Of a DNA stretch of 64,000 nucleotides, positions 1-64,000 are shown piece by piece (position 1 is the stretch's first letter; every line of letters starts with the position of its first letter). Both the position numbers and the translations under genes were made by a program. This DNA is from Phycisphaerae bacterium RAS1 (GTDB taxonomy: Bacteria; Planctomycetota; Phycisphaerae; UBA1845; Fen-1342), in contig SMLU01000002.1 in the NCBI GenBank assembly GCA_007859745.1, forward strand, positions 488,942 through 552,941. Direction: 5' to 3'. The notes beneath the pieces are model-generated. The model was not told where the DNA came from. It was given only the letters and a program-made list of their open reading frames with translations, and searched no databases.

Positions 1-891
1 TGGTGGTACGCGGTCGTCGAATTCAACCGGCTCTATTTCGAAGTTCGCGATGCGGCGTGGATGCCCTCGCTGCGTATGTGGCGGTTTTTTGAGCAGCCGC
101 TGACGCCGCTGGCCGGGGTCGGCCTGCTGGCGCTCGCGGGGGCAGTGCTGCACGTTCTGCGGGTTCGTGCCTGCTCAGACCACGCTGATTCGAGCCAATC
201 GGGTGGCGGCCGTCCGAAGGACTTCATCGTCGTGCCGCTCTGGCTGGTCCTGTCCGTGTACCTGATTCTGGTGAGCGGCGGCGTCCTGGCGTATCACCTG
301 GCGCCGCTGCTGCCGCCGCTCGCGCTGCTGGCGCTGTCGGCCGTGGGGCGGCTGGCGGGTGGGGGCAGTTTGGCGCGGGCGATTGTCCGACGCCCGTCGG
401 CGGCGATTGTCGTGGCGCTCCTGGCGGGGATTTGCATCAACGTGTATTCGGACAGCCTCAGCTTTGCCCGCAAGGCGTGGAGCACGAAAACGCACTGGTA
501 TTCCCCGGGCTGGGCTCAGCCGCCGGAGTTTGTTGAGCAGGCGGAGGTGATCCGGTCCATGACGACGGCGAGCGACACGATCTATGTCTGGGGATGGGAT
601 CCAGGGCTGTATCGATTCACGCTGCGGCGCTGCTGTTCGCGACACGCGACGCTGGAGAAGGTCTCGCAGATTGCGCCGCGCGGGGGGTTCATCCTGTCGG
701 CGGCCGTGGGCGATATCCGCGCGCGCCGGCCGGCGGTGGTGGCGATGTCGGCGGCGGACCACGAGCAACTGCGGTGCGGGGCGACGGCTGAATTCGCATC
801 GTGGCTCGCGGCGAATTATGAGCTTGCGGCGGAAGTTCGCGGAATGCGGATTCTCCGCGTCAGGCTGGCGGGGCGCGAGACGACACGCTGA
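1..891 (+). CDS. Polytopic membrane protein, glycosyltransferase-39-like, C-terminal part (5' end outside window)
   Basis: The frame is open from base 1 (WWYAVVEFNRLYF...) to TGA at 889-891, so the gene enters from the left edge and only its last 296 codons are visible. There are hydrophobic segments around bases 100-160, 230-340 and 400-440, and then a soluble tail containing IYVWGWDPGLYRFTLRR, like the periplasmic C-terminal domain of PMT/ArnT-type glycosyltransferases, which transfer lipid-linked sugars outside the membrane. The catalytic N-terminal loop is not visible, so the family assignment rests on topology and this tail. Other polytopic membrane proteins remain possible. A family A repeat follows 17 bp after the stop. 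Confidence 0.6.
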   Translation, partial: WWYAVVEFNRLYFEVRDAAWMPSLRMWRFFEQPLTPLAGVGLLALAGAVLHVLRVRACSDHADSSQSGGGRPKDFIVVPLWLVLSVYLILVSGGVLAYHLAPLLPPLALLALSAVGRLAGGGSLARAIVRRPSAAIVVALLAGICINVYSDSLSFARKAWSTKTHWYSPGWAQPPEFVEQAEVIRSMTTASDTIYVWGWDPGLYRFTLRRCCSRHATLEKVSQIAPRGGFILSAAVGDIRARRPAVVAMSAADHEQLRCGATAEFASWLAANYELAAEVRGMRILRVRLAGRETTR

Positions 892-908
892 CAGGCGGCG
901 TCGCAATC

Positions 909-987
909 TTCCGAGCCGCGACCGTGAGGGAGCGGTTCATCACGACAAACAGAAGAACCGCTTGCTAACGCGCGCGGCTCGGATTGA
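909..987. repeat. Family A palindromic intergenic repeat, copy 1
   Basis: Imperfect inverted repeat. The left arm reads ccgagccgcgaccgtgaggg and the right arm ends in cgcgcgcggctcgga, around a variable centre with aaccgcttgc. The same unit recurs at 6058, 22675, 39861 and 45768, always between genes or at a gene edge. It lies just after the stop of the left-edge gene. No gene is seen between 892 and 1374. That stretch holds this repeat, the half family C unit at 1011 and the leader of the next gene. Confidence 0.85.
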
Positions 988-1010
988 ATCGCCGGTTCTG
1001 GGATAGCCTC

Positions 1011-1048
1011 ACGTCAACCCGCCGCTTAGGCGCGGCAGGTTCGGACAG
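1011..1048. repeat. Family C repeat, single right half, diverged
   Basis: The sequence acgtcaacccgccgc...ggttcggacag matches the right half of the full family C units at 26576, 44318, 51065 and 60127, with substitutions (cttaggcgcggcagg instead of cttggcgcggcgg). The left half is absent, so this is a decayed or partial copy. Confidence 0.7.
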
Positions 1049-1374
1049 ACGGCGACAATCCGGCTTGCTTTCGCGCCAAGATGGTACATACTTCCAATAG
1101 ACTCGGACTCCGCGGCTTCGGCGCGGGCGCCGCAGGCCGGCTGGTTCGTGCTGCAGGTCGCGGAGTCCTAACAGCAACATCGTGGTGATCGCGCGTCGGC
1201 CCGTGGCGGTCGCGTAGGCTTGTGCGCCGAGTTTGTCGGCGCTGCCGCTTCAAACCGGCGCGGGCGGGTTGCGCGCGGCGCTCCGTCGGGGGTGGGCGAT
1301 TGGGGGGTGCGCGCTCCGTGTCGCCCGCCGCGGCGGAGAACATGTCTTTTTGGGCGCAGCGCGGAGGTCAACTC

Positions 1375-4300
1375 ATGCACTCACGTGTCACCCGCCGTCG
1401 CGCGGCGCGTGCTGACGGCGCCGCGGGGTTCTTGTGGACCGCTTTTTTGTTCCTAGTTGTGGCGGCGGCGCTGCTGTGGTACAGCGCGCCGGCGCATGCG
1501 ATCACCATCCTGTGGCAGGCCCCCAACACGGACATCACGCTCAACTTGCCCTTCGGGACGATCGAGTTCGAGGATCCGTTGAGCGGGGCCGAGACGCTCG
1601 GCGGGTATCGAGTGGTCGAATGGCGCGATGCGGACTACGGCCCCGGCCCGTCCTACGAGGACTGGACCGTGTCTCACCCGGGCGCGATCGACGGAAATGC
1701 GTCCGAAATCTGGCTCCGTTCGAACGGCCACTCGGCCTGGACCAGCACCAATCTGCCGACCGCGACCGTCGCAATCACGATGGACGGCGACGACAACGAC
1801 GGAATCGCCGAAATCCTGGTGGACAACACGCTCGTCGCGCGGCTCGACATGGGGAACGCCCTGCCGCCCGATACGGCGCTGATCATCGTCAAAAACCTGG
1901 CCGTGGCCGCCCACACGATTCAAGTGGACGACAAGGGCATCGGCCCCAGCAACTACGGCGACGAAGTGCACATCGGCGGCGCCGCCGCGCTGCAGCCCCC
2001 GCTGCCGAAATGGGAGCAGCCACCGCAGCCCGGCGATCCGGGCAATGTTTTCTACGGCTGGAACGAATACAGCGTCATCAACGGCTCGCACATTGTGGCG
2101 GATGACTGGGTATGTCAGAACCAGGATCCGATCATTGCGATTCGCTGGTGGGGCTCGTTCCTGGGTTGGACGCAGAGCACGCCGCCGGTGATGGCCCCGG
2201 CGCGATTCCGGCTGACCATCTGGACGGACGTGCCGGCCGGCTCGCAGACGGATTTCAGTCATCCCGGACAGGTTGTCTGGGAGACGGATTGTGCGAACTT
2301 CACGACGCAATTCGTCGGCTGGGACCTCGATCCGCGCAGCGGGATGTACGAAGCCTGCTTCCTCTTCGAGCAGCAGCTCACTCCCGACCAGTACTTCTAT
2401 CAAACCGGACCGGACCAGATTCTCTGGCTCGGCGTCGCGGCGCAATATGACCTCGGGATGCCGCCGAATCCGTTCGGCTGGAAGACCCGGCCGCGCGACG
2501 CGACTTCGCTGGCGCCGGACGACGCCGTGATCATCGTCTGGCCGCTCGATCCGCACATCGGAATGCTGTACGACCAGGGCTTCCCGATCTACTGGCCGAC
2601 GCCGGATGAGTCCTGGGACATGGCGTTTGAGCTGAGCTCACGATCCAGCGGACAGGGGATCAAGTGGGACCAGCCGCCGATGTTCAGCCCGCAGTCGCCT
2701 TATCCGAACTGCTTCTGGGGCTGGGACGAGCTGTCGCACTACGCGTGCTGCCAGATCATGGCGGACGACTATCTCTGCTCTGATGCGCGACCGATTACGG
2801 ACATCCACTGGTGGGGTTCCTACCGTGACTGGCAGGAACCGATCCCGCCGCCGTTCGCACCAGACATGTTCCGCATCGGTATCTGGACCGACGTGCCGGT
2901 CGGGCCGGGCAACCCGTTCAGTCATCCGGGGCAGATGATCCGGGAGTGGATCGTGCCGCGCGGCGCGCTGAACGAGCGCATCGTCGGCTGCGACTACTTC
3001 ATCACCATGCCGTTCCCGGATGCGTGTTTCCAGTACGACTTCATCATTCCGCCGGGCGAGTGGTGGCAGCAGCCGCCCATGCCGCATCCGACGGTGTACT
3101 GGGTCAGCATTGCAGCCTGGTACGTGCAGGGTCCGCCGTCGATGTGGCCGTGGGGCTGGAAGACGCGCGAGCACTTCTTCAATGACGACGCGGTGCGCAT
3201 CCTCGCGCCGCCCGCGCCGGTTCCCGGCATGTTCTACGAGTTCGGCGAGCCGCTCTTCAATCTCGGCGAATCCTGGGACATGGCCTTTCGGCTGACGACC
3301 GAGGCGACCGGCGATCCGTATCTGAAATGGTCGCAGCCGCCGGTCGGCATCACGCCGATCGACGCCCTGCGCGGCTGGAACGAGCCGTCGCGCTACAACG
3401 GCCCGCAGATCGCCGCGGACGACTGGGTGTGCAACACCGACCAGCCGGTGACCGACATTCACTGGTGGGGCTCGTTCCTCGGGTGGACGGACCGCGAGCC
3501 GCCGTCCGACGCGGCGACGCAATACCACATCGCCATCTGGACCGACGTGCCGAGCGGGCCGAACGAGCCGTTCAGCCATCCGGGCGTGGTGCTTTGGGAG
3601 ACGCTGTGCACGAACCCGACGATGACGTTCGTGGGTCACGACTTTGATCCGCGCAACCCGGGCACGCCGCCCGAAGCGTGCTTCAAGTTCGACTTCGTTC
3701 TGCCGCAAAGCGCCTGGTTCTATCAGGGACCGGGCCAGCATGTTTACTGGATCAGCATTGCGGCGGTGTATCCGGATGGGTCGCTGGTGACCTACCCGTT
3801 CGGCATGAAGACGCGCCCGCGGGTGGATTCGCAGTCGCCGGATGACGCAGTGCGCATCTTCAGTCCGACCGTGCCGGTGATCGGCGAGCCGTATGTCCTC
3901 GGCGAGCCGCTCTTCTGGCCGGAGCCGTTTGATTCGTGGGATCTGTGCTTCACGCTGACGACGCACGAGATTCCGCCGGAGGTGTATCCGAAGTGGACGC
4001 AGCTTCCGCACGAGACGCAGCAGGGCTTCGACGCCGCGTCCGATCTGTACTGGACCGGCGGCGGGCCGGTTGAGTTGAAGTGGATTCAGACTCCGAATCC
4101 GCAGCTTCCGGGTTTGCACGCGCACGACGCGTCGCTCACTCCGCCGACCACGCTGGCCGACCAGTGGCAATGCGAAGGCGGCGTGGTGACCGACCTGCAC
4201 TGGTGGGGCAACTACGAGCTCGACGACACGGGCGCAGAGTTGCGCGGGTCAGGCGTCCAGACGTTCCACCTGAGCATCCACGCCAACATCCCCGGCGCGC

Positions 4301-5946
4301 CGTGGTGCCTGCCGGGCGCCGAGCTGTGGTCGTTCAACGCGCCGTTTGCCGTCGTCGATGAGACCGCGACCGGCACGACGAACAACGAAGGCAGCATGAT
4401 TTACTTCTACAGCTACGTGCTGCCGACGCCGTTCGCGCAGACGGCTGGATCGATCTACTGGGTCGATATCACGGCCAATTCCAACAACACCGCCAACCCG
4501 GCGATGTGGCGCTGGCAGGAGCATTCGCGGGCGCCGATTCCGCGGCTTTGCCCGGCGGCCAAGCGGACGGGCACGGGCCCGTGGACATCGATCGGCTGGA
4601 CGACGATCCCGCCGACCTATACCGACCTGGCTTTTGCGGTCACGTCGACGCCGGTGCTGCATGAGGTGAACAAGGTTGTCGCAGACGACTTCATCTCCGA
4701 TGGGCGGCCGATTCGCGGGCTGCGCTACTGGGGCAGCTACTTCGACGACCGCTATGCACCGGGGCCGGTGATTGATCCGTTGCATGTCGTGGACGGCTGG
4801 CTGGTCAGCTTCCACGAAGGCCGGGTCGAGCCGGCGGGACTTCCGAATTGTCCGCCGGGCGTGCCGGCCGATCCGTCGCCGACCGTGCTGGGCGTCTACT
4901 TCGCGCCCGCTTCGGCGGTGGTGATCACGCCGACCAGCACGTTCGATTGTTTCAACCGGCAGGTGTATCGCTACGAGATCAACCTGTCCCAGTGCTGCCT
5001 GCTGTGCGCCGAGGTCGATCCGCGAAACGGCGCCATTCCCGCGACGTCCGACGCCTTCTTCGAAGTCAGCGGCTACCGCTACTGGCTCGACATCCAGGCG
5101 GTGACCGGCGTCGAGTGGCTGCCGCCGGATTGCGTGATGCGGCCGACCGGCCACCTGCCGTCCGACCAGACGGCGGACGGGCACTTCTGGGGCTGGCACA
5201 CCAGCCGGGCGACAACCATGCCGACCTGGCTCGATGAAGCCTGCACCGGCATGATCGTTGACTTCACGCCGTACCCACCTGCGTGCTGGGACTACGGCCA
5301 GTGGATCAAGCAGCCGTGGCTGTGTCCGACGCCGCCACCGCCGGTGAACATGGCGTTTGAGCTGCTGACAAATGTCGCGCCCGGGCCGCAGGCGTGTTGC
5401 CTGGCGGACGGGACATGCATCGACGTGATGCCGCTGACGTGCGTCCTCACGCACAACGGCACGCCGCGCGGACCGGGCACGACCTGTGCCACGGTTCCGC
5501 CGCTGGTGATGCAGCATCCGGCGGATGTCACGGCGTGCGAAGGCGACTCGGTGACGTTCACGGTGATTGCGTGCGGTGCGCCGACGTTGACCTACCAGTG
5601 GCGACTGGACGGTTCGGACATCAGCGGCGCGACCGCGAGCTCGTACACGATCAACCCGGTCGGCACGGGGCACGCGGGAAGCTATGACTGCGTCGTGACG
5701 AACGCGAGCGGCTCGGCCACGAGCAATGCCGCGGTGCTGACGGTCTGGCGCAAGTGCGACTCGAACTGCGACGGCAACGTGAACATCCTGGACATCAACC
5801 CGTTCATCCTGGCGATCAACAGCCAGGCGGCCTGGGAGGCGGCCTACGATTGCGACTACTTCTGCGCTAACGACATCAACGGCGACGGCGTGGTGAACAT
5901 CCTGGACATCAACCCGTTCGTCGCGTGCCTGACGCAGGGACAATAG
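1375..5946 (+). CDS. Large secreted repeat protein with Ig-like and C-terminal dockerin-like modules
   Basis: A protein of 1523 residues, start chosen at ATG 1375 because GGAGG lies 7 bp upstream and the product then begins with an Arg-rich n-region, a hydrophobic helix and an APAHA cleavage site. Five related segments of about 200 residues follow (near bases 2010, 2660, 3325, 4080 and 4675), each with an ADD(W/Y/F) element, a WWGS or YWGS element and usually a KWxQPP opening and an IWTDVP strand. Then come one six-Cys motif (QACCLADGTC), an Ig-like domain (about bases 5510-5745, with YQW and GSYDCVV) and a tail with two EF-hand loops (DSNCDGNVNILDIN and DINGDGVVNILDIN). It is probably exported and surface-associated; its ligand is unknown. 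Dockerin-type tails suggest calcium binding or attachment, but no cohesin is seen in the window. Confidence 0.85.
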   Translation: MHSRVTRRRAARADGAAGFLWTAFLFLVVAAALLWYSAPAHAITILWQAPNTDITLNLPFGTIEFEDPLSGAETLGGYRVVEWRDADYGPGPSYEDWTVSHPGAIDGNASEIWLRSNGHSAWTSTNLPTATVAITMDGDDNDGIAEILVDNTLVARLDMGNALPPDTALIIVKNLAVAAHTIQVDDKGIGPSNYGDEVHIGGAAALQPPLPKWEQPPQPGDPGNVFYGWNEYSVINGSHIVADDWVCQNQDPIIAIRWWGSFLGWTQSTPPVMAPARFRLTIWTDVPAGSQTDFSHPGQVVWETDCANFTTQFVGWDLDPRSGMYEACFLFEQQLTPDQYFYQTGPDQILWLGVAAQYDLGMPPNPFGWKTRPRDATSLAPDDAVIIVWPLDPHIGMLYDQGFPIYWPTPDESWDMAFELSSRSSGQGIKWDQPPMFSPQSPYPNCFWGWDELSHYACCQIMADDYLCSDARPITDIHWWGSYRDWQEPIPPPFAPDMFRIGIWTDVPVGPGNPFSHPGQMIREWIVPRGALNERIVGCDYFITMPFPDACFQYDFIIPPGEWWQQPPMPHPTVYWVSIAAWYVQGPPSMWPWGWKTREHFFNDDAVRILAPPAPVPGMFYEFGEPLFNLGESWDMAFRLTTEATGDPYLKWSQPPVGITPIDALRGWNEPSRYNGPQIAADDWVCNTDQPVTDIHWWGSFLGWTDREPPSDAATQYHIAIWTDVPSGPNEPFSHPGVVLWETLCTNPTMTFVGHDFDPRNPGTPPEACFKFDFVLPQSAWFYQGPGQHVYWISIAAVYPDGSLVTYPFGMKTRPRVDSQSPDDAVRIFSPTVPVIGEPYVLGEPLFWPEPFDSWDLCFTLTTHEIPPEVYPKWTQLPHETQQGFDAASDLYWTGGGPVELKWIQTPNPQLPGLHAHDASLTPPTTLADQWQCEGGVVTDLHWWGNYELDDTGAELRGSGVQTFHLSIHANIPGAPWCLPGAELWSFNAPFAVVDETATGTTNNEGSMIYFYSYVLPTPFAQTAGSIYWVDITANSNNTANPAMWRWQEHSRAPIPRLCPAAKRTGTGPWTSIGWTTIPPTYTDLAFAVTSTPVLHEVNKVVADDFISDGRPIRGLRYWGSYFDDRYAPGPVIDPLHVVDGWLVSFHEGRVEPAGLPNCPPGVPADPSPTVLGVYFAPASAVVITPTSTFDCFNRQVYRYEINLSQCCLLCAEVDPRNGAIPATSDAFFEVSGYRYWLDIQAVTGVEWLPPDCVMRPTGHLPSDQTADGHFWGWHTSRATTMPTWLDEACTGMIVDFTPYPPACWDYGQWIKQPWLCPTPPPPVNMAFELLTNVAPGPQACCLADGTCIDVMPLTCVLTHNGTPRGPGTTCATVPPLVMQHPADVTACEGDSVTFTVIACGAPTLTYQWRLDGSDISGATASSYTINPVGTGHAGSYDCVVTNASGSATSNAAVLTVWRKCDSNCDGNVNILDINPFILAINSQAAWEAAYDCDYFCANDINGDGVVNILDINPFVACLTQGQ

Positions 5947-6057
5947 CACGCTGTGCCTGGGGGGAATAGGCGGGCTCGCGGAGACCCGGAGAGGCGCCGC
6001 ACCGATCCGAGGTCTTCCGCGGGCTCGCATTTTCTTGGCGGCAGCTCGTAGAGCTCT

Positions 6058-6126
6058 TTCCGAGCCGCGACCGTGAGGGAGCGGTGGCTCAAGAACCGCT
6101 TGCTTACGCGCGCGGCTCGGATCGAA
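6058..6126. repeat. Family A palindromic intergenic repeat, copy 2
   Basis: Left arm ccgagccgcgaccgtgaggg, core aagaaccgcttgcttacg, right arm cgcgcggctcgga. It is intact and highly similar to copy 3. It lies between the large exoprotein and the efflux locus. Apart from this copy, 5947-6304 holds no recognisable gene. Confidence 0.9.
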
Positions 6127-6304
6127 CCGGCGGTCTTGGACTAACGTCAAATCTGATGTTAAGCGCGGCGGCCCTTGCGGTGGCGCACCGTCGGTCTACA
6201 CTGCGCGGCGCCGCGGCAGTGCTCCGGCGGTCGCGCAGCGTGCGCGGCGGTCGCGCCGACACTGCCTGAGCCCAGCCGCATTGCAACCAAAGGGAAGGCG
6301 CATC

Positions 6305-6697
6305 ATGACTCTGTCGACCGGGTATCGCCGGCCATTCGGGTTGCTGCTTGCCGTCGGCCTCGCGAGCCGGGCGTTTGCCATGGATTCGCTGCTCGACGAT
6401 CGATCGGCGGCGCGCGGCGGAAGCGCTCCGCGCGCCGAACGCGCATCAGCTCTACCGGACCGGAGCGCCGCCCTGCTCGCCTTGTTGATCCGGTAGTCGA
6501 CGCCGGGACCGACGCCCCACTGGAACGACCGAAGTGAGCACCATAAGGTCGGCAACCAGAACATCCTGGAGTTCGGGCTGGCGCGTGAGATCGTGCACGG
6601 CCAGACGCTGAAGCTGGCGGCGGACGTCGGCCTTGACGATAACGACGACACCGACAATTTCGCGGCAAAGCTGCTGTACGCGATCGAGTGGGAATAA
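6305..6697 (+). pseudogene. Remnant of an outer-membrane transporter-like protein, interrupted by TAG
   Basis: From ATG 6305 the frame encodes an export signal (RRPFGLLLAVGLASRAFA) and about 40 further residues, and meets TAG at 6494-6496. The same frame then stays open to TAA at 6695-6697. That second part encodes NILEFGLAREIVHG, LKLAADVGLDDNDD and a final KLLYAIEWE, a typical last strand pair of a beta-barrel with an aromatic-rich C-terminus. Barrel families with such endings normally have some 250-300 residues, so most of the barrel is missing as well. This is most simply a decayed gene at the head of the efflux locus. A sequencing error would explain the stop but not the missing middle. 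The exact barrel family is inferred. Confidence 0.65.
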
Positions 6698-6762
6698 GGG
6701 CGGGCCGCATCGCTTCCCGCCCGGCCGTTCGGCGGCAGCCTGTGATCGGCATTCGGTAGCAC

Positions 6763-8289
6763 ATGAGTAGTGCCCGGTTCGGGATTCAGTGCCGTCGGCG
6801 AGTCTGCACACTCTTGCTCAGCGTGCTCGGCGGCTGCGCGGGCGGGGATCCGCAGCCTGATTACCAGCGCAGCGCCGACCTGATTGCCCAGCGCACGGGG
6901 GCGGCCGAGGTTTTCACTCCGGACGCGTCCGAGCGCACCGAGCAGAGAGTCGCCGAGCTGCTGCAAGGCGGGCTGACGGTCGGCGAGGCGGCTCAGGTTG
7001 CGCTGCTCAACAACCGGGGATTTCAGTCGCTGGTTGCCGAAATTGGCGCGTCGCGGGCGGACGTCGCGCAATCCGCCCTGCTCACGAACCCGACGCTGTC
7101 GCTCAGACTGCAATTCCCGGAGGGCGGTGGACTGACCGATCTGACCGTCGGATTCGCGGCGCAACTCGCGGATCTTTGGCAGATTCCGATTCGCAGGCAG
7201 CTCGCCGAGGCCGATCTCGAGCGCACGATCTACGCCGTCGGCCAGCGGGCGGTCGAGCTCGTCGCGGAGGTTCGCGCCCGCTGCTACCGCGTGCTGGCGC
7301 TCGAGGCGGCGTTGACCTACACGCAAGAGAATCTCCGTCTCGTGCAGCGCGCGGTGGCCCTGTCCGACGCGCAGTTTCAGGCGGGCGAGGTGAGCGCATT
7401 CGATGTGAATCTGGCGCGCACCGGCGCCCTGGATGTGCAGGAGGAGTTGATCGCCACGCGTGGATTGCTGGAGGCGGCGCGGGTCGACCTGGCCCAGGCG
7501 CTCGGTCTGAGCGCACGGATCGACGCGGTCCGCCTGGCCGACTCGCTGCCGGCGGCGGTCCAATCCTGGCCGGGGACGGACGTGCTGCTCGATCTCGCGC
7601 TTGATGAACGTTTTGACGTCCGTGTGGCGTGGTTCGCGGTGCAGCGGGCGGAAGCGGCGCTGCGGCTGGAGTGCCGGAAATTTCTGCCGGACGTTCAACT
7701 GGGTTTCGCGTTCGAGCGCGGCGAGCAGCGCGCCCTGCCCGAACGCAAGATTCTCGCGGACACGGCCCGCGCCTCGATCGCCGCCGGCCAACTGGCGGCG
7801 CCGACGATCCAGTCGCGCGGGCAGCGCGACATCGAACGATCTCAGATTATTGAGGCCAAGCTCGGCCCGACGCTGGCGCTCGCGCTTCCGATTTTCGATC
7901 AGAACCAGGCCCGGATCGCCAAGGCGCGCGTGCGCGTCCTTCAAGCGCGCAAGGAGTACGAGGCGCGCGTCGAAACAGTCGCGGCGGACATCCAGCGGGC
8001 CGCCGCCGGCGCCCGCACGGCGGCCGAGATGCTCGAATTCCAGCAGACCCGCGGGTTGACGCAGGCGCAGGCCACGGTGGACGGCGCGGAGCGGCGCTAC
8101 GAGGCCGGCGAGGAAGGCGTGCTGGTCCTGATCGAAGCGCAGGATTCGCTGGTCAGGCGCCGCCGCGCGTACGCAAACACCTTGCGCGATTACGCGGTGG
8201 CGCTGGCCCAATTGGAAGGCGCCGTCGGCGGACACGCGTTGCTGGCTCGCCGGGAGTCGCCCGCCACTCAACCGGCTGAGGAGCGTTGA
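6763..8289 (+). CDS. TolC-family outer-membrane efflux lipoprotein
   Basis: A protein of 508 residues, the usual size of an outer membrane factor of tripartite pumps. The N-terminus is a lipoprotein signal with a lipobox (SVLGGC, Cys near residue 26). Two long alpha-helical coiled-coil halves follow, each with the OEP-type pattern: ALLNNRGFQSLVAEIGASRADV in the first half and ARIAKARVRVLQARKEYEARV in the second, and an RRYEAGEEGVLVLIEAQ segment near the end. It would form the outer-membrane and periplasmic channel for the adaptor and RND pump encoded downstream. The stop codon abuts the ATG of the next small gene, which implies translational coupling. No strong ribosome binding site is seen before ATG 6763. 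Confidence 0.9.
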   Translation: MSSARFGIQCRRRVCTLLLSVLGGCAGGDPQPDYQRSADLIAQRTGAAEVFTPDASERTEQRVAELLQGGLTVGEAAQVALLNNRGFQSLVAEIGASRADVAQSALLTNPTLSLRLQFPEGGGLTDLTVGFAAQLADLWQIPIRRQLAEADLERTIYAVGQRAVELVAEVRARCYRVLALEAALTYTQENLRLVQRAVALSDAQFQAGEVSAFDVNLARTGALDVQEELIATRGLLEAARVDLAQALGLSARIDAVRLADSLPAAVQSWPGTDVLLDLALDERFDVRVAWFAVQRAEAALRLECRKFLPDVQLGFAFERGEQRALPERKILADTARASIAAGQLAAPTIQSRGQRDIERSQIIEAKLGPTLALALPIFDQNQARIAKARVRVLQARKEYEARVETVAADIQRAAAGARTAAEMLEFQQTRGLTQAQATVDGAERRYEAGEEGVLVLIEAQDSLVRRRRAYANTLRDYAVALAQLEGAVGGHALLARRESPATQPAEER

Positions 8290-8445
8290 ATGCGACCCGT
8301 GTTTCGTGTGGCCGTTTCGACCCTGTTGGCGGCGCTGAGCACCAGCGCTGTCGGCTGCGCCGCCGCTGACCCCGGCGCCGCCAACCCGTTAGTGACGTTT
8401 TCGGCAGACTTTCTAAGGCAATGGCTGGCCGCGTTTCTGCTCTAG
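8290..8445 (+). CDS. Small (51-residue) putative lipoprotein in the efflux operon
   Basis: The ATG at 8290 follows immediately after the TGA of the outer membrane factor. The product has a short positively charged start, a hydrophobic stretch and a lipobox-like TSAVGC (Cys near residue 23). The mature part is only about 28 residues and ends in FSADFLRQWLAAFLL, an amphipathic or hydrophobic C-terminal helix. The zero-gap coupling and the lipoprotein architecture support a real gene. I recognise no named family. It could be a small membrane partner of the pump. A family B repeat begins a few bases after its stop. Confidence 0.6.
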   Translation: MRPVFRVAVSTLLAALSTSAVGCAAADPGAANPLVTFSADFLRQWLAAFLL

Positions 8446-8449
8446 TGTT

Positions 8450-8516
8450 TCGGGTGGAACGGGCATCTTGCCCGCACCTGATGCGCCCGGGACGGGCGAG
8501 ACGCCCGTCCCCCCCA
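8450..8516. repeat. Family B palindromic repeat, copy 1
   Basis: The left part reads gggtggaacgggcatcttgc and the right part gggacgggcgagacgcccgt. The unit consists of two small palindromes (gggcatcttgccc and gacgggcgagacgcccgtc) separated by a short spacer. It sits between the small lipoprotein gene and the adaptor gene and would form a stable hairpin inside the operon transcript. Confidence 0.85.
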
Positions 8517-8569
8517 TGATGCACCGCTTTCTAGCCAGCTACGCTAGCCCGGCGGCGAGGAGCTGTGTG

Positions 8570-9823
8570 ATGCAAACCCTGAGGTCGATCGCGCTGGCCA
8601 CGGGCCTCTGCCTGCTGTGGGCAAGCGACGCCGTCGCCGACGACGCCGGCAAGCCGGCGACCGGTCCCGCGACCGTCGAAAACCGCGTGAAGGAATCGGA
8701 CCTGACGACGATCCGGCTGACCGCGGATGCGGAGCGCCGGCTGGGCATCGAGGTCGCGGCCGCCGAGCGGAGGGCGATCGGCCGACCGCGGCGGCTGCCG
8801 GGTGAAGTTCTGATACCGCCGGGCGGCACGATCGTGGTATCGGCGCCGGTTGCAGGGCTGATTTCGAATGCGTCAGGGTCGGTGTCGCCCGGTCAGCGAG
8901 TGCAGCGCGGCACTGCGTTGTTCCGGCTCCAGCCGGGCGAGTCTCGGGAGGGCAAGGCGTTCGCGCCGGCGGATCGGATCAGTCTGGCGCGAGCCCGGGC
9001 CGACCTGACCGCTGCACGAAGCGAGGCGGAGGGGCAGCTTGAGCAAGCGCGCGTCCGGGTGGAAGCCGCCGAAGTCAGGCTCAAACGCGCCGACCAGCTT
9101 CGCCAGGAGGGGGCCGGCGCGCAGCGGGCGTACGACGAGGTCCGGACCGAGCTCGATCTGGCCGGTACGCAGCGAACCGCATCTCAGGCGCGGGTCGAGA
9201 CGTTGGCGCGGGTGCTGGCGTCACTGGAGTCCGGCGAGCAGGCCGCGGTGGCGATTGAGGCGCCTCTCGATGGCTGCGTCCGGGCCGTCCACGCGGCGAC
9301 GGGCCAGGTGGTTTCGAGCGGCGCACCGCTGCTGGAGATCGTGGCGTTTGATCCGGTCTGGATTCGCGTGCCGGTGTATGTCGGCGATCTGTCCGCAATC
9401 GAAACGGGCGGCAGCGCCCGCGTTCGCGGACTGCCCGACGGCCCTGAATCGCCGGCCCGCGAAGCGAAGCGGGTCTCGGCGCCCGGGTCGGCCGACGCGC
9501 GCGCCGCGACGGTCGATCTGTTCTTTGAGCTGGCCAACCCGTCCGCGGAACTGCGCCCCGGCCAGCGCCTGCTGGTCGAGCTGCCGACGGCGGCCGTCGG
9601 CGAGAGTCTGGTTGTTCCGTTCGCGGCGATCCTCTTCGACATTTACGGCGGGGCGTGGGTGTATGAGAACGTCGGTCCGCTGACGTACACGCGCAAGCGC
9701 GTCACGGTGCGCGACGTGGTCGGCGAATGGGCGGCCATCGGGCGCGGACTTCAGCCAGGCGCGACGGTGGTGACGGCCGGCGCGGCGGAGCTGTTCGGAA
9801 CAGAATTCGGAGCGGGCAAGTAG
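8570..9823 (+). CDS. RND efflux periplasmic adaptor (HlyD/membrane fusion protein family)
   Basis: A protein of 417 residues. ATG 8570 is chosen because GAGGAG lies 7 bp upstream and the product starts with an export signal ([16 protein letters not shown]). A longer frame to 8468 runs through the family B repeat and is unlikely. The adaptor domains follow in order: barrel-sandwich/lipoyl hairpin ([15 protein letters not shown], about residues 85-130), long coiled-coil hairpin (about residues 138-225, [20 protein letters not shown]), the second lipoyl half ([18 protein letters not shown]), a beta-barrel ([16 protein letters not shown]) and a membrane-proximal domain. It would link the RND permease to the TolC-type channel. 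No His/Met-rich metal-binding extension is seen, so the substrate is not fixed. Confidence 0.9.
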
Positions 9824-9830
9824 GAAGGAG

Positions 9831-9925
9831 CAAGTAGCGAGTGCGTTCAGAGTAGCGAGTTCAGAGAAGCGAGTTGATTCTCGCGGTTTCCAGCATTCGC
9901 TTCACTCGCTACTCGCTACTCGAAT
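9831..9925. repeat. Short-motif inverted repeat (gtagcgagt / actcgctac) between adaptor and permease genes
   Basis: Several copies of agtagcgagt or agaagcgagt on the left face tcactcgctactcgctactcg on the right, so the 95 bp can fold as a long imperfect hairpin. It ends five bases before the permease ATG at 9930, which leaves no normal ribosome binding site there. It may affect the ratio of permease to adaptor. Confidence 0.75.
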
Positions 9926-9929
9926 CATC

Positions 9930-12900
9930 ATGCTGAAGGCGATCGTCGAGACTTCGCTTCATCTGCGCGTGCTGGTGGCCGCACTGGCCGGCGTGCTGCT
10001 GATTGCCGGCGTGCAGACGGCGCGCATCACGCCGCTGGATGTCTTCCCTGAATTTGCGCCTCCGCTGGTCGAGGTTCAGACCGAGGCGCCCGGCCTCTCC
10101 ACAGACGAAGTCGAGAGCCTCGTCACGGTGCCGCTGGAGAACGCTCTCAACGGCACGCCGTGGCTGAAGACGATCCGCTCCAAATCAGTGCTGGGGCTGT
10201 CGTCGGTCGTGCTGATCTTCCGCGAGGGGACGGACCTGATGAGGGCGCGGCAACTCGTTCAGGAGCGGCTGGCGATTGAGGCGTCGCGGCTGCCGGTGGT
10301 GGCGAATCGGCCGGTGATGCTGTCGCCGTTGTCGTCGACCAGCCGGGTGCTGAAGATCGGGCTCTCCTCGAAATCGCTGGACCAGATGGACCTGACGATG
10401 CTGGCGCGTTGGACGATCCGTCCGCGACTGATGGCCGTGCCGGGCGTCGCCAACGTCGCCATCTGGGGTCAGCGCGACCGGCAATTCCAGGTGCTGGTCG
10501 ATCCCGAGCAATTGCGGCTGCACGACGTGACGCTGGACGAGGTGGTGCGAGCCGCGGGCGACGCGGTGGTCGTCGGCGCCGGCGGCTTCGTCGACACGCC
10601 CAACCAGCGCCTGCCGGTGCGACATCTCTCGCCCATCGAAACGCCGGACGACCTGGCGGCCAGCCTGCTGGCGTTCCGCGGGGGTGTCGCGCTGCGGCTG
10701 GGCGACGTGTGCCGGGTGGTTGAGGGCCATCCGGCGCCGATCGGCGACGGCGTGATCAACGACGGCCCCGGTCTGCTGTTGATCGTCGAGAAGCAACCGT
10801 GGGGCAACACGCTGGATGTCACGCGCACCGTTGAGACGGCGCTGGACGCGCTGCGGCCGGGGTTGAAAGGCGTGGAGGTCGACTCGACCATCTTCCGGCC
10901 CGCCACGTTCATCGAACGCTCTTTGGACAATCTCTCTCGCGCGCTGCTGCTGGGCTGTGTCCTGGTCGCGATCGTGCTGGTGCTGTTCCTGTTCGACTGG
11001 CGCACCGCGTTGATCAGCATCGTGGCGATTCCCCTGTCGCTCCTGGCGGCGGCGATCGTGCTGTATTGGCGCGGCGGAACGCTCAACGTCATGTCGATCG
11101 CCGGACTGGTGATCGCCGTGGGCGTGGTCGTGGACGATGCGATCATCGATGTCGAGAACATCGCTCGCCGGCTGCGGCTGAATCGAGCCTCGGGAAATCC
11201 GAAGAGCCCGCTGCAGGTCGTGCTGGATGCGTCGCTGGAGGTCCGCAGCGCCATCGTCTATGCCAGCCTGATTGTCATTCTCGTCTTCGTTCCGGTGTTC
11301 TTCCTCGAAGGACTGGCGGGGTCGTTTTTTCGGCCGCTGGCGCTTTCATACATGCTGGCGATTCTCGCCTCCCTCGTGGTTGCTCTGACGGTGACGCCGG
11401 CCCTGTCACTCGTGCTGCTTCGCGGCGGATCGCAGCGCCGGCAGGACGCACCGCTCGTCGGACTGCTGAAGCTCGCGTACCGCCGTGCGCTGGCGCCGCT
11501 GCTGACGCGATCGCGGGCGGCGGTTGCGGGCCTGCTTCTGGCCTTTGCGGCGACGGGGGCGGTCGTGCCGATGCTGGGTGAGGAGTTCCTCCCGAATTTT
11601 CAGGAGACGGATTTCCTGATGCACTGGGTGGAGAAACCCGGAACGTCGCTCGAGGCGATGACGCGGATCACGATCCAGGCCAGCCGCGAACTGCGGTCGA
11701 TCCCGGGCGTGCGCAACTTCGGCGCGCACATCGGCCGGGCGGAGGTGGCCGATGAGGTGGTCGGGCCGAATTTCACGGAGCTTTGGATCAGCATCAATCC
11801 GGATGCCCCGTACGCCGCGACGGTCCGAAGAATCCAGCAGGTGGTGGACGGCTACCCGGGTTTGTATCGCGACGTGCTGACTTACTTGAAGGAGCGGATC
11901 AAGGAGGTTCTGACCGGCGCCAGCGCCAGCATCGTGGTTCGAGTATATGGCGAAGACCTGGAAATCCTCCGCGACAAGGCGAAGGAAATCAGCGCCGCAA
12001 TCGGCGGCATTTCGGGCGTGGCCGATCTGAAGATCGAGCCGCAGGTTCTGGTGCCGCAGATTCAGGTGCGCCTGAAGGCGGGGGCGGCGGCGGAATTCGG
12101 CCTGACCGCGGCCGACGTGCGGCGGGCGACGGTGACGCTGGTCAAGAGCGCTAAAGTCGGCGAGCTCTATGACGCACAGACGGTTTTCGACGTGGTCGTC
12201 TGGGGGGAGGAATCCACGCGTCGGGACGTGCACGCGCTGCAGCGCATTCTGATCGACGCGCCGGGGGGCGGGCGGGTTCCGCTGGGTGATGTGGCGGACG
12301 TCTACGTGGCGCCGTCGCCCAACGAAATCAAGCGCGAGTCGACGTCGCGCCGTCTGGATGTCACGTGCAACGTCAAAGCCGGCGCCGACCTGGGCGGCAT
12401 CGCGCGCGAGATCGAGCAGCGGGTGAAGTCGCTTTCATTTGACCGTGGATATCACCCGGAGTTTCTGGGCGAATACGCGGCGCGGCGGGAATCGCGCAAC
12501 CGGCTGTTCGCGCTGGCGGCCGTCTGTCTGCTCGGCATCCTGCTTCTGCTGCAAGCCGACTTCAAGTCGTGGCGGCCGGCCCTGCTCGTGTTTCTCACGC
12601 TGCCCTTTGCGCTGATCGGGGGGGTGATCGGCGCACTGCTCGGCGGCGGCGTGCTCTCGCTGGGTTCGCTGGTCGGATTCGTGACGGTGCTGGGCATCGC
12701 GGCCCGAAACGGCATCATGCTGGTCAGTCACTTCCGTTACCTGGAGACCGAGGAGGGCGAGCCGTTCGGCGCGGCGCTCGTGCTGCGCGGAGCAGAGGAG
12801 CGGCTGTCGCCGATTCTGATGACGGCGCTGTGCGCCGGGCTGGGACTGCTGCCTCTGGCGATTGCGGGAAACCGGCCCGGACACGAAATCGAGCACCCGC

Positions 12901-13001
12901 TGGCGCTGGTGATCCTGGGCGGTCTCTTCACATCGACCGCTCTGAACCTGCTGCTGGTGCCGGTTCTCTATCTCAGGTTCGGGCGGCCCGCCGCAAACTG
13001 A
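9930..13001 (+). CDS. RND efflux permease (AcrB/CzcA superfamily)
   Basis: A protein of 1023 residues, normal for RND pumps. It has twelve predicted membrane helices in two halves with large periplasmic loops. The N-terminus has the expected layout ([20 protein letters not shown], then [19 protein letters not shown]). The helix-4 motif [17 protein letters not shown] carries the Asp pair of the proton relay. The second half has [20 protein letters not shown]. The motifs are closer to CzcA-like pumps than to AcrB, but metal-liganding residues cannot be assigned by eye, so the substrate (metal cations or organic compounds) is open. It is the last gene of the OMF-lipoprotein-adaptor-permease series. 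Confidence 0.92.
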
Positions 13002-13052
13002 CGCGCGGGCAGACGCTCGACAGCCATCGACGTGAGACATCCGCAGCAAGCC

Positions 13053-13089
13053 AAAAAAACGCCGGCGACGGGGATTGCCCGTCGCCGGC
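13053..13089 (-). terminator. Rho-independent terminator for the minus-strand dockerin gene
   Basis: A perfect 12-bp stem (13061-13072 with 13078-13089, gccggcgacggg / cccgtcgccggc) with a 5-nt loop. On the minus strand it is followed directly by G and a run of seven T (13059-13053). It lies about 45 bp past the stop of the minus-strand gene, between two convergent genes. Confidence 0.85.
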
Positions 13090-13135
13090 GGCGACTCATC
13101 ATCGCACGATGCGTCAGACCAGCCGACGAATCGGA

Positions 13136-16100
13136 TTACGGGCAGGCGCCCGCGCCGACCGCCGAGACGAAGCCGTTAATGTCCAGAATGTTCACAAAGC
13201 CGTCGCCGTTGATGTCGTTGGCGCACCAGAAGTCGCAGTCGGTGTCCGCGAGCGCATCCCACATCGTCCGGCTCTGGACGGCCGCGACGAAGTAGTTGAT
13301 GTCCAGAATGTTCACGTTGCCGTCGCAGTTCGAGTCGCCGCAGACGGTCGGCGGAGCGCAGGGGCAGAAAGGCGAGCGGAAGCCCTGGTTGGCTGCGCAG
13401 ATTGCGAGGTCCGAGTTGTCAACCACGCCGTCGCCGTTCAGGTCGCCGCCGCGCCAGCCGGCGCCGGGCGTGTTCACGATGATGTCGGCGTCGGCCTGAT
13501 CCACGTCGCCGTCGAGATCGACGTCGCCCATGTTCGTGCCGAGGATGACCGTGACCAACTCGACCACGTCTGCGTTGTCCACGATCATGTCGCCGTTCAT
13601 GTCGCAGCTCAGGTCGATCCTGGCCGCGTCGTTGATGTTCGACCACGTGCCGAAGTTGGCCCGAACGTAGTCGATGTCGTCCTCATTCACCACGCCGTCC
13701 CAGCCGGTCGGCGTCGAACCTTTGGCCGGGCCGACGACGCTGCCGGCCACGTCGCCGCGGCTGTCGCCGGCGGCATAGACCTTGCAGGTCTTCAGGCCGG
13801 TGTTGAGCAGGTTGTTGTCGCTACCGGTGAGCGTCAGCCAGCGTGCATCCGCGCGGGTGAACGCCTCGCGGCGGTCGAGCGTGCCGAGGCCACCGGTGGC
13901 CACGCCGGTCGTCAGGGCCAGTCCGTCGCAGAAGTAGCGGATGTCCTCACGGTCGAACTCGCCGTCGCTATTGAGGTCGAAGTTGACGTGCGCGATCAGG
14001 CGGTCGACGGCCATGCTGCCGATGTGGCCACCCTGGATCGCTTCGAAGCCGCCCAGGGCCGCACTTTCGCTGGCCGCGGTCGAGAAGAGGTTCTCGGCGT
14101 CAACCAGGCGGTTGATGTCGTTGATGTTGCGAGCGCCGTCGTTATTGGCGTCGCCTTGGACGCGGTTACGCTGCGAGAGTCGGTTGCTGCCGCCGGCGAT
14201 GGTGACGGTGCTGCCGCCGCCGTTGACGTAGCGGTACGACGTGGTGCCGCCGTCGCGATAAACCGCGGTGATGTCGTCGGCGGTCGGAGCGGTGTCAAGC
14301 GTGCCGTTCGCGCCGACGCCCACGATGCGCTGACCGCGCGCCACCGGATTGCCGACCGAAACCAACTGCACGTCGTCGCCCATCGCCGCCGTGTTGGCGA
14401 TGCCATTGCCGCCGAACCACGGCTCTTGAATCCCGGCGAGCGGCGCGCGGCGCGTCGCGACGCGGCCGGCGGTCGAAATGACGCCGCTGGCGTCGAGGTC
14501 GCCGTAAGGCAGCGGCGGCGTGGGGCCGCCGGCGCGGAAGGCGTTGTTGTTGAGGACGTAGCACTTCGTATCAGCAACCTGAGACAGGTTCGTCGTGAAC
14601 ACATCCGGGTCGCTGAGCGTTGGAAGGCTGTCCGGGGCACGCGTCGGCGCGACGCGGCGGGCCAGCGTCTCGCCGGGCATGTTCAGCGACTCGGCCGGCA
14701 GCGTTCCGGGCGGGCACGGAGAGGCGTTGAAGGCGATCAGGCTCTCTTCGACGTTCCGCATGAACTGGGCGCACTCGATGTTGCTCAGCAGCGGGCCGGA
14801 CTCGGTCGCGGGTGCGCGAACGCCGAAATCGTGCGCCCGCGGGTTGCCGCGGGTCACGAAGCTCTGCACGCCGCCGATCTGGAAGCCGGTGTTGATGTCG
14901 CTGTTGTTGATGATGGCTTCGAGCGTCGGACGGACGACTTCGGCGCCGCGCTTGTAGCCGAGGAGCTCGTAGGCGCCGCCCCGCGCATCGATGACCGCGC
15001 GGCTGCCGCCGAAGAAGCCGGTGTAACCAACCGCCAGGCGGTTGCTCTGAACGGTGTTTTCCTGGTCGCCGGAGCCGGCGTTGTTGGTACTCTGGTAGTT
15101 GGGGCCGGGCGTGTTATTGACGTTCGACAAGGCGCGAACGCCGATGTTGTCGCCGACCGCCTGGCTCGGGTCGACTCCGAGCGAGTTGGCCCAGGCGTTC
15201 CGCGTGCCGGAACCAGCGTCGCGCGTGGCGAAAACCAGGTTCTCGCCGTTCGAACGCCGGCCGGAAATCTGGCCGTAGCGCAGGTCGTTCCACGTAATAG
15301 CGCCGTCCTCAAAACCGCTGGAGTCCGTCAGCGAGAGATTCGTGCCGCGGTTGGCGATCGGAACGACGGGACTCCAGGCGACCTGCGTGTCGTACAGCGT
15401 GTTCGCGTCCGGGCTGCCCGTGTTCAGGTTCAGCGACCCGCCGGCGGCGCAGTCGGGCGACAGGTCAACCATGCGGTGATCCTGGCCACCCTGTGCGGCC
15501 GTGCCCTGATTGCCGAGCACGTCATTCAGACCGTAGCCCGCCTCGCCCGGATTGCGGTCGAACTGAGGCGTTCCCGCCGGGCCCTGCGTGCCGTAGAGCG
15601 CCGGCACGTCGAGATTGGCGAAATCGACGGAGCTGGGGCAGCGCGGCGTGCATGCCGGCAGGTTGCCGTCGTTGTCGTGCATCGTGTCGTCGGTGCAGCC
15701 GCCGCCGAATGCCGCGGCGTCGCCGATGCACTGGTTGGGCGGGACGTTGTTCGACCAGCGCAGGTTGTTGATCAGGCCGCGCTCCGAGGGAATCGCCTCG
15801 TTCAGATCGCCGCAAAGCTGGTAGGTGACGAACTCGAGGTAGCCCTCAACCGAGCCGACCGAGCGGTACTGAATGATCCAGTAGGCCGTGGGAATGGTCG
15901 GAGCGGTGTTCGGTGCAAGCTGGTCCACCGCGTCCGGCGAGCCGTTGTTGTCCGAGTCGTAGAAGCCGAACCGGCCGTCGCCATCGACGTCGATCCAGTC
16001 GTTCGTCAGCGCGGGGTTGTTGTCAAACACATCGACGAACAGCGTCGCGCCGGCGCCATTCACCTGGTTTTGGAGCGTGGGCACGCCGCTGTGCGCATTC

Positions 16101-16186
16101 TGCGCGGACACCGGCGGAACGGCTGCGGCGGTCATGACCGTCGTGGTCACGACCAGCCGCAGCATCTTGCTGCGGAACATGGACAT
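13136..16186 (-). CDS. Secreted PstS-like binding domain fused to dockerin-like EF-hand repeats
   Basis: A protein of 1016 residues, start at ATG 16186 with GGAGGG about 10 bp upstream and a clear signal peptide (TTTVMTAAAVPPVSA). Upstream in-frame starts give no signal at the N-terminus. The N-terminal half shows three phosphate-binding-protein-like motifs in order: VNGAGATLFVDVF, YRSVGSVEGYLEF and TRDAGSGTRNAWANSLG. These match the GAGATF, VGSG and RDSGSGT motifs of PstS folds. The C-terminal half has about eight EF-hand loops of dockerin type (for example ANNDGARNINDIN, MNGDMIVDNADV, LNGDGVVDNSDL). It ends in SNCDGNVNILDIN and DINGDGFVNILDIN, almost identical to the tail of the exoprotein at 1375. 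The ligand is unknown, and the PstS relation is inferred from motifs only. Confidence 0.85.
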   Translation of the reverse strand: MSMFRSKMLRLVVTTTVMTAAAVPPVSAQNAHSGVPTLQNQVNGAGATLFVDVFDNNPALTNDWIDVDGDGRFGFYDSDNNGSPDAVDQLAPNTAPTIPTAYWIIQYRSVGSVEGYLEFVTYQLCGDLNEAIPSERGLINNLRWSNNVPPNQCIGDAAAFGGGCTDDTMHDNDGNLPACTPRCPSSVDFANLDVPALYGTQGPAGTPQFDRNPGEAGYGLNDVLGNQGTAAQGGQDHRMVDLSPDCAAGGSLNLNTGSPDANTLYDTQVAWSPVVPIANRGTNLSLTDSSGFEDGAITWNDLRYGQISGRRSNGENLVFATRDAGSGTRNAWANSLGVDPSQAVGDNIGVRALSNVNNTPGPNYQSTNNAGSGDQENTVQSNRLAVGYTGFFGGSRAVIDARGGAYELLGYKRGAEVVRPTLEAIINNSDINTGFQIGGVQSFVTRGNPRAHDFGVRAPATESGPLLSNIECAQFMRNVEESLIAFNASPCPPGTLPAESLNMPGETLARRVAPTRAPDSLPTLSDPDVFTTNLSQVADTKCYVLNNNAFRAGGPTPPLPYGDLDASGVISTAGRVATRRAPLAGIQEPWFGGNGIANTAAMGDDVQLVSVGNPVARGQRIVGVGANGTLDTAPTADDITAVYRDGGTTSYRYVNGGGSTVTIAGGSNRLSQRNRVQGDANNDGARNINDINRLVDAENLFSTAASESAALGGFEAIQGGHIGSMAVDRLIAHVNFDLNSDGEFDREDIRYFCDGLALTTGVATGGLGTLDRREAFTRADARWLTLTGSDNNLLNTGLKTCKVYAAGDSRGDVAGSVVGPAKGSTPTGWDGVVNEDDIDYVRANFGTWSNINDAARIDLSCDMNGDMIVDNADVVELVTVILGTNMGDVDLDGDVDQADADIIVNTPGAGWRGGDLNGDGVVDNSDLAICAANQGFRSPFCPCAPPTVCGDSNCDGNVNILDINYFVAAVQSRTMWDALADTDCDFWCANDINGDGFVNILDINGFVSAVGAGACP

Positions 16187-16486
16187 TGTTCGTTCGCCCT
16201 CCAAGAAGAGACCCAAAAAGCGTCGCACGAGAAGCGCGCCCGCGCGGGCGAGCATTGGGATCAAGTGCTCGTGCGTACGCACCGAAACGGGGTGTCGTGA
16301 CGCCGACGGACGCGATGCGCCCAAACAGTGAGCGGCACCCCGGGCCGCATCGGCGGTCCGAAAGCGACAAGACACCGAGACCGGGCCGGCGAGCGCCCGT
16401 GGACGCTCCCCGGTTCCGGACAAGACTCTCAGGTGAGTAGCAATGCCGAACGCCCACGCCTCGCGGCGTGAGCGGCATTTTCAGCC
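16187..16486. other. Leader region between two minus-strand genes, no gene seen
   Basis: A gap of 300 bp upstream of the dockerin gene. It contains its ribosome binding site (near 16197-16202) and a small hairpin at 16442-16479. Reading frames through it have no family resemblance. I could not find a convincing -35/-10 pair. Confidence 0.5.
16442..16479. terminator. Hairpin after the pseudopilin gene, possible terminator
   Basis: Outer stem aatgccg/cggcatt and inner stem acgcc/ggcgt around tcgc. It lies just downstream of the minus-strand pseudopilin stop at 16487. The T-run is on the plus-strand side (attttc) and not on the minus side, so it is only a weak terminator for this gene. Confidence 0.35.
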
Positions 16487-17554
16487 TCAGGGCAGCGTGC
16501 CGTAGCGGTCGAGAACCTCGTTGCGTCCGGTTACGCCGTAGTACTTATCTCCCCACTCGCGATCCTTGAGCGTGTTCACCAGGAATTTGCGCTGAACGCT
16601 GCCGTCGACGTACATGAAATTCGTCTTACCGCCGAAGTCATCGGCGCCCGGATGATGGCGGCCGACCGCGTTCATCTCGCTGACGCCGACGTCAATCAGG
16701 CTCGCCGTCGCGGCGTCGATCTGGCGAAAGGGCAGCAGGCCGTAGGTGCGGTCGTTCGGCGGGCCGTAGCGGAAGCCCGGGTTCGTGCTGGCGTATTCAT
16801 TCAGGCCGTCGCCGACGTGATAGAACGGGTTGACCGGGCGATGGCTGACGGACTTGAGGCAGCCCTCGCTCTTGGTGATGGCCAGGAAATTGCGATTGAA
16901 CTCGGTGACCAGGATGGTGCGGCCGGCCTCCTTGATGTCGCCGTCGGTCACCAGCTTGTTGAGCCGCTCCTGTCCGCCGTTCAGGTCGCCGTTCGACTTG
17001 TTGCGGATCAGGATGGCGGCGTTTCCGGTGAACGCCATGCGGCGCGCCTGACGATCCTTCCTGGAGTCGGGCTGGACGTCCTGGCACGAGTCGTCCTTGA
17101 TTTCGGGCCGCTCCCAGTCCTTGGCGTCGGGCCCGGGGTTGGTGCGCGGGCAGCCGTTGCCGATGACGGCCGGACAGGTGAACGCGCCGTCGTCGGTCTT
17201 GCCGTCGTTGTAAAGAAAGAACGACCAGTGCAGGTAGCCGAACTCACGGGTCGGATCCTGCTCGTTGCGCATGTTGTCGGGCGTGACCTCGAATCCGTTG
17301 CCCCAGCTCTTGGGATAGACGTAGGAAGGCGGAAACCAGCGCGACTCGGCCAGGAAGGCGTGCACCGCGCGGCCCACCTGCTGCATGTTCGCCGCGCACT
17401 TGACGGCCTTGGCCTGCGAGCGAGCGCCGTTGAGCGCGGGCAGCAGGACCGAGATCAGTAGCGCGATGATCGCCACAACCACGAGCAACTCGATCAGCGT
17501 AAACCCGCGCCGCAGAGCGGATGACTCGCGACCGTTGAACGCTTCCACTCTCAT
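16487..17554 (-). CDS. Type II secretion/type IV pilin-like pseudopilin with C-terminal His...DG motif
   Basis: A protein of 355 residues, start at ATG 17554 with GGAG 6 bp upstream. A start 12 codons earlier lacks one. The N-terminus carries a class III prepilin signal, RRGFTLIELLVVVAIIALLI, cleaved before FTLIE with the conserved Glu at mature position 5. The C-terminal part has HHPGADDFGGKTNFMYVDGSV, the H-to-DG pattern found in the expanded pseudopilin families of planctomycetes. The product would be processed by a prepilin peptidase and join a pseudopilus or stay in the membrane. No secretion machinery genes are adjacent. It is in the same orientation as the dockerin gene, which begins about 300 bp downstream of its stop. 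Confidence 0.9.
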   Translation of the reverse strand: MRVEAFNGRESSALRRGFTLIELLVVVAIIALLISVLLPALNGARSQAKAVKCAANMQQVGRAVHAFLAESRWFPPSYVYPKSWGNGFEVTPDNMRNEQDPTREFGYLHWSFFLYNDGKTDDGAFTCPAVIGNGCPRTNPGPDAKDWERPEIKDDSCQDVQPDSRKDRQARRMAFTGNAAILIRNKSNGDLNGGQERLNKLVTDGDIKEAGRTILVTEFNRNFLAITKSEGCLKSVSHRPVNPFYHVGDGLNEYASTNPGFRYGPPNDRTYGLLPFRQIDAATASLIDVGVSEMNAVGRHHPGADDFGGKTNFMYVDGSVQRKFLVNTLKDREWGDKYYGVTGRNEVLDRYGTLP

Positions 17555-17909
17555 CTGATTCTCCACTCGCCGCCAAACCACGGACGGCATTGTCCAGAGG
17601 CAATGTCAGTGCAACGTGACCCGATGAAGAAGATTTGCTGAAGGCGCGACTCCGGGTCTCCTGGGCCGCGCCGCCTGCGCCAGCTTTCGAAATGCAACCC
17701 ACGACGCGACGATCCTCCGTGTCGCCGACATCGACCGGCGGCGCGCTGCGCCGCGCTCCGGCCATGAGGCTAAGTCGGGCTTGTTATCGCAGCGCTAGGA
17801 TGCGGCGATGCTTGCGTGTTGTGAGTATTAAGAAAAAGAAGGCGTGCTTAACGTGATGCTTGCGCAGGCTGTCGCGTCGGCCCTTGTGGCCGACCGCGGT
17901 TTCCGCGCG
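17555..17909. other. Upstream region of the pseudopilin gene, no gene seen
   Basis: This 355-bp stretch includes an AT-richer patch at about 17818-17850 (gagtattaagaaaaagaagg) that may hold the pseudopilin promoter, and a 7-bp hairpin at 17876-17894 (gtcggcc/ggccgac) just past the end of the next minus-strand gene. Short frames in it look like noise. Confidence 0.4.
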
Positions 17910-18539
17910 TCAACAGCGCTCGTACTTCCAGTTTCGCGACTTGCCCTCGGCAATCCACTCGATCGCGGTCGCCAGCCGGCGGGCGCGGGTGGCTTCGGTC
18001 TTGGCCCCGGTGAGCCACTCGATGTAGTCCTTCTGCTTGGAGTAGCTGAACTCCGTGAAGTACGCCGCGGCGGATTTGCTCTTTTTCAACTGGGCGGCGA
18101 GGTCGGGCGGGACGACGAGGACGACTTTCGGCTTACGCGGCGGGCGCGGTTGCTTGATGCCCTCGTCGTTCAGCTTCACGGCCTTCCGCACGTACGCGAG
18201 CAACGCGCGGCGCCCCGGAAGATCGGCGATGCAGGTGATGCGGCCGAATTCGCCCATGGCGTCCCGGGCGTCTGCACTGACCGGCTTTTTCGGCTCCGGG
18301 CCGACGACGAGCGCGTGCTTCCAGAAGCCGAACGTGCAGTGCTGCTTGAAGGCGGCCATGCCGCAGAGCAGGCCCTTGTACTCAAACGAGGGCATGCCCC
18401 ACTTGACGTTTTCCTCAATATCGGGGCAACCCTCGTGCACCAACTCGCGCAGGTATTCAAGAACGGGACGGGCAAAGCCGGCCGCTGTCGCGATGTACGC
18501 GTCGACACGCGGGTTGCGTCGGGAACGTGATGCGCTCAT
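17910..18539 (-). CDS. DUF1801/YdeI (OmpD-associated) family protein
   Basis: A protein of 209 residues. The start at ATG 18539 is chosen because family similarity begins there (RVDAYIATAAGFARPVLEYL). Upstream extensions look random and no strong ribosome binding site helps. The N-terminal half is the DUF1801 fold with IEENVKWGMPSFEYKG and CGMAAFKQHCTFGFW. The C-terminal half is the YdeI-type segment with FTEFSYSKQKDYIEWLTGA and AIEWIAEGKSRNWKYE. It is a soluble cytoplasmic protein. The biochemical role of the family is not established; E. coli YdeI has been linked to stress and peptide resistance. It stands alone in its orientation. Confidence 0.85.
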   Translation of the reverse strand: MSASRSRRNPRVDAYIATAAGFARPVLEYLRELVHEGCPDIEENVKWGMPSFEYKGLLCGMAAFKQHCTFGFWKHALVVGPEPKKPVSADARDAMGEFGRITCIADLPGRRALLAYVRKAVKLNDEGIKQPRPPRKPKVVLVVPPDLAAQLKKSKSAAAYFTEFSYSKQKDYIEWLTGAKTEATRARRLATAIEWIAEGKSRNWKYERC

Positions 18540-18816
18540 GCACAGCAGATTAACGCGCGAAGGTGCCGGCGGCCAACCCGCGGCGCCGTCCGGGTTATTG
18601 CCTTGACGCCGCGCGGGGACTATCCTGTGCCCGTTCGGTCGAGCCCCGGCATCGCTCCTGTCTGGCCGGGCTCTTTCGCCATGTGTACGTCCGTTCGCTT
18701 GGTCGACCACGCAAAGGTGTTGACGTGTGGTTTGGCGGACGATCCCGCTGTGCGTCATCGGGGGACTTCATAGCGCGCCTCTGCGCCACTTCCTTCACTT
18801 CCTTCAGGAGATCGTG

Positions 18817-21800
18817 ATGTACCGCAGTTCGACGATGGTCGCGGACGTTCAATCTCGCACGGCGACGCGTGCAGGCGTGCGCCGGGCCGCTCTGGTCTTG
18901 ATGATTGCCGGGCCGATGGCGACGGCGCTGGCACAGCCGACGCTGACGCGCATCGTGCGCAGCTTCGACAGCGGGCGCGACCCGGTTCCGGGGCGGCCGG
19001 CGCCCTTCGTGTTCCGCGGTGAGCAGAACACGCGCGCCCCGGTGCTGAACGACCGCGGCGAAGTCGTGTTTCGAGCCAGGAGCGCCTCATCGATCGACAA
19101 CAGCGGGGCGGAATTCGGCCTGTACGCGTATCGTCCCTGCGACGCGGTGCAGCCGCTCATCCGCCTGGTGGACAGCACGCTGACCGGCGTCAACCCGACC
19201 TTTGTCGTACCCGGGCAGGCGGCCGGTTCGCGGTTTCTGGATTTTGCGATTCCGGTGCTGAACAACGCCGGCGATGTCGTGTTTCGGGCGGCGTACAACG
19301 AACCGGGTGTGGGGTCGCAGAGCGGCTTGTTCGCGATGAGCGTGAACGGCGGCGCGATCGTGCAACTGGTCGACACGGGCGTCGCAGCGCCGCTGGGAAG
19401 CTACTCGACGTTCCAGTTCTCGGCCGGCGGACTGACCGACCTGACGCTGGCGGGGTTGACCGATTCGGGCGTGGTCGTGTTCTGGGCGCGATACTCGTCG
19501 AGCGCGCACGTCGGGTTGTTCGCGACGACCGTCGCCGGCGGAGCGATCGTTCCACTGGTCAATACCAGCGGCTCCTTCGTCCCGGTGGGAACGGGTTTGC
19601 CGACTCCGGGCGAGTGGGTCGATACGAGGCCGGAGTTTTCGCTCAGCGACAACGGCGTGGTCGCGTTTCGCGGCACGCTGCGCGCCAGCCCCGGCGGCGG
19701 GGTCTTTCGCGACGGCGTCTTCAGTGTTCCCGCGGCGAGCGGAACGGTGCAGACGGTTGCGTTCCAGTTCCAGCCGGCCCCGAGCGCCGCGGGCGTCAGC
19801 TACAGCTCGTTCGGCGGCGGGCCGGACATCAACGAGAGCGGCGACGTGGCGTATGTTGCAGCGCTGAGCGACGGGCGTTCGGGAATGTACCGCGGTACCG
19901 CCGCGGGCGGCCCGCAGGTGCGCGTGATGGACACGCGGCCGGGCAGCTTCGTGGTCCCCGGCGAGATCGCGGGAGCGGCGTTTGACACCGTCAGCTTCGC
20001 GCCGCTCGGCGAGGACTTGAACCAGGGGTTCTTCTCGTTCATCCGGCTCGGGTTCCCCAACAACCGCGGGTATTACTACTACGATCCGCTGGCGGGAATT
20101 TCACGGGTGGTGGATACGCAGATCGCGGCTCCGGGCCTTTCGCTGCCGGCGCGCCTGACGTTCGGAAGCGGCGCGGAGGGCGCCGGCATCAATGACGCCG
20201 GCAACCTCATCTATCCGGGATCGGGAACGGACGGCGTCGGGCCGCTGCTGGGTCTTTACTACTTCGACGCGGCCCTGGCCGCCAATGTCCGCATCGCCGA
20301 CAGCACGAACGCGCTGGCGGTGCTGGGCGACACGTTCACCTTCTCCGGCGTGCAGACGACCAAGTTCGGCGTGCACATCAGCCATGCCAACAACAGCGGG
20401 CGGCATCGCTCGCTGAACAACCGCGAGCAAGTGGCGTTCACAGCCCAGTTCGACAACTTCGATTTCGGCGTCTATCTCTGGAGCTACAGCGGCGTCGGCG
20501 GCAGCGGCGAGGTCGAGATCACGTGTCCCGCCGACATCACCGTCGAATGCGGCGCCAACACGTCCCCGGCCGGCGCGGGAAGCGCGACCGCCGTGGATAC
20601 GTGCAGCGGCGCGGCAGCGGCCGTCAGCTTCAGCGACGTGTTCACGCCCGCCTGCGGCTCGACCGGCGTCATCACGCGCACCTGGTCGGCCGACAACGGC
20701 GGCACGCCGGTGACGTGCGTGCAGACGATCACGATCGAGGACACCATCGCCCCGGCGTTGGCCCTGCCGCCGGATACGAGCAGTGCGTGCGATGCGTCTC
20801 CCGATCCGACAAACACGGGATTCGCAACCGCCGCAGACCTGTGCGACGCGGCGCCGGAGCTGACGTACGCCGATGCGGTGACGCCCGGCTCCTGTCCGGG
20901 CGAGTCGACCATCACGCGCACCTGGACCGCGACCGATGATTGCGGAAACGCCGCCAGCGCGACCCAGGTCATCGCGGTCGGCAACGACGCCACGCCGGTG
21001 CTGACCGTGCCGGCGGACGTGAGCGTCGGTTGCCTCGCGTCCACCGACCCGAGCGCCACCGGCGCGGCGACCGCGACGACGCCCTGCGATCCGAATCCGA
21101 CCATAACTTATTCGGATTCGACCGTCGCCGGTTCGTGCACCGCCGAGAGTGTGATCACGCGCACGTGGACGGTGACGGATGGCTGCGGCAATACGACCTC
21201 GGCGATGCAGACGATCCACGTGGTCGATGAGGCGGCCCCGACGATCACACCGCCGACAAACGCGGATGTCGGCTGCGACGAGCCGAGCGATCCGGCGGCC
21301 ACGGGCTTTGCGACGGCGAGCGACGACTGCGGCGAGGCCACGGTCAGCTATCAGGATGTGATCCTGCCGGGGGCGTGCGACGCGTCCTACTCGATCATCC
21401 GTTCGTGGATCGCGACCGACGCCTGCGGCAACAGCGCCTCGACCGTACAGTTCATCTTCGTCAGCGACACCGCCGCCCCGATCATCAGCGTGCCGGCGGA
21501 TGTCATCGTCGAGTGCGGCGATTCGACCGAACCCTCGGCGACGGGCGAAGCGACGGTTTCGGACGGGTGCAGCCCGATCGCGACGCTCGGCCATATCGAC
21601 AGCGAGGCGCCTGGCGCGTGCGCGGGCAGCCGCATCATCACGCGCGCCTGGTCGGCCAGCGACGCCTGCGGCAACGCCATCACGCAGAACCAGACGATCA
21701 CCGTTCTGGACCGCATCGCGCCGACCTTGAGCGTGCCGCCGGATGTGACGATCGTCTGCGGTGACTCGGCCGATACGTCTCTGACGGGCGCGGCGACCGC

Positions 21801-22656
21801 GTCCGACGTGTGCGATCCGGCTCCCATCGTGTCGTTCCTCGACAATACCGAGCCGGGCGTCTGTCCGATCGCGTCGGTGATCGTCCGCACCTGGACCGCG
21901 GCCGACGCCTGCGGCAACACCAGCTCCGGCTCGCAGCGCATTTCACTGATCGACACGGTGGCGCCGGAGATTCAGTGTCCGCCGGATGTCACCGTCGTGG
22001 TCGAGCCGGGTGAGTGCGAAGCAACGCTCGACCTGGGCTTTGCGACGGCGACCGACCTGTGCAGCGAGCCGTCGGTGACCAGCAATGCGCCGGCCGTGTT
22101 TCCGGTCGGCGTGACGTATGTGCTCTGGACGGCGACGGACGCGTGCGGCAACAGCACGACCTGCACCCAGACCGTCACGGTCGAGGATGAGCAGGCGCCG
22201 GTGATCAAGTGCTGGCTGGCGACGACCATGCTCTGGCCGCCGAACCACGACCTGACGCCGGTCGGGCTGTGCGTCCACGTCTGCGACGCGTGCGAGAGCG
22301 GGATCCCGCCGCTGGTGACGGTGTACTCCGACGAGGATGACGAGGAGCCGACCGGCGACGGCCTGCACTCGCCAGACGCCCGCAACATTGCGCCCGGCAC
22401 GCTGCGGCTGCGGCGTGAGCGGCGCGGCGACTCCGACGGGCGCGTCTACCTGATCGTCGTTCAGGCCACTGATTCGTCCGGCAATACGGCGATGACGGCC
22501 TGCACGGTGGTCGTCCCGCACAGCCGCTCACCGCACGCCTTGCGGTGCGTCATGGTGCAGGCGCACACGGCGCACGCGTACTTCAACCTGATGCACGCGC
22601 CACCGCCGGGCTTCGTGCTCGTGGGCGACGGACCGGTGATCGGTCCGAAGCAGTAG
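18817..22656 (+). CDS. Secreted protein with repeated N-terminal domain and seven HYR-like repeats
   Basis: A protein of 1279 residues, start at ATG 18817 with GGAG 6 bp upstream and a signal peptide ending ATALAQ. Residues about 25-565 hold repeated units with VLNDRGEVVFRA, VLNNAGDVVFRA and SDNGVVAFRG, a propeller-like or tandem-strand pattern. From about residue 565 come six CxA-type repeats of about 80 residues. Each opens with a PADVTVECG-like strand, has ITRTW(S/T)A in the middle and closes with DxCGN...TITVxDxxAP. A proper HYR repeat follows (CPPDVTVVVEPGECEAT), then a module with TTMLWPPNHDLTPVG. The tail after residue 1230 is short. Such repeats usually serve as extracellular spacers or adhesion domains. 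No catalytic domain and no membrane anchor are visible. Confidence 0.85.
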   Translation: MYRSSTMVADVQSRTATRAGVRRAALVLMIAGPMATALAQPTLTRIVRSFDSGRDPVPGRPAPFVFRGEQNTRAPVLNDRGEVVFRARSASSIDNSGAEFGLYAYRPCDAVQPLIRLVDSTLTGVNPTFVVPGQAAGSRFLDFAIPVLNNAGDVVFRAAYNEPGVGSQSGLFAMSVNGGAIVQLVDTGVAAPLGSYSTFQFSAGGLTDLTLAGLTDSGVVVFWARYSSSAHVGLFATTVAGGAIVPLVNTSGSFVPVGTGLPTPGEWVDTRPEFSLSDNGVVAFRGTLRASPGGGVFRDGVFSVPAASGTVQTVAFQFQPAPSAAGVSYSSFGGGPDINESGDVAYVAALSDGRSGMYRGTAAGGPQVRVMDTRPGSFVVPGEIAGAAFDTVSFAPLGEDLNQGFFSFIRLGFPNNRGYYYYDPLAGISRVVDTQIAAPGLSLPARLTFGSGAEGAGINDAGNLIYPGSGTDGVGPLLGLYYFDAALAANVRIADSTNALAVLGDTFTFSGVQTTKFGVHISHANNSGRHRSLNNREQVAFTAQFDNFDFGVYLWSYSGVGGSGEVEITCPADITVECGANTSPAGAGSATAVDTCSGAAAAVSFSDVFTPACGSTGVITRTWSADNGGTPVTCVQTITIEDTIAPALALPPDTSSACDASPDPTNTGFATAADLCDAAPELTYADAVTPGSCPGESTITRTWTATDDCGNAASATQVIAVGNDATPVLTVPADVSVGCLASTDPSATGAATATTPCDPNPTITYSDSTVAGSCTAESVITRTWTVTDGCGNTTSAMQTIHVVDEAAPTITPPTNADVGCDEPSDPAATGFATASDDCGEATVSYQDVILPGACDASYSIIRSWIATDACGNSASTVQFIFVSDTAAPIISVPADVIVECGDSTEPSATGEATVSDGCSPIATLGHIDSEAPGACAGSRIITRAWSASDACGNAITQNQTITVLDRIAPTLSVPPDVTIVCGDSADTSLTGAATASDVCDPAPIVSFLDNTEPGVCPIASVIVRTWTAADACGNTSSGSQRISLIDTVAPEIQCPPDVTVVVEPGECEATLDLGFATATDLCSEPSVTSNAPAVFPVGVTYVLWTATDACGNSTTCTQTVTVEDEQAPVIKCWLATTMLWPPNHDLTPVGLCVHVCDACESGIPPLVTVYSDEDDEEPTGDGLHSPDARNIAPGTLRLRRERRGDSDGRVYLIVVQATDSSGNTAMTACTVVVPHSRSPHALRCVMVQAHTAHAYFNLMHAPPPGFVLVGDGPVIGPKQ

Positions 22657-22674
22657 ACGCGATCCCCGTGCTCT

Positions 22675-22776
22675 TTCCGAGCCGCGACCGTGAGGGAGCG
22701 GAGACTTGAAAACCGCTTGCTTACGCGCGCGGCTCGGAGTGAAAACCGCTTGCTTACGCGCGCGGCTCGGATCGAA
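22675..22776. repeat. Family A repeat, copy 3, with duplicated right half
   Basis: One complete unit is followed at 22741 by a second copy of the right half (gaaaaccgcttgcttacg and cgcgcggctcggatcgaaac), a direct tandem duplication of about 38 bp. It lies between the HYR protein and the methyltransferase-like gene. Confidence 0.9.
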
Positions 22777-22808
22777 ACGGCGGCCGCGGCGACGCAAAGG
22801 AATGTTGC

Positions 22809-23504
22809 ATGATTCGAATGGGAATGCAGATGTTGTTGGCTGTCGCGCTGGCGGGCGCGGCTGCGCGGGCCGCCGATCCGCCGGCGACGCAGCCGGCGGC
22901 GATTCCTTCGACGGCGCAGTCCGCCGGGGAGGCGGCGCGCGAGCGGTGGAACAAGTTCTTCGGCGAACCGACGCTGAAGTTCAACACGCAGCCGAATGGT
23001 TTCCTGCTGCATTGTCTTGACCGGCTGCCGAAGAGCGGTGCGGCGTTGGACGTGGCCTGCGGGCAGGGACGAAACGCGATTCCGCTGGCGATGCACGGGC
23101 TCGAAACGACCGGCATGGACATCAGCGACGTAGCGCTCCAGCTCGCCGCCGAGAATGCGAAGAAGGCCGAGGTCAAGCTCACGACGCAGGCGGCGGACGT
23201 GTTCGCGTACGACTACGGCGACAAGAAGTGGGACGTGATCAGCATCATCTACTTCAACCCCGCCAAGCCCATCGTCGCGAACATCAAGAACGGCGTGAAA
23301 CCGGGCGGTTTCGTGCTGATCGAGGGTTTCGGCGTCCGCAAGCAAGGCGGCCCGCCGGACGAGTCGAAGTACGGCGCCAATGAGCTGCTGGCGTTATTTT
23401 CCGACTGGACGATTCTGGAGTATCAGGACGGCGAGTTCGACGCGGACTGGCCGGAGAAAGGCAAAGCGCACGTGGTGCGATTGCTGGCGCAGCGTCCACG
23501 ATAA
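22809..23504 (+). CDS. Class I SAM-dependent methyltransferase-like protein with N-terminal export signal
   Basis: A protein of 231 residues; AAGGA lies 7 bp before ATG 22809. The product begins MIRMGMQMLLAVALAGAAARAADPP, a typical Sec signal with an ARA-A cleavage site, followed by a Pro/Ala linker. The rest is a TehB-like methyltransferase fold: motif I ALDVACGQGRNAIPLA, acidic motif GMDISDVAL, then AADVFAYDYGDKKWDVIS and KPGGFVLIEGF. Export of a SAM-dependent enzyme is unexpected because SAM is cytoplasmic. Possible explanations are a membrane-tethered enzyme facing the cytoplasm, a cell plan with unusual compartments, or a repurposed fold. The sequence does not tell which. Confidence 0.85.
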   Translation: MIRMGMQMLLAVALAGAAARAADPPATQPAAIPSTAQSAGEAARERWNKFFGEPTLKFNTQPNGFLLHCLDRLPKSGAALDVACGQGRNAIPLAMHGLETTGMDISDVALQLAAENAKKAEVKLTTQAADVFAYDYGDKKWDVISIIYFNPAKPIVANIKNGVKPGGFVLIEGFGVRKQGGPPDESKYGANELLALFSDWTILEYQDGEFDADWPEKGKAHVVRLLAQRPR

Positions 23505-23510
23505 AGGCAT

Positions 23511-23540
23511 GGGGAGCATCGGCGTCTCGCCGGTGCGTCG
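23511..23540. repeat. Family D repeat, left half
   Basis: ggggagcatcggcgtctcgc followed by cggtgcgtcg. It matches the left arm of the complete palindrome at 59049-59100. It lies between the methyltransferase-like and lipoprotein genes. Confidence 0.7.
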
Positions 23541-23559
23541 CCAGCCGAGGGAAAACGCG

Positions 23560-24225
23560 ATGTGCCGGCGCACCTGCGCGTGCTGTTGGGTCGTCATGAT
23601 GCTGCCGCCGCTCGGATGCGTCGCCCCGCGTCACGAGCCGCGCATCGCCGTGGATACGCCCGAACCGATCGAAGCCGAGTTCCGCGTTGGAAGCCGACAG
23701 ATCATCGCCGATCGGTTTGTCCTCATCCCGACGGGGATCCCGCTTTCTGAGAGCGGCTCCCTCTGGCCGGTTTCGGGATCGTACCTCAACCGCTCCGCCT
23801 GGTCGGGAGAAGTAATGTCCAGCGGGGGATTCTGGCTAAATCTCGACGTCATCGACCTGCAGAAAAATTCACGGCGGCGGCTGTTCGATCGACAAGTCGC
23901 GCTGGGCCCCCGCCAGTGGTTCGATGTCTCGAGATCGCCGCTTCTCGCAAACTCCCTGGTCTTCCCGGCGCGGACGATGGACACGACCGGCGACGGCTAT
24001 ATCGACAGCGCCGACGCGGTCTTTGTTTACCTTTACGACATGGCGAGCGACGAACTCAGCACCGTCTCGCCGGACGGCTATTCGGTGCGGCAGCACTTGT
24101 TTCTGCCGGACCGGATCGTGCTGCTGGCGTCGAAAATCGAGGGCGACGGCAAGTCGCTCGATGTATACGTTTACGAGCCTTCGACGCGCTCGGGGCGCTT
24201 TGTGGTCGAGGGGATGATGCCATGA
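23560..24225 (+). CDS. Putative lipoprotein with one EF-hand-like loop
   Basis: A protein of 221 residues. ATG 23560 is preferred because GAGGG lies 8-9 bp upstream and the product then starts with a short Arg/Cys-containing n-region and a lipobox (PPLGC). Upstream in-frame starts run through the family D repeat. The mature part has a beta-rich look (FWLNLDVIDLQ, QWFDVSRSPLLANSLVF) and an EF-hand-like loop, DTTGDGYIDSADAV. I recognise no family. TolB-like propeller fragments are conceivable but too weak to call. It is followed by the nitroreductase gene after about 70 bp. Confidence 0.65.
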   Translation: MCRRTCACCWVVMMLPPLGCVAPRHEPRIAVDTPEPIEAEFRVGSRQIIADRFVLIPTGIPLSESGSLWPVSGSYLNRSAWSGEVMSSGGFWLNLDVIDLQKNSRRRLFDRQVALGPRQWFDVSRSPLLANSLVFPARTMDTTGDGYIDSADAVFVYLYDMASDELSTVSPDGYSVRQHLFLPDRIVLLASKIEGDGKSLDVYVYEPSTRSGRFVVEGMMP

Positions 24226-24295
24226 ATTCTGCGGTCAGCGTGCCGCCCCTGCGCGGAACCGGACGCCGACACGTTCGAAGGTCAAAGGAGACGCA

Positions 24296-24892
24296 ATGAG
24301 CATGCTCCCGAATGTCGCGGACTACCGAAAACCCGAGCACGATATCGATGCGATTTTCTGGCGGCGCTGGTCGCCACGCGCGATGAGCGGGCAGGCCGTG
24401 AGCGAGGCCGACCTGAAGCGACTCTTTGAGGCGGCCCGCTGGGCGCCATCGACCTACAACGAGCAGGAGTGGCGATTCCTGTATGCGCATCGCGGCGGAG
24501 CGCACTGGGCGGCGTTTTTCGAGCTGCTGCTGCCGGCCAACCAGGTCTGGTGCAAGGACGCGGGCGTGCTGATGGTGCTGACGGCGAAGAAGACGTTCAC
24601 GCTGAATGGCAAGCCGAACCCGGTCTACGCGATTGACGCCGGCAGCGCCTGGCAGAATCTCGCGCTGCAAGGCAGTCACATGGGACTGGTGGTGCACGGG
24701 ATGGCGGGCTTCAACGCGGACAAGGCGCGCAGCGACCTGGAAATTCCAGACGATTACGCGGTGCTGGCGATGATCGCGGTCGGTCATCCAGGCGATCCGC
24801 AGCGCCTGCCAAAGGAACTGGCGGAGCGCGAGACGCCGACCGGACGCAAGAAAGTGGAGGAGTTCGCGCGCGAGGGGCCATTCCGGTTCTGA
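24296..24892 (+). CDS. Nitroreductase-family protein
   Basis: A protein of 198 residues, ATG 24296 preceded by AAAGGAG at 6 bp. The FMN-binding nitroreductase pattern is visible: IFWRRWSPRAMSG near residue 20 (the RRS-type phosphate-binding segment), LFEAARWAPSTYNEQEWRF, then a dimer-core segment AIDAGSAWQNLALQGSHMGL and a C-terminal helix ending in ERETPTGRKKVEEF. Members are cytoplasmic flavin enzymes that reduce nitro groups, quinones or similar acceptors with NAD(P)H. The natural substrate here is unknown. The length is typical. Confidence 0.9.
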   Translation: MSMLPNVADYRKPEHDIDAIFWRRWSPRAMSGQAVSEADLKRLFEAARWAPSTYNEQEWRFLYAHRGGAHWAAFFELLLPANQVWCKDAGVLMVLTAKKTFTLNGKPNPVYAIDAGSAWQNLALQGSHMGLVVHGMAGFNADKARSDLEIPDDYAVLAMIAVGHPGDPQRLPKELAERETPTGRKKVEEFAREGPFRF

Positions 24893-24995
24893 GACGCACG
24901 ACGGATACAGTGGAGGCAATCGGTTGACCCGTGAGGCGAGGACCAGCGAGCCGCCAGCACCACCACTGGGCGGGCGAGAGAGGCCATGAACGTTT

Positions 24996-25060
24996 GGGTG
25001 GGACGGGCGTCTCGCCCGTCCCCGCGGTCTGAAAGAACGGGCAAGATGCCCGTTCCACCC
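24996..25060. repeat. Family B palindromic repeat, copy 2
   Basis: A complete unit: gggtgggacgggcgtctcgc on the left, aacgggcaagatgcccgttc on the right, joined by ccgcggtctgaaag. It lies between the nitroreductase and endonuclease V genes. Confidence 0.9.
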
Positions 25061-25147
25061 GAAAAAGTTCAAAGCCTCAGCCCCCCCGGCGTCACCACCG
25101 GTCGAGTGAGACACCCGCACCACCAAACCGACACGCGGAGAAACTCC

Positions 25148-25813
25148 TTGCAGTTTTCTCGGCTGCACTCGTGGACGACGTCGCCGCGAGCGGCGATCGC
25201 GCTGCAGCAGCGTCTGCGCGAGCGCGTGGTGATGTGTGAGTTGCCCGCGGATGCGAGATTGGTCGCCGGCGTCGACGTCGCGTTCAGTCGCGACGGACGG
25301 CGCGTGATTGCCGGAGTCGTCGTGTGGGATCGGCTGACGGCGCGAGCGGTCCAATCGGTCGCGGCGTCGGCTCCGCTGCGGTTTCCGTACGTTCCCGGCC
25401 TGCTCAGCTTTCGAGAGATTCCGGCGATGCTGGCCGCGGTCCGCAAGCTGACGACGGCGCCGGATGTGTTCATCTGCGACGGCCAGGGGCGCGCCCATCC
25501 GCGGCGAATCGGGCTGGCGTCGCACTTTGGCCTGTGGCTGAATCGCCCCACCGTCGGCTGCGCCAAGTCGCACCTGTGCGGTGACTATGACGAGCCACCG
25601 CAGCGGCGCGGCTCGCGGCGGGCGCTGACGATCGACGGCGAGACGGTCGGCGCCGTGTTGCGTACGCGCGACGGCACGAAGCCGCTGTTCATCAGCCCCG
25701 GGCACCTGTCGGATATCGAATCGTCGGTGGAACTGATACTCGCGCTGGCGCCCCGCTATCGGCAGCCGGAGCCGACGCGCCTGGCGCATCAATTGGTGAC
25801 ACGCGCCCGGTAG
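25148..25813 (+). CDS. nfi: Endonuclease V (deoxyinosine 3'-endonuclease)
   Basis: A protein of 221 residues, start at TTG 25148 because GGAG lies 7 bp upstream. Longer frames run through the family B repeat. The EndoV signature is complete: VAGVDVAF (metal-binding Asp), FPYVPGLLSFREIP (Tyr wedge and catalytic Glu), DGQGRAHPRRIGLASHFG (second Asp) and VGCAKSHLCG. The enzyme cuts DNA one base 3' of deoxyinosine and other deaminated bases, starting alternative excision repair in the cytoplasm. The length is normal. It is convergent with bioY, with only 21 bp between the stops. Confidence 0.93.
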   Translation: MQFSRLHSWTTSPRAAIALQQRLRERVVMCELPADARLVAGVDVAFSRDGRRVIAGVVVWDRLTARAVQSVAASAPLRFPYVPGLLSFREIPAMLAAVRKLTTAPDVFICDGQGRAHPRRIGLASHFGLWLNRPTVGCAKSHLCGDYDEPPQRRGSRRALTIDGETVGAVLRTRDGTKPLFISPGHLSDIESSVELILALAPRYRQPEPTRLAHQLVTRAR

Positions 25814-25834
25814 GCGCGTGCGAATGGGAGGGAA

Positions 25835-26425
25835 TCAGGCTCGAACGATTCGCCGGACGGCCGGCGCGGCGCAGCGCGCGACGCCCAGCGCCAGCACGCA
25901 CTTGGCGAGCAGGTCTCCGAGGAACGGGAAAAGACCCTTCGCGAGGGTGTCGGCCGGGGTGAGCTGCTGGTGCAGCGCCAGCCAGGTCAGGCCGCAGCCG
26001 AAAATCACCGCGTGTGCCGCCACGAAACTCGCCGCCAGCCGAAGGGAGTATCGCGAACCCGGCCTGCTCATCCACCCCAGCAGCGGTTGGGCGACGAGGA
26101 AACCGACGAGATACCCGCCGGTCGCGCCGGCCATGATCATCTCGACTCCGCCGCGACCCATGCTGAAGACCGGAAGGCCCAGCGCGCCGACGAGCAGGTA
26201 AACGCCCATTCCCGCGGCGCCGAGAGCCGGCCCCAGCAGCGCTCCGGTCAGAAGTACCATGAGCGTTTGAAGCGTCATCGGCACAGGGGTGTTCGGAAGC
26301 GGGATGACGATCTGCGCCGCGAGGGCCGTCAGGAGCGCGGCGCTGCAAATGGACAGCGCTCGGATCCAAAGGAGCGAGACGGGGCGGACAACGGTCGCTG
26401 TAATCGCGAGGGGCCTAGTATTCAT
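25835..26425 (-). CDS. bioY: Biotin transporter S component BioY
   Basis: A protein of 196 residues with about six membrane helices. It shows the BioY hallmark near residue 45, PLPNTPVPMTLQTLMVLLTG, followed by LGPALGAAGMGVYLLVGALGLPVF and GGYLVGFLVAQPL. BioY binds biotin in the membrane and can work with an ECF ATPase/T-component module or, in some species, alone. No BioM/BioN or other ECF partners are in the window. The start is ATG 26425. The region upstream consists of short repeats, and no clear promoter or biotin operator is visible. Confidence 0.93.
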   Translation of the reverse strand: MNTRPLAITATVVRPVSLLWIRALSICSAALLTALAAQIVIPLPNTPVPMTLQTLMVLLTGALLGPALGAAGMGVYLLVGALGLPVFSMGRGGVEMIMAGATGGYLVGFLVAQPLLGWMSRPGSRYSLRLAASFVAAHAVIFGCGLTWLALHQQLTPADTLAKGLFPFLGDLLAKCVLALGVARCAAPAVRRIVRA

Positions 26426-26471
26426 AGCGGGCGGGATGCTAGCGAGAAATCAGCCGGGCGGCAATGGACGC

Positions 26472-26535
26472 GCCGAAGCGAACCGAAGCGACCGACGCGA
26501 CGAAACAACCGAATCGACCGAAACGACTGAAACGT
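26472..26535. repeat. Short-period repeat tract (cgaccgaa / cgacgaaac units)
   Basis: A degenerate tandem run of gaaccgaagcgaccgacgcg and similar 8-10 bp units. It lies in the 281-bp gap between bioY and uvrC, immediately upstream of bioY on its strand. No gene is seen in this gap. Confidence 0.6.
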
Positions 26536-26575
26536 GGGCGCATTCCGAGTAGAGGATGCGATCGACGACGTCTGT

Positions 26576-26674
26576 CCGAACCCGCCGCGCCAAGCAGCGG
26601 GTTGACGATCGCCTTCGATCGGCGCCCCACACGCCGCGGGCGTCACCCCGCCGCTTGGCGCGGCGGGTTCGGAC
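26576..26674. repeat. Family C palindromic repeat, copy 2 (full)
   Basis: Left arm ccgaacccgccgcgccaagc, a central segment with gatcgccttcgatcggcgcc, and right arm ccgcttggcgcggcgggttc. The two arms are near-perfect inverted repeats of about 30 bp, with an internal second palindrome around gatcg. It lies just past the 3' end of uvrC. Confidence 0.9.
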
Positions 26675-26706
26675 GGATCGCAACCTGAAACCGGATGCAC
26701 ACTCGA

Positions 26707-28152
26707 CTATGTCGAGCCGTCCTTCGACGTGTCGCCGGCTGAGTGCTTGCGGCGTGTGCGCGGCGGGCGGCGGCCGGCGCTGATGTCCTCCTCGAAGGTG
26801 CGTTTGCGGCGGAGGATGTGATGATAGTGCTGTCCGAAGCGGTGAGCCTCGTCACGAATCTGCTGCAGGAGTCGCAGGGCGGCGTTGTTGCGGGCCAGCT
26901 TGAGCGGCTGCGAGCGGGCCTGTACGTAGACGATCTCTTCGCGCTTGGCGAGCGAGACGACCATCGCCGGCTTGACCGCCCTGCCGCCTTCGGCCTCGAC
27001 CGCGTGGTGCATGCGCTCGAAGGCCTCCAGCGCCGCGTGCAACTGACCCAGCCCGCCGTCGATCAGGATCACGTCGGGAAAAAGCTCCTCGGCGACGGCG
27101 GCGTGCCGGTAGCGGCGGGCGACCACCTCGCGGATCATGGCGTAGTCATCCATGCCCTCGACCGACCGTATCTTGTAGCGCCGGTAACCGCCCTTAAGGG
27201 GACGCCCGTCGATGAAACAGACGAGCGAGCCGACGGACTCCTCGCCCTGCAGCGTGGCGATGTCGATGCCCTCGATGATTCGCGGCGCCTCGGGCAGGTC
27301 GAGCAGCGTCTGGAGTTTCTGCAGTCCCTCGCGCGGATCCACGAAGAAAACCTCGGGCTGCACGTCTTCACGAACGTCCCCGGAGAGCGATAGCGACGCG
27401 ATGGCCTTGAGCCGGTCGCGCACCGCGGCGGCGTCCTCGAAGCGGCGGGCGGCGGCGTGCTGCTGCATTTCGCGCGTCATTTCGCGCAGCACGGCGCTGC
27501 GTTTGGACGCCAGGAAGCTCCGCAGCCGCTTGATGTCCTTCAGGTAATCCTCGCGGCTGACGAGATCGGCGCACGGAGCGGTGCATTGTTTGATGGCGTG
27601 CAGCAGGCAGGGGCGAAAAAAGCGGCGGCGCTCGTCGCTTTCGAGAATCTCCAGCTCGCACGTGCGGAACTTGAACACCTTCTGCAGCGCATTGACGGCG
27701 TCCCGGAGCGGACCGACGCTGGTGAAGGGGCCGTAGAGCTTGACGCCTTTTTGCCGCGGGGCGCGGGTCACGAAGACGCCGGGGAAGTCGTCGCCGCTGC
27801 GGATTTCGATGTAGGGGAAGCTCTTGTCGTCGCGCAAGCGCTCGTTGAAGGGCGGCTGCGTGTCCTTAATGAGGCGGTTTTCCTTGAGCAGCGCGTCGAC
27901 TTCGGTTTCGCAGTCGAGGAAGTCGATGTCCTGCACCAGCGCGGCCATGTGGGCGATTTCGGGGCCGCGCGAGGCGAGCAGGTCGGCGGAGTCCTGGAAG
28001 TAGGAGGAGACGCGCGCCCGCAGGTCGCGGGCCTTGCCGATGTAGAGCACGCGCCCTTCGACGTCCTTCATCAGGTAGACGCCGGGCGTCTTCGGAAAGT
28101 GCGCGATGCGCTCGCGCAGGCGCAGGATTCGATCATCGGCATCGGCGGCCAT
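26707..28152 (-). CDS. uvrC: UvrC nucleotide-excision-repair endonuclease, short form without HhH domain
   Basis: A protein of 481 residues, start at ATG 28152 (RIAHFPKTPGVYLMKD is at the usual distance from the N-terminus). Domains in order: GIY-YIG nuclease (GVYLMKD and VLYIGKARDLRARV, residues about 20-100), a Cys-rich linker (FFRPCLLHAIKQCTAPC), the UVR UvrB-binding helices (EMQQHAAARRFEDAAAVRDR, about residue 220), and the RNase H-like second nuclease (PDVILIDGGLGQLHAALEAF). The protein ends about 25 residues after RIRDEAHRFGQHYHH, where E. coli UvrC (610 residues) continues into a tandem helix-hairpin-helix DNA-binding domain. That domain is missing. Whether this is lineage-typical or a local loss is unknown. 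Confidence 0.9.
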   Translation of the reverse strand: MAADADDRILRLRERIAHFPKTPGVYLMKDVEGRVLYIGKARDLRARVSSYFQDSADLLASRGPEIAHMAALVQDIDFLDCETEVDALLKENRLIKDTQPPFNERLRDDKSFPYIEIRSGDDFPGVFVTRAPRQKGVKLYGPFTSVGPLRDAVNALQKVFKFRTCELEILESDERRRFFRPCLLHAIKQCTAPCADLVSREDYLKDIKRLRSFLASKRSAVLREMTREMQQHAAARRFEDAAAVRDRLKAIASLSLSGDVREDVQPEVFFVDPREGLQKLQTLLDLPEAPRIIEGIDIATLQGEESVGSLVCFIDGRPLKGGYRRYKIRSVEGMDDYAMIREVVARRYRHAAVAEELFPDVILIDGGLGQLHAALEAFERMHHAVEAEGGRAVKPAMVVSLAKREEIVYVQARSQPLKLARNNAALRLLQQIRDEAHRFGQHYHHILRRKRTFEEDISAGRRPPRTRRKHSAGDTSKDGST

Positions 28153-28200
28153 GTGCACGGATTGTATCGCTGCTGCGGCGCCGGCCCGCCCACCCACCTG

Positions 28201-29103
28201 CTACGCCGTCTCTTCCTCTTCCTCGTCGTCCTCGCTGGTTGTGGTGACCGCCGTGCGCTCGAGGATCGAATTAAGCCGCTTGCGGACCATCGGCAGGAAC
28301 ATCACGTGCGGAATGCGGCGCAGCTCGCGCGTGCCGCTGGCATTGGAGACGACCAGCGTCCCGGCCAGGCCGAGCAGAAACTCCAGAACATCCGGGAAGC
28401 TCGTGCGGATGCTCTTGGCCCCGCGGCCGAGCGTGTCGTCCGAGCGGCCGAACGAATAATGCTCGAACTCGTTATGCGTGATGCGCCATTTGTCGTTGAA
28501 GTGCGCCCAGGCGCTCATGATGGCGAAGGGCACCGAAAGCTGGATGCTGATCGTCAGGCCGAACTTGCGGCTGTATTGCAGGTCGAGATGCGCGAACCAC
28601 TTGTAGATGTCGCCCAGCAGCGTGAAGCCGTGCCGCTCGCGCAGCCAGAGCCCGCCGACGCCGATCAGCGCGACCAGGATCAGCCAGAAAACGAAGGCGT
28701 TGCGGTCCAGGTCCACGCCAAGCGTCATCAGCACGATGATTGCCGTCCAGACGTAGATCCACGCCAACACTTCCTGCCGGTCTGAGTGGACGGGCGCGGG
28801 GCGGGCGGCGGCCGGAGACTCCGCCGGCGCCGCGGCGGTCGTCGGCGACGCGACCGCCGGCGTCTCGGCCGGCGGGGTCACGTCGGGCGATGAGAGCGGC
28901 CAGAGCAGGAAGCCCATCAGGATCAGCGGCCAGGTGAAGAGCAGCTTCGGATAGGTCACGAAATTGACTTCGTGGAATTCCTTTCGAGGCTTGGCCGGCG
29001 CTGCAGCCGGCGGCGCCGCCGGTGCGGCGTGATCGGGTGCCGCGCTCGGGGCGGGCGTTTCGCCGGTGGGTTGCGTTCCGCCGTCTTCGGGCATCGTCGC
29101 CAT
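28201..29103 (-). CDS. Membrane protein of unknown function with proline/alanine-rich N-terminus
   Basis: A protein of 300 residues, ATG 29103 with GGAGG 8 bp upstream. It has an acidic Pro/Ala-rich start (residues 1-40), a first membrane helix (YPKLLFTWPLILMGFLLWPL), a second Ala/Pro linker, two or three more helices (WIYVWTAIIVLMTLGV, FVFWLILVALIGVGGLWL), then a soluble domain with LQYSRKFGLTISIQLSVPF and a phosphorylation-like GRSDDTLGRG segment, and a very acidic tail (EDDEEEEE). I recognise no family. It is 48 bp upstream of uvrC in the same direction, so the two may be co-transcribed. Confidence 0.7.
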   Translation of the reverse strand: MATMPEDGGTQPTGETPAPSAAPDHAAPAAPPAAAPAKPRKEFHEVNFVTYPKLLFTWPLILMGFLLWPLSSPDVTPPAETPAVASPTTAAAPAESPAAARPAPVHSDRQEVLAWIYVWTAIIVLMTLGVDLDRNAFVFWLILVALIGVGGLWLRERHGFTLLGDIYKWFAHLDLQYSRKFGLTISIQLSVPFAIMSAWAHFNDKWRITHNEFEHYSFGRSDDTLGRGAKSIRTSFPDVLEFLLGLAGTLVVSNASGTRELRRIPHVMFLPMVRKRLNSILERTAVTTTSEDDEEEEETA

Positions 29104-29175
29104 GCGTTCAGCCTCCGTGCGGGTGGGCGAAGTTCATGGACCGGAATTCTACCGCGCACGGGGTCAGGTGGGATG

Positions 29176-29874
29176 CTACCACTCGACGGCGCGCCATTTC
29201 GGCGCTAGCGCGGCGTCGCCGGTGGTCACGGCGTCGTTGTATTCGAACCCGGTGGGGTCAATGATCGACTGACCTGTGACGATTTCGACCACCGTCCCAG
29301 AAACCATGACTCGCTCAACATAGTACGCGCCGATCAGACGCGGACAATGCGGCGGCCGGCCGGCGAGGGCGGCTTTCGCCGCGCGTTCAAGCGCGCCGCG
29401 GCTGAGCCGGAAGCGCAGCCGGAGCGGCCATTCCGTCAAACCGGCACTGATGAGCAAGATGGCGCAGAGCGGCAAAATCACCCAACGGTGTCGGCCGCGA
29501 GCCGGTTTTTCAGGCGACGACGCGCGGCGCGACGAATCGGTGAGCCGGATGGCGATGCGAACGAGGTAGTCGATCGTGACGAACAGCCCGACGAGCGGCA
29601 GAATCGGCAGGACAAAACATCCGAAAGGGACGTTCATGCCCCCCGCCGGCTGGCTCATCGGGTCGAGCATCACCAGCCAGAGCAAGGCTGCGTAATGCCA
29701 GCGTCCCGGCGGGGTGTGGAAGTCGATCCACTTTCTCTCCGGGCCGAGGCGGTAGCTTCGCAAATCGGCGGGGTCGAACGGCCGGCCGCATTCCGGGCAT
29801 CGACTGACTTGCAGCCCGTGCAACGTGTAGCCGCATCGCAGACACTGAGCGTCGTCTGGCAGATTCAAGCTCAT
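29176..29874 (-). CDS. Membrane protein with N-terminal CxxCGYxLxGL zinc ribbon
   Basis: A protein of 232 residues from ATG 29874; a GTG eight codons upstream is an alternative. Residues about 10-35 form a small zinc ribbon, CLRCGYTLHGLQVSRCPECG, a module common in planctomycete membrane proteins. Three or four hydrophobic segments follow (YAALLWLVMLDPMS, FGCFVLPILPLVGLFVTI, WVILPLCAILLISAG), then a small soluble C-terminal domain. The function is unknown. A TATAAC hexamer on the minus strand at 29907-29912 could be its -10 box, shared with the short divergent region before the antitoxin-like gene. Confidence 0.7.
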   Translation of the reverse strand: MSLNLPDDAQCLRCGYTLHGLQVSRCPECGRPFDPADLRSYRLGPERKWIDFHTPPGRWHYAALLWLVMLDPMSQPAGGMNVPFGCFVLPILPLVGLFVTIDYLVRIAIRLTDSSRRASSPEKPARGRHRWVILPLCAILLISAGLTEWPLRLRFRLSRGALERAAKAALAGRPPHCPRLIGAYYVERVMVSGTVVEIVTGQSIIDPTGFEYNDAVTTGDAALAPKWRAVEW

Positions 29875-29939
29875 CGCGGCTGCGTCGCCATCGGCCACAC
29901 GTGCGGGTTATACTGTCGGGCGCCGCCGCGGAGAGCAAG

Positions 29940-30143
29940 ATGCGACCTGTGCGAAAGCAAATCGTCACCGACGAGGCCATGCAGCCGATTGCCATCCAGA
30001 TTGGCTACGAAGACTGGCTCGAAATCGAACGGCTGCTGGGATTGCAGGATTCCAGCGCGCTTCCCACTGACCTTTCCGAGTTTTCCGGCGTTCTTCGGTT
30101 GACCGACGATCCGGCCGCGTTTCAGCGCCAGATCCGGGGGTGA
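29940..30143 (+). CDS. Small antitoxin-like protein (67 residues), orphan
   Basis: ATG 29940 follows GGAG at 6 bp. The product starts with a basic segment (MRPVRKQIVTDEAMQPIAIQ), then IGYEDWLEIERLLG, which resembles the N-terminal beta-strand-helix of Phd/VapB-type or related small regulators that often begin with a TDE...PVAVQI pattern. The C-terminus (DLSEFSGVLRLTDDPAAFQR) resembles the toxin-binding tails of such antitoxins. No toxin-like gene follows; the next gene is a large membrane enzyme 46 bp away. The antitoxin role is inferred; it could be a stand-alone regulator. Confidence 0.6.
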   Translation: MRPVRKQIVTDEAMQPIAIQIGYEDWLEIERLLGLQDSSALPTDLSEFSGVLRLTDDPAAFQRQIRG

Positions 30144-30189
30144 GCGGACGCCGTGATTCAGCTTGCAGCCTCGCGCCCCAGTACTCAAC

Positions 30190-32328
30190 ATGGTCCATAA
30201 GCTCGAGCGCATCCTTGTCCCCGTCGCGCTCCTGGTCGCCGCCGCCCTTGCCGTCTCATCGCTCGTTGGCGACAGCATCACGTTTGACGAAACCAGCCAC
30301 CTCTCCGCCGGCATGAGCAATCTGCTCACCGGCGATTTCCGTCTCGCCCCGGATCACCCGCCGCTGGCAAAGCTCTGGTGCGCCTGGCCGCTGCTCTTGT
30401 CCGGATCGAACTGGCCGGCGGGCGAACTGCCCGAGTGGCTGCGGCGCGATCCCTACGGCGCTGGGCGGGCGTGGTTGTTTCACTGCGGCAACGACGGCGA
30501 GCGGATGATGCTTGTCGGGCGGCTGATGATGGTCGGATTGCTGCTGGCCACGATTGTCGCGACATGGGCGCTGGCGCGCCGGCTTTTCGGACCGGCTGCG
30601 GCGCTCGTGACGCTGGGATTGGTGACGCTGTCGCCGACGATGCTGGCGCATGGGCGGCTGGTGACGACGGACATACCAGTCACGCTTTGCGGGCTGCTGT
30701 CACTGTTCACATTCTCGCGCCTGACGGAGCGCATCACGCCGGCCCGCTGGTCGGCGTGCGCAGCTTCGCTGTCCGCACTGGCGCTGGTGAAATTTTCGTG
30801 GGTGCTCTTCGCCGCGGCGATGGGTGTCGTGTTCATCGCCGGCATTCTGCGGCGGCCGCGCCCAGGCGGCGGTGTAACGAGCGTCTCTTCTTTGGGTGGG
30901 ACGGGCGTCTCGCCCGTCACCCTGGTACCAATCTCTGGCGAAAATTCCGGGCAACACGGACCACCGGCCAAGGAGAGTACACCCGGCGGTACGCGCTCAT
31001 CACGGCGGCTGACGGGCGAGACGCCCGTCCCACCCTATCAAGAGACGCCCGTCCCACCCTGCCCCAGCCGAATGGGGCACGCACTGGCGCGCGTCGTCGC
31101 GTGCTTTCTCCTGGGAGTGACGGTCTGGGGTGCAATCTGGACCTGCTACCTCTGGCGCTACTCGATGTTCGCCAACGAGGCCGCGGCCAACACGCCCAGC
31201 GAAGCCGCCGCCCTGCTGCAGGATGTCTCGCCGATCTCGCCGCGCGGCAGCATGGCGGCGGAGTGGGAGCGGCTCCTGACCGACCCGGCGCCCGGCTCGC
31301 CCGCCGCAAAGGCCGCCCCCCTTGTCCGCTGGGCGCGAGCCAACCGCGTGCTGCCCGAAGCGTACCTCTTCGGCTTCACGTTCACGCTCTACTCGGCGCA
31401 TCAGCGCGACGCATATCTTCTTGGCGAAACATCCAGTAGCGGCTGGCGCAGCTATTTCCCGATTGTCTTTCTGATCAAGACGCCGATCGCGACGATCCTG
31501 CTCGTTATCGCCGGTCTCGCCGCGATCGCCGGGCGGCGCATCTGCTGGCGGGACAATCTGCTGATGATCGGCCTCGCGGCGTTCGCGCTGCTCTACGGCT
31601 ACACGTCCGTCAACGCGCGGCTCAACATCGGTCATCGTCACCTGCTGCCGCTGTATCCGATCCTGTTCATCTTCGCGGGGGCGGCGGCGGCGTGGCTGAC
31701 GTCGCGCGCGGGAATGCTGCTGGTCGGCGGCTGCATGACGTGGCTCGCGGTCGCGAACGCCGGCATCTATCCGCACTACCTCAGTTATTTCAACGAGCTG
31801 ATCGGCGGGCCGGCGGACGGGCATCTGTTCGTGGTAGACAGCAATATCGACTGGGGGCAGGATCTCAAGCGCCTCGCCGAATATTCAAAAAAACACCCGG
31901 GCGAGACAATCAAGCTGGCCTACTTCGGCTCCGCCGACCCGACCGCGTACGGCTTCCCGGTCGAGTCGCTCGTCAGTTTCTTCGATTTCGGCCGGCGCGC
32001 GGAGCTGACGGCCGGAACGTACGTTCTGAGCGTGACGCAGCGCTCCGGCGTGTACGAGGTCGCCGCCCGCGACGCGTTCTGGGGGCCGAAGGAGCGATTC
32101 GCGTATTCAGAGCTCTACCGCATCGCGCACGAGCCGCCGCCGGCGGATGAGACGCCGGACGCCCGATCGATGAGACAGGACGCGACGAAAGAGTGGAAGG
32201 ACTTCAGCTATCGCTGGCTGCTGTTCCGGCTGCGGCGCGTGCTCCCGCAGGAGCGCATCGGATGGTCGCTGATGGTGTATCGTCTGAGTGACGCGGAATT
32301 GGAGGCGCTGCTCGCACCGCTGCCATGA
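30190..32328 (+). CDS. GT39-type (PMT/ArnT superfamily) membrane glycosyltransferase with in-frame repeat insertion
   Basis: A protein of 712 residues from ATG 30190; a TTG nine codons earlier is possible. About ten membrane helices. The first periplasmic loop has FDETSHLSAGMSNLLTGDF with the DE pair expected at the GT-C active site, and DHPPLAKLWCAWPLLL follows. The C-terminal soluble part has DSNIDWGQDLKRLAEY, typical of this family. Such enzymes move sugars from lipid carriers to protein or lipid on the outer face of the membrane. Residues about 235-290 are encoded by a family B palindromic repeat (TGVSPV, GETPVPP, ETPVPPC) inserted in a loop between helices, and the frame is intact. Confidence 0.85.
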   Translation: MVHKLERILVPVALLVAAALAVSSLVGDSITFDETSHLSAGMSNLLTGDFRLAPDHPPLAKLWCAWPLLLSGSNWPAGELPEWLRRDPYGAGRAWLFHCGNDGERMMLVGRLMMVGLLLATIVATWALARRLFGPAAALVTLGLVTLSPTMLAHGRLVTTDIPVTLCGLLSLFTFSRLTERITPARWSACAASLSALALVKFSWVLFAAAMGVVFIAGILRRPRPGGGVTSVSSLGGTGVSPVTLVPISGENSGQHGPPAKESTPGGTRSSRRLTGETPVPPYQETPVPPCPSRMGHALARVVACFLLGVTVWGAIWTCYLWRYSMFANEAAANTPSEAAALLQDVSPISPRGSMAAEWERLLTDPAPGSPAAKAAPLVRWARANRVLPEAYLFGFTFTLYSAHQRDAYLLGETSSSGWRSYFPIVFLIKTPIATILLVIAGLAAIAGRRICWRDNLLMIGLAAFALLYGYTSVNARLNIGHRHLLPLYPILFIFAGAAAAWLTSRAGMLLVGGCMTWLAVANAGIYPHYLSYFNELIGGPADGHLFVVDSNIDWGQDLKRLAEYSKKHPGETIKLAYFGSADPTAYGFPVESLVSFFDFGRRAELTAGTYVLSVTQRSGVYEVAARDAFWGPKERFAYSELYRIAHEPPPADETPDARSMRQDATKEWKDFSYRWLLFRLRRVLPQERIGWSLMVYRLSDAELEALLAPLP
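30894..31059. repeat. Family B repeat, copy 3, inserted within a coding sequence
   Basis: Left unit gggtgggacgggcgtctcgc at 30894. Right unit gacgggcgagacgcccgtcc at 31011, plus an extra half unit agagacgcccgtcccaccc at 31041. About 90 bp of unrelated sequence separates the arms. Unlike every other copy in the window it lies inside a gene, and the total insertion keeps the glycosyltransferase frame open. Confidence 0.9.
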
Positions 32329-32352
32329 CCGCGGACGGCCGACGCTACGGTT

Positions 32353-33309
32353 TCACTCTCGAATCAGGGCGGCCAGCCGCTCGCGCTTCATCCGCCCATC
32401 GCGCGCGAACAGCGCATCATACTGCTCACCGGTCTGCACGCCGGGCGCCCGCCGCAGGGCGATTCCCCGGTTCCAGCGCCTTTGCAGAAGCTCAAACGAG
32501 TAGCTCTCGTATCCCAGTCCTTCCAGAAACTCACACAGCGCCGCCGCGCTCTCGCCGACGCGCTTCAGCATGAAATCCGTCACCTCGACGATCACGATCG
32601 CATCCTGCGCGCGCAGCAACTGCTCTAGACCGCGAAGGACCTTCAGCTCGTAGCCTTCGACGTCCAGCTTGATGATCGTCGCCGAATCTGCCGGCCGCAC
32701 CAGGTCATCGCCGCGCACCAGCCGCACCGAAACCCGTCCTCCCGCCCCGCCGTCGACCGTCAAGGTGCCCTTGCCCGTGTGCTCGCTCGCGACGAACAAC
32801 TCCGCGCTCCCCGCGGCTTCCGCGAGCGCCACGTCATGAACCTCGACCTGCTGTAACCCGTTGATCGCGACATGCTCGCGCAGCCGCGCCAGCGGCCCAG
32901 GGTTCGGCTCAAACGCCAGGACCCGCCCGGCCCGGCCCACGCCCCGCGCCGCCAGCAGCGTCACCAGCCCGATGTTCGCCCCGATGTCGATGAATCGGTC
33001 TCCCGGCCGCACAATTCGCCGCAGCAGCTCGCTCAGGTCACGCTGGTAGTACTCGCCGGAAAAGTACGCCCGTCGATCCGACCAGTCGCTCAGATCCAAC
33101 CGCATCCGGAAGCCGTCTCGCGCGCGAACCGGCGGCTGAAGTCCGGCCGGCCAGCGCGCGTCGGTCGCGGCGTCCTCGCTGTACCCGCCGCCGCCCAGCC
33201 GCCGGTAGAGCTTTTCGCACCACCAGTCGAGCTTGCGCATCCGCGTCGGAACCCTGCGCATGATGGACGCGAGAACGCGGCGGCTCCAGAGGAGATCGCG
33301 GTCTGCCAT
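32353..33309 (-). CDS. FkbM-family methyltransferase
   Basis: A protein of 318 residues from ATG 33309; a TTG 12 codons upstream is possible, and neither has a good ribosome binding site. The FkbM pattern is clear: DRFIDIGANIGLVTLLAARG (SAM motif I), VLAFEPNPGPLARLREHV, then TIIKLDVEGYELKVLRGLEQ, the hallmark LDVEGYE motif. The N-terminal 90 residues are extra. The family methylates hydroxyl groups of glycans, antibiotics or lipids. The location next to a membrane glycosyltransferase, convergent with only 24 bp between stops, suggests surface glycan modification, but the target is not known. Confidence 0.9.
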   Translation of the reverse strand: MADRDLLWSRRVLASIMRRVPTRMRKLDWWCEKLYRRLGGGGYSEDAATDARWPAGLQPPVRARDGFRMRLDLSDWSDRRAYFSGEYYQRDLSELLRRIVRPGDRFIDIGANIGLVTLLAARGVGRAGRVLAFEPNPGPLARLREHVAINGLQQVEVHDVALAEAAGSAELFVASEHTGKGTLTVDGGAGGRVSVRLVRGDDLVRPADSATIIKLDVEGYELKVLRGLEQLLRAQDAIVIVEVTDFMLKRVGESAAALCEFLEGLGYESYSFELLQRRWNRGIALRRAPGVQTGEQYDALFARDGRMKRERLAALIRE

Positions 33310-33378
33310 GAAGCGGAGTATCGCGCGGCGGCGTCGATCTGCCAAACGCGGTCACGCGACCGGCGCCCCTCAGAGTGC

Positions 33379-33515
33379 GTGACAGTTTGGCGGAGGCACA
33401 CTTGGAACCGAGCCCCAAACGCAAGCGCGTGGGCATTCCCGGCGTTGGGGGACCTCGCAGAAACACCCGCGCGCTCGCGCTTGGGGCTCCGATTGCAGCC
33501 CCGCCAAACTGTCAC
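33379..33515. repeat. MITE-like palindromic element (family E), 137 bp
   Basis: The perfect 15-bp terminal inverted repeat gtgacagtttggcgg / ccgccaaactgtcac bounds the element. Inside, gagccccaaacgcaagcgcg (from 33410) pairs with a near-complement ending in gcgcttggggctc at 33489 (21 of 24 positions). The whole element folds as one long hairpin. It carries no gene. It lies just upstream of pabB, and only this copy is seen in the window. Confidence 0.8.
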
Positions 33516-33548
33516 GAGCCGGCACGGAGCCGGTTATCATCGACGCTC

Positions 33549-35015
33549 GTGATTCCCACCTGGCAAACGCGCTCGACAATCTGGCCGGCCGATGTCGCGG
33601 CGGCGGCGCGCGCCTATATCGGCGGCGACGACTGCCTGTGGCTTGACAGCAGCGATGTCCAGGTCGCGCCGCAAGATGCGCGTTTCAGCTTCATCGCCGC
33701 GCGTTCGCGGGCGACCATCGCCCAGCGCAGCGGCGCGCCCGCGCTACTGACGCTCGACAACCGTGCGCTCGACTCCGACGCCGATTTTTGGCGACTCTGG
33801 CGCCGATCCGCGGAGCGCCTGCCGCGCTGGCCGGCGCTGCTGTGGCCGCTCGCGCCCGGCTGGGGCGGCTGGCTGGCGTTCGAGCTGGCCGGGCAGTTGG
33901 AACACCTGCCCCAATCCCACCCCGCGCCGCTGGGCCTGCCGTCGGCGCGAATCGGTTTCTTCGATCGCGGCATTCTGCTGGAACATCGCAGCCGCCGGGC
34001 GATCGCAATCGCGGCGCCGGGCGCAACCGCGGCGCTGGCGGGCGAAACCCACGCCGCGCTCGATCGCGAATCCGCGAATCACGACTGGATTCAACGTTGG
34101 GAAGACGCCTGCCGCGACGCGCAAGCTGCGCCAGTCAGGAGCGAAACGCGATTCGCCGCCGAGTTGCGCCTGTCGGAGACGATGGCCCGCAACGACTACG
34201 AGCGCATGATCCGCTGCGCCCTTGACTACATCGCGGCCGGCGACATCTATCAGGTGAACCTCGCGCGCTGCGTCCGGCTCGACGGCCTCCCGCCGGCGAT
34301 GGACGTTTTCGCCGCGCTGCGCGGCCGCAATCCGGCCGGCTATGGCGCCTTCATCCGCAGCGGCGCGGAAGCAATCGCGTCGGTTTCGCCGGAGCTGTTC
34401 CTGCGGCTGCGCGGCTGCGACGTCCTGACGCGCCCGATCAAGGGAACTCGCCCGCGCACCGGCGACGAAGCCCTCGACGCCGCCCGACAGGCCGAGTTGC
34501 TCGCGTGCGGAAAAGACGCAGCCGAACTGGCGATGATCGTCGATCTGCACCGCAACGACCTGGGGCGCGTGTGCGAGTTCGGAAGCGTACGCGTCGCCAG
34601 CGCCAGGCGGCTCGAAGTCCATCCGACCGTCTTCCACACCGTCGCCGACGTGGCCGGTCGTCTCGCTCCGAATCGCACGCCGCTCGAACTCCTGATGGCG
34701 TGCTTCCCGGCCGGGTCCGTGACCGGCGTGCCGAAGATCCGCGCGATGCAGATTATCGACGAGCTGGAACCGCTCGGCCGCGGCGTCTACACCGGCGCGC
34801 TCGGCCTCTTGACGCTGGACGGACAACTGACGATGAACGTCGCCATCCGAACGCTGCAGATGCACGGCGATCGCGGCGTGCTGCACGTCGGCGGGGGAAT
34901 TGTCGCCGAATCTGATCCAGCCGCGGAATACGAGGAAACGCTGGCCAAGGGCCGCGGAATCCTCGACGCCCTGGGGCTTGCCAGCGGCGCGCTCAGCGCG
35001 ACATGCCGAGCGTAG
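33549..35015 (+). CDS. pabB: Aminodeoxychorismate synthase component I (PabB)
   Basis: A protein of 488 residues, start at GTG 33549, the first start after the family E element. The N-terminal half is the anthranilate synthase I-like lid domain. The C-terminal half is the chorismate-binding domain: ISPELFLRLRG-like VSPELFLRLRG, the signature PIKGTRPR, DLHRNDLGRV, FHTVADVAGRL, FPAGSVTGVPKIRAMQIIDE and a final HVGGGIVAESDPAAEYEETL. PabB with PabA turns chorismate and glutamine into 4-amino-4-deoxychorismate for folate synthesis. The MNVAIRTLQ segment favours PabB over TrpE. No PabA or PabC is adjacent in the window. Confidence 0.88.
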   Translation: MIPTWQTRSTIWPADVAAAARAYIGGDDCLWLDSSDVQVAPQDARFSFIAARSRATIAQRSGAPALLTLDNRALDSDADFWRLWRRSAERLPRWPALLWPLAPGWGGWLAFELAGQLEHLPQSHPAPLGLPSARIGFFDRGILLEHRSRRAIAIAAPGATAALAGETHAALDRESANHDWIQRWEDACRDAQAAPVRSETRFAAELRLSETMARNDYERMIRCALDYIAAGDIYQVNLARCVRLDGLPPAMDVFAALRGRNPAGYGAFIRSGAEAIASVSPELFLRLRGCDVLTRPIKGTRPRTGDEALDAARQAELLACGKDAAELAMIVDLHRNDLGRVCEFGSVRVASARRLEVHPTVFHTVADVAGRLAPNRTPLELLMACFPAGSVTGVPKIRAMQIIDELEPLGRGVYTGALGLLTLDGQLTMNVAIRTLQMHGDRGVLHVGGGIVAESDPAAEYEETLAKGRGILDALGLASGALSATCRA

Positions 35016-35017
35016 GC

Positions 35018-35080
35018 AAAAAAGCCGCCGGGACCGAACAACCGAGCTGCTCGCCGCAGCTCATGTTTTTCGGTCCCGGC
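35018..35080. terminator. Terminator between convergent pabB and ferredoxin genes
   Basis: A perfect 12-bp stem gccgggaccgaa (35027-35038) / ttcggtcccggc (35069-35080), enclosing a second perfect hairpin gagctgc/gcagctc. On the minus strand the stem is followed, after three bases, by six T (35023-35018), so it should stop transcription of the minus-strand ferredoxin gene. It begins three bases after the pabB stop and may serve both genes. Confidence 0.8.
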
Positions 35081-35116
35081 TTGTCGCGTTTGCGTTCGAA
35101 GGAGGCTGAAGTTCGT

Positions 35117-35338
35117 TTACGCTTCCGGCCAGATCTGCTTGCCCGCGTCATCTTTCAGGATGATCGCGTCGGTGGGGCAGGTCTTCGCCGCCTCGAGAAC
35201 ATCTTCGGGCGTATCGCCGGGGCACTGACACACGATCGCGATATTGTCGGCGTCCATCTCAAACGTCTTGTTGGCCACGTTGCAGCACTGCTGGTCGCCG
35301 ATGCACTGGTCGCGAATGATCTCGATCTTGTATGACAC
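35117..35338 (-). CDS. Small [4Fe-4S]/[3Fe-4S] ferredoxin
   Basis: A protein of 73 residues from GTG 35338, with GGAG 6 bp upstream. Cys residues are at QCIGDQQCCNVA (positions about 12 and 18-19) and in the final TCPTDAI motif (about 54). The middle cluster ligand position holds Asp in place of Cys (CxxDxxC), as in some thermophile and actinobacterial ferredoxins that bind a [3Fe-4S] or Asp-ligated [4Fe-4S] cluster. Two more Cys in VCQCPGD are unusual. It would be a small cytoplasmic electron carrier. No partner redox enzyme is adjacent. A longer frame upstream is unlikely. Confidence 0.85.
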   Translation of the reverse strand: MSYKIEIIRDQCIGDQQCCNVANKTFEMDADNIAIVCQCPGDTPEDVLEAAKTCPTDAIILKDDAGKQIWPEA

Positions 35339-35625
35339 GCGTTTCTCCTTGACTGCGGCGAAGCGGAAGCAGGCACTGGCCACATGGCCATCGAACACCC
35401 TGGCCCAGCTTTCGCGTTCCGCAAGACAGATAGACAATTCCCGTGCCAACTTGCGGGCCTGCATCGATTCGCTGCAACTGCTTTAGATTCAAATACTTAT
35501 CGGAGACGTTCGCGGAGCCAGAAGGCCCGGCCGTGTAAGCGGGTGCGTCAAATGCCCCAATAGGAGTGAAAACCCACGCAGCCCCACACAGCTTGGCCGG
35601 CTGGCGACTGCGACCGCGATCGCAA

Positions 35626-35699
35626 CGCGCCCGGAGGGATTCGAACCCCCGACCGTCGGATTAGAAATCCGATGCTCTGTCCACCTGAGCTACGGGCGC
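35626..35699 (-). tRNA. tRNA-Arg (anticodon UCU)
   Basis: 74 nt on the minus strand. The acceptor stem gcgcccg pairs with cgggcgc. The D arm is tagctcaggtggacagagc. The anticodon stem tcgga/tccga encloses the 7-nt loop tttctaa, giving anticodon TCT, which reads AGA/AGG. The T arm ggggg-ttcgaat-ccctc is canonical. The discriminator is G, and the 3' CCA is not encoded. It stands alone, without other tRNAs nearby. Confidence 0.95.
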
Positions 35700-35858
35700 C
35701 ACGCGCGCTTCGCCGCCGTGCGCTTTTCGCCGCGGGCGTCAGTGTCGCCGGCGCGAGTTGGCGGGCTGCGCGAATGCTAAGACAGCCTAGCTAACGCGCC
35801 GCGCATGGTCAAGGAATCTGCGGCTATGACACCGGCCGAAAAAACGGACCAGCACCCG

Positions 35859-35887
35859 TTGACACTTGTGTTTGGTTTCTGTAAGGT
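35859..35887 (+). promoter_or_regulatory. Candidate sigma-70-type promoter of the VOC-protein gene
   Basis: A consensus TTGACA at 35859-35864, a 17-bp spacer that is T-rich for this genome (cttgtgtttggtttctg), and TAAGGT at 35882-35887 as a weak -10. It lies 45 bp before the start codon at 35932. The perfect -35 and exact spacing are suggestive. The -10 matches at only three positions. Confidence 0.45.
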
Positions 35888-35931
35888 AGCGCGTGTAGGC
35901 CGAAGATTACTCCGACAAAGAGGACTCTGCC

Positions 35932-36399
35932 ATGAGCAAGCTGCCGCCAATTCCCCCCGCTTCTCACACAGTCACTCCTTCGCTGGTCGTCAAGGACGCC
36001 GACGCGGCCATCGCCCTCTACAAGAAGGCGTTCGGCGCCGAGGAGATCATGGTCTTGCGCTCGCCCAACGGCGGCGTGATGCACGCCGAAATCAAGATCG
36101 GCGATTCGACCATCATGCTCGGCGGTGAGTGGCCTGACCACGGCATGAAGGCGCCGCTGCCGGGCCACTGCTCGGGCGGACTGCACATCTACGTCGCCGA
36201 CGCCGACAAGGCGTTTCAGCGCGCCGTCGATGCCGGTTGCACGGTCGTGATGCCCCCGGCCGACATGTTCTGGGGAGATCGGTACGCAAAGGTGAAGGAT
36301 CCATCGGGACACCAGTGGGGCATCGCGACGCGAATCGAGGAGGTTTCCCCGGAGGAGTGCGCCCGCCGGGCGGCGGCGTGGAAGCCCCAGTGCAGTTAG
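35932..36399 (+). CDS. VOC (glyoxalase/PhnB-like) family protein
   Basis: A protein of 155 residues from ATG 35932, with AGAGG about 8 bp upstream. It shows the PhnB/YdcE-like arrangement of paired beta-alpha-beta-beta-beta units: VTPSLVVKDADAAIALYKKAFGAEE, then VMHAEIKIGDSTIMLGGEW, GGLHIYVADADKAFQRAVDAGC and KVKDPSGHQWGIATRIEEVS. Metal ligands in the vicinal oxygen chelate fold would include His in VMHAEI, His in GLHIYV and a Glu near the C-terminus. The family covers glyoxalases, resistance proteins and isomerases, so the substrate cannot be fixed. It is a single gene with its own likely promoter. Confidence 0.88.
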   Translation: MSKLPPIPPASHTVTPSLVVKDADAAIALYKKAFGAEEIMVLRSPNGGVMHAEIKIGDSTIMLGGEWPDHGMKAPLPGHCSGGLHIYVADADKAFQRAVDAGCTVVMPPADMFWGDRYAKVKDPSGHQWGIATRIEEVSPEECARRAAAWKPQCS

Positions 36400-36424
36400 C
36401 CGGCCAGAGAGTTTGTGAATCTTC

Positions 36425-36494
36425 GTGGGTGGGACGGGCGTCTCGCCCGTCCCCGCTGTCTCAGGAACGGGCAAGTTGCCCGTTCCACCCACGG
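36425..36494. repeat. Family B palindromic repeat, copy 4
   Basis: A complete unit: gtgggtgggacgggcgtctc on the left, gaacgggcaagttgcccgtt on the right. It lies between the convergent VOC and methyltransferase genes, starting 25 bp after one stop and ending a few bases before the other. Confidence 0.9.
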
Positions 36495-36500
36495 GTGTGA

Positions 36501-37295
36501 TCAGGCGGACTGCGCGACGACCAGCATGCGACCAACCGCGCGCTCGACCGGACGCTCCAGCAGGTACGGATCACGTATCTCGTAAAACGCGCGAACCGCC
36601 AGTCCGCCCGCGGCCATCCACGCGGCCAGCTCGGCGGCGTCGTAGGTCCGCAAGGAAAACGTCTCGCTCCAGGCGTGCGGCGGCCCGTCGGCCTCGCGGC
36701 GTTCGAAGCGCCATGTAATCCGGCAGCAGCGCGTGCTTGCATCCGGCGCGGTTGTGACCGTCCACGAGACGCGCACCTCCACGTCGCTGCGCGAGACCGC
36801 CCACGTGGCCGGCTTGTTCAGCTTCGCGCCTTCGTCGGCCAGGCCGAGCTCGAGATCGGCGACGAACACGCCGCCGGGCGCCAGATGCGCGGCGATGCGC
36901 CGCCACAGACGCAAGACCGCCGCGGCGTCCGTGACGCAGCGGAGCGAATTAGCGCTGGCGTAGATCAGGTCGAATCGCCGGCCGAGCTCGAACGCCGACA
37001 TGTCGAGACAGTGAACCGCGGCGCCGTCGGCATGCGCGGCGGCGTAGTCGACCATCGTCGGGCTGAGATCGAGGCCGGCTCGATCGGCGATGTGTCCGGC
37101 GAGGGCGCGCAGGATACGCCCGCTGCCGCAACCCAGCTCCAGCGCGCTGGCCGGCTCGACGCCCGCCTGGCGCGCCGCGAACAGCAACCGGTGCACCTCC
37201 GGCAGCGGATCCCAGCCGAAACCGACGTCGTAGACTTCCGCCGGGATTTCCGTCGCGTCGCCTTCCGGGACGACATGTCGGGATTCGTCGAGCAT
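36501..37295 (-). CDS. Class I SAM-dependent methyltransferase
   Basis: A protein of 264 residues from ATG 37295. An in-frame ATG 26 codons upstream (37373) would overlap the start of the divergent ABC gene. SAM-binding motifs: SALELGCGSGRILRALAGH (motif I), GLDLSPTMVDYA (motif II acidic loop), RFDLIYASANSLRCV and HLAPGGVFVADLEL. It is a cytoplasmic methyltransferase of unknown substrate, close to the ubiquinone/tRNA-type Methyltransf_25 group. The C-terminal part has beta-strands like RVSWTVTTAPDAS. It is divergent from the ABC transporter with a very short shared upstream region, which suggests shared regulation. Confidence 0.85.
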   Translation of the reverse strand: MLDESRHVVPEGDATEIPAEVYDVGFGWDPLPEVHRLLFAARQAGVEPASALELGCGSGRILRALAGHIADRAGLDLSPTMVDYAAAHADGAAVHCLDMSAFELGRRFDLIYASANSLRCVTDAAAVLRLWRRIAAHLAPGGVFVADLELGLADEGAKLNKPATWAVSRSDVEVRVSWTVTTAPDASTRCCRITWRFERREADGPPHAWSETFSLRTYDAAELAAWMAAGGLAVRAFYEIRDPYLLERPVERAVGRMLVVAQSA

Positions 37296-37372
37296 GGGCG
37301 GGGCGCCTTGTTTGCAGTCCGCAACGTCGCCATCATACGCGCTCCCGTCGAGGGCGCTTCCTGGGAGTTTCA

Positions 37373-38314
37373 TTGAGCGAGTCGCTGCTGAGTCTGAAGA
37401 ATGTCCGTGTGCAGTACGGTCGCTTCCTGGCGGTTGACGACCTGTCGCTGGACCTGCGCGGCGGCGACCTGCTGGGCATGATCGGTCCGAACGGCGCCGG
37501 GAAAACCACTACACTGCGGGCGGCCGCGGGGCTGCAGGCCATCAGCACCGGCAGCATCCACATCATGGGCAACGACGTCTCGCGGCACTCAACGGCCGCC
37601 GGCTATCACCTCGGTTTCACGCCCGACACGCCCGCGGTGTATGAGGCGCTGACGACGCGGCAGTTTTTGGAGTTTGTCGGCGACTGTTACAACCTGCCCA
37701 GACCGCTGCGGCGGGAGCGGATCGACTACTGGCTGGAGCAGCTCTGGCTGATCGACAAGCGCGACGCGAAGATCGGTTCGCTGTCCAAGGGCATGCGGCA
37801 GCGGCTGGGCGTGGCCCGCACGCTGCTGCCTGATCCGCACGTGATCCTGATGGACGAGCCGGCCGCCGGGCTGGACCCCGCCGGCCGCGTGCAGTTTCGA
37901 CAGCTTCTGGCGAGCCTGCGCGACCAGGGCAAGGCGATCATCGTTTCGTCGCACATCCTGGCGGACCTGGCGGAATACTGCACGCACATCGCCATTATGG
38001 AGCACGGCCGATTCCTGCGCTTCGGCACGGTGGCGCAGGTGACCGGCAGCGGCGACACGGCGGCCTGCACCTATCGCATCGTGCTGGTGCAGCGAATCGG
38101 AGACATCGCGACGCGCCTGGCCGGCGTCGACGGCCTGCGCGTCATTCAGGGAGACGGCGACCAGCTCATCGTTGAATACGGCCGCGAGCGGACCGACGCC
38201 GCACGGCTGCTGAGCATGCTGATGGCGGCGGGACTGCCGGTGGCGGAGTTTCGGCCGATGCAGGCGGACCTGGAGCAGGTTTACCTGCGCAGCGGCGTGG
38301 CCCAAGTGGATTGA
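37373..38314 (+). CDS. ABC transporter ATP-binding protein
   Basis: A protein of 313 residues, TTG start at 37373 with GGGAG 5 bp upstream. The nucleotide-binding domain is complete: Walker A GPNGAGKTTT (residue about 40), Q-loop region, signature LSKGMRQRLG, Walker B VILMDEPAAGLDP and the H-loop in IVSSHILADLAEY. The C-terminal 90 residues are the accessory domain seen in CcmA/NatA-type exporters. It pairs with the membrane protein encoded three bases downstream. The substrate is not known; the architecture is of an ABC-2 type exporter or membrane-modifying system. Confidence 0.93.
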   Translation: MSESLLSLKNVRVQYGRFLAVDDLSLDLRGGDLLGMIGPNGAGKTTTLRAAAGLQAISTGSIHIMGNDVSRHSTAAGYHLGFTPDTPAVYEALTTRQFLEFVGDCYNLPRPLRRERIDYWLEQLWLIDKRDAKIGSLSKGMRQRLGVARTLLPDPHVILMDEPAAGLDPAGRVQFRQLLASLRDQGKAIIVSSHILADLAEYCTHIAIMEHGRFLRFGTVAQVTGSGDTAACTYRIVLVQRIGDIATRLAGVDGLRVIQGDGDQLIVEYGRERTDAARLLSMLMAAGLPVAEFRPMQADLEQVYLRSGVAQVD

Positions 38315-38317
38315 CGC

Positions 38318-39835
38318 ATGGCCTTCAACCCGCTCTTCACCGTCAACGCCCGGCTGATCGGCACCTGGCGCAGTTACGCCCTGGTCGGCGGAATATTCTC
38401 GGCGCTCGTGGTCGGGTTTGCGGCGTCGTTCTATTCGCAGGCCGGCCCGGGACAAAGCTACGGTGTTTCGTTCGGCTTCCTGACGGCGATGTCGATCGTG
38501 CAGGGCATCTTCCTGCTGATGGTCGCGACGGGCGCCGTGCGCAAGGCGGTGTTGCGCGACTTCACGACCAACATGATCGAGTCCCATCGCATCGCGCCGA
38601 TGAGCGGCTACAAGATCGTGCTGGGCTATCTGAGCGGTCCGCCGGCGCAGGCGTACATGCTGTACCTGCTCAGCCTGCTGTTTGGCACGGCGTTCGCGGT
38701 GCACTACGCGGCGGGTCTGGGTGTCGGCGCGCAGAATGTGCTGTTCGCCTGGTACGCGATGCAGGCCTCGCTGCTGTCGGTGACGCTGCTGCTGATGTCG
38801 CTGGTGTTGCTGGTCGCGCTGGCATCGTCGGGGAAGACGAACCTGATCGGCATCATGATCCTGTTCGGCGTCTTCGGCGGGACGTTCGCCCTGCCCTACA
38901 TTCCGGGGCTGTCGCTGCTGCTGGGCGTGTACAGCGGCGGTGTGCTGGTCGGGCTGCTGTCTCCGTCCATCGGTCCGACGAGCGACGCATCGACGTTTGC
39001 GATCACCATCCTGTTTCAGGCGGCGTTCTCGGCGACTTTGCTGACAGCGTCAGCCCGCAAGATTCGAGCGCCGGAACGGGCCATGTTCAGCATGCCGCTG
39101 GCTCTGGGGCTGGCGATGCTCTGGGCGATTCTGCTGATCGTCGGTCTGCGCATCGGCACGCAGAATCCCTGGCTGACGACGCCCGAGAACGCCCGTCCGG
39201 TTCAGATTGCGGCGTCGCTGCTGACGCTGCTGGTCATCTCGCAATTCGCGCTGGTCGCCGCCGCGGTGGAGCGTTACCAGATGGACCGCGCGGCGGCGTT
39301 CGGCGCCGTCGCGCCGGCCGGTCGGCGCTTTGGCGCCGCGTTCATGCGTGTCGCGCTGTGCGTCGTGGTGGCGGCGGCCTACCTCGGCATGTCGGACCAG
39401 GCGGGCGCGCCGCGCACGATGCAGCGGCTGATCGAGGCGGCCTACGCGCCGGCGTTCATTCTGTTCGCGTTCTTTCTCTCGTTCGTCGCGGATTCGTGCT
39501 GGATCTATTGCGCGCTGGTTCGCGGCGGCCGCGTGTTCCTCACCGTCGTCGGCCTGGCGGTCGTGCTCAAGGCGCTGCCGCCGGGCGTTGATCTGGCGAT
39601 CGTCATCGCCGAGGCGGTCCTGGGCGGCGGAGAATCCAGCGCGGCGGGCTACCTGACGACGATGTCCCCGGCCGGCAGCGTTGCGATGACGATGTTCTGG
39701 CAATCGCCGGTTGCGGTCGGGCTGATCGTGCAGGTCATGGTCGCCCTGATTGCCGCTCGCTCCATGCGCCGCGCCCGCCGGGGGCTGCGCGTCACGCCAG
39801 TCACCGCGGTCGCCGCACGGCCCGCGGCCGCGTAG
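38318..39835 (+). CDS. ABC transporter permease (ABC-2 type), membrane subunit
   Basis: A protein of 505 residues with about ten or more hydrophobic helices, starting three bases after the stop of the ATPase gene. A cytosolic start (FNPLFTVNARLIGTWRSYAL) leads into the first helix, and RKAVLRDFTTNMIESHRIAPMSGYKIVLGYL matches the amphipathic coupling segment of ABC-2 permeases. It is longer than most single ABC-2 permeases (250-400 residues) and may be an internally doubled permease. It forms one transporter with the ATPase. A family A repeat follows closely. Confidence 0.85.
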   Translation: MAFNPLFTVNARLIGTWRSYALVGGIFSALVVGFAASFYSQAGPGQSYGVSFGFLTAMSIVQGIFLLMVATGAVRKAVLRDFTTNMIESHRIAPMSGYKIVLGYLSGPPAQAYMLYLLSLLFGTAFAVHYAAGLGVGAQNVLFAWYAMQASLLSVTLLLMSLVLLVALASSGKTNLIGIMILFGVFGGTFALPYIPGLSLLLGVYSGGVLVGLLSPSIGPTSDASTFAITILFQAAFSATLLTASARKIRAPERAMFSMPLALGLAMLWAILLIVGLRIGTQNPWLTTPENARPVQIAASLLTLLVISQFALVAAAVERYQMDRAAAFGAVAPAGRRFGAAFMRVALCVVVAAAYLGMSDQAGAPRTMQRLIEAAYAPAFILFAFFLSFVADSCWIYCALVRGGRVFLTVVGLAVVLKALPPGVDLAIVIAEAVLGGGESSAAGYLTTMSPAGSVAMTMFWQSPVAVGLIVQVMVALIAARSMRRARRGLRVTPVTAVAARPAAA

Positions 39836-39860
39836 CGCTCGCCGCGGCGCTGCCCGGCTT

Positions 39861-39926
39861 TATCCGAGCCGCGACCGTGAGGGAGCGGACGCCCAGAAAC
39901 CGCTTGCTTACGCGCGCGGCTCTGAT
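39861..39926. repeat. Family A palindromic repeat, copy 4
   Basis: Left arm ccgagccgcgaccgtgaggg, core agaaaccgcttgcttacg, right arm cgcgcggctctgat (one change from the usual ctcgga). It lies between the convergent permease and unknown-protein genes. Confidence 0.88.
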
Positions 39927-39937
39927 TGGGCATTCCT

Positions 39938-40480
39938 CTATTCTGCGGCGGCGGCGGCGACGATCTTCTCGATCGTGGGCCGGAAGGCCTCGTAGTATCC
40001 CTCGAGCATGCGGCACACCTTGTCGAAGACGGCGGCGTCGCTGAGTGCATTCAGGTTCGCGAGTTCGAAAGCCGTCGCAAAATAGAAAAAGGTCGCCGGC
40101 TGGCCCGAGCCGGACGCGGAATCTTCGCTGATCTCACGATAGTGCTCGACGATCGGGCTGCGCCAGGTCAGCCCCGCCTCTTCGAATCCAAGCTCCACAA
40201 ACTCGCCCATCGTGTCGCCGCTGGCCTCGATGGCGTCCTCGAAGTCGGCGTTCAGCCAGCGGTCGTCGCTGACGATTCCGGCGCGAAGCTGCGGAATGTG
40301 CGGCCGAAGCACGACGTCCACCCACACGTGCGGGGCGGCGGCGAAGCGTGTCGCAAAGGACGACTCATCGCGACGGTCGTCCACGGACACGCTGCTGAAC
40401 CGCGCATCCCCGGCATAGCGCGCCTTCAGCTTGTCGCGAAACCGCGCAATCAACTGGCGATCGAGAGTGCTCAACGGCAT
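39938..40480 (-). CDS. Unknown soluble protein, 180 residues
   Basis: ATG at 40480 with GGAG 6 bp upstream. It is a soluble, acidic protein with no signal and no membrane segment. It contains RFRDKLKARYAGDARFSSVS near the start, VWVDVVLRPHIPQLRAGIVS in the middle, and an Ala-rich C-terminal helix (EKIVAAAAAE). I recognise no family. The composition, codon use and ribosome binding site support a real gene. It is 40 bp upstream of the 3' end of the kinase-like gene in the same direction, so they may form a pair. Confidence 0.7.
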   Translation of the reverse strand: MPLSTLDRQLIARFRDKLKARYAGDARFSSVSVDDRRDESSFATRFAAAPHVWVDVVLRPHIPQLRAGIVSDDRWLNADFEDAIEASGDTMGEFVELGFEEAGLTWRSPIVEHYREISEDSASGSGQPATFFYFATAFELANLNALSDAAVFDKVCRMLEGYYEAFRPTIEKIVAAAAAE

Positions 40481-40520
40481 CTGATGCTCCGGTGTCAGTC
40501 AAATCACGCTTGGCTGCCCG

Positions 40521-41321
40521 CTACTTCGCCCTCGACCCCGCAACCGCGGCGGTCTCCGACTTGTGCAACCACCGCAGGATGCGGCGGCGCAGCCAAGTCA
40601 ATGGGCCGGCGACGGCACGGTGCAGTCGAATCCAGACGCTCAGGCGATTCACGCGCCGCCATTCCTCCGGCGTCATCAGGTCCGGCCGCAGGCGGCGCTT
40701 GTGCTTGAGAAAATGATATCGATCCGCCTGCTGAAAGCGAGCCAGCAGCCACGGCAGCGGCCACAGACGCCGCCAGCCGCGCGGCGGCAGCATCAGCGAA
40801 ATCTGAAAGTCGATGAGATAGGGCTTGCCGTCGTCGCCCATCAGGATGTTCTGGCGCTTGTTGAGATCGACGTAAGCCATGTGCTGCGCGTGGACGGCGC
40901 GCAGCACGGCGTCCAGCTCGTCAAAGAAGGTGTCGCTGACTTTCTCGCTTCGCCCCAGCGGGTGACCCGGAACGTAGGCGTGCAGAAATCCGGTGGCGCC
41001 GACGCGCCCGATGAGCCGCGGCACGCCCGCCAGGTTCTGCAACGCCGCGTAGGCGCGCACTTCGCGCCCGCAGAGCAGTCGCCCGGTCCATCTCATCGGA
41101 ATGAGCCCGAGCCAGGTGACGCGATTGATCTTCAGGACCGCCAGTCCGGCGGGTCCGCGGTAGAGGCCGGTGGCGGCGAAGAAGTCGTGCTTGAAAGTCT
41201 CGACATGCTGGAAAAGCTCGCCATTACAGGCGACGGAGGCCGGCATCGCGCCGCCGGGGAGGGCATAGAGCCAGCCGTGCCGCGGACGCGCCGAGTGCAG
41301 TTGTTCCGCGTCAGGATGCAC
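40521..41321 (-). CDS. Kinase-like protein (LPS-kinase/RIO-like fold) with DFQ motif
   Basis: A protein of 266 residues from GTG 41321. Upstream in-frame starts run into a repeat tract. Protein-kinase-fold motifs: a beta-3 Lys in LAVLKINRVTW, a helix-C Glu in CGREVRAYAAL, the catalytic loop HMAYVDLNKRQNILMG (HRD replaced by YVD, catalytic Asp kept) and the metal-binding motif IDFQISL where most kinases have DFG. Lipopolysaccharide core kinases of the WaaP/KdkA type have similar replacements. A role in phosphorylating a lipid, sugar or small molecule is plausible. Its length is typical for such kinases. A protein substrate cannot be excluded. Confidence 0.75.
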   Translation of the reverse strand: MHPDAEQLHSARPRHGWLYALPGGAMPASVACNGELFQHVETFKHDFFAATGLYRGPAGLAVLKINRVTWLGLIPMRWTGRLLCGREVRAYAALQNLAGVPRLIGRVGATGFLHAYVPGHPLGRSEKVSDTFFDELDAVLRAVHAQHMAYVDLNKRQNILMGDDGKPYLIDFQISLMLPPRGWRRLWPLPWLLARFQQADRYHFLKHKRRLRPDLMTPEEWRRVNRLSVWIRLHRAVAGPLTWLRRRILRWLHKSETAAVAGSRAK

Positions 41322-41350
41322 GGCGTGGAGTATAGCGGGCGCGGGAGGCC

Positions 41351-41390
41351 GAACGTCGAATGGCGAATGTCGAATGCTGAATGATGAATG
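41351..41390. repeat. gaatg-unit degenerate tandem repeat
   Basis: gaacgtcgaatggcgaatgt and cgaatgctgaatgatgaatg form about five 7-8 bp units. The tract lies just upstream of the kinase-like gene on its strand, in its leader. Confidence 0.65.
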
Positions 41391-41457
41391 CGCGACCGCA
41401 GGCATCGCGGAGCACGCGCGGTGTGTAACGCAATACATCTGAAAGTCAAGGGATTAT

Positions 41458-41510
41458 AAAAAAAAGGCGTGCGGCACCCCGTGGGTATTGGCGCGGTCTG
41501 AGGGTGCCGC
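41458..41510 (-). terminator. Rho-independent terminator for the minus-strand TMTC-like gene
   Basis: A perfect 9-bp stem gcggcaccc (41471-41479) / gggtgccgc (41502-41510). On the minus strand it is followed by acgcc and then eight T (41465-41458). It lies about 170 bp past the TMTC-like stop, with an AT-rich stretch between. Confidence 0.82.
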
Positions 41511-41677
41511 AGCGAGTGGAAGCAAGTTTTTTTGTGACAGGCAGTTACGACAAGCGCTTCAAACTTCGCGAGCCGTCACTTCTATCACTGTTTACAGTAT
41601 ATCAGTAGCGCAAAACGTTTCAACAACATTCGGCGAGAAATTCTCGCAATTTCACAATTTACGTCGTCTTCACATCG
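41511..41677. other. AT-rich island without a gene
   Basis: This 167-bp stretch is strikingly AT-richer than the flanks. It contains palindromes at 41633-41647 (gcgagaa a ttctcgc) and about 41586 (actg ttta cagt), and TATA-like patches. No reading frame in it is convincing. It lies between the TMTC-like stop and its terminator, so it would be transcribed as a 3' untranslated region or could contain a small RNA or promoter. Confidence 0.5.
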
Positions 41678-44215
41678 CTAGTCCGGCTTCGAGCAGCGCG
41701 CTGTAAGTGTCTCTGCCAGCGCCGCCCATCGTCCGCCCGCGTTTTGAGTCTGATAAGCGCCGAGCAACTCCCGCGCGCCGGGTCGATCACCACGCTGCAG
41801 CCGCAGCGCGACGGCAACCAGCATCGCCTCGCTCGGCAGTTCGCCGCGCGAAAGCGCCAGGCGGATGAACTTCTCGCCACGCTCCAGCTCGGAAGCGTCC
41901 GGCACCGGCGTACCGCGCGCGACCGTATGTGCAAGCTCGACCGCCTCGTCCAGTCGGTTCGCCCGAGTGGTGAGCAGCAGCTTTGCCAGGTTCGCCAGCG
42001 AATTGTCGGATTCCGAACCGAGGAGCTTCTGCGCCAGCTCCTCAGCCCGCTCATCGGCCGCGACCGCCGTCGCCCAAACCCGAAAGGACGCGAGCGCCCG
42101 ATCGTCGGGCCGCTGCCGGGAGGCGTCTGTCCAGGCGAGCGCCGCCTGCCGATAGGCGCCGGTCTGTTCGCACACGGCCTGAAAGCCGCGAAGGGCCGAA
42201 TAATGCGTCGGATCCTGCAGGAGAATCGCGGAATACACCTTGGCGGCGTCATCCCAGTGATGGCTGCGGAGGTGGTACTCGCCAATGGCGAGGGCTGCAT
42301 CCACGCTGCCAGGATCGCGCGCCAGCACGGACTCGGCCAGTGCCCGGCCGCGGTCGCCGCCGCCGGCACGAATCTCGCACAGCGCCAGCCCGACCGTCGC
42401 CCGATTGACGACGGCCGTCGGCGCGTCCGGTGCGTCGCGGGCCGCCTTGAAGCGCGTCGCCGCCGCCGGCGCGTCGCCGAGCGAGTTCAGAAGCAGCTCG
42501 CCATACTCCATGAGTCGAAGCGCGCGATCCGGTGTCTGGTCAGACATGAGCGACTCGAGCCGTGCGTATGCCGCCGCCGCCTGTTCGTACTGTCGCATCG
42601 ACCGATAAGCGAAAGCCAGCCGTACCCAGGTCATCGGCGCGTCGGGTTGAATCTGGCGTGCGAGCTCCGCTTGCGCGAGCGAGTCGGGAAAGTAGCCGCC
42701 AGCCCAGAGCTGGAAGGACAAGCGCCGATGAAAGGCTGCCCGGTCAGGGGTATCCCTGAAATAGCGCCCGCCGTCGGCCCGCGCGAGTGTCGAGGCTTCG
42801 AGGATTGTCGCGCGAAAGCGCTCCTGAGCGATCGCGGGCGCGAGGTTTACGATGTCATTGCCCGGCCGGGCAACCAGGAAACCGTACGCGGCGGCGAGCA
42901 TCTCCATGGCCCGCGGGTCGCCGGGGTTTCTTTGGACGACGCGTTCCGCCCGCTGAAGCGTGCTGCGCGCTGTCGAGGCGAGATGGCGGTCGAACGGCAG
43001 GCAACTGCCGCCGAGCAGCGCGATGACGATGCCCGCCGGCGCCGCGGCCGCCGGACGGCGAATGAAGACCGCCCCCAGTGCGAGCGCCGCGCCGATCAAC
43101 GGGACGTAGAGATATCGATCCTGTGCCGCGGCGACGCGGGCGCCGATCAGCCCGATAACAGGCAAAAGCTGCGCCCAGAATAGGGCGACGCCGATCGCAA
43201 TTGCTCCACCCCATCGCCTCCGTCCGGCCCATGATGCCGCGGCCGTAGTGAACGCCAAGCACGCGGCGCCCGCCAGGACCGGCCAGTAGGTGTAGCTGGT
43301 TTGTGGATCGGGCAGGTGCCAGGGTGAGACGAGCGCCGTCGCAACGATGTTTCGAACATAGAGCCAGGCGCCCAGAAGGCTCCGGGAGAACCGGTCCCCA
43401 AACAGGGCAAGCTCGGCGTCGGCGAGGATGCCGCTCTCGCGGGTGGTCTCGTAGGTCAGGGCGGCGAAAGCGCCGCTGACGACCGTGACGAGGTAAACGC
43501 GTGGCATTTGAAGAGCCGCTCGCCAGCCCAGCCAAGCCGCTTCCAGAACCAGAACCACCAGCGGCCAGCCGGCCAGAACCTTGCACAGGTTGGCGGCGGC
43601 GAGGCAGGTCACCGAACCCAGGAACCAACCGACCTGCCCGGCGGCCTGGCCGGAAGCGAGTGCAGCGATATGCAGTCGCAGGGCCAACAGCCCGAACGTC
43701 GCCGACAGCAGGTGCGTGCGACCCATGTCGGCGGCGTACGCGAGCACAAGCGTGGGGTGCAGGGCCCACGCCAGCGCCAGCGCCGCGGCCAGGCCGTCGC
43801 GCAGGCGAGCGTCGGCGTCCGGCTGCCAGCGACAGAGGAGCACGGAGAGCACGTTCCAGACCAGCAGAGCGTTAAGGGAGTGGAGTAGGACGTCCGTTCG
43901 GCGAATGCCCTCGATTCGACGTTCCCCCCAGAGGGTCCACTCCAGGGCGTAGGTGACGATCGGGATCGGCTGGTACAGATCCTCGTGGACGTGCGTGAAA
44001 ACGCCGAGCAGCCGCGTGACGAACGGCTCGGCGCGGCCCGCGCCGGTCACGTCGCTGTTGTTTGCGATGAAGATCATCTCGTCGCCGGCAATCCAGGGCG
44101 AGGACAGCCCGGGGGAGCCGGCGACCCAGACGGCCACGATGAGCAGAAAGCCGCAGCCGACCTTCTGAGCGGCGGGGACGCGGGCCGGTGCGATGTCGGT
44201 CTGAGTGATGGTCAC
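41678..44215 (-). CDS. Membrane protein with TMTC/PMT-like N-terminal half and C-terminal TPR repeats
   Basis: A protein of 845 residues from GTG 44215; a TTG 12 codons upstream is an alternative. About ten membrane helices occupy residues about 20-420, opening with LSSPWIAGDEMIFIANNSDV (an Asp-Glu pair in the first loop, as in GT-C enzymes) and ALAWALHPTLVLAYAADMGRT. From about residue 440 the protein is soluble and helical, with TPR-like units (MTWVRLAFAYRSMRQYEQAA, DAALAIGEYHLRSHHWDDAA, YSALRGFQAVCEQTGAYRQA). The layout is like eukaryotic TMTC O-mannosyltransferases and many planctomycete membrane-TPR proteins. A glycosyltransferase role is possible but unproven. Confidence 0.8.
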   Translation of the reverse strand: MTITQTDIAPARVPAAQKVGCGFLLIVAVWVAGSPGLSSPWIAGDEMIFIANNSDVTGAGRAEPFVTRLLGVFTHVHEDLYQPIPIVTYALEWTLWGERRIEGIRRTDVLLHSLNALLVWNVLSVLLCRWQPDADARLRDGLAAALALAWALHPTLVLAYAADMGRTHLLSATFGLLALRLHIAALASGQAAGQVGWFLGSVTCLAAANLCKVLAGWPLVVLVLEAAWLGWRAALQMPRVYLVTVVSGAFAALTYETTRESGILADAELALFGDRFSRSLLGAWLYVRNIVATALVSPWHLPDPQTSYTYWPVLAGAACLAFTTAAASWAGRRRWGGAIAIGVALFWAQLLPVIGLIGARVAAAQDRYLYVPLIGAALALGAVFIRRPAAAAPAGIVIALLGGSCLPFDRHLASTARSTLQRAERVVQRNPGDPRAMEMLAAAYGFLVARPGNDIVNLAPAIAQERFRATILEASTLARADGGRYFRDTPDRAAFHRRLSFQLWAGGYFPDSLAQAELARQIQPDAPMTWVRLAFAYRSMRQYEQAAAAYARLESLMSDQTPDRALRLMEYGELLLNSLGDAPAAATRFKAARDAPDAPTAVVNRATVGLALCEIRAGGGDRGRALAESVLARDPGSVDAALAIGEYHLRSHHWDDAAKVYSAILLQDPTHYSALRGFQAVCEQTGAYRQAALAWTDASRQRPDDRALASFRVWATAVAADERAEELAQKLLGSESDNSLANLAKLLLTTRANRLDEAVELAHTVARGTPVPDASELERGEKFIRLALSRGELPSEAMLVAVALRLQRGDRPGARELLGAYQTQNAGGRWAALAETLTARCSKPD

Positions 44216-44317
44216 ACGGCGTGTTATGGCCGCGGGCTGGACGGCATGCAATCAAGCCGCTGCGAAGAGGAGCGTCTGGAAAAAAGTTCTCGTCGGTCGC
44301 CGAGGACTGGGCCGTTC

Positions 44318-44418
44318 TTCCGAACCCGCCGCGCCAAGCGGCGGGGTGACCATCGCAGGCGAGCGGCGGCGCATAGGCCGGGGACGTCAACCCGCCGCTT
44401 GGCGCGGCGGGTTCGGAC
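44318..44418. repeat. Family C palindromic repeat, copy 3 (full)
   Basis: Left arm tccgaacccgccgcgccaag, right arm cgccgcttggcgcggcgggt, spanning about 100 bp with a GC-rich centre. It lies 100 bp upstream of the TMTC-like start, in the 400-bp divergent region before the sugar dehydrogenase gene. Apart from this unit and the tandem repeat that follows, I see no gene in 44216-44614. Confidence 0.9.
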
Positions 44419-44485
44419 AAACAAGCCGGCGGCGGGATCGGAAAAACACGCCGGCGGCGGGATCGGAAAAACACGCCGGCGGCGG
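44417..44485. repeat. 25-bp tandem repeat, 2.7 copies
   Basis: The unit aaaaacacgccggcggcggg plus atcgg occurs at 44442 and 44467 (partial), with a diverged first copy at 44417. It directly abuts the right end of the family C unit. Confidence 0.85.
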
Positions 44486-44614
44486 TTTCAAAGTAATGGC
44501 CCGGTCCGCGGCGTCTGCCGAAAACTCTAGCCCCACTCGCAGAGGCTCTTTGCGGCGTTTCGCCCTTCCCCCGGCTACTGCCGATAAGTAACATGCGGTC
44601 TCGGAGTTGGAACT

Positions 44615-45742
44615 ATGGTGTCTCGGTTTGGCATCCGGGCAGGATTGGTCGGCTGCGCCGCCGTCATGGCGGGGTTGCTGGGGGCGACGTGTGAACTGGC
44701 GCCCGGCGAACTGCCGCCGCCGATCGACGCCGGCGAGCAGTTGAAGGCGGAGTACGTCGTGGCGGGGGCGGCGAAGCCGTCGGCGCTGGCGTTCGCTCCT
44801 GACGGGCGGGTGTTCTACACGGAGAAGGAGACCGGGCGCCTGCGGGTGATCGCCGATGACGTCCTCCTGGAAGCGGCGGTGGCGGAAGTTCCGGTCAATT
44901 TCGCGGGCGACCGCGGACTGCTGGGCGTCGCGGTGCATCCGCGTTTTGAGGACAACGGCCGCGTCTACGTGTTCTATTCGCGCTCCGACAGCGGGGCGAG
45001 CAGCGACGCGCAGGCGGTGGTCGACAACCGCGTCGTGTATTTCGAGGTGGTCGACAACGTCGCGTCGGGCGGCGAGGTGTTCGTCGCGTCGATGCCGGCC
45101 GACATCGGCGAGACGCGCGTGGGTGGGCGGATCACGTTCGCGCCCGACGGCACGCTCCTGGTCGGCCTGGGCGACCTGACCGACGACGCCTCGGCCCAGT
45201 CCGCCACGGCGCTCAACGGCAAGATCCTCCGTTATAACGATGACGGCTCAATTCCCGGCAACAACCCCGGCACCGGTTCGCCGGTCTACGCCCGGGGGCT
45301 GCGTTTTCCGCGCGGTATTGCGTTTGACCCGACCAACGGCGACATCTACGCCACGGAACAAAACGACGGCACGGCGCACGAAGTGAATCGCATCCGCTCC
45401 AGCAGCAACTACGGCTGGCCGGAAGTCGTCGGCAGCGCCGGGAGGGCCGGGTTTACCGATCCGGTCTTCTTCTCCGGCGAGCGGGTCGACATCGCCGGCG
45501 GTTCGTTCAACCCCAGCACGCGCTACGGCCCCGGGCCGCGTTTCAACTACTTCTTCGGCGACGCGAGCCGCCGCACGGTCGTCATGCTGGAGTTCAACGC
45601 GCGGCGCATCGCCGAGCGCACCAGCGTGTTCCTGGGCAATTTCCCGAGCAACATCACGGATGTCGCGTTTACGCCGGCCGGAGCGCTCTACGTGGCGTGC
45701 GAAGACGCGATCTTCCGGATCGTCGGCACGCGGACCAATTGA
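44615..45742 (+). CDS. PQQ-dependent sugar dehydrogenase family protein (GSDH/sorbosone type)
   Basis: A protein of 375 residues, ATG 44615 with GGAG 8 bp upstream and a signal-like N-terminus ending near LLGATC. Six-bladed propeller features: SALAFAPDGRVFYTEKETGRLRV, then FAGDRGLLGVAVHPRFEDNG, VGGRITFAPDGTLLVGLGDL, LNGKILRYNDDGSIPGNNP, YARGLRFPRGIAFDPTNGDI and SNYGWPEVVG. These are the blades and calcium/PQQ-site segments of soluble glucose dehydrogenase-like proteins. It would be periplasmic or lipid-anchored. Some members are not dehydrogenases, so the sugar substrate is only suggested by family. Confidence 0.88.
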   Translation: MVSRFGIRAGLVGCAAVMAGLLGATCELAPGELPPPIDAGEQLKAEYVVAGAAKPSALAFAPDGRVFYTEKETGRLRVIADDVLLEAAVAEVPVNFAGDRGLLGVAVHPRFEDNGRVYVFYSRSDSGASSDAQAVVDNRVVYFEVVDNVASGGEVFVASMPADIGETRVGGRITFAPDGTLLVGLGDLTDDASAQSATALNGKILRYNDDGSIPGNNPGTGSPVYARGLRFPRGIAFDPTNGDIYATEQNDGTAHEVNRIRSSSNYGWPEVVGSAGRAGFTDPVFFSGERVDIAGGSFNPSTRYGPGPRFNYFFGDASRRTVVMLEFNARRIAERTSVFLGNFPSNITDVAFTPAGALYVACEDAIFRIVGTRTN

Positions 45743-45757
45743 CCAAGTTTCACACTG

Positions 45758-47611
45758 ATGGCACACCTTCCGAGCCGCGACCGTAAGGGAGCGGTTTTCA
45801 GCGATCGAGTGGCCACCTCCCCCTTACGGTCGCAGCTCGGATTCGACGATTTTCTCGCCGCACACCGGCGATGGTTTCTGGGGGGGCTGCTCGTCGCGGC
45901 GGTTGCGGTGCGCGTCACTTACTACGTCCAAATCAGCGATGGGCCGCTGCTGCACCAGCATCTGGCGCACGACACGGACATGAACTTCTTTCACGCCTGG
46001 GCAGGCTCGATCGCGGCCGGCGACTGGCTCACCGATCGCAGCCTTCATCCGCACCATTACTGGCATGAGCAGGTCGCGCAGGCATGGCTTCGGCGACACC
46101 CCGAGGCTGCCGGCGGACAATCGACCGAGCCGGGGCCGGACGGCTCCAGCCCCGCTGCACGGGCGATCTGGGATCGATGGTGGGGTGAGAAACGATTTCA
46201 CCAGGAACCGCTCTATGCCTATCTCGTGGGCGCGACCTACGCCATGTTCGGAGCGGATGTTCGCTGGGTCTTCGCGTGGCAGGCGATCCTGGGCGTCTGC
46301 AACGTTTTGCTGATCGTGCGACTGTCGCGGCGCTTGTTCGGGGAAAGCGCGGGGGTCGCCGCCGGCCTGCTGGCGGTTCTGTGCGGCCCGCTCGTGCTCT
46401 ACGACCTGACGCTGCTTCGCACGACGGCGGCCGTCTTTGCAACGCTGGTGCTGATCGAGCTGGGAGATGCGGCGTTGCAGCGCGGCGAATGGCGGCGCTG
46501 GCTGGCGGTCGGCCTGGCAAGCGGCCTGCTGGTGCTGCTCGAAATGAAGTTTGTGCTGCTGGGGATGGGCGTGGCCGCGTTGAGCGCCTGGCGACAGCGG
46601 CGCGAGATTCGAGCGCGTTGGCCGGCGGCGATTGCCTTCGTCGGCGGAACGGCGGCGGCGCTGGCGCCGCTGGTCGCGCGGAACGCGATCGTTGGCGCCC
46701 CCCTGCTGTCGCTGTCGAGCGTCGGGGCCGCGTCGTTTGCGTGTGCCAACACCGGCGGTGCGTCCGCGATCCCGGTCTTCACGCTGGATATGCAGAAGGT
46801 CGCCGAAATCATGGGCAGGACTGACGGGCGCATGGGCGGCGTCCTGGTGGAGACGTTGCGCACGCACTCGGGATTGGCGAGCTACCTGGGACTGATCGGC
46901 GGCAAGCTGGGCAACGTCTGGCACTGGTACGAAGGGCCGAACAACGTCAATCTGTACTACGCACAGCTTCACGCCGGCGTGCTGCGCGTCACGCTCGCGT
47001 CCTTCGCGTTCATCGCGCCGCCTGCGCTGGTCGGGCTGCTGCTTGCGGCGTGGCGAAGGCGGCTGAGCGGCGCGACCGTGATGGCGCTCCTGGCGAGCCT
47101 GGCGCCGCTTTTGCTCTTCAGCGTGCTTGCCCGCTACCGGGCGCCGCTGGTCGCCGTGTGCATTCCGCTGGCGGCGCTGACAGTCGCGAGCCTCGCGCGC
47201 TGGCTTGCGGAGCGGCGGTTCGCCGCGGCGCTGGCGATCGGTGCGGCCGTGGCGGCGGCCGCGGCGTGGACCGGCCGGCCGCTTCAGCCGGGCGAGCAGC
47301 TCATCTACCCGTTCGACTACATCACGCCTTACCAGTATTTCTGGGGGCCGCGCGAGCAGGAAGCGGCGGAGCGCGGTGAGTGGGCTCGATCGGCCGAGAT
47401 CCTGCGGAGTTCGCTGCACTTCGCGCCGCGGCTGGTCGCAGAGCTGGGCGCGGCGCGCCCCGCGCGGAACGAGAGCGAGATGACCCTCGCCGGCGTCTAC
47501 CTTCGTGTCTTTGAGCGCTGGTCGCTGGCGCTGCGAAATGCCGGGCGGCCGGCGGCGGCCGAAGACGCGGCCCGCCGGGTGACGGAGATTCGCGCGGCGC
47601 TGCCGCGCTGA
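45758..47611 (+). CDS. Polytopic membrane protein, glycosyltransferase-39-like
   Basis: A protein of up to 617 residues. The frame starts at ATG 45758 just inside the left edge of a family A repeat, whose sequence encodes the first 28 residues (LPSRDRKGAVF). A GTG at 45809 is an alternative. About ten helices follow, with LAHDTDMNFFHAWAGSIAAG in the first loop (an acidic DTD, as expected for GT-C enzymes), RHPEAAG and a long central loop, and LLYGY-like helices. The C-terminus is soluble and ends with a short helix rich in Arg and Ala. It is adjacent to the HAD phosphatase gene and 15 bp after the sugar dehydrogenase gene, so the three may be an operon. Confidence 0.75.
   Translation: MAHLPSRDRKGAVFSDRVATSPLRSQLGFDDFLAAHRRWFLGGLLVAAVAVRVTYYVQISDGPLLHQHLAHDTDMNFFHAWAGSIAAGDWLTDRSLHPHHYWHEQVAQAWLRRHPEAAGGQSTEPGPDGSSPAARAIWDRWWGEKRFHQEPLYAYLVGATYAMFGADVRWVFAWQAILGVCNVLLIVRLSRRLFGESAGVAAGLLAVLCGPLVLYDLTLLRTTAAVFATLVLIELGDAALQRGEWRRWLAVGLASGLLVLLEMKFVLLGMGVAALSAWRQRREIRARWPAAIAFVGGTAAALAPLVARNAIVGAPLLSLSSVGAASFACANTGGASAIPVFTLDMQKVAEIMGRTDGRMGGVLVETLRTHSGLASYLGLIGGKLGNVWHWYEGPNNVNLYYAQLHAGVLRVTLASFAFIAPPALVGLLLAAWRRRLSGATVMALLASLAPLLLFSVLARYRAPLVAVCIPLAALTVASLARWLAERRFAAALAIGAAVAAAAAWTGRPLQPGEQLIYPFDYITPYQYFWGPREQEAAERGEWARSAEILRSSLHFAPRLVAELGAARPARNESEMTLAGVYLRVFERWSLALRNAGRPAAAEDAARRVTEIRAALPR
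45768..45843. repeat. Family A repeat, copy 5, overlapping a gene start
   Basis: An inverted version: left arm ccgagccgcgaccgtaaggg and right arm cccccttacggtcgcagctcgg, a stronger palindrome than other copies. It covers the first 28 codons of the membrane-protein reading frame that starts at 45758. Confidence 0.85.
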
Positions 47612-47636
47612 CCTGTCGGTTATCATCCGGCCGCCA

Positions 47637-48350
47637 ATGAGCAGCCCACGGCCAGAACTGTCCGCCGCATCCACCGCCGGCCGCGCCCGCCGCGCGACCT
47701 GGGCGGTCATTTTCGATCTCGACGGCGTTCTTACGGATACGTCGGAACTGCATTACCAAAGCTGGCAGGAGCTGGCGGACACGCTGGGCATTCCCTTTGA
47801 CCGCGCGCGAAACGAGGCCCTGCGCGGCATCAGCCGGATGGAGAGCCTGCGCATCGTGCTCGATTCGCACTGGGAGGCCTTCACGCCGGCGCAGCGACAG
47901 GCGCTGACGGAACACAAGAATGACTCCTACGTGCAGAAGGTCGCCGGGCTCACGCCGCGCGACCTGTTTCCCGGCGTCGAGCGGCTGCTGCGCGAGCTGC
48001 GCGCGGCGGGCGCGGCCGTCGCGGTGGCGTCGTCGAGCCGAAATGCCGCGGCCGTGATTGAGCGGCTGGGGATTGCGCCGCTGCTGGACGCGGTGGTCGA
48101 TGCGAACCTGGCGCCGCGCTCCAAGCCGGACCCGCAGGTTTTCCTGGTCGCGGCGGAACAGGTCTGCGTGGCGCCCGTGTGCTGCGTCGTGGTCGAGGAC
48201 GCCGAAAGCGGCGTCGCGGCGGGACTGGCGGCAGGGATGAAGGTCGCGGGCGTCGGTCCGGTGGAGCGCGTGGGGCGCGCGAATGTTCAGGTCGCGGCGA
48301 CGGGCGACCTGACGGCTGCGATTTTGCGTCGATTGTGCGTGGGAGAGTGA
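47637..48350 (+). CDS. Beta-phosphoglucomutase-like HAD-family phosphatase
   Basis: A protein of 237 residues, ATG 47637, 25 bp after the previous stop. HAD motifs: FDLDGVLTDTSELHYQSWQE (motif I with the nucleophile Asp and the following acid/base Asp), ALRGISRMESLRIVL (the cap signature of beta-phosphoglucomutases), VASSSRNAAAVIERLG (motif II Ser), RSKPDPQVFLVAAEQ (motif III Lys) and VVVEDAESGVAAGLAAGMKV (motif IV). It interconverts beta-glucose 1- and 6-phosphate in related enzymes, or is a close phosphatase. The cytoplasmic location and clustering with a sugar dehydrogenase suggest sugar metabolism. Confidence 0.9.
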   Translation: MSSPRPELSAASTAGRARRATWAVIFDLDGVLTDTSELHYQSWQELADTLGIPFDRARNEALRGISRMESLRIVLDSHWEAFTPAQRQALTEHKNDSYVQKVAGLTPRDLFPGVERLLRELRAAGAAVAVASSSRNAAAVIERLGIAPLLDAVVDANLAPRSKPDPQVFLVAAEQVCVAPVCCVVVEDAESGVAAGLAAGMKVAGVGPVERVGRANVQVAATGDLTAAILRRLCVGE

Positions 48351-48404
48351 CTCGCGAATTCCTGTTCCGCACAACCGTGAGCGATCGGCGCCACATCTGC
48401 CGGG

Positions 48405-48531
48405 GACGTCGACCCGCCGCTTGGCGCGGCGGGTTCGGACGGCTGAGCCCGCGGCGGGTTCGGACAGATCGGCGGCCGGGCTGTCTTTCAGAACCCGCCG
48501 CGCCAAGCGGCGGGTTGACGATCGGCAGCGA
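48405..48531. repeat. Family C repeats, two halves in reversed order
   Basis: A right-type half (gtcgacccgccgcttggcgc, from 48409) comes first. An internal partial copy follows (cgcggcgggttcggacagat), then a left-type half (cagaacccgccgcgccaagc) at 48489. The order is inverted compared with the full units, so recombination between copies or two independent insertions is likely. The 48351-48806 gap holds no gene besides these. A TTGACC-17-TACGCT pair at 48549-48577 is a weak promoter candidate for the next gene. Confidence 0.85.
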
Positions 48532-48806
48532 TCGGACGAAGAAGTTCGTTGACCCGCGGAAATCGCATCGGTACGCTGGAGGGGTCCAGTGAACCGCGTG
48601 ATGGGGGACCGGACTCTCGGTGTGAATCGGCTGCACAAGAACCGCTCCCGAGGCGCCACCGCGCGGCGGGCAGACGCGAACCGTGCGCCGATATTCGCGC
48701 TGGTTGGGCAAGGTGCGGCCCGCGGCGGCGTTCAGCATCAAGCGGCTGCCCGCGCTGGGCGGTTTGATAGACTCGCAGGTCAACACTCATTTCAGGAGGA
48801 ACGGCA

Positions 48807-50993
48807 ATGCGCTTTACCAAGTGGATGGCGGGGATCGTCGGGCTGTGCTGTAGCGCGCTGGCGATCGCGGGGCAGATGGCGGGGGCGACGGCGGCAACTC
48901 GAACAGCGGCAACCTCCAGAATCAGCGACGCGACCGACGCGACCGGGATTGAGCCCTCCCAGCTCGGCGCGTTTCAGCCCGACCTCATCATCGTTCCCTT
49001 CGACTGGAGCGGCGTCCCGACCACCGGCGAAGGCGAGCCGGGGTTCGGCCCGCCGGACGGGCCGCGCGGTGCCTGCTGCCTGACCTCTCCCAGCGGACTT
49101 CGTTTGTGCGTGGTCGTGCCCGAGGCGTTCTGCGCGGCGCACAACGGCGAATACCAGGGCGACGGAACGACCTGCATGGACAATCCCTGCGACCTGCCGA
49201 CGCCGCAGGTCGGCGCCTGCTGCGTCGTGACCGCGGACGGCGTGCCGCACTGCTTCGTCACCACCGAGCGGCGCTGCATGCGCGCAGGTGGCACGTACCA
49301 GGGCGCCGGAACAAGCTGTGAAACGAACCCGTGCAACGCTCCGCAGCCGCTGCGCGGCGCGTGCTGCATCACGTCGGCCAGCGGCGCCGTGTTCTGCGTC
49401 GTGACGACGCAGGCCTTTTGCGAATCCCATAGCGGCCACTACCAGGGCGACGGCACCAACTGCCAGTCCCATCCCTGTCAGAACACGCCGGAGCTCGGCG
49501 CGTGCTGCGTGGTCGGCAACACTGGCGGCTTCTGCGTGGTCGTGACGCAGGCGCAGTGCGAGATGCACAACGGCCAGTACCAGGGCGACGGAAGCACCTG
49601 CCCCAACCCCGCCTGCGACCAGACGCCCCCAGAAACCGGCGCATGCTGCGTGGCGCGCCCCGGCGCCACGGCTATCTGCGTCGTGACGACCCAGGCGAAC
49701 TGCGACACACACAACGGCGTCTACCAGGGCGACGGGACCAACTGCCAGAATCACCCGTGCCCGCTGCCGGCCGTCGGTGCGTGCTGCATCACCCGGCCCG
49801 ATGAGCCGCCGCACTGCGGCGTCGCCACGGAAGCCGCGTGCGCGGCGGCGGGCGGCGTCTACGCCGGCGACGGCACCAACTGCATGAGCAATCCCTGCCC
49901 CACGCCGGATCGCGGCGCGTGCTGCGTCAATAATCCGAACGGGTTGTTGTGCTTCGTCGGCACGCCGGCGCAATGCGCCGCGGCCAACGGCACATACCAG
50001 GGGAACGGCACGAACTGCATGAGCAACCCGTGTCCGCAGCCGGCGCTGGGGGCCTGCTGCGTGCACACGTCCAGCGGCGGCATCACCTGCGTGATGCGCA
50101 CGGAGGCTCAGTGTGCGGCGCAGGGCGGCACGTTCCAGGGTAATGGCACGAACTGCACGTCGAATCCCTGCCCGCAGCCGGCGCTGGGCGCTTGCTGCGT
50201 CACATCGGCCGCCGGAATTCAGTGCCTGATGCGGACGGAAGCGCAGTGCGCGGCGCTGGGCGGCCACTTCCAGGGCAACGGGACGCTATGCTCGAACACG
50301 ATCTGCACGCCGCCGGCGACGGGCGCCTGCTGCATCCTTGACGGCGGTGCGATTCAATGCCTGATCCGCACGGAAGCCCAGTGCGCTGCGATCGGCGGCC
50401 ATTACCAGGGCAATGGCACGAATTGCGCGACCAATCCCTGCCCGCCGCCGGCGCTGGGCGCCTGCTGCGTCGCGAGCGCCGACGGCGTGCAGTGCCTGAT
50501 GCGCACCGCTGCCCAGTGCCAGGCAATGGGCGGGCAGTACCACGGCGACGGCACGAGCTGCACCAGCCAGCCGTGCCCGCAGCCGCCGCGCGGGGCCTGT
50601 TGCATCAGCAACCCGGGAGCGCCGCCTTTTTGCGTGCTCTTGACGCCGGCGCAGTGTGCGTCGGAGGGCGGGGCGTATCAGGGAGACAACACGGCGTGCA
50701 ACGACGCGACGTGCGTTCCGACCGGGCTGGGGGCTTGTTGCGTAGTCGGCGGCGGCCTGATTCAGTGCCTGATGCGGACCGAGGCCCAGTGCGCGGCGCT
50801 CGGCGGCGTCTTCCGCGGCGTCGGCACGAGCTGCGCGAGCAACCCCTGCAATAACACGGCGGTCGGCGCGTGCTGCGTGAATTCACCGAATGGCGGCGTG
50901 ATGTGCGTGATGACCTCGCAGCCGCAATGCGCGGCGATGGGCGGGGCGTTCCAAGGCGCCGGGACGAATTGCATGAACCAACCGTGCCGCTGA
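48807..50993 (+). CDS. Secreted Cys-rich protein with 14 tandem six-Cys repeats
   Basis: A protein of 728 residues from ATG 48807, with a strong GGAGG about 7 bp upstream. A signal peptide (ALAIAGQMAGATA) and a 60-residue spacer come first. From residue about 88 to the end there are 14 head-to-tail units of about 45 residues, each starting GACC and carrying Cys residues in the pattern CC-x(8-9)-C-x(7-8)-C-x(12)-C-x(4)-C. Conserved parts are a T-x-A-x-C helix-like segment, a GG-x-(Y/F)-x-G element and GTxCxxxPC. Even spacing implies three disulfides per unit and a stiff, rod-like extracellular fibre. The function is unknown. The same unit occurs once in the exoprotein at 1375. Confidence 0.88.
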   Translation: MRFTKWMAGIVGLCCSALAIAGQMAGATAATRTAATSRISDATDATGIEPSQLGAFQPDLIIVPFDWSGVPTTGEGEPGFGPPDGPRGACCLTSPSGLRLCVVVPEAFCAAHNGEYQGDGTTCMDNPCDLPTPQVGACCVVTADGVPHCFVTTERRCMRAGGTYQGAGTSCETNPCNAPQPLRGACCITSASGAVFCVVTTQAFCESHSGHYQGDGTNCQSHPCQNTPELGACCVVGNTGGFCVVVTQAQCEMHNGQYQGDGSTCPNPACDQTPPETGACCVARPGATAICVVTTQANCDTHNGVYQGDGTNCQNHPCPLPAVGACCITRPDEPPHCGVATEAACAAAGGVYAGDGTNCMSNPCPTPDRGACCVNNPNGLLCFVGTPAQCAAANGTYQGNGTNCMSNPCPQPALGACCVHTSSGGITCVMRTEAQCAAQGGTFQGNGTNCTSNPCPQPALGACCVTSAAGIQCLMRTEAQCAALGGHFQGNGTLCSNTICTPPATGACCILDGGAIQCLIRTEAQCAAIGGHYQGNGTNCATNPCPPPALGACCVASADGVQCLMRTAAQCQAMGGQYHGDGTSCTSQPCPQPPRGACCISNPGAPPFCVLLTPAQCASEGGAYQGDNTACNDATCVPTGLGACCVVGGGLIQCLMRTEAQCAALGGVFRGVGTSCASNPCNNTAVGACCVNSPNGGVMCVMTSQPQCAAMGGAFQGAGTNCMNQPCR

Positions 50994-51020
50994 GAGGCGG
51001 GCGGCGCATGGCGTCGCACG

Positions 51021-51060
51021 CTGTCCGAGCCGCGATCGTGGAGTGATTGCGGCTCGCAGT
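51021..51060. repeat. Family A repeat, degenerate copy
   Basis: ctgtccgagccgcgatcgtg followed by gagtgattgcggctcgcag. Only the outer arms resemble the family. It lies 28 bp after the Cys-rich gene. Confidence 0.5.
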
Positions 51061-51064
51061 CTTA

Positions 51065-51161
51065 CCGAACCCGCCGCGCCAAGCGGCGGGTTGAGTTGCG
51101 TTCGTGAACCGAGTTCCCGCGCGCCGACGTCACCCCGCCGCTTGGTGCGGCGGGTTCGGAA
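51065..51161. repeat. Family C palindromic repeat, copy 5 (full)
   Basis: Left arm ccgaacccgccgcgccaagc, right arm cgccgcttggtgcggcgggt. It lies between the Cys-rich gene and the transporter gene. Between 50994 and 51309 only these repeats and the transporter ribosome binding site are visible. Confidence 0.9.
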
Positions 51162-51309
51162 AGAGCGCGTTATCGCGCCACGCTGCGCCCGATGCCTCCT
51201 GCCCGTCCGCGCTTGCTGCCCGCCACCCGCTTCCCGCCCGCCTTGCGTCTGCGTCGCCGCCGCCGCAAAGTACGCCGCGGCGTCGGTCCCATTCGTTCAG
51301 GAGCATGTC

Positions 51310-53577
51310 ATGTCGCAGGCCAAGCCGGGATTTCTCGACCAGGTCCGCAGCTTTCCGGCGGCGTTCTGGGTCGCGAACACGATGGAGATATTCGAGCGGA
51401 TGGCCTGGTACGGCTTTTACGCCGTGGCGTCGCTCTACATCACCGGGCCGAAGGAGACGGGCGGGCTCGGGTTCACGTCGGAGCAGCGCGGGCAGATTCA
51501 AGCGATCGTGCCCTTCTTTCTGTACCTGATGCCGGTGCTGACGGGGGCGCTGGCGGACCGCTACGGCTACAAGCGGATGTTCATCATCGCGTATATCGGG
51601 ATGGTGCTCTTCTATTACGCGCTGGGACAGTTCAAGACGTTCCCCACGTTTCTGGGGGCGTTCATGATGGTGGCGGTTTCGGCGGCCATCTTCAAACCCG
51701 TCGTCGTCGGCACCGTGGCGCGAGTCACGAACGAAGGCAACTCGGCGATGGGTTTCGGCATCTTCTACATGATGGTGAACGTCGGCGGGTTCGTGGGGCC
51801 GCTGGTGGCGGGCGTGGTGCGCGGTTGGTCGTGGAAGTACGTGTTCATCGCCTGCTCCGTGTGGGCCAGCCTGAACCTCATCATCGTGCTGGTGTTCTAC
51901 AAAGACCCGACGACCGAGGCGAAGTCGGGCCGCGGAAGGTCATTCAAGCAGGTGCTGGACAACGCGGTCGAGGTGCTGGGCAACCTGCGCTTCTTCATCT
52001 GCGTGTTTATCGTGCTGATCGCGCTGATGCTGGCCAACCAGGGGCGGCCGTGGTTTACCTGGTGGAACTGCATTCTCTTCGTGCCGGCGTGGATCGTGCT
52101 GAACCTGCTCTGGGACCTGGCGCTTCCGAAGGGGAGCGGCAATCCGAGCCATCCGGCGGCGCAAGGACGGCTCTTTTTTGCCAAGCGGATGCACTGCAGC
52201 AACTGGCGCTTCGCGCTGTTCCTGCTGATCATGTCGGGCTTCTGGACCAGCTTTAACCAGATTTTTTTGACCATGCCCGAGTACATCCGCGACTACACCG
52301 AAACCAGGCCCATGGTTCAGGCGGGCGAGAAAATCTTCGGCGCGATCGGCAGGCCCGGCTGGATTGACGGGCTGGCGGCCATCGAGGACACCGAGATTCT
52401 GACGGAGTTCGACCGGCTCGTGCGCAAGTCGCGCGGCGTCGGTGAGATTGTCGCCGCCGACGAGAGCAAGCCGCTCGTCGAGCCGGACCCGGTCAAAGCC
52501 GCGGCGGCGAAGGCCAGCGCGGAGGCCGCACGGATCGAGGCCGAGCAGGAACGACTGAGAATGCGCGGGCGTCTGGCGAGCGATCCGTCGCTCACGCCCG
52601 ACGATCTGAAAAAGCTGGACGAGCTCGCGCGTCAGATCGGCGGCCCGCGCGGCGCCGCGACGCTGGAGCCGCTCGACCTGGTCGACGGCGCCCGGCGCGC
52701 GCTGGCGTACAAGGTCCGCATTCAGGCCACGGAACTGGGCGAGCTGGTCAAGTCCATTCCGCCGACAATCGCCTCGGTTCAGCCTGAAGCGCTGAAGAGC
52801 GCGGTCGAGACGATCAACAAGCGGCTCGAGGCTCGCGGAAGGCCCACCTTCGGCGGGCAGCGCGGTGTCGCGCTGGGGGCGGCGATCGGCGAGCTGATCA
52901 CGAAGTCCGGCCCGACTCCGACGCCGGAAGCCGTTTCCGCGGTCTGCCAGGCGCTATCCGGTGATGACGCGAAGATCGATCCGCCGGTGCTGGCACTGGG
53001 AATGCGCGACGCGGCCTACCGTCCGTTCGTATGGAAGCGATTTGAGGCGGGGCGGCAGGTGAACCCCGAACACCTGGTCAATATCGACGCCCTGGCGATC
53101 GTGCTGCTCCAGGTGCTGGTCTCGTTCGTGATGGGCCGGTTCCACCAATTCACGACGATGATCGTCGGCATGGTGATCGCGGCGGTGGGCATCGGTCTCT
53201 CGGCGGTTGCCGGCGGCACGATGATCGGACCGCTGGGCGGGTCGCTGCTGGTGGTGATCGCCGGCCTGGTGATTTTTGCGATTGGCGAGATGATGGCCAG
53301 CCCGACCAGCCAGGAATACGTCGGCCGGATTGCGCCCAGGGAGCGGGTCGCGGTCTATATGGGGTATTACTTCATCGCCGTCGCGCTCGGGAATCTGTTC
53401 GGCGGAATCCTTTCCGGGCAGCTTTACGGCAAGCTGGCGCGCGACATGCAGCGGCCGGACCTGATGTGGGCGGCCTTTGGCGGGATCATGTTCATGACCG
53501 CCGTGGTGTTCCTGCTGTACAACCGGTTCGCGCTGCCCCGGTCGGCCTCCGGCTCGCTTACGAGCGGGTCAACGTAG
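51310..53577 (+). CDS. POT/PTR2-family peptide transporter with large soluble insertion
   Basis: A protein of 755 residues from ATG 51310, with GGAG 6 bp upstream. Longer frames run through the family C repeat. The N-terminus shows the POT signature EIFERMAWYGFYAVASLYI and GALADRYGYKRMFIIAYIG. Family members are usually 450-600 residues with 12-14 helices and move di- and tripeptides with protons. Here the loop after TFWTSF-like helix 7 (FWTSFNQIFLTMPEYIRDYT) is replaced by about 250 soluble residues (about 336-585), rich in Glu/Lys/Ala helices (AAKASAEAARIEAEQERLR). The membrane part resumes at NPEHLVNIDALAIVLLQVLV. The insertion is in frame and shows no repeat DNA. Confidence 0.85.
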   Translation: MSQAKPGFLDQVRSFPAAFWVANTMEIFERMAWYGFYAVASLYITGPKETGGLGFTSEQRGQIQAIVPFFLYLMPVLTGALADRYGYKRMFIIAYIGMVLFYYALGQFKTFPTFLGAFMMVAVSAAIFKPVVVGTVARVTNEGNSAMGFGIFYMMVNVGGFVGPLVAGVVRGWSWKYVFIACSVWASLNLIIVLVFYKDPTTEAKSGRGRSFKQVLDNAVEVLGNLRFFICVFIVLIALMLANQGRPWFTWWNCILFVPAWIVLNLLWDLALPKGSGNPSHPAAQGRLFFAKRMHCSNWRFALFLLIMSGFWTSFNQIFLTMPEYIRDYTETRPMVQAGEKIFGAIGRPGWIDGLAAIEDTEILTEFDRLVRKSRGVGEIVAADESKPLVEPDPVKAAAAKASAEAARIEAEQERLRMRGRLASDPSLTPDDLKKLDELARQIGGPRGAATLEPLDLVDGARRALAYKVRIQATELGELVKSIPPTIASVQPEALKSAVETINKRLEARGRPTFGGQRGVALGAAIGELITKSGPTPTPEAVSAVCQALSGDDAKIDPPVLALGMRDAAYRPFVWKRFEAGRQVNPEHLVNIDALAIVLLQVLVSFVMGRFHQFTTMIVGMVIAAVGIGLSAVAGGTMIGPLGGSLLVVIAGLVIFAIGEMMASPTSQEYVGRIAPRERVAVYMGYYFIAVALGNLFGGILSGQLYGKLARDMQRPDLMWAAFGGIMFMTAVVFLLYNRFALPRSASGSLTSGST

Positions 53578-53639
53578 ACGCAAAGGCGACGCGGGAGTGC
53601 GGGGGCGGAGTGCGGGCCTCGAAGCCTGTGAACTTCTTC

Positions 53640-53737
53640 GGGTGGAACAGGCATCTTGCCCGTTCTTGAAACCGCGGGGACGGGCGAGACGCCCATCCCA
53701 CCCGAATGCGGGGACGGGCGAGACGCCCGTCCCACCC
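53640..53737. repeat. Family B repeat, copy 5, with tandem right unit
   Basis: Left unit cgggtggaacaggcatcttg, then two successive right units at about 53678 and 53712 (gggacgggcgagacgcccat and gggacgggcgagacgcccgt). It lies downstream of the transporter gene. Confidence 0.88.
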
Positions 53738-53745
53738 ACGAAAGA

Positions 53746-53781
53746 CGCCGGCCGGCGAACGAGATTCGTCGCCGGCCGGCG
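53746..53781. terminator. Strong 13-bp hairpin between convergent genes
   Basis: cgccggccggcga (53746-53758) is a perfect inverted copy of tcgccggccggcg (53769-53781), with a 10-nt loop. It lies between the plus-strand transporter and the minus-strand orphan gene. No T-run follows on either strand, so the terminator role is inferred from position. Confidence 0.45.
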
Positions 53782-53802
53782 GGGATTGCTGCCGTAGGTG
53801 CG

Positions 53803-53833
53803 TGCCCACCGGCGAGACGCCGATGCTCCCCGG
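53803..53833. repeat. Family D repeat, right half
   Basis: gtgcccaccggcgagacgcc followed by gatgctccccg. It matches the right arm of the complete palindrome at 59049-59100. Confidence 0.7.
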
Positions 53834-53873
53834 AGGCGGCCACGTCGTGGCGCCCCGCAGGAAGAGCCGCAAC

Positions 53874-54362
53874 TTACTTCCAGCTATAGTTGCTGAACGG
53901 GCGCGCCGTCACGTTGCTGCTGGCGCAGACCAGCCACGTGTTGTTGCGGCCCTGCGTCACGGCCTTGATGCCCGCGCCGTATTTGCGCTTCATCATGCGA
54001 AACGCGGTGGTCGGCGTGGCGTAGTTGAACTGGCGGCCGAAGGTCTTGCTGAACTGCACACCCGAGAACTGGTAGACGCAAGCGCCGTTGTTGACGAACT
54101 TGGTCCACTTGTTGGCGGTGCTGGGCGAGAAGCAGGTCTTGCCCGCGCCCGAGCACTGGGCGTAGATCGTGCGGAACGAGCTGATCTTCGTCTGGCACTC
54201 ATCGCGGACCGAGCTGAACTTCGGCGAGTTGCACGGCCAGGTGGCGCTGCTGACCTGGTGCGAGCCGCTGAAGTTGCTGCGGCCCCAGGCGCCGCTCGAG
54301 TTCGTCGTGCGGCTCGAGCTGCTGCGGTTGTAGCGATTGGTCCAGGAACGTGTCGTCGGCAT
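53874..54362 (-). CDS. Orphan Ser/Arg/Asn-rich protein with six Cys
   Basis: A protein of 162 residues. ATG 54362 has GGAG 6 bp upstream; the ATG directly before it (54365) has only 3 bp spacing. The N-terminal 40 residues are a low-complexity run of Ser, Arg, Asn and Thr (SWTNRYNRSSSSRTTNSSG). The rest contains WPCNSPKFSSVRDECQTKIS, CSGAGKTCFSPSTANKW, NGACVYQFSGVQFSKTFG and a C-terminal WLVCASSNVTARP, six Cys in all. There is no signal peptide and no membrane segment, and I do not recognise a family. The low-GC codon use of the Ser/Asn stretch differs from its neighbours. It is divergent from the binding-protein gene. Confidence 0.7.
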   Translation of the reverse strand: MPTTRSWTNRYNRSSSSRTTNSSGAWGRSNFSGSHQVSSATWPCNSPKFSSVRDECQTKISSFRTIYAQCSGAGKTCFSPSTANKWTKFVNNGACVYQFSGVQFSKTFGRQFNYATPTTAFRMMKRKYGAGIKAVTQGRNNTWLVCASSNVTARPFSNYSWK

Positions 54363-54469
54363 CATTTTCTCCGTATGCTTTGCCTTCGCCCGGGACAGTC
54401 CCTGGGCTTCGCAAAATACCTGAAACTTGTTTCTCTATCGGGCGCGGTTCCCGCGGGGTTGAATAAATC

Positions 54470-55624
54470 ATGCGCAACATCGAGAAAAACTTGGAGTCGA
54501 ATTCAAGCAGAGCGAAGGAAACCGGGGAGGCGTTGCGACGCAGTCGGGTGGCACGGTTAAGCGGTCGTGCCAGTCGCACTTCGTTTGTGGACAAACGCAC
54601 GTCGCGACCGCTTGACCGGGCAGGCCGCCTCGCAGCGATGGGGCTGCTCCTCGCCGCCGCCCATCTCTGCGCCTGCGACCGGACGCCGGAGACGCCCACC
54701 GTCGTCGTCTACACCTCGGTCGACGAGGAATTCGCCCGGCAGATCTTCGCTGATTTTGAGAAAGCCAGCGGCGTTCGCGTCGAGCCGCTCTTCGACACGG
54801 AGGCAGGCAAGACCACCGGCCTGGTGCGGCGGCTGGGGCGCGAGGCGGCCGCGCCGCGCTGCGACGTCTGGTGGTCCAGCGAGATTCTGGGGACGATCGA
54901 GCTGGCCCGTGGCGGCGTGCTGGAGGCCTACGATCCGCCCAGCGCCGCCGACATTCCGCACGCGTGGCGCGACGCGGAGCACCGCTGGACGGCCGTGGCC
55001 GCGCGGGCGCGCGTGCTGGCGTTCCACACCGGGCGCGTGCGGCGCGACGAACTGCCCGCGACGTGGCGCGAGCTGGCGACACCGGCGTGGTGCCGGCGGC
55101 TGGCGCTGGCCAATCCGGGGTTCGGGACGACGCGCGGACACGTCGCGGCGATGTTCGCGTATTGGGGGGAGCAGCCGGCGCAAGCGTTCCTGCGGAACCT
55201 GCGCGACGCACAATCTCAACTTGCCGACGGCAACTCGCACGCCGTGCGGCTGGTCGTGAGCGGCGCCGCCGATGTGTGCCTCACCGACACGGATGACGTC
55301 TGGGTGGCCCAGCGGCGCGGGCATCTCGTCGACCTGGCCTACCCGGCGCTGGACGCCGGGCTGCCGGCGGTGTGGATTCCCTGCACGGTGGCGCTGGTTC
55401 GCGGCGGCCCGCACGGCCAGACGGGCCGGCGGCTGGTGGATCACCTCGCCGGCGCCGCGACGGAGCGGGCGCTGGCCGGAAGCGACTCGCGCAATGTCCC
55501 GCTGCGGCCGGCCCTGCGGGCGGAGCTGGGCATCCGCGATGAGCCCCAGCCGCTGGACTACGCGCGCATCGCCGACGCCCTGCCCCGCGCGAGCGCCGCG
55601 GTTGCGGATATACTCTTGCGCTAG
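54470..55624 (+). CDS. Iron-type extracellular solute-binding (FbpA/Fut-like) protein
   Basis: A protein of 384 residues from ATG 54470. The N-terminal 60 residues are a long basic extension, and an internal ATG at 54638 would start just inside the signal, so the true start is uncertain. A lipoprotein-like signal (GLLLAAAHLCAC) precedes the binding domain, TVVVYTSVDEEFARQIFADF near residue 80, then GLVRRLGREAAAPRCDVWWS, AHRWTA-like AEHRWTAVAARARVLAFHTG and RLALANPGFGTTRGHVAAMF. The lobes match ferric-ion binding proteins of ABC importers. No permease or ATPase gene is nearby, so it may serve a remote transporter or act as a receptor. The C-terminus is complete. Confidence 0.8.
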   Translation: MRNIEKNLESNSSRAKETGEALRRSRVARLSGRASRTSFVDKRTSRPLDRAGRLAAMGLLLAAAHLCACDRTPETPTVVVYTSVDEEFARQIFADFEKASGVRVEPLFDTEAGKTTGLVRRLGREAAAPRCDVWWSSEILGTIELARGGVLEAYDPPSAADIPHAWRDAEHRWTAVAARARVLAFHTGRVRRDELPATWRELATPAWCRRLALANPGFGTTRGHVAAMFAYWGEQPAQAFLRNLRDAQSQLADGNSHAVRLVVSGAADVCLTDTDDVWVAQRRGHLVDLAYPALDAGLPAVWIPCTVALVRGGPHGQTGRRLVDHLAGAATERALAGSDSRNVPLRPALRAELGIRDEPQPLDYARIADALPRASAAVADILLR

Positions 55625-55688
55625 ACTTATAGTGGCGGGGCGCCGCAGGACGGACGAGAATCGCAGCACGTCCAAGGAGGTGCTGGAA

Positions 55689-57287
55689 ATGCGACGACAG
55701 AAACCATTAACACGGTCCGCGGCGGGGCTGGGGAGAGGGACGCGCATTTTCCTGCTGCTGGGCCTTGCCGCGCTGGCGGCCGGACCGTCGACGGCGCCCG
55801 ACGCGGCGCGCAGCGCGTCGCTCGCGGTCATTCCGATCAAGGACGAGATCACCGACGTTCTGCGCCGCAGCGTCGAGCGCCGGCTCGAAGATGCGCGCGC
55901 GGCCGGCGCGAAGGTGATCGTCTTTGAATTGCACACGCCGGGCGGGCTGGTGACCAGTGCGCTGGATATTTGCCGGCTGATCAAGAATCTGCCGGCCGAT
56001 GTGACCAGTGTCGCGTGGGTGAATCACGAAGCGTACAGCGCCGGGGCGATGATCTCCGTCGCTTGCAAGAAAATCTACATGAGCCCCTCGTCGGCCATCG
56101 GCGACTGCGCCCCGATCATGGTCAGCCCCACCGGCGGACTCGAAGAGCTGCCCGCGACCGAGCGGGCCAAGGCCGAAAGCCCCGTCCTTCAGGAGTTTCG
56201 CGACTCGGCGGCTTCCAACGGCTACGACCCGATGCTGTGCCGCGCCATGGTCACCGTCGGCGAGGAAGTGTGGTGGATTCAGAGCACCACCGGCGACGAG
56301 CGACGCTTCGTCTCGGCGGCCGACAAAAAGAAGCTCATCGATGACGTGGCGGAAGCGGAGCGAAAGTGGAAGACGGTCGAGTCGCTGGCCGATCCCAAAT
56401 CCGGGCGCGAGCAGCCGCTGGTGCAGCCGGTCGACCGGCCGGACACGCTGCTGACACTCTCGCAGAGCGAGGCGGTGGCGTTCGGCTTTGCATCGGGGAT
56501 TGTCGGCGATCTCGATGATCTGGTCGGCAAGCTGGGGCAGAGCGGCGCGCCGCTCTACCTGGAAACGTCCGGCTGGGAAACGTTCGCGATGTGGCTCAAC
56601 AGTCCGTGGGTGCGCGGTTTCCTGTTCATGATCGTGGTCGTCGGCGGATACATTGAGTTCTCCCACCCGGGGCTGATGCTGCCGGGAATCACGGCGCTGG
56701 TCGCGCTGGCGATATTCCTCGGCGCGCCCTACGCCGCGGGGCTGGCGGACATCTGGACGTTTGTTCTACTCGGCGTCGGGCTGGCGCTGCTGGCGGTGGA
56801 GATTTTTCTGCTGCCGGGCTTCGGCGTCGCGGGAATCCTGGGCGGCCTGATGGTGCTCGGCGCGTTTCTCGGCACGTTCATCCCGCGCGAGCCGGGTGCG
56901 CCCATGTTCTCGCTGCCGAATTTGCAGGGCACGTGGGACGCGCTCAAGATCGGCATCTTCGCCATGTCCGGCGGCCTGGTGATGGCCATGGTCGGAATCG
57001 TGCTGGTGCTGCGCTTTCTTCCACAGCTTCCGGTCGTGGACAAGCTGATCCTGAGCAACCCGTCCGCCGAGGCGCTCGCCCCGCAGGATCCGTTCGCGAG
57101 CGTCGGATTGGTGGGCGACGTGGGACTGGTGATTTCCGACCTGCGGCCCGGCGGACAGGCGCGGTTCGGCAACGAAGTGGTGGACGTGCAGAGTCAGGGC
57201 AAGTACGTTGAGGCCGGCAAACGTGTACAGGTCATCAAACGCGACGGCGGATCGATCATCGTTCGTCCGTTGACAGATGAGGCATGA
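55689..57287 (+). CDS. NfeD-family membrane serine protease (ClpP-class)
   Basis: A protein of 532 residues from ATG 55689, with AAGGAGG 8 bp upstream. After a signal-anchor (IFLLLGLAALAAGPSTAP) comes a ClpP/SppA-like protease domain: VIVFELHTPGGLVTSALDIC, VNHEAYSAGAMISVACKK (nucleophile Ser in the YSAGA motif) and MSPSSAIGDCAPIM with the partner Lys nearby. Three or four membrane helices follow (MIVVVGGYIEFSHPGLML, ALVALAIFLGAPYAAG, FVLLGVGLALLAVEIFLLPG), then the cytosolic or periplasmic OB-fold NfeD domain (LVGDVGLVISDLRPGGQARF). Such proteins work beside flotillins and stomatin-like proteins, and the flotillin FloA is encoded next. Confidence 0.9.
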   Translation: MRRQKPLTRSAAGLGRGTRIFLLLGLAALAAGPSTAPDAARSASLAVIPIKDEITDVLRRSVERRLEDARAAGAKVIVFELHTPGGLVTSALDICRLIKNLPADVTSVAWVNHEAYSAGAMISVACKKIYMSPSSAIGDCAPIMVSPTGGLEELPATERAKAESPVLQEFRDSAASNGYDPMLCRAMVTVGEEVWWIQSTTGDERRFVSAADKKKLIDDVAEAERKWKTVESLADPKSGREQPLVQPVDRPDTLLTLSQSEAVAFGFASGIVGDLDDLVGKLGQSGAPLYLETSGWETFAMWLNSPWVRGFLFMIVVVGGYIEFSHPGLMLPGITALVALAIFLGAPYAAGLADIWTFVLLGVGLALLAVEIFLLPGFGVAGILGGLMVLGAFLGTFIPREPGAPMFSLPNLQGTWDALKIGIFAMSGGLVMAMVGIVLVLRFLPQLPVVDKLILSNPSAEALAPQDPFASVGLVGDVGLVISDLRPGGQARFGNEVVDVQSQGKYVEAGKRVQVIKRDGGSIIVRPLTDEA

Positions 57288-57457
57288 GAGTTGGTGAGTT
57301 CGTGCGCCGCGGCGCGGCCGCGGTCGCAGCGCCAAGTGCGAGCGAGCGCCGCGGCGATCAGACCTGACAGACCTCGTTCCCCGGTCGCGCTCGCCAGCGC
57401 TTCGCGTTCTGACTCGCGGCGCCCGCCGGCGCAACGCGAAATAGAAAGGCGGTTCAC

Positions 57458-58480
57458 ATGGGGCAGTATTCGACCTATCTGGCGTACGCGCTCGGGCTGT
57501 TCGCGCTCTTGCTGGTTTTCTTCGCCGCCGTCGTCTTCATGAATTTCGGCTCGATGTATGTCCGCGCCTGGGCCGCCAGGACGCACATCACGTTTCGCGA
57601 GCTGATCGGCATGTGGCTGCGGAAAGTGAACTCGAGCATCATCGTCGACTCAAAGATCCAGGCGTGGAAGGCCGGATTCACGGACATCACCACCGAAGAC
57701 CTTGAAACGCACTACCTGGCCCGCGGGCGCGTGCCCAACATCATCCGCGCGCTCATCGCCGCCCACCGCGCCCGCATCCCCCTCGATTTCCGCACGGCCT
57801 GCGCCATCGACCTGGCCGGGCGCGACATCGTCGACGCGGTCAACACCAGCGTGAATCCGAAAGTGATCGATTGTCCGAACCCTGCCGTGGGCCGGCTCAC
57901 GATCGATGCGGTCGCCAGGGACGGCATTCAGCTCAAGGTCAAGGCGCGCGTCACCGTGCGCACCAACATCGCCGGGCTGGTCGGCGGCGCCACCGAGGAG
58001 ACCATCATCGCCCGCGTCGGCGAAGGCATCGTCTCGGCCATCGGCTCGGCCAATTCGCACAAGGAAGTGCTCGCGAATCCCGACAAGATATCAAAAGCGG
58101 TGCTGGCCAAGGGGCTGGACGGCGGGACGGCGTTTGAAATCCGCTCGATCGACATCGCCGACGTGGACGTGGGCGACAACATCGGCGCCAAGCTCCAGTC
58201 CGACCAGGCCGCCGCCGACCTGAAACGCGCCGAGGCCGAGGGCCGCCGCGCCATGGCCGTCGCGCTCGAACAGGAAAACCGCGCCAAGATCGAGGAGAAC
58301 CGGGCGCTGGTCGTGCTGGCCGAGTCCGAGGTGCCCAAGGCCATGGCCGACGCGTTCCGCAGCGGGAACCTGGGCATCATGGATTACATGCGCATGCGCA
58401 ATATGCAGTCGGACACCGCCATGCGCACGCGCATCGCCGAGGGTGAAGGCGGCCCGGACCGGGATCGAAAGGCGCCATGA
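57458..58480 (+). CDS. floA: Flotillin-like protein FloA
   Basis: A protein of 340 residues from ATG 57458. One N-terminal membrane helix ([20 protein letters not shown]) is followed by a conserved cytosolic part: [20 protein letters not shown], the [20 protein letters not shown] segment, [20 protein letters not shown], and a long coiled coil ([40 protein letters not shown]). This is the UPF0365/FloA family that scaffolds functional membrane microdomains. The preceding NfeD gene ends 170 bp upstream, and the next gene overlaps by 4 bp (ATGA). The length is normal for FloA. Confidence 0.93.
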
Positions 58481-59025
58481 TGACTCTGGCCGTCGACTGG
58501 CTTGAAAACTGGAAATCGCTGGCCGGTATCGCCATTGCGATCCTCATCGCGCTGGCGCAGGCGGGCGACGCGATTCGCAAGAAGCGCGAGAAGGGCGGCG
58601 CGCCGCCGCCGGCGCCCGCCCCACGTACGCCGGCGCCGCCGCCTGCTCCGGCGCGGCCAACCCCCCTGCCACCGGCGCCGGTGCCGGCGCGCGCGACAGC
58701 CCGGCCCACGCGCCAAGCGCCGCCGCGAGAGGCGCCACGAGAGTCGGTGCGGCCCCGGCCACAACCCGCGTCCGCCGTTCCGGCCGTGGTGGTCCGGCAG
58801 ACGTACGTGCAGACGGCCGCCGTCCCGGTCGCCGTGACGGCGGTTGCGCCGCCTCGACCGGTGGGTCCTCCGCGCCCGAGACTGCCGCGGGAGGTGGCCG
58901 AGTCGCTTCGCACGCGGCGCAGCCAGCGCAACGCCCTGATCCTGTCCGAAATCCTGGGACCGCCGCTGGCGCTGCGCGAGCCGCCGCCGATGCCGCCGAT
59001 GGCGCCGATGCCGCCGATGCAGTAG
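58477..59025 (+). CDS. Pro/Ala-rich single-pass membrane protein coupled to floA
   Basis: A protein of 182 residues. Its ATG at 58477 overlaps the floA stop (ATGA), a sign of translational coupling. It has one membrane helix near residue 15 ([20 protein letters not shown]), a basic stretch, and then a long Pro/Ala/Arg-rich extension ([20 protein letters not shown]). The C-terminal 45 residues are different and look structured: [20 protein letters not shown], then a Pro/Met tail. I recognise no family for it. A role as a partner of FloA, for example linking it to a peripheral component, is inferred from the overlap only. Confidence 0.75.
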
Positions 59026-59048
59026 TACCTCGTCACGATCTCGTTTTC

Positions 59049-59100
59049 GGGGAGCATCGGCGTCTCGCCGGTGCGCACCGGCGGGACGCCGATGCTCCCC
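59049..59100. repeat. Family D palindrome, complete copy
   Basis: ggggagcatcggcgtctcgc on the left and ggcgggacgccgatgctccc on the right, a near-perfect 52-bp palindrome. It lies just before the RsuA/RluB gene and could form a hairpin in its leader. Confidence 0.88.
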
Positions 59101-59112
59101 GCACAAAGGACC

Positions 59113-60087
59113 ATGCCTGTGCCAAGTATTCGCTTGCAGCGATTTCTATCCGACGCCGGCGTCGCTTCGCGGCGGCACGCCGAGGAGTTAATCCTCGAAG
59201 GCCGCGTGCTGGTGAATAACCGCATCGTCGAAACGCTGCCGGCGTTCGTCGATCCGAAAGTGGACCGCGTGATCGTCGACGGCGGCGTCGTCCGCGTGCA
59301 GCCGCTCGCGTACTTCATCATGCATAAGCCGAAGAAGGTCGTCTGCACCAACAAGGACCCGTCTGGGCGGCTGCGGGCGATCGACCTGCTGCCGCCGGAC
59401 CTGCCGCAGCGGCTCTTTCCGGTCGGGCGGCTCGACGCGGACGGGACGGGCCTGCTTCTACTGACCAATGACGGCGAACTGACTGAGCGCCTGACCCATC
59501 CGCGCTACGGCCTGGCCAAGGTCTACCGCGTGGAAGTTCGCGGGAAGGTCACAGCGGAGACCGTCGAGCGACTCCGCCGCGGCGTATACACATCCGAGGG
59601 CAAAGCGCGGCTGTCGGAGGTGGAGTTGTCGCATGCCGGGGCGGACCGCTCGGTGTTGATGGTGACCGTGCGCGAGGGGCGCGAGCGGCTGTTGCCGCGG
59701 ATGCTGGCGAACGTGGGGCATCCGGTGAAGGCACTCAAGCGCCTGCAGGTGGGGCCGCTGGAGCTGAAGGGGCTGCCGCTGGGGGCGTGCCGGCAGCTCT
59801 CGGACGGCGAACTGCGGCTGCTCCGCGAGGCGATCGACGAGAGCTACGCGGCGGCAAAGCGCGAGCGACACGAGAAGCGGCGGCGCCGCGGAGGTCCGCC
59901 GAAGGCGGGGGCGCGCGGCGCCGGGCGCGGAAGTACGGGAGGCGCGCGGCCGAGGCCGGCCGGGCAGCCGAGCGGGCCGCGCGGCGCTGCGGGCAAACCG
60001 CGCGGCGCTACGAGCTCGTCGAGTGCTGCGCGGGGAGGGGCGAGCGCTGGGCAGGGCGGTTCGCCGCGGCGGCGGATCATCCAGTAA
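59113..60087 (+). CDS. rluB: RsuA/RluB-family rRNA pseudouridine synthase with Gly/Arg/Ala-rich tail
   Basis: A protein of 324 residues from ATG 59113; GTG 59119 is an alternative. An S4 RNA-binding domain (SIRLQRFLSDAGVASRRHAE, residues 4-60) is followed by the pseudouridine synthase domain with the catalytic motif FPVGRLDADGTGLLLLTNDG and ERLTHPRYGLAKVYRVEVRG, and the KAL.R..VGPL element. The enzyme isomerises a uridine in 23S (RluB-type) or 16S rRNA. The exact site cannot be set by eye. After residue about 255 there is a 70-residue low-complexity tail of Gly, Arg, Ala and Pro, which may bind RNA. A family C repeat follows. Confidence 0.88.
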   Translation: MPVPSIRLQRFLSDAGVASRRHAEELILEGRVLVNNRIVETLPAFVDPKVDRVIVDGGVVRVQPLAYFIMHKPKKVVCTNKDPSGRLRAIDLLPPDLPQRLFPVGRLDADGTGLLLLTNDGELTERLTHPRYGLAKVYRVEVRGKVTAETVERLRRGVYTSEGKARLSEVELSHAGADRSVLMVTVREGRERLLPRMLANVGHPVKALKRLQVGPLELKGLPLGACRQLSDGELRLLREAIDESYAAAKRERHEKRRRRGGPPKAGARGAGRGSTGGARPRPAGQPSGPRGAAGKPRGATSSSSAARGGASAGQGGSPRRRIIQ

Positions 60088-60126
60088 CGCAGGTTCTATT
60101 TCGGCACGACGGGATGCAGGCCCCTT

Positions 60127-60226
60127 TCCGAACCCGTCGCGCCAAGCGGCGGGGTGACGTCCGCGCCGCGTGGGGCGCCGATCGCTAACGATCGTCACCC
60201 CGCCGCTTCGCGCGGCGGGTTCGGAC
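60127..60226. repeat. Family C palindromic repeat, copy 6 (full)
   Basis: Left arm ccgaacccgtcgcgccaagc, centre with gatcgctaacgatcg (a second palindrome), right arm ccgccgcttcgcgcggcggg. It lies between the pseudouridine synthase and channel genes. Confidence 0.9.
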
Positions 60227-60365
60227 GAATCGACCCGCGGCAACACGGGCGCCGTGGCCCCCAAACGGACCAACTCTCACGCAGCACCCCGCGTCGCCGA
60301 GAATCGCGGGCGCCTGTAGGATATGGGCCGACCGCGAACCGGCTTCCCAGTCAGAGGATCATCCA

Positions 60366-62018
60366 ATGTTGTCAGCCGTTGTGTTGACGCGAGCCATTCC
60401 GACGGTGATGCGAGCCGTTGCGCTGCTCGTGGCGCTTCTGGCGACCGCGGCACTGTGCGCCGACTCTCCGGCAGTCCGCACCACAAACGACCCCCGAATC
60501 CCGCTGAATGAGCTGGAGTTGCGACTGCGACCGCTCACGAAGACCCAGATCATCGCGGAAGTGGATGCCTGGCTGGCCCTGTTGCAAGCCAAGGTGGGTG
60601 ACCTGAGCGACGCCGAAGTGCGGCTGGCGCGGGCGGAGGAACAGGACAAGCCGCGCGTGGGCGACGACGCGAAGCGGCTCCGGGATGAGCGCACGATGCT
60701 GATCGACCGGCTGAGCACGGTGCTCGCGGCCCTGAAGGTCAAAGGCGGTGCGGCGCCGGAAGTGGAAACGTACATCGGCGCGGTGCAGGGCGCCGCCGCG
60801 GAGAAGATCGCCGCCAAGACGATCGCCGATCCGGCGCTCGCGCTGGCGGAGCTGGAAATGCGGCTCAAGCCGATGACCAAGGCCCAGATTCAGGTGGAGG
60901 TGGACGGATGGCTGGGGCTGGTCGTGGGCCGGGCTTCCGATCAGAGCGAGCTGGAGATCGCGTTGTTGCGGGCCGCGGAGGCGGAGCGCGCGGCACTGCA
61001 GGCGAAGATCGCGGCGGCGCGGGAGCAGCGGCAGGCGGTGGTCGAGCGGTTGAACGTCGTGCTGACCGCGCTCAAAGCCAAGGGCGGCGCGGCCGGCGAC
61101 TACGAGACGTACGTGAACGCGCTGCAAGGCAAGGTGACGGCCGACGCGAAGGACGAGAGCAAAGAGGAATGGCGCATGTCGGCGGCCGACCTGGAGCGGC
61201 GGCTGAAGCCGCTCACACGGACGCAGATGCAGGCGGAGGTGGACCGCTGGCAGGCGATGTTGCAAGCCAAGGTGGCCGATGTCAGCGACCTGGAAATTCG
61301 CGCCGGGCGCGAGCCCGACAAGAAGACGGAGCTGCTCGAAGCGGCGGCGAAGGCGCGCGAGGATCAGACGGTGCTGATCGATCGCATGAAGAACGTGCTG
61401 GACGCGTTCAAGCTCAAGGGCGGCAAGCCGGACGATTACCTGACCTACATCGACGCCGTGCAGGGCATCACGGTGGAGGTGACGGACGCGAGCGGCCTGT
61501 GGACGACCGCGACGGCGTGGCTGAAATCGTCCGAAGGCGGCATCCGCTACGCGAAGAACATCATCCTCTTCGTGCTGACGATGGTGGTCTTCGTGGTTAT
61601 TTCGCGCCTGGCGGGCGGAGTGACGCGGCGGGCGATGGGAGCGTTCAAGGGCACGTCCAACCTGCTGCGCGAGTTCGCGATCAACACGACGCGGAAGCTG
61701 ACCATGTTCGTGGGGTTCGTGGTGGCGCTGTCGATGCTGGAGGTGAACATCGGGCCGTTCCTGGCGGCGATGGGCGCGGCCGGGTTCATCGTCGGCTTTG
61801 CTCTGCAGGGCACGCTCAGCAATTTCGCGGCCGGCGTGATGATCCTGCTGTACCGTCCCTACGATCTGCATGACAAGGTGACGGTCGCGGGCGCCACCGG
61901 CGAAGTGGTGGATATGACGCTGGTCTCGACCGTCTTGAAAAACGCCGACGGGCACACGGTCGTGATTCCGAATTCGTCGATCTGGGGCGGGACGATTTCG
62001 AACCTGGCGGCGAAGTAA
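60366..62018 (+). CDS. MscS-like mechanosensitive channel with three periplasmic repeats and short C-terminus
   Basis: A protein of 550 residues from ATG 60366, with AGAGGATC 6-8 bp upstream. A signal peptide (LLVALLATAALCADS) precedes three homologous units of about 95 residues (about 48-140, 160-255, 272-367). Each begins ELRLRPLTKTQ or a variant, has a helix with (V/A)EVD.W, a MLIDRL-like centre and ends (E/D)(D/T)Y.TYI.A.QG. The channel part follows: YAKNIILFVLTMVVFVVISR, LTMFVGFVVALSMLEVNIGP and the pore helix GFIVGFALQGTLSNFAAGVM. The protein stops soon after VVIPNSSIWGGTISNLA, where MscS normally continues about 100 residues into its cytoplasmic vestibule. It would be an inner-membrane channel. 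Confidence 0.85.
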   Translation: MLSAVVLTRAIPTVMRAVALLVALLATAALCADSPAVRTTNDPRIPLNELELRLRPLTKTQIIAEVDAWLALLQAKVGDLSDAEVRLARAEEQDKPRVGDDAKRLRDERTMLIDRLSTVLAALKVKGGAAPEVETYIGAVQGAAAEKIAAKTIADPALALAELEMRLKPMTKAQIQVEVDGWLGLVVGRASDQSELEIALLRAAEAERAALQAKIAAAREQRQAVVERLNVVLTALKAKGGAAGDYETYVNALQGKVTADAKDESKEEWRMSAADLERRLKPLTRTQMQAEVDRWQAMLQAKVADVSDLEIRAGREPDKKTELLEAAAKAREDQTVLIDRMKNVLDAFKLKGGKPDDYLTYIDAVQGITVEVTDASGLWTTATAWLKSSEGGIRYAKNIILFVLTMVVFVVISRLAGGVTRRAMGAFKGTSNLLREFAINTTRKLTMFVGFVVALSMLEVNIGPFLAAMGAAGFIVGFALQGTLSNFAAGVMILLYRPYDLHDKVTVAGATGEVVDMTLVSTVLKNADGHTVVIPNSSIWGGTISNLAAK

Positions 62019-62059
62019 AAAACAGTGCGTGGAAATCGCTCGCGCGGGGCGTTTCAGAA

Positions 62060-62079
62060 CCCCGCACGGCAGTGCGGGG
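62060..62079. terminator. Short hairpin between channel and trpS genes
   Basis: An 8-bp perfect stem ccccgcac (62060-62067) / gtgcgggg (62072-62079) with a 4-nt loop. It lies 42 bp after the channel stop. No T-run follows, so the terminator role is weak. Confidence 0.4.
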
Positions 62080-62149
62080 CGCCCCCGCCAGGGGCAAGCC
62101 GCGTCGGTCGCTGTCAGGCTGGATCAAGCGAAAACCCTCGGAGTTCCGC

Positions 62150-63124
62150 ATGCGCGTCTTGTCGGGCACTCAGCCGTCCGCCCAGCTTCACCTGGGCAAT
62201 TACTTCGGCGCGATGAAGCAGCACATCGAGCTGCAGGCGCAGAACGAGTGCTACTTCTTCATCGCCAATTATCACACGCTGACAACGTTAAACGACGCGG
62301 CCCGCCTGCGGCAGCTCACGATCGACGTCGCGCTCGACTACCTGGCGATGGGGCTCGACCCCGCCCGGGCCTGCCTCTTCCGCCAGACGGACGTCCCGGA
62401 AGTAACCGAGCTGGCGTGGATCCTCGCGACCGTCACCGGCAAGGGCCTGCTCGACCGCGCAACGTCCTACAAGGACAAGGTCGCACGCGGCATCACGCCC
62501 AACGTCGGCCTTTACACCTACCCCGTGCTGATGGCCGCCGACGTTTTGATTTACCGCAGCGACCTGGTGCCCGTCGGCAAGGACCAGAAGCAACACGTCG
62601 AAATGGCCCAGGACATGGCGACCTATTTCAACGAGGCCTTCGGCCGCCCCGTGCTCAAGCGACCCGAGCCGCGCTTCAACGAAACGCCCTACGTTCCCGG
62701 CGTCGACGGCCAGAAGATGAGCAAGAGCTACGGCAACGCCATCGAGATCTTTGGCGACGCCAAGGCGATGAACAAGAAAATCATGGGCATCCAGACCGAC
62801 AGCACCCCGGTCGATCAGCCGAAAAACCCGGACACGTGCAATGTCTTCGCGTTGCTCAAGCTGCTCGCGTCGAAGGACGAAGCGGCGGAGTGGGACCGCC
62901 GCTACCGCGCCGGGGGCATGGGCTACGGCGAAGCGAAGAAGCGGCTGGCGGAGCTGTACGAAGGTTACTTCGGTCCGCGACGGGCCGCGCGGGCCGACTG
63001 GGCGGCGCGACCGGCGGATGTCGAGGATATACTCCGCGAAAGCGGCCGCAAGGCGCGCGCCGTGGCGCAGGCGGTGATGGCGGAAGTCCGCGACGCCTGC
63101 GGGCTGGTAACGGCTAGGAATTGA
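62150..63124 (+). CDS. trpS: Tryptophanyl-tRNA synthetase
   Basis: A protein of 324 residues from ATG 62150, with GGAG 6 bp upstream; a frame to 62072 adds residues unlike the family. The class I synthetase signatures are present: TQPSAQLHLGNYFGAMKQHI (the HIGH-like HLGN), DLVPVGKDQKQHVEMAQDMA in the tryptophan pocket region, and GQKMSKSYGNAIEIF (KMSKS loop). It charges tRNA-Trp. The length matches bacterial TrpRS of about 330 residues. It is followed by a 215-bp inverted-repeat region and then the segregation gene. Confidence 0.95.
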   Translation: MRVLSGTQPSAQLHLGNYFGAMKQHIELQAQNECYFFIANYHTLTTLNDAARLRQLTIDVALDYLAMGLDPARACLFRQTDVPEVTELAWILATVTGKGLLDRATSYKDKVARGITPNVGLYTYPVLMAADVLIYRSDLVPVGKDQKQHVEMAQDMATYFNEAFGRPVLKRPEPRFNETPYVPGVDGQKMSKSYGNAIEIFGDAKAMNKKIMGIQTDSTPVDQPKNPDTCNVFALLKLLASKDEAAEWDRRYRAGGMGYGEAKKRLAELYEGYFGPRRAARADWAARPADVEDILRESGRKARAVAQAVMAEVRDACGLVTARN

Positions 63125-63335
63125 ACCACGGAGACACGGAGACACGGAGGCACGGAGAATGCGAAGACGAGGGATCGAGGGATCAAGGGATCGAGGGACC
63201 AAGGGATCGGGGGACCAAGGGACCGAGGAAGAGACGCGCGCCGGCCGCGATCTCTCGCGCCCTTAATCCCTTTATCCGTTGATCCCTTTGGCGCTCGTTC
63301 TCTTCTCCGTGCCTCCGTGCCTCCGTGGTTGTTTT
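63121..63335. repeat. Long inverted-repeat tract (family F) between trpS and scpA
   Basis: Left part: repeated acacgg/ggagac and gggatcgagg/gggatcaagg units (63121-63230). Right part: ctttatccgttgatccctttgg (63268-) and tctccgtgcctccgtgcctc (63303-), inverted copies of the left units. The ends pair as accacggagacacggagac with its near-complement. The whole region folds as one long imperfect hairpin. No gene is seen in it. Confidence 0.75.
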
Positions 63336-63356
63336 CGCTTTCGGCGGTGATACAAG

Positions 63357-64000
63357 TTGACCGAAGAATACCGCGTTCAACTCGACGTCTTCACCGGTCC
63401 CCTGGACCTCCTGCTCTACCTCGTCCGCCGGGACGAGTTGGATATTCAGGACATCTCCCTTACGCGCCTCGCCGACCAGTACCTCGATTACGTCCACCTG
63501 CTCGAAGAGCTTGACCCCAACGCCGCCAGCGAGTTTCTCGTCATGGCGGCGACGCTGGCGGAGTGGAAATCGCGGGCGCTCTTGCCGACCCCGCCGCTGG
63601 ATGCGGCCGACGACGCCGACGATCCGCAGGCCAACCTGGTCCGCAAGCTGCTGGAATACAAGCGCTTCAAGGACGCGGCCCGGGCGCTCGGGGCCGCCGC
63701 GGATGAGCGCGCCAAGCGGTTTGTCCGCGCGCCGGCGAACCTGCCGCCGGAATTGCAGGGCGTTGAGCTGGAAGAGGTGGAAGTCTGGGACCTGCTCTCT
63801 GCGTTCGGGCGGGTGATGACCTCGATTGGCCGCGGTCCGGGCGTGCACGAGGTGCGTTACGACGACGTGCCACTGGAGCAGCACCAGGCCGACATCATGG
63901 CGCTCATCAGCGCCCGCGGGGCGACGACGTTTCGCGAGCTGTTCGACGGCACGGAGTCGAAGGCGCAGATCGTCGGACGGTTCCTGGCGCTGTTGGAGCT
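63357..64000 (+). CDS. scpA: Segregation and condensation protein A (partial)
   Basis: It starts at TTG 63357 and is cut by the right edge of the window; 214 codons are visible. The N-terminal ScpA signature is complete: RVQLDVFTGPLDLLLYLVRR, then LDIQDISLTRLADQYLDYVH, the ELDPNAASEFLVMAATLAEW segment and KSRALLPTPPL. ScpA is the kleisin that bridges the Smc dimer and ScpB in chromosome condensation. The visible part also holds the Asp/Glu linker (DAADDADDPQANLVRKLLEYK) and the start of the C-terminal winged-helix region. There is no clear ribosome binding site before the TTG. Confidence 0.88.
   Translation, partial: MTEEYRVQLDVFTGPLDLLLYLVRRDELDIQDISLTRLADQYLDYVHLLEELDPNAASEFLVMAATLAEWKSRALLPTPPLDAADDADDPQANLVRKLLEYKRFKDAARALGAAADERAKRFVRAPANLPPELQGVELEEVEVWDLLSAFGRVMTSIGRGPGVHEVRYDDVPLEQHQADIMALISARGATTFRELFDGTESKAQIVGRFLALLE

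Follow-up and report, generated by a model that had tools for sequence, protein, structure and literature searches.

The array gene and its surroundings

The window, a 64,000-nucleotide stretch of a contig from Phycisphaerae bacterium RAS1, contains a gene whose 728-residue product is mostly a tandem array of six-cysteine modules (Table 1). The neighbours of this gene are a HAD hydrolase gene upstream and an MFS/POT transporter gene downstream; the array gene itself stands alone, with no sign of an operon partner at the locus. Inverted pairs of REP-like palindromes (CCCGCCGCNNCAAGCGGCGGG) lie on either side of it, and further inverted pairs occur in the window at 26581-26667, 44325-44411 and 60133-60219. 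The members of a pair are ~65-81 bp apart, a REPIN-like arrangement. The palindrome has ~810 matches in the genome and the reversed control pattern has none; the same genome has 20 matches to Y1 transposase.

Table 1. Coordinates, in window numbering, of the array gene, its parts and related features
Feature	Position	Strand	Basis
Single module with five Cys, C6 absent, in the exoprotein at 1222-5946	~5392..5499	+	Profile E 2e-8
REP-like palindromes, inverted pair, upstream of array gene; genome-wide repeat outside protein	48413..48514	.	
Shine-Dalgarno AGGAGG, 7 nt 5' of ATG	48794..48799	+	Read in sequence
Gene for 728-aa protein of 14 six-Cys modules	48807..50993	+	Open frame and profile matches
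Signal-peptide-like N-terminus, ~30 aa: basic start, then hydrophobic Ala-rich core	48807..48896	+	Translation; cleavage site inferred
Leader, ~57 aa, Ser/Thr/Asp-rich then Gly/Pro-rich, low-complexity, no family	48897..49067	+	Translation, Pfam scan
Array of 14 modules of 43-48 aa	49068..50990	+	Translation, 14-unit alignment
Units 9-11, used for the three-unit model (mean pLDDT 92.2)	50187..50576	+	
REP-like palindromes, inverted pair, downstream of array gene	51070..51154	.	

The signal-like start and the leader take up residues 1-87 of the protein, unit 1 begins at residue 88 (GACC), and from there the units run head to tail to the last residue. A first-pass annotation, made from the sequence alone, had described 14 tandem units with six Cys in a fixed pattern reaching the C-terminus, and this description holds: all 14 units are 43-48 residues long and have exactly six Cys, spaced CC-x8 or 9-C-x7-C-x13-C-x4-C. 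A six-frame profile search recovered the array as 14 matches in the window, with E-values of 1.8e-158 for the whole ORF and 1e-10 to 1e-14 for single units; the array is far beyond chance. Ten columns of the 14-unit alignment are invariant, all six Cys among them. The element GGxYxGxGTxC, which had been ascribed to every unit, is present in its strict form in 4 of the 14, but the relaxed form [GNS]Gx[YF]xGx[GN][TS]xC is present in all of them.

The units are joined by linkers of 5-7 residues that are often Pro-rich (PQPAL, PPPAL, DLPTPQV), and the mature gene product (~698 residues) has 84 Cys, 60 Pro and no Lys. Core identity between pairs of array units ranges from 43 to 77%, the closest to each other being units 8-10 and 13, so that recent, perfect tandem copying does not explain the array. 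No dockerin motif or other anchor was found in the 728-residue protein, and the cell-surface role tentatively suggested in the first-pass annotation is thus not borne out.

The window encodes another carrier of the module, an exoprotein at 1222-5946 that combines a single module with five DUF7901 stretches, an Ig-like domain and an end resembling a dockerin. A single copy of the unit had indeed been reported in this protein, but at 1375, near the gene start; the copy lies instead at the position given in Table 1.

Anatomy of the unit

An alignment of 96 diverse units, anchored on the Cys, shows no variation at Gly1 or at any of the six Cys and almost none at Ala2. An aromatic residue (Y, F or W) is kept at one position in 96 of 96 units, as is one Gly; another Gly is kept in 94 of 96, and Thr or Ser predominates before C5. 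The stretch between C2 and C3 is the part of the unit most variable in length, and the common pattern of the family is CC-x4..12-C-x7-C-x13-C-x4-C.

All six Cys are kept in 725 of 796 unit contexts; together with a confidently predicted fold, this makes the three disulfides per unit proposed in the first-pass annotation very likely. Paired losses read by eye, few in number and, where the adjacent C1 and C2 are concerned, dependent on the alignment for their assignment, involve C2 and C6 in four rows (L021, L022, L104 with its near-copy L105, and L098), C1 and C4 in two (L152, L158) and C3 and C5 in one (L034). Because these losses form one consistent matching, they suggest the pairing C1-C4, C2-C6 and C3-C5, which is a prediction from sequence. 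Among counter-cases, the ambiguous L132 seems to lack C5 and C6, and some units lack a single Cys; where C6 alone is lost, the Cys has in many cases only been displaced. Two further sequences that resembled units (L163, L052) have 'CDENVC'-like spacing and were excluded, being taken for the beginning of a different domain.

Fold prediction for one and for three units, proposed along with the first-pass annotation, gave confident AlphaFold2 models in both cases. Mean pLDDT was 90.7 for one unit (91 aligned units) and 92.2, with pTM 0.60, for window units 9-11 (30 aligned triplets); the models give no firm geometry between units and so do not bear out the extended rod or fibre proposed in the first-pass annotation. 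The modelled unit has the order strand, strand, short helix, strand.

A widespread module without a name

The six-Cys unit is not represented by any model in Pfam or NCBIfam. The best Pfam match, DUF7361, had an E-value of 0.13, which is below the cut-off, and scanning 91 units singly gave no consistent match. The first-pass annotation had likewise failed to recognize the family, and in that the named-domain searches agree with it. Its suggestion that the unit is a reusable module is borne out by ~58 copies in the organism's own genome (56 sites with a one-unit query, 58 with the 14-unit profile). These copies occupy about fifteen other proteins, most of them with a C-terminal dockerin pair; the carriers include a trypsin-like protease with ten units, a multicopper oxidase and a sorbosone-dehydrogenase-like protein.

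The profile search of planctomycetes that had been recommended as a check found the module in 54 of 61 genomes of relatives. In wider samples, where copy counts per genome are to be read as 'at least', 100 of 298 genomes of the class have it, among them almost every one from the window's order, as do 24 of 392 from the phylum. With the single protein as query, the nearest named relative of the array comes from a 'Phycisphaerae bacterium' MAG and is 42% identical over the array. Proteins made only of modules, with 7 to 34 units, are present in several genera, and some of these end in a dockerin. In the 44 carrier proteins that were scanned, the partners of the module were dockerin, multicopper oxidase, subtilase, P-domain, C-type lectin, GH123, phosphatase, laminin-G, CBM96, SdrD_B and TSP3.

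Searches of plasmid and phage collections for the module gave no match. In two IMG/VR contigs (L168:1279-3663 and L169:4166-6565), a phage baseplate wedge protein (phrog_219, E ~1e-155) carries two C-terminal six-Cys modules. A search of the open-access literature found no earlier report of the module, nor any that linked iRhom with planctomycetes.

Tandem Cys-rich beads such as EGF-like and TSP3 domains are familiar as extracellular spacers; the Cys spacing of these and similar domains is unlike that of the module, and none gave a significant Pfam match. Planctomycete proteins with type I or GC-type dockerins (PF00404, NF041540) commonly have the module on the same chain, whereas the 14-module protein has no dockerin.

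Sequence similarity to the iRhom homology domain

A search of PDB sequences with the single 728-residue protein as query found nothing. With a profile of 91 units, the search of all PDB sequences at E-values up to 10 returned four distinct sequences, all of them human iRhom1 or iRhom2; the best stretch matched profile positions 3-37 with all six Cys, at E = 0.001-0.043. A profile of unit triplets returned the same four iRhom sequences only (E = 0.0007-0.001). A separate set of 90 units, drawn from a wider genome sample and having some members in common with the 91-unit set, again returned only iRhoms (E = 0.003-0.007). These PDB E-values are borderline and come with compositional bias. Thus the family, which was rightly said to be unrecognized in that it has no name, does resemble a described structure, a segment of the iRhom homology domain, and this had been missed.

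Direct comparison of the module profile with iRhom by hhalign gave E-values of 8e-6 and 5.5e-6; a column-shuffled profile gave E = 0.17 over two columns. The iRhom segment has the spacing CC-x6-C-x7-C-x13-C-x4-C, which is inside the range of the bacterial family, and shares with the module a Thr after C3, a Gly and an aromatic residue after C4, and a Thr before C5. The invariant second Gly of the bacterial GxG is Glu in iRhom. When the iRhom segments were shuffled with their Cys fixed, none of 5000 shuffles reached the real score for either paralogue, the best shuffles being close to it; when the non-Cys columns of the bacterial profile were shuffled, no iRhom match was obtained at E-values up to 10. 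No Pfam model matches the two iRhom stretches.

Structure comparison with iRhom

Foldseek and VIA searches with the one-unit model gave nothing above noise because this model is too short. With the three-unit model, Foldseek ranked iRhom2 first and iRhom1 second among 350,542 chains, at E-values of 1.4 and 2.4. VIA-align returned four iRhom chains and no others at Z > 2, with Z of 4.0-4.7, below the tool's safe level of 8; the superpositions cover 40-42 residues at 1.7-1.9 Å with 24-30% identity. The match lies at iRhom2 569-610 in 8SNL, or 598-637 in 9O58, whose numbering is 29 higher, and its register is that of the sequence match. In published work, Foldseek and Dali found no homologue of the iRhom homology domain, which was called unique or unprecedented (PMC10148629, PMC11248996, PMC8233286).

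The likeness is to a part of the animal domain. The whole iRhom homology domain of RHBDF1 and RHBDF2 has ~240 residues, 16 Cys in eight disulfides and an iCERES loop, and is flanked by two membrane helices in a rhomboid-like protein; the bacterial unit has ~40 residues and six Cys. Within this domain, iRhom2 571-606 (8SNL numbering) has the module's order of Cys, along with the spacing and shared residues described above. Unlike iRhom, the bacterial module is soluble, predicted to be exported, tandemly repeated and not attached to a membrane core: the array protein has no Pfam match to rhomboid and lacks the seven-helix rhomboid-like core of iRhom. The mutated iRhom2 contacts with ADAM17 that the cryo-EM authors list for extracellular interfaces (residues 409, 419, 475 and 529-550) fall outside 571-606, so that the segment seems to act as scaffold there.

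The first half of the iRhom domain (8SNL C470, C471, C479, C487, C520 and C527) has a weak half match to the module, whose score was reached by 75 of 5000 Cys-fixed shuffles of the iRhom2 stretch and 5 of 5000 of the shorter iRhom1 stretch. We do not claim a second full copy of the module at 470-527, because a published model pairs C527 with C548 (PMC10148629). Residues D475 and S477 of iRhom2, discussed for contact with the ADAM17 prodomain (PMC11248996), would fall in the C2-C3 loop of this half match.

Discussion

Our proposed explanation, held with moderate confidence as a whole, is that the gene encodes an exported string of 14 three-disulfide modules used for spacing or display and probably homologous to part of iRhom. 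The product would leave the cell, given its signal-like start, as a chain of autonomous modules of one unnamed family. Each module may begin with a hairpin of two strands, followed by a short helix and a last strand, and would be stapled most likely by C1-C4, C2-C6 and C3-C5; the core would be fixed and the hairpin loop between C2 and C3 free to vary in length and sequence. Such a module might serve as a stable, protease-resistant extracellular unit of secreted proteins, present either in low number (one to a few) next to enzymatic or binding domains or as 7 to 34 copies in proteins made of nothing else, and its variable loop could be adapted to binding. The spacer reading is favoured because the modules adjoin unrelated catalytic and binding domains, vary in copy number and often precede a dockerin.

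As to ancestry, the 36-residue segment of the iRhom homology domain in iRhom1 and iRhom2 is probably a remote homologue of the bacterial unit, because independent routes agree on one segment, although no single number is decisive. Convergence of six-Cys strand/helix scaffolds, with the module as an independent planctomycete invention, is the less probable account. Small Cys-rich folds often converge, planctomycetes and animals are separated by a large phyletic gap, and the PDB E-values, Foldseek and VIA scores are each borderline when taken alone. Against convergence, the signal is carried by residues other than Cys, since the Cys-fixed shuffles fall short and the column-shuffled profile loses the match; the coinciding Thr, Gly, aromatic and Thr positions point the same way, as does the fact that two methods pick out iRhoms alone from all PDB chains, and in one register. 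The choice between ancestry and convergence rests on short sequences, and we give only slightly better than even chances to the broader proposal that the iRhom domain is built around a six-Cys module common to planctomycete secreted proteins, by common ancestry or by gain from bacteria.

As to function, the modules may instead bind carbohydrate, mineral or proteins, which would make the 14-unit protein a multivalent adhesin or matrix protein; we regard this tentatively, though as nearly as likely as the spacer. Supporting this possibility, the aromatic residue is kept without exception, the modules adjoin lectin, CBM96, laminin-G and glycosidase domains, weak binding is well served by a multivalent array, and the C2-C3 loop is hypervariable in length. 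On the other hand, the aromatic residue is part of the conserved GG-x-[YFW]-x-G core and could be no more than a buried side chain, and the modules also adjoin oxidases, proteases and a phage baseplate protein, which share no common ligand. A scaffoldin-like role, in which the array would be the missing receptor for the dockerins of the same genome, is conceivable because Pfam models give 42 Dockerin_1 matches and no cohesin match there (none by PF00963 in the genome, none in the array protein), the 14-module protein itself lacks a dockerin, and planctomycetes have been proposed to form cohesin/dockerin complexes (PMC6461901), but it is very improbable because module and dockerin are usually on one chain, as in most module proteins of this genome, while other module-only proteins end in a dockerin, an ill fit for a receptor, and divergent cohesins may escape the Pfam model.

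If the iRhom segment is indeed homologous to the bacterial unit, the paired losses in bacteria predict the iRhom2 disulfides C571-C587, C572-C606 and C579-C601. The link would thus offer three testable disulfide pairs, as well as a soluble bacterial stand-in for studying the segment. The iRhom homology domain, whose structure was described as without precedent (PMC11248996, PMC10148629), would gain a possible source, and the control of ADAM17 in animals would rest in part on a module of the type that bacteria secrete. For the planctomycetes, the module is present in most sampled genomes of an order, yet is unnamed in curated databases; many secreted proteins of this group are therefore only partly annotated.
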